A DNA stretch of 16,320 nucleotides from positions 1 through 16,320 of the forward strand of contig JALXDW010000319.1 in assembly GCA_027070385.1 (NCBI GenBank). Reading direction: 5' to 3'. The notes under the pieces are model-generated. The model saw only the letters and a list, made by a program, of their open reading frames with translations. It had not been told where the DNA came from and did not search any database. The DNA comes from Chromatiales bacterium (GTDB lineage: Bacteria; Pseudomonadota; Gammaproteobacteria; UBA6429; Thiohalophilaceae). The stretch's first letter is position 1. Each line of letters begins with the position of its first letter. Below, in pieces: positions 1 through 16,320 of the stretch. A program made the position numbers and the translations under genes.

Positions 1-1119
1 CGTTTACCCCGTGAGAGTTATGAAATTTCTTCTGAATGCAGTGCCCCGGATGCGATTATCTTGCGTTCTTACAAGATGCATGACATGGATATCCCTGACA
101 GTCTGAAAGCAGTAGGTCGCGCAGGCGCAGGTACCAACAATATTCCAATCGAAAAAATGTCACAAAAAGGGATTGCTGTTTTTAATGCACCGGGCGCGAA
201 TGCCAACGCTGTGAAGGAATTAGTGATTGCAGGTATGTTGATAGGTTGTCGTAATTTATGTCAGGCATGGAATTACACCCGCGCACTTACAGGTGATAAT
301 ACTGAAATCAGTAAAGCGGTTGAGCAGGGTAAGAAAGATTATGCTGGTTTTGAACTGCCAGGTCGTACTTTAGGTGTGGTCGGGCTGGGTGCCATTGGCC
401 GTTATGTTGCCAATGCCGCATTGGATTTAGGCATGAATGTCATTGGTTATGATCCGGGGATTACTGTTGAGGGTGCCTGGCAGCTTTCATCAACGGTACA
501 AAAAGCAACCAGCATTGATGAATTATTAGCTAAGGTGGACTTTGTTACTTTTCATGTGCCGCTCATTGAAGCCACCAAAAACATGATCAATGTTGAGCGT
601 ATTAAGCTGATGAAAGACAATGCTATTATTCTAAATTTCGCACGTGATGGTATTGTCGATGATACAGCGGTATTGGAAGCATTAAATGCAAAAAAACTTT
701 ACGCTTATATTTGTGATTTTCCCAGTAACGAGATTAAAGAACATGAACGTGTTGTGGCATTGCCGCATCTGGGTGCCTCAACAGTTGAAGCTGAAGATAA
801 TTGCGCCATTATGGTTGCTGAACAGGTACGTGATTACCTGGAAAATGGTAATGTGATTAACTCGGTCAATTTCCCGCAGGTTAAAATGGAACGTAATGGT
901 TCGCACCGTATTACAGTGGTTAACAGTAATGTTCCCAATATGGTCGGGCAAATTTCAACAGCACTGGCCAGTGCAGATTTAAACATCGTTGATATGTTGA
1001 ATAAGTCACGTGATGATCTGGCATATACCATTATTGATGTTGATGCAGAACCACCACAAAGTGTTATTGATGAAATTAAAGTGATTGATGGTGTATTAAC
1101 AGTTCGAGTGATTACTTAG
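1..1119 (+). CDS. serA: D-3-phosphoglycerate dehydrogenase, 5'-truncated by the window edge
   Basis: Catalyses NAD-dependent oxidation of 3-phosphoglycerate to 3-phosphohydroxypyruvate, the first step of serine synthesis in the cytoplasm. The frame is open from base 1, so the start lies upstream; 372 residues are visible (numbered from base 1). The nucleotide-binding motif GLGAIG is at residues 128-133, with Asp151 ending the next strand as expected for NAD. The catalytic set appears as Arg215 (NFARDG), probable Glu244, and His256 in PHLGAST. A C-terminal ACT domain (about 301-372) implies serine feedback control. The size fits the short single-ACT SerA type (about 390 aa). A start at the TTG at 61 was rejected because conserved coding continues upstream of it. 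pheA follows after 12 nt, so the two are probably co-transcribed. Family identification is secure; substrate is inferred from the family and operon. Confidence 0.93.
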   Translation, partial: RLPRESYEISSECSAPDAIILRSYKMHDMDIPDSLKAVGRAGAGTNNIPIEKMSQKGIAVFNAPGANANAVKELVIAGMLIGCRNLCQAWNYTRALTGDNTEISKAVEQGKKDYAGFELPGRTLGVVGLGAIGRYVANAALDLGMNVIGYDPGITVEGAWQLSSTVQKATSIDELLAKVDFVTFHVPLIEATKNMINVERIKLMKDNAIILNFARDGIVDDTAVLEALNAKKLYAYICDFPSNEIKEHERVVALPHLGASTVEAEDNCAIMVAEQVRDYLENGNVINSVNFPQVKMERNGSHRITVVNSNVPNMVGQISTALASADLNIVDMLNKSRDDLAYTIIDVDAEPPQSVIDEIKVIDGVLTVRVIT

Positions 1120-1131
1120 TAGTTTATTTTT

Positions 1132-2208
1132 ATGAGCGACCGTTTACTAGAACTCAGGGAAAAAATTGACAGTCTGGATCAACAGATCCAGTTGTTAATT
1201 ACTGAACGTGCTCGCGTTGCACAGCAAGTTGCAAAAGCCAAGCAGGAGTCGAACGATAATGTTTTTTACCGGGCTGAACGTGAGGCTCAGGTATTACGTC
1301 GGGTAATGGAGCGAAATCAAGGGCCGTTAAGTAACGAAGAAATGGCACGCTTGTTTCGTGAGATCATGTCGGCTTGTCTGGCTCTCGAGCAGGTGATGGC
1401 GATTGCATTTTTAGGTCCGGAAGGTACGTTCACACAAGCAGCAGCGTTAAAACATTTTGGTCATTCCATTAACACAATTCCTTTGGCATCGATTGGTGAT
1501 GTGTTTCGTGAAGTTGAATCAGGTAATGCGTCGTATGGTGTTGTGCCGGTTGAAAATTCAACCGAAGGTGTGATTAATCATACTTTAGACGAATTTATGG
1601 TGTCATCCCTGAATATTTGTGGCGAAGTGATACTGCGCATTCATCATAATTTATTGAGTAATGAGAATAATCTTGAAAAAATAAAAAAAATTTATTCTCA
1701 TCAGCAATCATTAGCGCAATGTCGAAAATGGTTAGACAGTAATCTGCCAGATGTTGAGTTGATAGATGTCAGCAGTAATGCAGCAGCAGCGGCAATGGCG
1801 GCAAAGGAAAAAAATACGGCAGCGATTGCCAGTGAAACGGCTGCAGAAATATACAAACTCAATATGCTGGTATCAAACATTGAGGACGAGCCTGATAACA
1901 CCACACGTTTTTTGATTATAGGTAAACGTCAAACACCCGCCAGTGGGGAAGATAAGACCTCTTTACTTATATCCACTGCTAATCGTTCCGGTGCGTTGTT
2001 AGGTATATTGGAACCGTTTGCTAAACACAATATTTCAATGACACGTATTGAATCACGGCCATCACGACGCGGTACCTGGGACTATGTCTTCTTTGTTGAT
2101 ATTGAAGGTCATGAGGATGATGACAACGTAAAACAGGCATTAAACGAACTCAATAAAGCCGCAACCATGGTCAATGTTTTAGGATCTTTTCCCAAAGCGG
2201 TTTTATAA
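1132..2208 (+). CDS. pheA: bifunctional chorismate mutase / prephenate dehydratase (P-protein)
   Basis: Converts chorismate to prephenate and then to phenylpyruvate, the committed phenylalanine branch, in the cytoplasm. The N-terminal AroQ mutase domain (about 1-90) shows Arg9, Arg26, Lys37 and an RERE-like Arg50-Glu51, matching the E. coli mutase active-site pattern. The prephenate dehydratase domain (about 92-270) ends with the TRF motif at 258-260. The C-terminal ACT domain carries GALL (287-290) and ESRP (307-310), the phenylalanine-binding motifs, so allosteric inhibition by phenylalanine is expected. The length of 358 aa is normal. It lies 12 nt after serA and 38 nt before manC. No Shine-Dalgarno stands before the ATG, which suggests coupling to serA translation. 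No frame damage is visible. Confidence 0.96.
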   Translation: MSDRLLELREKIDSLDQQIQLLITERARVAQQVAKAKQESNDNVFYRAEREAQVLRRVMERNQGPLSNEEMARLFREIMSACLALEQVMAIAFLGPEGTFTQAAALKHFGHSINTIPLASIGDVFREVESGNASYGVVPVENSTEGVINHTLDEFMVSSLNICGEVILRIHHNLLSNENNLEKIKKIYSHQQSLAQCRKWLDSNLPDVELIDVSSNAAAAAMAAKEKNTAAIASETAAEIYKLNMLVSNIEDEPDNTTRFLIIGKRQTPASGEDKTSLLISTANRSGALLGILEPFAKHNISMTRIESRPSRRGTWDYVFFVDIEGHEDDDNVKQALNELNKAATMVNVLGSFPKAVL

Positions 2209-2246
2209 TTTATCCACACTTTTCTTATAGAGAACCGGTTAGTATT

Positions 2247-3710
2247 ATGTCTCAACAAATTCAACCTGTAATTTTATCTGGTGGATCCGGCTCCCGGTTA
2301 TGGCCATTGTCACGTGCAATGTATCCCAAACAATTATTGCCATTGGTGACAGACAATACCATGTTGCAGGAAACGGCCTTACGTCTGAAAGATATTGATA
2401 TAGAGGTGCTGCCTCCTGTTATTGTTTGCAATGAAGAACATCGTTTTTTTGTTGCCGAACAGATGCGTCAGCTTGGAATTGAAAATTCAACCATTATTCT
2501 GGAACCTGTTGGCCGTAACACCGCACCGGCACTCACATTGGCTGCACTGGCGACACAGAAAAATTCACCCGATGCCATCATGCTGGTGATGCCGGCTGAT
2601 CATGTTATTAATGATATTGATATCTTCCACCAGGTTGTCAAACAAGGCATGGCACTTGCTGCTGCGGAGTATCTGGTAACTTTTGGGATACAACCCAATG
2701 CACCTGAAACTGGTTATGGTTATATCAAAACAGGAACACAAATAACGCAGGATGAACCAGCCTGTTTAATTGACAGCTTTGTTGAAAAACCGGATGCGCG
2801 TATTGCCCAACAATATCTTGATTCAGGTGATTATTTATGGAATAGCGGTTTATTTATGATGACCGCAACAAGCTGGCTGGACGAAATAAAAACCTTAAAT
2901 AACGCTATTTTTAGCGCATCGGAAAAATCGTTTAATAATGCAGAGCTGGATAATGATTTTTGCCGGGTGGACAAAGCAGCATTTGAAGCTTCACCCAGCG
3001 ATTCCATTGACTATGCCGTAATGGAAAAAGCAGCCGGTGCTGGTGCGACAACTCATCACAAAGCTGTGGTTATTCCTCTTGATGCCGGTTGGTCAGATGT
3101 GGGTGTCTGGTCAACATTATGGGAAGTTGGCAACAAAGATAATCAAGGTAATGTCACCAAAGGTGATGTCAGCGTCCATGAAACTGAAAACAGTTTATTG
3201 TATTCCAGTGAACGCTATATTGCGGCAGTGGGTTTAAAGGATACCATTGTGGTAGAAACGGCCGATGCGATTTTAGTGGCAAATAAAAACAATGCACAAG
3301 ACGTTAAAAAAGTTGTTGAAGCCTTAAAGAAACAGAACCGGGATGAATATCAGAATCATCGACTGGTCTATCGTCCATGGGGATCGTATGAATGTATAGA
3401 TCGTGGTGAACGTTATCAGGCGAAGCGTATTACCGTTAATCCAGGTGCAGCATTATCCTTGCAACTTCACCATCATCGTGCTGAACACTGGATTGTTGTC
3501 AGTGGTACGGCTGAAGTCACACGGGGCGATGATGTTTTTCTGGTAACAGAAAATGAATCAACCTATATCCCCTTGGGTACAAAACATCGTTTACAAAATA
3601 AAGGCAGTATTCCTCTGGAAATGATCGAAGTGCAATCCGGCAGTTACTTAGGTGAAGATGATATTGTACGTTTTGAGGATATTTATGGCCGCTCGGACTC
3701 TTCAAAATAA
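2247..3710 (+). CDS. manC: mannose-1-phosphate guanylyltransferase / mannose-6-phosphate isomerase (type II)
   Basis: Bifunctional enzyme of GDP-mannose synthesis for surface polysaccharide or lipopolysaccharide sugars, acting in the cytoplasm. The N-terminal nucleotidyltransferase domain has the pyrophosphorylase signature GGSGSRLWPLSR (12-23) and FVEKP (178-182). The C-terminal cupin (about 370-480) has the type II isomerase signature, with Gln406, His408, His410, Arg411, Glu413, His414 and Trp415 as in AlgA/ManC/CpsB. The length of 487 aa is normal for the fused type. It sits between pheA and hisC, 38 nt after one and 9 nt before the other, so it is probably co-transcribed although it has no role in aromatic synthesis. 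The ATG has only a weak purine-rich stretch upstream. The name could equally be algA or cpsB; the molecular function is firm, the polysaccharide it serves is unknown. Confidence 0.93.
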   Translation: MSQQIQPVILSGGSGSRLWPLSRAMYPKQLLPLVTDNTMLQETALRLKDIDIEVLPPVIVCNEEHRFFVAEQMRQLGIENSTIILEPVGRNTAPALTLAALATQKNSPDAIMLVMPADHVINDIDIFHQVVKQGMALAAAEYLVTFGIQPNAPETGYGYIKTGTQITQDEPACLIDSFVEKPDARIAQQYLDSGDYLWNSGLFMMTATSWLDEIKTLNNAIFSASEKSFNNAELDNDFCRVDKAAFEASPSDSIDYAVMEKAAGAGATTHHKAVVIPLDAGWSDVGVWSTLWEVGNKDNQGNVTKGDVSVHETENSLLYSSERYIAAVGLKDTIVVETADAILVANKNNAQDVKKVVEALKKQNRDEYQNHRLVYRPWGSYECIDRGERYQAKRITVNPGAALSLQLHHHRAEHWIVVSGTAEVTRGDDVFLVTENESTYIPLGTKHRLQNKGSIPLEMIEVQSGSYLGEDDIVRFEDIYGRSDSSK

Positions 3711-3719
3711 AAACGACCT

Positions 3720-4829
3720 ATGACTGACTTTGATAAACGAGCTGTTCGCGGTGTTCAGGCATTACAACCTTATCAACCCGGCAAACCCATTGATGAGCTG
3801 GAACGCGAATATGGTTTAACTTCGATTGTTAAACTGGCCTCTAATGAAAATCCACTGGGTCCAAGTCCTCGTGTTACGGATGCTTTGCAGACTTGTATGG
3901 AAGAATTAACACGCTATCCTGACGGTAACGGTTTTGATTTAAAACAGGCGCTAACAAACAAATATTCAGGTATTTGCATTGATCAGATTACGCTAGGGAA
4001 TGGTTCCAATGATGTATTGGAAATGATCGCGCGAGCCTTTGTCAGTGAAAATGACAGTGTCATTTATTCTGAATATGCTTTTGCTGTTTATCCTCTTGTC
4101 ACTCAGGCGATTGGTGCAACATCCATTGTAACAGCGGCAAAAGACTGGGGGCATGATTTAACCGCAATGCTGTCTGCAGTGACAGCGAATACCAAACTTG
4201 TTTTTATCGCTAATCCGAATAACCCAACCGGTAGCTGGCTGGATAATGATTCGTTGGTTAATTTTTTAGAAGCTTTGCCGCAGGAAATTATTGTCGTTCT
4301 CGATGAGGCTTATTTTGAGTTTGCCAGTCATACTGAATACGGCTGCAAAGATTATCCTGATGGACTGACATTGTTAAACCGGTTTGATAATTTAATTGTC
4401 ACCCGGACTTTTTCCAAAGCTTATGGTTTAGCGGGTTTACGTGTGGGTTATGCGATTGCCAATCCTCAAATTACCAATATTTTAAACCGGGTTCGCCAGC
4501 CTTTTAACGTCAACGCATTGGCATTAAAAGCGGCAGAAGTGGCCTTGTCGGATGACGCGTATTTGAATGCGAGTGTAAAACTTAACCATGAGCAAATGAA
4601 GGTCATCGTGGATGGCTTGCAGGCTTTAAAGCTGGATTTTATTCCTTCCATTGGTAATTTTGTCTGTTTTAAAGTGGCGAATGCGGCTGCCTGTTATGAA
4701 AATTTGCTTAAAGCAGGCATAATTGTACGTCCAGTAGGAAATTACGGGATGCAAGATTACTTGCGAGTGAGTATTGGTACTAAGGATGAAAATCAACGGT
4801 TCTTATTGGCTTTAAAGAAAGTTATTTAA
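3720..4829 (+). CDS. hisC: histidinol-phosphate aminotransferase family (HisC2-type), likely aromatic aminotransferase
   Basis: PLP-dependent fold type I aminotransferase. Visible marks are KLASNENPLGPSP ending at Ser49, the NPNNPTG motif (165-171), Asp195 and Tyr198 in LDEAYFEF, and the PLP-binding Lys233 in SKAYGLAGLRVG. The length of 369 aa is typical of HisC. The family makes histidinol phosphate from imidazole acetol phosphate, but copies placed between pheA and tyrA often also transaminate phenylpyruvate, hydroxyphenylpyruvate or prephenate. The position here favours that aromatic role or dual use; this is inference from context. It starts 9 nt after manC and ends 5 nt before tyrA, so translational coupling is likely. 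No clear Shine-Dalgarno is seen before the ATG. Confidence 0.93.
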   Translation: MTDFDKRAVRGVQALQPYQPGKPIDELEREYGLTSIVKLASNENPLGPSPRVTDALQTCMEELTRYPDGNGFDLKQALTNKYSGICIDQITLGNGSNDVLEMIARAFVSENDSVIYSEYAFAVYPLVTQAIGATSIVTAAKDWGHDLTAMLSAVTANTKLVFIANPNNPTGSWLDNDSLVNFLEALPQEIIVVLDEAYFEFASHTEYGCKDYPDGLTLLNRFDNLIVTRTFSKAYGLAGLRVGYAIANPQITNILNRVRQPFNVNALALKAAEVALSDDAYLNASVKLNHEQMKVIVDGLQALKLDFIPSIGNFVCFKVANAAACYENLLKAGIIVRPVGNYGMQDYLRVSIGTKDENQRFLLALKKVI

Positions 4830-4834
4830 TAGAA

Positions 4835-5704
4835 ATGGTTACGACATTCAAAAAAATATGTATTTACGGTGTTGGCTTAATGGGCGGCTCGTTAGCGCTT
4901 GCCTGTAAAAAATCAAATCCGGATATTGAAATTATCGGTACGGGGCGAAACGAGGCACATTTAAAACAAGCCCAATTTTTGGGCGTGATTGATTCGTTCA
5001 GTACCGACCTGAAAGCAGCACTTGATGGTGTTGAGCTGATTGTTTTTGCTATGCCAGTGGGTGCAATGGAAGCTGCTTTTAAACAGGTAAAACCGTTTGT
5101 AAATGACACAATGGTTTTAACCGATCTTGGTAGCACTAAAGGCAATGTTGTTTTACTGGCAAATAAAATATTTAAAACCTTTGCGAAAAATTTTGTACCG
5201 GGTCATCCGATTGCCGGTACGGAAAAATCAGGAGCAGCAGCTGCTTTTGCTGAACTGTTTCAAAAACGGCGAGTAATTTTAACACCAACGGTATTAACTG
5301 AGCCACAGGCTATCGATCGGGTTACCGCATTGTGGCAAGGCTGCGGTGCGGAAGTAATCGAAATGCCTGTTGAACATCATGATGAAGTGCTGGCTGCAAC
5401 CAGTCACTTGCCGCATATGCTGGCATTTTCTCTGGTGGACACCCTGTCTAAAATGAATGACAAACAGGAAATCTTTAAATATGCTGCGGGCGGCTTTCGA
5501 GACTTTACCCGTATCGCTTCCAGTTCACCTGAAATGTGGCAGGATATTTGTATTGCCAATGCTGAATCACTGGTTGACGTAATTGAAAAATTCCAGGCAG
5601 ATTTATCCGTATTAACCAGCGCGATTCAATCGGGCGACAAAGAAACGATTGCAAAAATATTTACCCGGGCTAAAGAAGCACGTGATCAATTTTGTAATGA
5701 TTAA
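4835..5704 (+). CDS. tyrA: prephenate (or arogenate) dehydrogenase
   Basis: Oxidative decarboxylation of prephenate to 4-hydroxyphenylpyruvate, the tyrosine branch, in the cytoplasm. The N-terminal Rossmann motif GVGLMG is at 12-17. His124 lies in GHPIAGTE, His191 and His194 in SHLPH, and Arg226 in GGFRDFTR; these match the substrate-site residues described for the family. The length of 289 aa fits a stand-alone TyrA with no chorismate mutase domain and no ACT domain. The second strand ends in GTGRNE rather than a clear acidic residue, so NAD versus NADP preference cannot be read confidently. It starts 5 nt after hisC and ends 25 nt before aroA. In pseudomonads tyrA and aroA are fused; here they are separate frames with a real stop between them. 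Confidence 0.94.
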   Translation: MVTTFKKICIYGVGLMGGSLALACKKSNPDIEIIGTGRNEAHLKQAQFLGVIDSFSTDLKAALDGVELIVFAMPVGAMEAAFKQVKPFVNDTMVLTDLGSTKGNVVLLANKIFKTFAKNFVPGHPIAGTEKSGAAAAFAELFQKRRVILTPTVLTEPQAIDRVTALWQGCGAEVIEMPVEHHDEVLAATSHLPHMLAFSLVDTLSKMNDKQEIFKYAAGGFRDFTRIASSSPEMWQDICIANAESLVDVIEKFQADLSVLTSAIQSGDKETIAKIFTRAKEARDQFCND

Positions 5705-5729
5705 CAAGATTTTACAATAGCAGAAAAAT

Positions 5730-7058
5730 ATGACAACAGAAAAGAATGTAAGCTTTATCGCAAAAGCCGGTGGTCGATTGAAAGGTTCAATTCGTGTGCC
5801 AGGTGACAAGTCTATATCCCATCGAAGTATTATGTTTGGTGCATTAGCGGAAGGAACAACGCATGTTAGCGGTTTTTTAAACGGTGAAGATAATCTGGCC
5901 ACATTAAACGTTTTTCGAAGTATGGGTGTGTGCATTAGCGATCCTGTTGATGGCCAACTTGAAATTCAAGGTGTTGGAATGCAGGGCTTGCAAGCACCAA
6001 CGGATGTTTTAGATGTGGGTAACTCCGGTACTTCAATGCGTTTATTAGCAGGTTTGTTGTCAGGTGCAATTTCAAAAAAACATTTTAATGTTGTTTTAAC
6101 GGGTGACAGCTCCTTGTCGAAACGTCCAATGAAACGGGTCACCGTACCTTTACAGTTAATGGGGGCTCAGGTTGAAACCAATGAGGCAGGTACACCCCCA
6201 TTAACGATTCATGGTGGTAAAAAATTAACAGGTATTGATTACCGGATGCCAATGGCGAGTGCGCAAGTTAAGTCGTGTTTATTACTGGCAGGACTTTATG
6301 CTGACGGTAAAACCTGTGTTACTGAACCGGCACCCACACGCGATCACACCGAAAGAATGCTGCGCGGTTTTGGTTATCCTGTGGAAGTGAATAATGGGAA
6401 AATCTGCCTGCAAGGCGGTGGTAAGTTAACTGCGACCAGCATTGATATTCCCGCTGACATATCATCGGCCACTTTTTTTATGGTTGGCGCAACGATAGCG
6501 GAAGGCTCGGATATTACCCTGGAACATGTTGGTATTAACCCAACTCGAACAGGAGTGATTAATATTTTGCGGTTAATGGGCGCCTCGATTGAAGTTATGA
6601 ACGAACGTGATGTTGGTGGTGAACCGGTTGCCGATATTCGGGTAAAAAGTGCCGAGTTAAAAGGCATCCATATTCCTGAAGAGCAAGTGCCGCTAGCAAT
6701 CGACGAATTCCCTGCTATTTTCATCGCTGCGAGCTGCGCAACAGGGGAAACGCTATTAACCGGCGCCGAAGAATTACGCGTTAAAGAAAGTGACCGAATT
6801 CAGGCTATGGCCGATGGACTGGTCGTTTTAGGTGTTAATGCACAAGCGACCCCTGATGGTATTCGAATTCAAGGTGGGAACACCTTGACAGGTGGACACG
6901 TGGAAAGTCATGGTGATCACCGTATTGCCATGAGCTTTGCGATGGCGGCATTGGTTGCTGACGGAGACATCACTATTAGTGATTGTGCCAACGTGCGTAC
7001 TTCATTCCCCGACTTTATTCTGTTGGCAAATCAGGCAGGCTTATCCATTAGCGACTAA
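5730..7058 (+). CDS. aroA: 3-phosphoshikimate 1-carboxyvinyltransferase (EPSP synthase), class II
   Basis: Transfers enolpyruvyl from PEP to shikimate-3-phosphate, the sixth shikimate-pathway step, in the cytoplasm. Conserved parts are GDKSISHR (25-32), GNSGTSMR (97-104), SAQVK (177-181), RDHTE (204-208), NPTR (270-273), then VKESDRI and HGDHRIA near the C-terminus. All four short motifs used to define class II EPSP synthases (RxHxE, GDK, SAQxK, NxTR) are present, unlike the E. coli class I pattern. The residue matching E. coli Gly96 is Gly100, so the alanine found in strain CP4 is absent. The length of 442 aa is normal. It lies 25 nt after tyrA and 32 nt before cmk. There is only a weak purine stretch before the ATG. 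Identification is secure. Confidence 0.97.
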
Positions 7059-7059
7059 G

Positions 7060-7080
7060 TCTGAATAACTTTAATTCAGA
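7060..7080 (+). promoter_or_regulatory. small hairpin in the aroA-cmk gap, next to the cmk start
   Basis: TCTGAAT (7060-7066) pairs perfectly with ATTCAGA (7074-7080) around a 7-nt loop. The 3' arm runs into the only Shine-Dalgarno-like bases (AGAG, 7078-7081) before the GTG start of cmk at 7091. It could tune cmk translation; no T-run follows, so it is not a terminator. Function is inferred from position only. Confidence 0.4.
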
Positions 7081-7090
7081 GAATAATACA

Positions 7091-7795
7091 GTGACAGACA
7101 ATTCTATTCCCGTTATTACTGTTGATGGCCCTAGCGGTTCAGGAAAGGGCACAATCTGTTCACTGTTGGCAGCCGAACTGAAATGGCACTTGCTTGATAG
7201 TGGTGCGCTTTATCGTTTAGTGGCTTTTGGTGCCTTAAAACATCAGATTGACTTTGCCGATATTGAAAAATTATCCGATTATGCCAAGCAACTGGATATT
7301 CGTTTTGACGTTTCGGAGCCTCATTCGGAAACAGGCGCAACGGAAGTCGCGGTTGTACTGGAAGGTGAAGCGGTTGGTAATGCCATTCGCAGCGAAGAAT
7401 GCGCGAATAATGCGTCGAAAGTAGCCGCAATACCGGCCGTTCGGGCAGCATTATTAGAAAGGCAGCGTCAATTCAGACAACCACCGGGCCTGATTGCCGA
7501 TGGGCGTGATATGGGCACAGTCGTGTTTCCAGACGCAAAACTCAAAATTTATCTGACAGCCAGTGCTGAAGAACGGGCAAAACGACGCTTTAAGCAGTTG
7601 AAAGAAAAGGGAATTACTGCTACAATCGACAGTCTTGTGCGAGAAATTAATGAGCGCGACGAACGTGACATGAACCGGAGCGTTGCGCCTTTAAAGCCCG
7701 CAGAAGACGCGCATGTTATTGACACTTCATCGATGCCAATCGACGAGGTTATTCAACATGTATTGCAATTATACCGGCAAGTATTTTCAGGTTAA
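7091..7795 (+). CDS. cmk: cytidylate kinase
   Basis: Phosphorylates CMP and dCMP with ATP, returning pyrimidine nucleotides to the triphosphate pool, in the cytoplasm. The P-loop GPSGSGKGT is at 13-21, the DGRDMGT motif of the family at 137-143, and an arginine-rich lid region with [13 protein letters not shown] follows towards the C-terminus. The length of 234 aa fits the bacterial family. The start is GTG; there is no ATG nearby in frame and the family N-terminus begins just here. It stands 32 nt after aroA and 113 nt before rpsA, the usual gammaproteobacterial order. Promoters for rpsA are known to lie within or near cmk in E. coli, but I could not pick one here. Confidence 0.95.
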
Positions 7796-7812
7796 ATATA
7801 GTTGCACCAGGT

Positions 7813-7896
7813 GGACTTGAAACAACCTGTTTCAAGTTTAATTTTAACTCCCCACATTTCAATATGTGGCTCAACAATATACTCGTATTACGAGTA
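7813..7896 (+). promoter_or_regulatory. rpsA leader with three successive hairpins (probable S1 translational control region)
   Basis: Three hairpins lie in line before the rpsA start. Hairpin I is ACTTGAAAC (7815-7823) with GTTTCAAGT (7829-7837), 9 bp plus two outer G-U pairs. Hairpin II is CCACAT (7852-7857) with ATGTGG (7864-7869). Hairpin III is TACTCGT (7880-7886) with ACGAGTA (7890-7896), ending at the AAGG (7896-7899) that serves the ATG at 7909. AU-rich single-stranded stretches separate them. The E. coli rpsA translation initiation region is also described as three hairpins separated by AU-rich gaps and repressed by S1. The match is in architecture, read from this sequence; autoregulation here is inferred. 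Confidence 0.72.
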
Positions 7897-7908
7897 AGGC
7901 GTAAAAAC

Positions 7909-9582
7909 ATGAGCGAAAGTTTCGCAGAACTCTTTGAAGAAAGTATTTCCAATAACCAGATGAAATCTGGTGCCATTTTAAAAGGTGTTGTTTTAGACAT
8001 TGAAGACGATTATGTCATCGTCAATGCCGGTTTAAAATCTGAAGGCGTTATCCCCAAGTCACAATTCCTGAATGAAAAAGGTGAATTAGAAGTTGCCGTT
8101 GGTGACAGCGTTGATGTTGCTCTCGATGCAGTTGAAGATGGTTTTGGTGTAACCAAATTATCACGTGAAAAAGCAAAACGTGCAGAATCATGGGTTAAAC
8201 TTGAAGCGGCGCATGAAGCCGGTGATATTGTAACCGGTCGTATTACCGATAAAGTCAAAGGTGGCTTTACGGTTGATGTACTCAATATTCGTGCCTTCCT
8301 GCCTGGTTCACTGGTTGATGTCCGTCCAGTGCGTGATACCACTTACCTTGAAGGTAAAGAATTAGAATTTAAAGTGATTAAACTTGATCGTCGTCGTAAC
8401 AACATTGTTGTATCACGTCGTGCGGTTGTCGAAACAGAAAACACCGAAGAACGTGAACAGCTTCTAGCCAATATGGAAGAAGGCAGCATGGTCAAAGGTG
8501 TGGTGAAAAACCTGACCGAATACGGTGCGTTTATCGATCTTGGTGGTGTGGATGGCTTATTACATATTACCGATATGGCCTGGAAACGTGTTAAGCATCC
8601 AAGTGAAATTGTTGAAGTCGGTGATGAAATCGACGTTAAAGTACTTAAATTTGATCGTGAACGTATGCGTGTATCACTTGGTCTGAAACAAACGGGCGAA
8701 GATCCTTGGGCTGATATTGCTCGTCGCTTCCCTGAAGGTACACGTTTAAATGGTAAAGTGACCAACATTGCAGACTACGGTTGTTTCGTTGAAATTGAAG
8801 ACGGTGTGGAAGGTTTGGTACACGTTTCTGAAATGGATTGGACCAACAAAAACATCCATCCCAGCAAGGTTGTACAACTGGGGGACAGTGTGGACGTGGT
8901 TGTTCTGGATATTGACCAGGAACGTCGTCGTATTTCACTGGGTATGAAACAGTGTCAGGCCAACCCATGGGAACACTTTGCAGCAACCCATAACAAGAAT
9001 GACAAAGTGACGGGTAATATCAAATCAATCACTGATTTCGGTATCTTTATCGGCCTTGATGGTGGTATTGACGGTCTGGTGCACTTGTCAGATATCACCT
9101 GGAATGACACAGGGGAAGATGCCGTACGTAACTTCAAAAAAGGCGACGAAATCGAAGCCGTTGTCTTATCGGTTGATCCTGAACGTGAACGAATTTCATT
9201 GGGCATTAAGCAAATGGATAAAGATCCGTTCTCCAACTTTGTTGCGATGAATCCGAAAGGTAGCAAAGTAAAAGGAACAATCAGCTCTGTTGAAACTAAA
9301 GGTGCAGTGATTGACCTTGGTGACGGCATTGAAGGTTACTTGCGTGCTTCAGAAATCTCACAGGATCGTGTTGACGATGCTAAAACTGTATTGAAAGAAG
9401 GTGATGAAATAGAAGCGGTATTTATGGGTGTAGACCGTAAGAACCGTACTATTTCACTGTCGATTAAAGCCAAAGACTCCGCCGATGAAAAAGCGGCTAT
9501 CAGCGACTTTAATGCCGGTGCAGAAGCGGCAACGACGACTTTGGGTGATATCCTGAAACAAAAAATGGATGGTTCTGAGTAG
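7909..9582 (+). CDS. rpsA: 30S ribosomal protein S1
   Basis: Ribosomal protein that binds mRNA and helps load structured or weak Shine-Dalgarno messages onto the 30S subunit. The protein has six S1/OB repeats at about residues 17-85, 101-171, 188-257, 273-343, 360-430 and 447-515. The last four are marked by repeated phrases such as [31 protein letters not shown] and [16 protein letters not shown], each closing with a RISLG-like strand. An in-frame ATG at 7864 was rejected: it lies inside leader hairpin II, and [12 protein letters not shown] from 7909 is the conserved S1 N-terminus. From 7909 the length is 557 aa, the same as E. coli S1. AAGG at 7896-7899 sits 9 nt before the start. ihfB follows 111 nt later. 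Confidence 0.98.
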
Positions 9583-9584
9583 TC

Positions 9585-9660
9585 CGCTATCCTGAAAAAT
9601 AGCGTATTTGAGCTATTTTAGCGTGTTGGGGGGTAGACATTTCCCCCCGATATGCTAAAA
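9585..9660 (+). promoter_or_regulatory. overlapping alternative hairpins between rpsA and ihfB
   Basis: Three stems share sequence so that neighbouring ones exclude each other. Stem A is CGCTAT (9585-9590) with ATAGCG (9599-9604). Stem B is AAAATAGC (9596-9603) with GCTATTTT (9612-9619). Stem C joins 9616-9633 to 9643-9660: TTTTAGC with GCTAAAA, five middle pairs of which three are G-U, and GGGGGG with CCCCCC, giving 18 bp around a 9-nt loop. No T-run follows stem C, so it is not a plain intrinsic terminator. It may be an attenuator, a processing site or an mRNA-stabilising end. A weak ihfB promoter (TAGACA 9634-9639, TAAAAA 9656-9661) overlaps it. Confidence 0.6.
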
Positions 9661-9693
9661 ATATGTAATTAGATCATAAATTTAGGAATAATA

Positions 9694-9999
9694 ATGACAA
9701 AGTCGGAAATGATCGAAATTCTATCGCAGCGACAAACGCAACTTGCGTATCGAGATGTGGAATTAGCGGTCAAAACGATGCTCGAACACATGGCTTCTAC
9801 GCTGGCGAGCGGTGACAGAATTGAAATACGGGGTTTTGGCAGTTTTTCCTTGCACTATCGGCCTCCGCGTACCGGGCGTAACCCAAAAACAGGCGATTCT
9901 GTTTCGTTAATTGCCAAATATGTTCCTCACTTTAAACCGGGTAAAGAAATGCGTGAACGCGTGAATCAAAGCATGGGTAAGGTCGAGATTTCGGAATAA
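9694..9999 (+). CDS. ihfB: integration host factor subunit beta
   Basis: DNA-bending subunit of the IHF heterodimer, a nucleoid protein used in recombination, replication and transcription. The HU/IHF fold is plain: N-terminal helices with [17 protein letters not shown], then [23 protein letters not shown], which is the beta-arm signature with the proline that intercalates into DNA. The IhfB-specific MTKSEMIE start supports beta rather than alpha. The length of 101 aa is slightly above the usual 94-100, with a short acidic C-terminal tail. AGGA at 9684-9687 lies 6 nt before the ATG. The position after rpsA is conserved in the group. A strong intrinsic terminator follows at 10022-10056. Confidence 0.97.
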
Positions 10000-10021
10000 G
10001 TTATTATAAAATCAGTTTTTT

Positions 10022-10056
10022 AAACGGTATGTCGAGTAGTCGCCATACCGTTTTTT
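10022..10056 (+). terminator. Rho-independent terminator after ihfB
   Basis: AAACGGTATG (10022-10031) pairs perfectly with CATACCGTTT (10044-10053), with three more inner pairs possible past one mismatch. A run of six T residues occupies 10051-10056. It begins 22 nt after the ihfB stop and separates ihfB from lapA-lapB-pyrF. Confidence 0.9.
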
Positions 10057-10194
10057 GTTTATAAAGTTGCTATAGTTTACTTTGTGTGGTTGGTGGTAGA
10101 GTAGTCACTGCGAACAAACAGCGGCAGTGCGAATAAGAACAGACACTTACTCAACATGCCTTTATTAATATCTCATAATCATGGAACAGAATAA

Positions 10195-10488
10195 GTGAAA
10201 CGAATTATTTACATCATTGCGGTTATATTCACCCTGATTGTTGGTGCTGTTTTTTCGGCACGCAATGCCAGTGAAGTGACGCTTGATTTTATTTTCACTG
10301 TGGTGGAAACCAATCTTGCATTAGCTATTGTTCTTGCGCTTATTTTGGGTGCCGGTTTGGGGGTATTAGTGAGCCTTACCTGGATGATTTCGGCCCGGCG
10401 TGAAATTCAACGTCTTAAAAAGCAAGTGGCGGTTTCAAAAAAAGAACTCACCAATTTACGTGCCATTCCGATTAAGGATGAACATTAA
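10195..10488 (+). CDS. lapA: lipopolysaccharide assembly protein A
   Basis: Small inner-membrane protein (DUF1049 family) that partners LapB in controlling lipopolysaccharide synthesis. The 97-residue chain has two hydrophobic segments, about 3-22 and 37-62, separated by a short stretch with the family phrase ARNASEVTLDF. A basic, coiled-coil-like tail with RREIQRLKKQ follows and should lie in the cytoplasm. The start is GTG at 10195. The ATG at 10181 is out of frame and stops after five codons, while its GGA bases can act as the ribosome site. lapB overlaps by 1 nt (TAATG). No convincing heat-shock-type promoter was seen in the 195 nt upstream, which holds the ihfB terminator and a weak hairpin at 10106-10129. 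Confidence 0.92.
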   Translation: MKRIIYIIAVIFTLIVGAVFSARNASEVTLDFIFTVVETNLALAIVLALILGAGLGVLVSLTWMISARREIQRLKKQVAVSKKELTNLRAIPIKDEH

Positions 10489-11657
10489 TGGGGATAGAAG
10501 TTATCTTCTTATTGTTACCTTTGGCGGTATTGTCGGGTTGGTGGATCGGCAGAAAATCAGCCATTAAAAACAAGGCCGCTTCATCGGTTGGCATCCCATC
10601 TGATTATCTGAAAGGTTTGAATTTCTTACTAAATGAACAACCCGATAAAGCGATTGAAATTTTTATTCAGTTACTTGAAGTGAATACAGACACGGTTGAA
10701 ACCCATCTGGCTTTAGGCAGCTTGTTTCGACGTCGTGGCGAAGTGGACAGAGCCATTCGCATTCACCAGAATTTAATTGCACGGCCAACCTTGAATCAGG
10801 AACAACGTGCCCAGGCACTTTACGATTTGGGGCAGGATTACATGCGAGCTGGCCTGTTCGATCGTGCGGAAACCCTGTTTACGGAGCTTATTGACAGTGG
10901 CCCTCATACTGAATCAGCATTACGGCAGTTGATTGATATTTATCAACAGGAAAAGGACTGGGTAAAAGCGATTGAAACAGCTCGACGTGTGGAACTGAAA
11001 ACCGGTACAAGGTTAAGCAGTTTAATTGCACATTATTATTGTGAACAGGCCGAGAATTTCATGAAACAGGGTGAAACATCAAAGGCATTAAAAATGCTTA
11101 AACGTGCAGAAGCTGAAGACAGCAGTTGTCCACGTATCAGCATGCTGGAAGGTGACATTAACAAACAGTTAGGTGACTTTAAAGCAGCCATTAAAGCTTA
11201 TCGACGGTTGGAGAATCAGGATGCTGATTACCTGCCTGAAATTATCAAACCACTGCAGGAATGTTATGAAGCGCAGGGTAAAACGGAGGATATGCAAGCA
11301 TACTTGCAGAAAGTGATTCAGCGTAATGACAGTATTACCATTATGCTGAAATTAGCTGAAATCATTAAGCAAAAGCAGGGAGAATTACCTTCAGCAGATT
11401 TTATTGCCGAGCATTTGAAAATGAAGCCATCTGTGCGGGGGATGGACAAATTAATTGAATTAAATTTGGAACAGTCGACCCAAAGTGTTAAAGACAAGTT
11501 ACGGGTTTTAAAAGATGTGACAGAGCAATTACTAAAGAATAAATCCAGGTATAATTGTCATGTCTGTGGATTTAGTGGTTTTACTTTACATTGGCAATGT
11601 CCTAGCTGCAAAAAATGGGGCACAATTAAACCAATCCAGGGTGTTGAAGGGGATTAA
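10488..11657 (+). CDS. lapB: lipopolysaccharide assembly protein B (YciM), TPR and zinc-ribbon protein
   Basis: Membrane-anchored adaptor that, in E. coli, guides FtsH to degrade LpxC and so limits lipid A synthesis. An N-terminal membrane anchor (about 3-21) precedes a long row of TPR helices (about 40-330), with clear units at PDKAIEIFIQLLEVN, VDRAIRIHQNLI and FDRAETLFTELI. The C-terminal rubredoxin-like metal site has Cys357, Cys360, Cys371 and Cys374 in CHVCGF and CPSC. The length of 389 aa equals that of the E. coli protein. AAGGA at 10474-10478 inside lapA is 9 nt before the ATG, and the start overlaps the lapA stop, so the two are translated together. pyrF follows after 7 nt. Identification is secure by architecture and context. 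Confidence 0.96.
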   Translation: MGIEVIFLLLPLAVLSGWWIGRKSAIKNKAASSVGIPSDYLKGLNFLLNEQPDKAIEIFIQLLEVNTDTVETHLALGSLFRRRGEVDRAIRIHQNLIARPTLNQEQRAQALYDLGQDYMRAGLFDRAETLFTELIDSGPHTESALRQLIDIYQQEKDWVKAIETARRVELKTGTRLSSLIAHYYCEQAENFMKQGETSKALKMLKRAEAEDSSCPRISMLEGDINKQLGDFKAAIKAYRRLENQDADYLPEIIKPLQECYEAQGKTEDMQAYLQKVIQRNDSITIMLKLAEIIKQKQGELPSADFIAEHLKMKPSVRGMDKLIELNLEQSTQSVKDKLRVLKDVTEQLLKNKSRYNCHVCGFSGFTLHWQCPSCKKWGTIKPIQGVEGD

Positions 11658-11664
11658 TATAACA

Positions 11665-12351
11665 ATGACCGATTCAAAGATTATAGTTGCTCTTGATTAT
11701 TCAAGTGAGGCACAAGCCATCGAGTTTGTTAATAAAGTCACACCCGAATTATGCAAGTTAAAAATAGGCAAGGAATTATTCACGACAGCCGGCCCCCGGT
11801 TTGTAGAAAAAATAGTGGCGAAAGGTTTTGCTGTTTTTCTTGATCTTAAATTTCATGATATTCCCAATACAGTAATGAAAGCCTGTCAGGCTGTGGCTGA
11901 ACTGGGTGTGTGGATGACTAATGTTCATGCGTTGGGTGGCCGGGCAATGATGCAAGCGGCTAAAGAAGGTGTGAACCATTCCTCAACAAAGCTCATCGCA
12001 GTAACCGTTTTAACCAGTATGGGGCAGGATGATCTGAGAGAAATTGGTATTCAAATGGATGTGACGCAGCAAGTGGTTAACCTGGCCCAGTTGGCTGCTC
12101 AATCGGACATGGATGGGGTTGTTTGCTCGGCAAAAGAAGTGAGTTTGCTACGAGAAAATTTACCCGGGGACTTTCTGTTGGTGACACCGGGTATTCGTCC
12201 GGCCGGCAGTAGCAGTGGCGATCAAAAACGTATAATGACACCGGCTGATGCAATGAAAGCAGGTTCAAGTTATCTGGTGATTGGTCGACCTATTACCCAA
12301 TCTGATTCACCGATTAAAACATTAGAAATGATTTCTGCTGAATTGCTTTAA
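11665..12351 (+). CDS. pyrF: orotidine 5'-phosphate decarboxylase
   Basis: Decarboxylates OMP to UMP, the last step of de novo pyrimidine synthesis, in the cytoplasm. ALDYSS places Asp11 in the active site, DLKFHDIPNT gives Asp60, Lys62 and Asp65 of the catalytic array, TPGIRP is at 174-179, and Arg208 in GRPIT contacts phosphate. From the ATG at 11665 the length is 228 aa, normal for the short bacterial type. A longer frame reaching back to 11560 was rejected because it runs through the lapB zinc-ribbon codons. AAGGGG at 11647-11652, within the end of lapB, serves as a slightly distant Shine-Dalgarno. A 6-bp hairpin (12339-12355) spans the stop codon and is followed by T-rich sequence; it may be a weak terminator. 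Confidence 0.97.
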   Translation: MTDSKIIVALDYSSEAQAIEFVNKVTPELCKLKIGKELFTTAGPRFVEKIVAKGFAVFLDLKFHDIPNTVMKACQAVAELGVWMTNVHALGGRAMMQAAKEGVNHSSTKLIAVTVLTSMGQDDLREIGIQMDVTQQVVNLAQLAAQSDMDGVVCSAKEVSLLRENLPGDFLLVTPGIRPAGSSSGDQKRIMTPADAMKAGSSYLVIGRPITQSDSPIKTLEMISAELL

Positions 12352-12373
12352 TTCAAGTTTATTGTTTGTGCGT

Positions 12374-12430
12374 TTATTCCTACAGAAAAATCAGCAACGT
12401 CCTACACGAAACTGTATTGAAGTTTATAAC
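12374..12430 (+). promoter_or_regulatory. candidate comEA control region with two TCCTACA boxes
   Basis: TTATTCCTACA (12374-12384) and GTCCTACA (12399-12406) form a direct repeat with 22 nt between equivalent bases. TATAAC (12425-12430) matches five of six -10 bases and lies 18 nt after the second box, so CCTACA sits where a -35 would be. The same pair of boxes occurs upstream of fimT at 13874-13907. No known operator is claimed; this is a pattern seen in the sequence with inferred function. Confidence 0.5.
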
Positions 12431-12503
12431 AAATACCGTACAATTTGATTTGCTCATTTGAGTACATGGATGTTTTATCTTACAATTTAAAAGGAACTTA
12501 ACA

Positions 12504-12782
12504 ATGAAAAAATCATTTCAAATACTTTCACTTGTATTTTTATTTGCATTCTCATCTTTGGGGTATGCAGGGGCAGTCAATATTAATACAGCAGATGCAA
12601 AAACCATTGCGAAGAATCTGAAAGGGGTCGGTTTAAAAAAAGCACAAGCAATTGTCATCTATCGCAAAAAGCACGGTGCATTTAAGACTGTAGAAAGTTT
12701 AGCCAAAGTAAAAGGCATTGGCTTTAAAACGGTTGAGAAAAATCGTGCAAATATTTCGATTGTGATGATAAAAGGTAAATAA
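12504..12782 (+). CDS. comEA: ComEA-like helix-hairpin-helix DNA-binding protein
   Basis: Small secreted DNA-binding protein; in competent Gram-negative bacteria ComEA binds incoming double-stranded DNA in the periplasm and ratchets it through the outer membrane. The signal peptide (about 1-22) has Lys2-Lys3, a hydrophobic core and probable cleavage after GYA. The mature part opens with the family phrase VNINTA (25-30) and has two helix-hairpin-helix units, LKGVGLKKA and VKGIGFKTV. The length of 92 aa is typical of the minimal form. AAGGA at 12491-12495 lies 8 nt before the ATG. It is a single-gene unit, closed by a strong terminator at 12828. Similar HhH exports not involved in competence exist, so the role is inferred, helped by the shared promoter motif with fimT. 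Confidence 0.88.
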   Translation: MKKSFQILSLVFLFAFSSLGYAGAVNINTADAKTIAKNLKGVGLKKAQAIVIYRKKHGAFKTVESLAKVKGIGFKTVEKNRANISIVMIKGK

Positions 12783-12827
12783 CAGCCATAAACATACAAT
12801 AAAAATTCAAACAGGTTGTAATGAATT

Positions 12828-12851
12828 GGGCGCATTATTGCGCCCTTTTTT
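12828..12851 (+). terminator. Rho-independent terminator after comEA
   Basis: GGGCGCA (12828-12834) pairs with TGCGCCC (12839-12845) around a TTAT loop, followed directly by six T residues (12846-12851). It lies 45 nt after the comEA stop. Confidence 0.92.
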
Positions 12852-12859
12852 GTTATAAT
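12851..12859 (+). promoter_or_regulatory. extended -10 promoter for galU
   Basis: TGTTATAAT carries a perfect TATAAT (12854-12859) with the TGn extension, directly joined to the T-run of the comEA terminator. No good -35 is present, as extended -10 promoters allow. Transcription would begin near 12866, giving a leader of about 55 nt before the galU ATG at 12921. Confidence 0.75.
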
Positions 12860-12920
12860 GGCGAAGTGCTTGTTAATAGCCATTACGCAACAATTTTTTG
12901 TACTAGCAAGAGCAATAAAA

Positions 12921-13802
12921 ATGAAAAAAATCAGAAAAGTGGTCTTTCCTGTGGCAGGTTTAGGAACCCGTTTCTTGCCAGCAACCAAGGCCAGCCCTAA
13001 AGAAATGTTACCGGTGGTGGATAAACCCCTTATCCAATATGCGGTGGAAGAAGCGATAGCAGCCGGTATGGAACAAATGATTTTTGTTACCGGGCGCACA
13101 AAGAATTCCATTATGGATCATTTTGACAAAGCCTATGAACTGGAAGCGGAGCTTGAAGCCAAACAGAAAATGGCCATGCTGGAATTGGTTCAGAGTATTT
13201 TGCCTGCCCATATTTCCTGTGTGTATATACGTCAGTCAGAAGCTCTAGGGTTAGGGCATGCGGTACTTTGTGCTTTACCGGCAGTTGAAAATGAACCGTT
13301 CGCTGTCATATTGGCTGATGATCTTATTGATGGGGGAGAGCATGCTTGTCTGGCCCAAATGGTTGAACAATATGAACGTTACAGCTCAAGTATTTTAGGA
13401 GTAGAGCAAGTACAGCAAGATGAAACCGATAAATACGGGATTGTAGACTCGGTGCCGCTCGAAAAAAATATTCACCGTATAGATGGGATTGTTGAAAAGC
13501 CTGCACCAGCGGATGCGCCTTCAACTTTGGCAGTGGTTGGACGCTATATTTTAACACCCGAAATTTTTGATATGCTCAAGAAAACTGAGCAGGGTGCGGG
13601 GGGCGAAATTCAGTTGACCGATGCGATTGCCATGTTGTTAAAGAAAAAACAGATCCTGGCCTATGAATTCAGTGGTAATCGCTATGATTGTGGGAGCAAG
13701 CTGGGTTATTTACAAGCAACCGTCGAGTATGCCTTAAAGCACCCGGAATTAAAGCATTCATTTAAGCGTTATTTAGCCGATTTAGATCTGGATGCGGTTT
13801 AG
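12921..13802 (+). CDS. galU: UTP-glucose-1-phosphate uridylyltransferase
   Basis: Makes UDP-glucose from UTP and glucose-1-phosphate for lipopolysaccharide, capsule and other glycans, in the cytoplasm. The N-terminus [14 protein letters not shown] (10-23) with PKEMLP (26-31) is the GalU nucleotide-binding signature. LADD places Asp133 and Asp134 at the sugar-nucleotide site, VEKP is at 191-194, and GGEIQLTDA and YDCGSKLGY mark the C-terminal half. From 12921 the length is 293 aa, normal for GalU. The in-frame ATG at 12858 was rejected because it overlaps the TATAAT box and adds 21 residues that are not family-like. AAGAG at 12908-12912 precedes the start. It is a single-gene unit, with no strong terminator found after the stop. 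Confidence 0.97.
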
Positions 13803-13873
13803 TCATTGCCAGTTTAGTGGTGTATTTCATAATAATAATTTTGGACTGATTCTAGTTTTTATAAAACGTAAGC

Positions 13874-13934
13874 TTATTCCTACATAAACTGTCTACATTG
13901 TCCTACATACATTTGTTTTGATATTCGATATTGT
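13874..13934 (+). promoter_or_regulatory. candidate fimT control region with two TCCTACA boxes
   Basis: TTATTCCTACA (13874-13884) and GTCCTACA (13900-13907) repeat the arrangement found before comEA, with 23 nt between equivalent bases instead of 22. A variant GTCTACA (13891-13897) lies between them. Possible -10 sequences GATATT (13927-13932) or TATTGT (13929-13934) follow at roughly the right distance. A second option, TATAAA at 13860-13865, would place the boxes just inside the transcript. The shared motif is seen directly; its role is inferred. Confidence 0.5.
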
Positions 13935-13964
13935 ATCAACCTTACAAGGATGTGGGGGGATGAC

Positions 13965-14591
13965 ATGGATGTCAACACACACCGGAAAGGCAGCCAGGAT
14001 GGCTGTCTTCCCTTTTATTTTAAATATCATTCGTTATCAAAATTAAATCCTCAGATAGGTTTAACACTGCTTGAACTGGTGTTTTCAATTGCCATTATTA
14101 GTGTGCTTGGAGTGAGTATGTCTACTGTTTCAGCATCGTTTATTGGCAGTAATAAAATTGCCAATGCAGTGAATAGAATTGCTGCTGATATGGCTTTTGC
14201 TCGTTCAGAGGCTGTGATGCGAGGTGAGCATGTTGAGCTTTGTAAATCTCTGGATGGCCTAACCTGTAGCCGCCGCAAGCAGTGGGAAAGTGGTTGGATA
14301 ATTTTTGTGGATAAAAACCATAATCGTAAACGTGAAGTTATGGAGCCCCTTTTGAAATATCAAGCTGAAATCAGTTCGATTAATATCACTTATCGGGGGT
14401 CGGGCAGTTCACATTACATTCGGTTTCGTGCAGATGGTGCCAGTGGTACAAACGGAACCTTTGCTTTTTGTAGTGATAAGGCGGGGCGCTATAAACGGGC
14501 TTTAATCTTATTTCGCACTGGTCGCTTGCGGCTTAGTCAAACCCGTTCTGGGGGACGTGCCATTTCGTGTGCAGATTTTCGTACACATTAA
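13965..14591 (+). CDS. fimT: GspH/FimT-family type IV minor pseudopilin with DNA-binding motif
   Basis: Type IV minor pilin of the FimT family, which in Legionella and relatives binds DNA at the pilus tip during natural transformation. The prepilin peptidase site is G32-LTLLEL with Glu37 at +5, followed by a hydrophobic helix (about 33-55). The C-terminus has GRLR (186-189), matching the GRxR DNA-binding motif reported for FimT. Two Cys pairs (CKSLDGLTC, and one in FCSD with the late ISC) may form disulfides. The leader of 32 residues is long and there is no later in-frame start. ATG at 13950 was rejected because AAGG abuts it; ATG 13965 follows a G-rich stretch. Other minor pilin genes are not adjacent. 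A terminator-like hairpin lies in the leader codons. Family is firm, role inferred. Confidence 0.85.
   Translation: MDVNTHRKGSQDGCLPFYFKYHSLSKLNPQIGLTLLELVFSIAIISVLGVSMSTVSASFIGSNKIANAVNRIAADMAFARSEAVMRGEHVELCKSLDGLTCSRRKQWESGWIIFVDKNHNRKREVMEPLLKYQAEISSINITYRGSGSSHYIRFRADGASGTNGTFAFCSDKAGRYKRALILFRTGRLRLSQTRSGGRAISCADFRTH
13984..14021 (+). promoter_or_regulatory. terminator-like hairpin within the fimT leader codons
   Basis: Left arm 13984-13996 and right arm 14000-14011 form CAGCCA/TGGCTG with a GGA loop, one G-U pair, further A-T and G-C pairs, one bulged A and two closing G-C pairs. TTTTATTTT (14013-14021) follows after one more C. It would look like an intrinsic terminator in a non-coding region, but it lies 20 nt inside the reading frame. 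Attenuation of fimT is a possible reading. Confidence 0.55.
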
Positions 14592-14679
14592 TGGTATGAA
14601 GTACAGGGAGGCTATTTCCCCTGCTTGAATGCACTGGCAAGCGGGACAGATCAATCCGCATCGTATGTTGAATTTTCAT

Positions 14680-14746
14680 GCAAAAAAAGTAAAATTTTAG
14701 CATATCAATATTGACCAACGGGGGTTCTATCAGTACTATACGCCCC
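14680..14746 (+). promoter_or_regulatory. tRNA-Asn promoter with UP-like tract and GC-rich discriminator
   Basis: TTGACC (14711-14716) and TACTAT (14734-14739) are 17 nt apart. An A/T-rich tract (14681-14710) lies upstream like an UP element, and CGCCCC (14741-14746) follows the -10, the discriminator typical of stringently controlled stable-RNA promoters. The start would fall near 14746, a few bases before the mature tRNA. Confidence 0.8.
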
Positions 14747-14751
14747 TCAAT

Positions 14752-14827
14752 TCCCCGATAGCTCAGTTGGTAGAGCAAATGACTGTTAATCATTGGGTCC
14801 CTGGTTCGAGCCCGGGTCGGGGAGCCA
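14752..14827 (+). tRNA. tRNA-Asn (anticodon GUU), CCA encoded
   Basis: A 76-nt cloverleaf. The acceptor stem pairs TCCCCGA with TCGGGGA, the D arm is GCTC/GAGC, and the anticodon stem AATGA/TCATT holds loop CTGTTAA with anticodon GTT at 14785-14787. The T arm pairs CCTGG with CCGGG (one G-U pair) around TTCGAGC. The discriminator is G14824 and CCA is encoded at 14825-14827. It stands alone between fimT and the convergent aminotransferase gene. Confidence 0.98.
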
Positions 14828-14890
14828 AATTCCTATATGAAATGAAGCGTTTTCTGCGCTGATTTAACACCGCGATTTAATTATTTATTG

Positions 14891-14933
14891 TACCGAGAAG
14901 GTCTGAAAACAGTGTTTTCAGACCTTCTCGGTA
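14891..14933. repeat. perfect 20-bp inverted repeat, probable bidirectional transcription end
   Basis: The arms 14891-14910 and 14914-14933 are exact reverse complements around a 3-nt loop (AGT). The element lies between tRNA-Asn on the plus strand and the 3' end of the convergent aminotransferase gene, 64 nt after the tRNA and 53 nt before that stop. The position suggests a shared terminator, but neither side has a proper T-run. It could also be a dispersed palindromic repeat unit. Confidence 0.7.
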
Positions 14934-14986
14934 ATCGTTGATTTTGAGGATAACTTACTGGGGCTAGCTTGTTGGGAGTCGCTACT

Positions 14987-16165
14987 TTATAAGGCAGTCA
15001 GGCGCTTAATCGCTTCATCCAGATTGGCTTCACTGGTGGCAAACGACAGTCGCATATAACCTTCATTACCGAAAGCGGAACCGGGTACCAGTGCCACACC
15101 GGTTTTCTCGATTATCATTTCGGCCAGCTCTACATCATTTTTAATGCCACTAAATCGCTGCATAAAGCCGTTGAAATCGGCAAAAGCATAGAAGGTGCCA
15201 TCGCCTTTTAAGCATTGGATCCCTTCAATTTTGTTCAGTGAAGCAACCACTTTATCATGGCGTTGCTTAAAGGCCATTAGCATTTCAGCAACACAGGATT
15301 GATCGCCATCCAGTGCCGCTTCGGCAGCGGCTTGTGAAATGGAACTCGGATTGGAGGTACTTTGAGACTGGATTTTTTTCATTGCTTTGATCAGCGCAGC
15401 TGGGCCACCTGCATAGCCGATCCGCCAGCCAGTCATGGAATAAGCTTTGGAAACACCGTTTAATACAATAGTGCGTTCGTAAAGCTCGGGATTGGTCATT
15501 ACAATATTACTAAAAGGTGCTTCTGACCATAGAATATGCTCATACATATCATCACTGGCAATCAGGATATCCGGGTATTTAGCTAAAATAGCGGCTAAGG
15601 CTTTTAGTTCTGCTGCCGAATAGGCCATGCCACTCGGGTTGGAAGGACTGTTAATGACAAAAAGTCGTGTCGCAGGCGTAATTGCTGCTTCAAGCTGTTC
15701 AGGTGTGATTTTAAAATTTTGTTGGATATCCGTATTGATAATCACCGGGGTTGCATCGGCTAACAACACCATATCCGGGTAAGAGACCCAATAAGGGGCA
15801 GGGATAATCACTTCGTCCCCTTTATTCAGAAGTGCCTGTGCTAAATTATAAAAACTTTGTTTACCCCCACAAGATACAAGGATTTGTTCCGGGGAATAGT
15901 CCAAGCCGTTATCACGCTTAAATTTCTTTATAATGGCAGTTTTTAAAGTGGCAGTGCCGTCCACTGCGGTATACTTGGTCATACCATTATTAATCGCAGC
16001 AATGGCCGCGTCTTTAATGTGCTGTGGCGTGTCGAAATCGGGTTCACCAGCCCCCAGTCCAATAATATCCTGCCCCGCGGCTTTTAATTCGGCTGCTCGG
16101 GCCGTCACTGCCAATGTGGGAGAGGGTTTTACGCGCTGAACGCGATCTGATAATTTAATAGCCAA
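14987..16165 (-). CDS. class I pyridoxal-phosphate aminotransferase, aspartate aminotransferase (AspB/Igamma) type
   Basis: PLP-dependent aminotransferase, most likely aspartate-oxaloacetate exchange with glutamate, possibly with aromatic or prephenate activity as in related 1-gamma enzymes. Visible marks are GAGEPDFDTP, the NSPSNPSG motif, ASDDMYEH with the PLP-ring aspartate, the Schiff-base Lys240 in SKAYSMTGWRIG, and the C-terminal MRLSFATS arginine that binds the substrate carboxylate. The length of 392 aa is usual. The start codon is TTG: no in-frame ATG is near, AGGAG (plus-strand 16173-16177) lies 7 nt upstream, and AIKLSDR follows as in the family. It converges on tRNA-Asn and is divergent from uvrB, sharing a 71-nt gap. 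Family is firm; exact substrate is not settled. Confidence 0.93.
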   Translation of the reverse strand: MAIKLSDRVQRVKPSPTLAVTARAAELKAAGQDIIGLGAGEPDFDTPQHIKDAAIAAINNGMTKYTAVDGTATLKTAIIKKFKRDNGLDYSPEQILVSCGGKQSFYNLAQALLNKGDEVIIPAPYWVSYPDMVLLADATPVIINTDIQQNFKITPEQLEAAITPATRLFVINSPSNPSGMAYSAAELKALAAILAKYPDILIASDDMYEHILWSEAPFSNIVMTNPELYERTIVLNGVSKAYSMTGWRIGYAGGPAALIKAMKKIQSQSTSNPSSISQAAAEAALDGDQSCVAEMLMAFKQRHDKVVASLNKIEGIQCLKGDGTFYAFADFNGFMQRFSGIKNDVELAEMIIEKTGVALVPGSAFGNEGYMRLSFATSEANLDEAIKRLTAL

Positions 16166-16184
16166 GCGATGACTCCTACGCCTA

Positions 16185-16194
16185 ATTATATAAT
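16185..16194. promoter_or_regulatory. overlapping divergent -10 boxes between the aminotransferase gene and uvrB
   Basis: TATAAT reads on the plus strand at 16189-16194 and also on the minus strand at 16190-16185. No good -35 was found for either at standard spacing. If both are used, polymerases for the two genes would compete. Weakly supported. Confidence 0.4.
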
Positions 16195-16236
16195 AAAGAG
16201 TGTAATATACTTGAAACTTAATCCAGACAAAATCAA

Positions 16237-16320
16237 ATGAGTGATCTTTTTCAGTTAAAATCCAAATTTTCTCCCGCTGGCGACCAACCTAAGGCTATTG
16301 AGCAACTTGTGGCGGGTTTA
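16237..16320 (+). CDS. uvrB: excinuclease ABC subunit B, 3'-truncated by the window edge
   Basis: Damage-verifying helicase-like subunit of nucleotide excision repair. Only 28 codons are visible, [15 protein letters not shown] followed by [13 protein letters not shown]. This is the highly conserved UvrB N-terminus with the Q-motif-like GDQPxAI preceding the Walker A loop. The ATG at 16237 is the first start after the in-frame stop at 16219. There is no clear Shine-Dalgarno before it. No LexA box of the CTGT-N8-ACAG kind was seen in the 71-nt upstream gap, though one could lie elsewhere. Confidence 0.93.

Follow-up and report, generated by a model that had tools for sequence, protein, structure and literature searches.

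Tandem boxes of GacA/UvrY type and a GGA-hairpin leader suggest Gac/Rsm control of comEA and fimT in a gammaproteobacterial family

Two pairs of TCCTACA words were found upstream of the DNA-uptake genes comEA and fimT in a 16,320-nt stretch of DNA (hereafter the window) from a Chromatiales bacterium. Based on comparative sequence analysis, these pairs are very probably tandem sites of the GacA/UvrY/LetA type, through which GacA would activate comEA and fimT; CsrA would repress both, giving a coherent feed-forward loop. The regulon to which they belong is most likely that of Gac/Rsm rather than one private to competence.

The motif, its spacing and conservation, the leader RNA and the presence of the regulators in most genomes of the family were read directly from the DNA, and from these we infer binding, activation and repression by CsrA as follows. 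Each promoter would carry two 18-bp inverted repeats 22 or 23 bp apart, and so two DNA turns, on which phosphorylated GacA (GacA~P) would dock just upstream of the comEA and fimT promoters. The tandem boxes are predicted to end ~35–45 bp before the transcription start, and GacA~P would activate both promoters. Both messages would begin with CsrA-type sites (ACANGGANGU), which at fimT are predicted to lie in hairpin loops, one of them covering the start codon. Free CsrA would block ribosome entry on both leaders, keeping comEA and fimT silent, and GGA RNAs driven by GacA would titrate CsrA away, lifting the translational block. It is this raising of transcription and relief of translation by the same regulator that would make the feed-forward loop coherent.

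The GacA box and the Gac/Rsm circuit are already known. GacA is described as acting mainly via sRNA genes in E. coli and Salmonella, with the same cited for P. aeruginosa rsmY/rsmZ (PMC4682653), and few direct protein-gene targets are known (PMC12724241, PMC8523701). In Legionella pneumophila, inactivation of letA lowered transformation more than 500-fold (PMC7811196), and FimT binds DNA during uptake in Legionella (PMC8897410). LetA/LetS is thus a Gac-type system upstream of competence, as proposed here, but the excerpt leaves the mechanism by which the mutants link it to transformation open and places it upstream of RocC/RocR, describing no direct box at uptake genes (PMC7811196). Direct boxes at comEA and fimT, if true, would explain how a Gac system can switch natural transformation, and would connect DNA uptake directly to a switch that governs lifestyle generally in gamma-proteobacteria. 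The openly licensed literature searched yielded neither GacA boxes directly at genes for DNA uptake nor a fimT that starts with an Rsm-like RNA. An uncultivated lineage would also gain a model of competence control and a short RNA with copies that are found alone, ahead of a pilin gene or ahead of a csrA paralogue. In Acinetobacter baylyi, truncation of csrA lowered stationary-phase competence more than 1,000-fold (PMC12442408, excerpt); the sign of CsrA there is therefore not the simple one assumed here.

Paired boxes in the window and in its genome

When both strands of the window were searched, TCCTACA was found exactly four times, always on the + strand (12378, 12400, 13878, 13901), and nowhere else, as the initial annotation had stated. 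Shuffled windows held a mean of 1.22 copies, and 5 of 200 reached four. The longer words TTATTCCTACA (12374-12384 and 13874-13884) and GTCCTACA (12399-12406 and 13900-13907) had been correctly placed, with 25 and 26 nt between their starts; the two TCCTACA start 22 bp apart in the comEA pair and 23 bp apart in the fimT pair. From base frequencies, an estimate made post hoc, 0.00013 occurrences of TCCTACA-N15/16-TCCTACA would be expected per window, against two seen. The gene between comEA and fimT, galU, has no box, again in agreement with the first reading, and its closest match to the inverted repeat described below carries five mismatches. The names given to the downstream genes also held, with comEA scoring over the TIGR00426 cut-off and FimT carrying PF12019. 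The features of the two promoters are as follows.

12367..12384, + strand: comEA box 1, inverted repeat TGTGCG-N6-CCTACA, two mismatches to TGTMRGN6CYKACA
12389..12406, + strand: comEA box 2, AATCAG-N6-CCTACA, strong in its right half and weak in its left; 22 bp after box 1
12417..12444, + strand: candidate sigma-70 promoter of comEA, TTGAAG-N16-TACAAT, 9/12; chance expects equally many such sites in the stretch
12504..12782, + strand: comEA (TIGR00426 over cut-off; HHH_3)
13867..13884, + strand: fimT box 1, inverted repeat CGTAAG-N6-CCTACA, one mismatch
13890..13907, + strand: fimT box 2, TGTCTA-N6-CCTACA, 23 bp after box 1
13929..13934, + strand: candidate -10 of fimT, TATTGT, proposed after reading relatives; 21 bp after box 2, which would occupy the -35 place

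An activator-like placement, suggested initially for comEA, was supported at fimT, where box 2 precedes a plausible -10 by 21 bp. The corresponding gap at comEA is 32 bp, a difference of about one DNA turn.

The window's own draft genome, G000 (2.46 Mb, 83% complete, 530 contigs), was scanned with TCCTACAN{5,35}TCCTACA. Matches were found only upstream of comEA and fimT, with none in the reversed control. The exact pair thus occurred at two places only in G000, and it was seen at none of the other pil, com, dprA or comF genes, where the initial annotation had thought to look for it.

Conservation of the spacing and of the inverted repeat

The spacing was then scanned with TCCTACAN{10,25}TCCTACA in the 40 genomes of family f1, among them G000, and in 56 from other families of the class, 96 in all. 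A total of 30 matches were obtained, and the N15/N16 spacing was seen in 18 of 19 within the family versus none of 11 outside it. Downstream of the 18 correctly spaced family pairs were comEA (six) and fimT (seven rows, one three-box promoter accounting for two). The remainder preceded a csrA paralogue (one, in G018, over the Pfam CsrA cut-off), two small proteins of the type MDYVRTLGG..DRYFHVMNQGWYA that are DUF6316-like by eye, and a GGA-rich RNA ending in a T-run terminator, whose two rows are one triple-box promoter.

TCCTACA belongs to an inverted repeat, TGTMRG-N6-CYTACA, of which it is the better-kept half; the other half is degenerate in the window. In relatives the second half is found upstream (for example TGTAGGACCCGTCCTACA and TGTAAGACAAATCCTACA); the left half of comEA box 1 is TGTAGG or TGTAAG in many of them, and TCAG is retained in many in the left half of box 2. 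Repeats were scored as the best match to TGTMRGN6CYKACA in the 250 bp upstream, a consensus partly derived from the counted sequences themselves, so that the galU and outgroup controls matter. The repeat was exact in 16 of 29 comEA regions of the family and within one mismatch in 23 of 29 (shuffles, 0.7%), the 29 being drawn from 30 loci after L034, which has no upstream DNA, was dropped. A 31st comEA match, in G004, lies outside the locus set, and its box is visible in L100. At fimT, 13 of 26 regions had the repeat within one mismatch, a count that omits L087-L090 (other, distant pilins) and in which the 250-bp range misses some boxes of genus g14 because the RNA module is doubled there. No galU region had it (0/15, a further 15 of the 30 loci having been dropped because the start was absent from the locus or less than 200 bp lay upstream). 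The comparison of comEA and fimT upstream regions in relatives, proposed with the initial annotation, spoke against coincidence.

For comEA loci from 30 other families (n=30), 28 had at least three mismatches, one had a single mismatch and one was exact. The exact repeat is that of G074, a member of family f36; in 369 class genomes, no family besides f1 and f36 gave strong leader-RNA matches. Across nine family genomes, exact TGTMRGN6CYTACA gave 83 matches versus 20 for the reversed control, palindromes being counted on both strands. Some exact repeats are intragenic (for example L101, L223, L230 and L236) and appear chance-like.

Four family comEA loci had at least three mismatches, and all were from genus g12 (4/4 of its comEA); no box was seen in the two g12 fimT regions read (G025 and G030). 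Genus g12 has gacA despite the absence of the box at both genes. Loss of the box from comEA and fimT together is as expected if one regulator is common to both promoters.

That the window merely holds two chance word pairs is extremely improbable. Single repeats are at background level in G000 (exact, 3 versus 5 in the control; up to one mismatch, 31 versus 51 per strand), as coincidence would have it, but across the 40 genomes of the family the pairs keep their spacing, their position and the gene that follows, with galU and the outgroups negative. By this comparative result the chance reading is refuted.

Identity of the box

Zere 2015 (PMC4682653, excerpt) gave the UvrY consensus as TGTAAGNNNNNNCTTACA, with the site TGTAAGN6CTTACA. 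The csrB gene has the repeat TGTGAGAGATCTCTTACA plus an extra half-site, TGTAGGAGA, and csrC has an extra TGTAAG half 16 bp upstream of its repeat (PMC4682653, excerpt). In K-12 DNA the half-sites were found to be 23 bp apart at csrB and 22 bp apart at csrC, equal to the fimT and comEA spacings, respectively. The boxes described here therefore resemble the E. coli csrB/csrC UvrY (SirA) sites in their 18-bp inverted repeat with an extra half-site and in the 22/23 bp spacing. They differ in half-site preference (CCTACA here, CTTACA in E. coli csrB/csrC) and in position, the E. coli sites lying far upstream of sRNA genes (-191/-190 and -168, counted from where the RNA is annotated to start) and those described here at ~-40/-50 of protein genes.

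TGTAAGN6CTTACA has also been named the GacA box, and TGTAGGGGAATTCTTACA precedes Marinomonas mediterranea csrA1 (PMC8523701). As proposed for the family studied here, a GacA box with a TGTAGG half stands there directly before a protein gene of Gac/Rsm control; that gene, however, is csrA and is reportedly repressed, and the excerpt describes no DNA-uptake gene (PMC8523701). The Gac-box of Dickeya oryzae vfmE likewise marks a direct non-sRNA target of a GacA homologue, but one encoding a quorum-sensing regulator and not a DNA-uptake protein (as cited in PMC12724241). A different motif was reported from GacA ChIP-seq in P. aeruginosa (PMC6610081, excerpt).

The features of a GacA/UvrY box found here are the family-wide inverted repeat, the half-site at 22/23 bp, putative Csr/Rsm-type RNA genes behind the box and a matching regulator helix. 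The element was read as a global Gac/Rsm box because of its motif and spacing, and because it precedes csrA paralogues, Csr/Rsm-like RNAs, DUF6316-type genes and the G002 gene that lies before gacA. The initial annotation had taken it for the operator of a dedicated competence or type IV pilus regulon. Its claim of an operator-like element was upheld, the element being conserved ahead of the orthologues of comEA and fimT and absent from galU; the dedicated regulon was not, as the box also precedes csrA paralogues, Csr/Rsm-like RNAs and DUF6316-type small genes. A competence-only regulon was dropped for the same targets.

The 22-bp period had first suggested direct repeats of the LytTR type (ComE/AgrA-like). 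The LytTR regulators ComE and AgrA bind direct repeats ~21-22 bp apart, and a LytTR-type operator consists of imperfect direct repeats with no inverted symmetry. This candidate was dropped on the left half-sites in relatives: the half-sites belong to inverted repeats, exact in 16 of the 29 comEA regions. It is also improbable that the boxes are the operator of some other LuxR/NarL- or LytTR-type regulator specific to competence and pili, the site being merely GacA-like. Such a regulator would suit the similar period of LytTR-type repeats and could be sought among several UvrY-like paralogues of the family (31–38% identity). The half-sites nevertheless form N6 inverted repeats, which is GacA geometry, at the csrB/csrC spacing, and a competence regulator would leave the boxes at the csrA paralogue and at Csr/Rsm-like RNAs unexplained.

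Regulators in the family

Consistent with GacA as the regulator, 32 of the 40 family genomes encode a UvrY/GacA homologue (E<=1e-50, 39–56% identity) and 35 of the 40 encode CsrA. The one protein tested against NF007018 (UvrY/SirA/GacA), GacA of G002, passed with 282.7 bits (cut-off 280). The UvrY recognition helix, LSPKTVNSYR, aligned to LSPKT[VI]STYR in 29 of 30 relatives and to ISPKTVSTYR in one. G002 has an exact repeat ahead of a small gene, with gacA coming directly after that gene. The BarA model NF008318 matched 39/40 genomes at E<=1e-60 and 0/40 over its cut-off, such hybrid kinases being common. In the window's own genome (a draft, 83% complete), no csrA and no clear gacA (best 35% identity) were found. 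Neither gene was found in the incomplete draft of the same-genus G003, and G001 and G002 have both. Evidence that weighs against the GacA reading comprises these absences, the lack of a BarA match over its cut-off, the g12 loci with gacA but no box, the background level of single repeats in G000, the degenerate left halves in the window, the distant position of the E. coli sites and the ChIP-seq motif of P. aeruginosa, together with the low RsmY score, weak stem covariation and poor folding of two RNAs described below.

Leader RNAs of comEA and fimT

Downstream of the boxes, the following leader and coding features were found.

12462..12473, + strand: comEA leader, CsrA site GTACATGGATGT close to consensus, one mismatch to RUACARGGAUGU
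12491..12495, + strand: AAGGA, probable Shine-Dalgarno-like stretch of comEA, also a GGA
13940..13957, + strand: RNA hairpin 1, CCUUACA-AGGA-UGUGGGG, holding the CsrA-type site UUACAAGGAUGU (13942-13953)
13961..13974, + strand: RNA hairpin 2, UGACA-UGGA-UGUCA, including the in-frame fimT start ATG at 13965
13987..14009, + strand: RNA hairpin 3, AAGGCAGCCA-GGA-UGGCUGUCUU then CCCUUUUAUUUU, terminator-like
13965..14591, + strand: fimT, GspH-domain minor pilin (PF12019); ATG 13965 most likely start, longest ORF from 13950

The leader RNA with CsrA sites between the fimT box and fimT had been overlooked in the initial annotation. The CsrA consensus is RUACARGGAUGU, and sites were scored against it with at most one mismatch. 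Near-consensus sites on the + strand were found at 12462 in the comEA leader, at 13942 in the fimT leader and at 15874, the last being antisense within an aminotransferase gene. At comEA, the site lies ~17 nt before the AAGGA stretch; the leader folded no better than shuffles, and no terminator-like hairpin was found before the gene.

At fimT, the region 13938-14016 is predicted to fold into three hairpins with GGA in each loop (3/200 shuffles fold equally well, z -2.5). Three terminator-like sites were found in the stretch versus 1.3 expected, one of them at 13987-14009. The fimT leader forms a conserved RNA with GGA-loop hairpins that resembles Rsm sRNAs and overlaps the fimT start codon. 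The tail of the protein contains TGRLR; the FimT reading fits because this matches the GRxR motif carried by DNA-binding FimT (PMC8897410, excerpt).

Like RsmX/Y/Z and CsrB/C, the leader is a short RNA behind a Gac-type box with GGA hairpin loops and a terminator-like last hairpin. It differs from them in being the 5' end of the fimT message, start codon included, and in scoring below Rfam thresholds (best Csr/Rsm match RsmY, 10.8 bits versus a threshold of 57).

The leader RNA in other genomes

In 36 aligned copies of the RNA, chosen by a pattern that already required much of the core including GGA, ACA.GGA and GGA were invariant. Stem covariation was weak. As proof of hairpins 1 and 2 it failed, the sequences being nearly invariant, and for hairpin 3 one pair changed on both sides among five genus g1 sequences, which 162/500 shuffles equalled. 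Contigs were also searched with GTGGGGGGN{1,3}GACANGGANGTC, in which the first hairpin loop was not required, giving 49 matches in 48 stretches. Of these, 29 extend upstream as ACANGGAN, and GacA-type half-sites were present within 110 bp upstream of all 29 versus none of the 20 others. The 29 records are labelled Chromatiales, Ectothiorhodospiraceae, Ca. Tenderia, Gammaproteobacteria, Proteobacteria or Pseudomonadota, and several overlap the family genome set.

The RNA model R1 scored at least 44 bits in 26/40 family genomes and reached E<=0.001 in 35/40, some of these matches being weak and at least two doubtful. There were 54 R1 matches, of which 24 had no locus and so fell outside the locus reading. 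In the 110 bp upstream of the strong loci, the repeat was present within two mismatches in 26/26 and within one in 20/26 (shuffles 3.1% and 0.3%), with just 79 and 82 bp upstream in two of the 26 and the weak loci L267-L270 excluded. Of the latter, L267 and L269 have an exact repeat and no fimT, and L268 (tRNA-like) and L270 are probable false matches. In the 369 class genomes, eight matched R1 at E<=1e-6, four in f1, three in f36 and one, weakly, elsewhere. The distance from the last box to the RNA was 41-42 or 50-52 bp with no intermediate values (20/27 loci with an intact last box), the two classes being one DNA turn apart.

The hairpin 2 ATG was in frame and open to the pilin in 10 of the 15 loci having an ATG and a pilin motif; the other five are the first modules of genus g14, where the RNA module is doubled before fimT. 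In L074, one of these, the second module was read as having the in-frame start. With the ATG in frame in 10/15, the leader is therefore both a coding start and a conserved RNA. This bears on the reading in which the boxes at fimT belong to an independent Rsm-type sRNA and are linked to fimT by position only, a reading that is rather unlikely. A free sRNA would account for modules lacking a fimT match over the 900 bp downstream (G010, G024, G012, G020 and the second G003 copy), for the T6 run after the last hairpin in G020 and for the terminator-like hairpin 3 of the window. It would not account for the open, in-frame ATG in ten of the 15 loci, the rest being g14, where a second module follows, nor for comEA, where such boxes and a CsrA-type site recur and no terminator-like hairpin precedes the gene.

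Alongside direct control of fimT by GacA and CsrA, the fimT leader may have a dual role, as sRNA and as message start. More tentatively, the fimT 5' end is postulated to be a dual-function RNA, at once an Rsm-type CsrA sponge and a regulated leader with its start codon in a CsrA hairpin, and the module to have changed place within this lineage, serving as a free sRNA, as the leader of fimT or as that of csrA; this is possible, although we do not favour it. The Gac/Rsm switch would then both act on DNA uptake and be tuned by it. In G013 the RNA module precedes a csrA paralogue, with a box that is weak and out of place. The G004 RNA (L233) folded no better than shuffles. T-runs after the last hairpin were clear in G216 (f36) and G020 and weak in most of the other copies listed. 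Putative GGA-rich RNAs were located behind the repeat in G004, G021, G012 and G020, with a T-run terminator in G004, G021 and G020.

Candidate rsm RNAs and DUF6316-type genes behind GacA-type repeats

GGA-rich RNAs behind exact or tandem copies of the GacA-type inverted repeat were found at the following loci (genome, contig:position, locus).

G004 C6:73442 (L233)
G021 C3:2017411 (L234)
G021 C3:1526432 (L240), with stem-loops and a T7 run
G004 C2:306811 (L021), with stem-loops and a T7 run

Based on their sequences, these RNAs are candidate rsm genes of the lineage. The L240 RNA folded better than its shuffles, with 5 of 200 folding as well, and the folding of the L233 RNA was no better than that of shuffled sequences.

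Small genes of the DUF6316 type, or DUF6316-like by eye, were located downstream of GacA-type repeats at five loci in five genomes.

G002 C70:264567-265726 (L227), directly followed by gacA
G000 (draft genome of the window) C188:1906 (L238)
G015 (L110), G018 (L106) and G019 (L095)

The Pfam cut-off for DUF6316 was passed by two of the five genes tested (G000 and G015); one fell just under it and the remaining two gave no match to this family.

Other genes also adjoined repeats. In three genomes of genus g1, a repeat was present between a divergent open frame and a small gene encoding GMKC.GC, with a heavy-metal-binding look (L108, G002; L231, G003; L315, G000, with one mismatch). TGTAGG/TGTCAG repeats preceded proline-/glycine-rich lipoprotein-like genes, present in more than one copy per genome (L096 and L107, G003; L222, G002). 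A gene judged by eye to be dihydrofolate-reductase-like adjoined a repeat at L103 (G000) and L226 (G002), the former also adjoining a small protein with RRSSERR/DRR repeats.

Variation at comEA and fimT

In genus g12, the GacA-type box was absent at comEA in all four genomes (G014, G025, G030 and G034) and in both fimT regions read, despite the presence of gacA. In genus g14, the leader RNA module upstream of fimT was tandemly duplicated at L074 and L076; the same doubling was seen by reading at L077, L078, L080, L081, L083 and L085.
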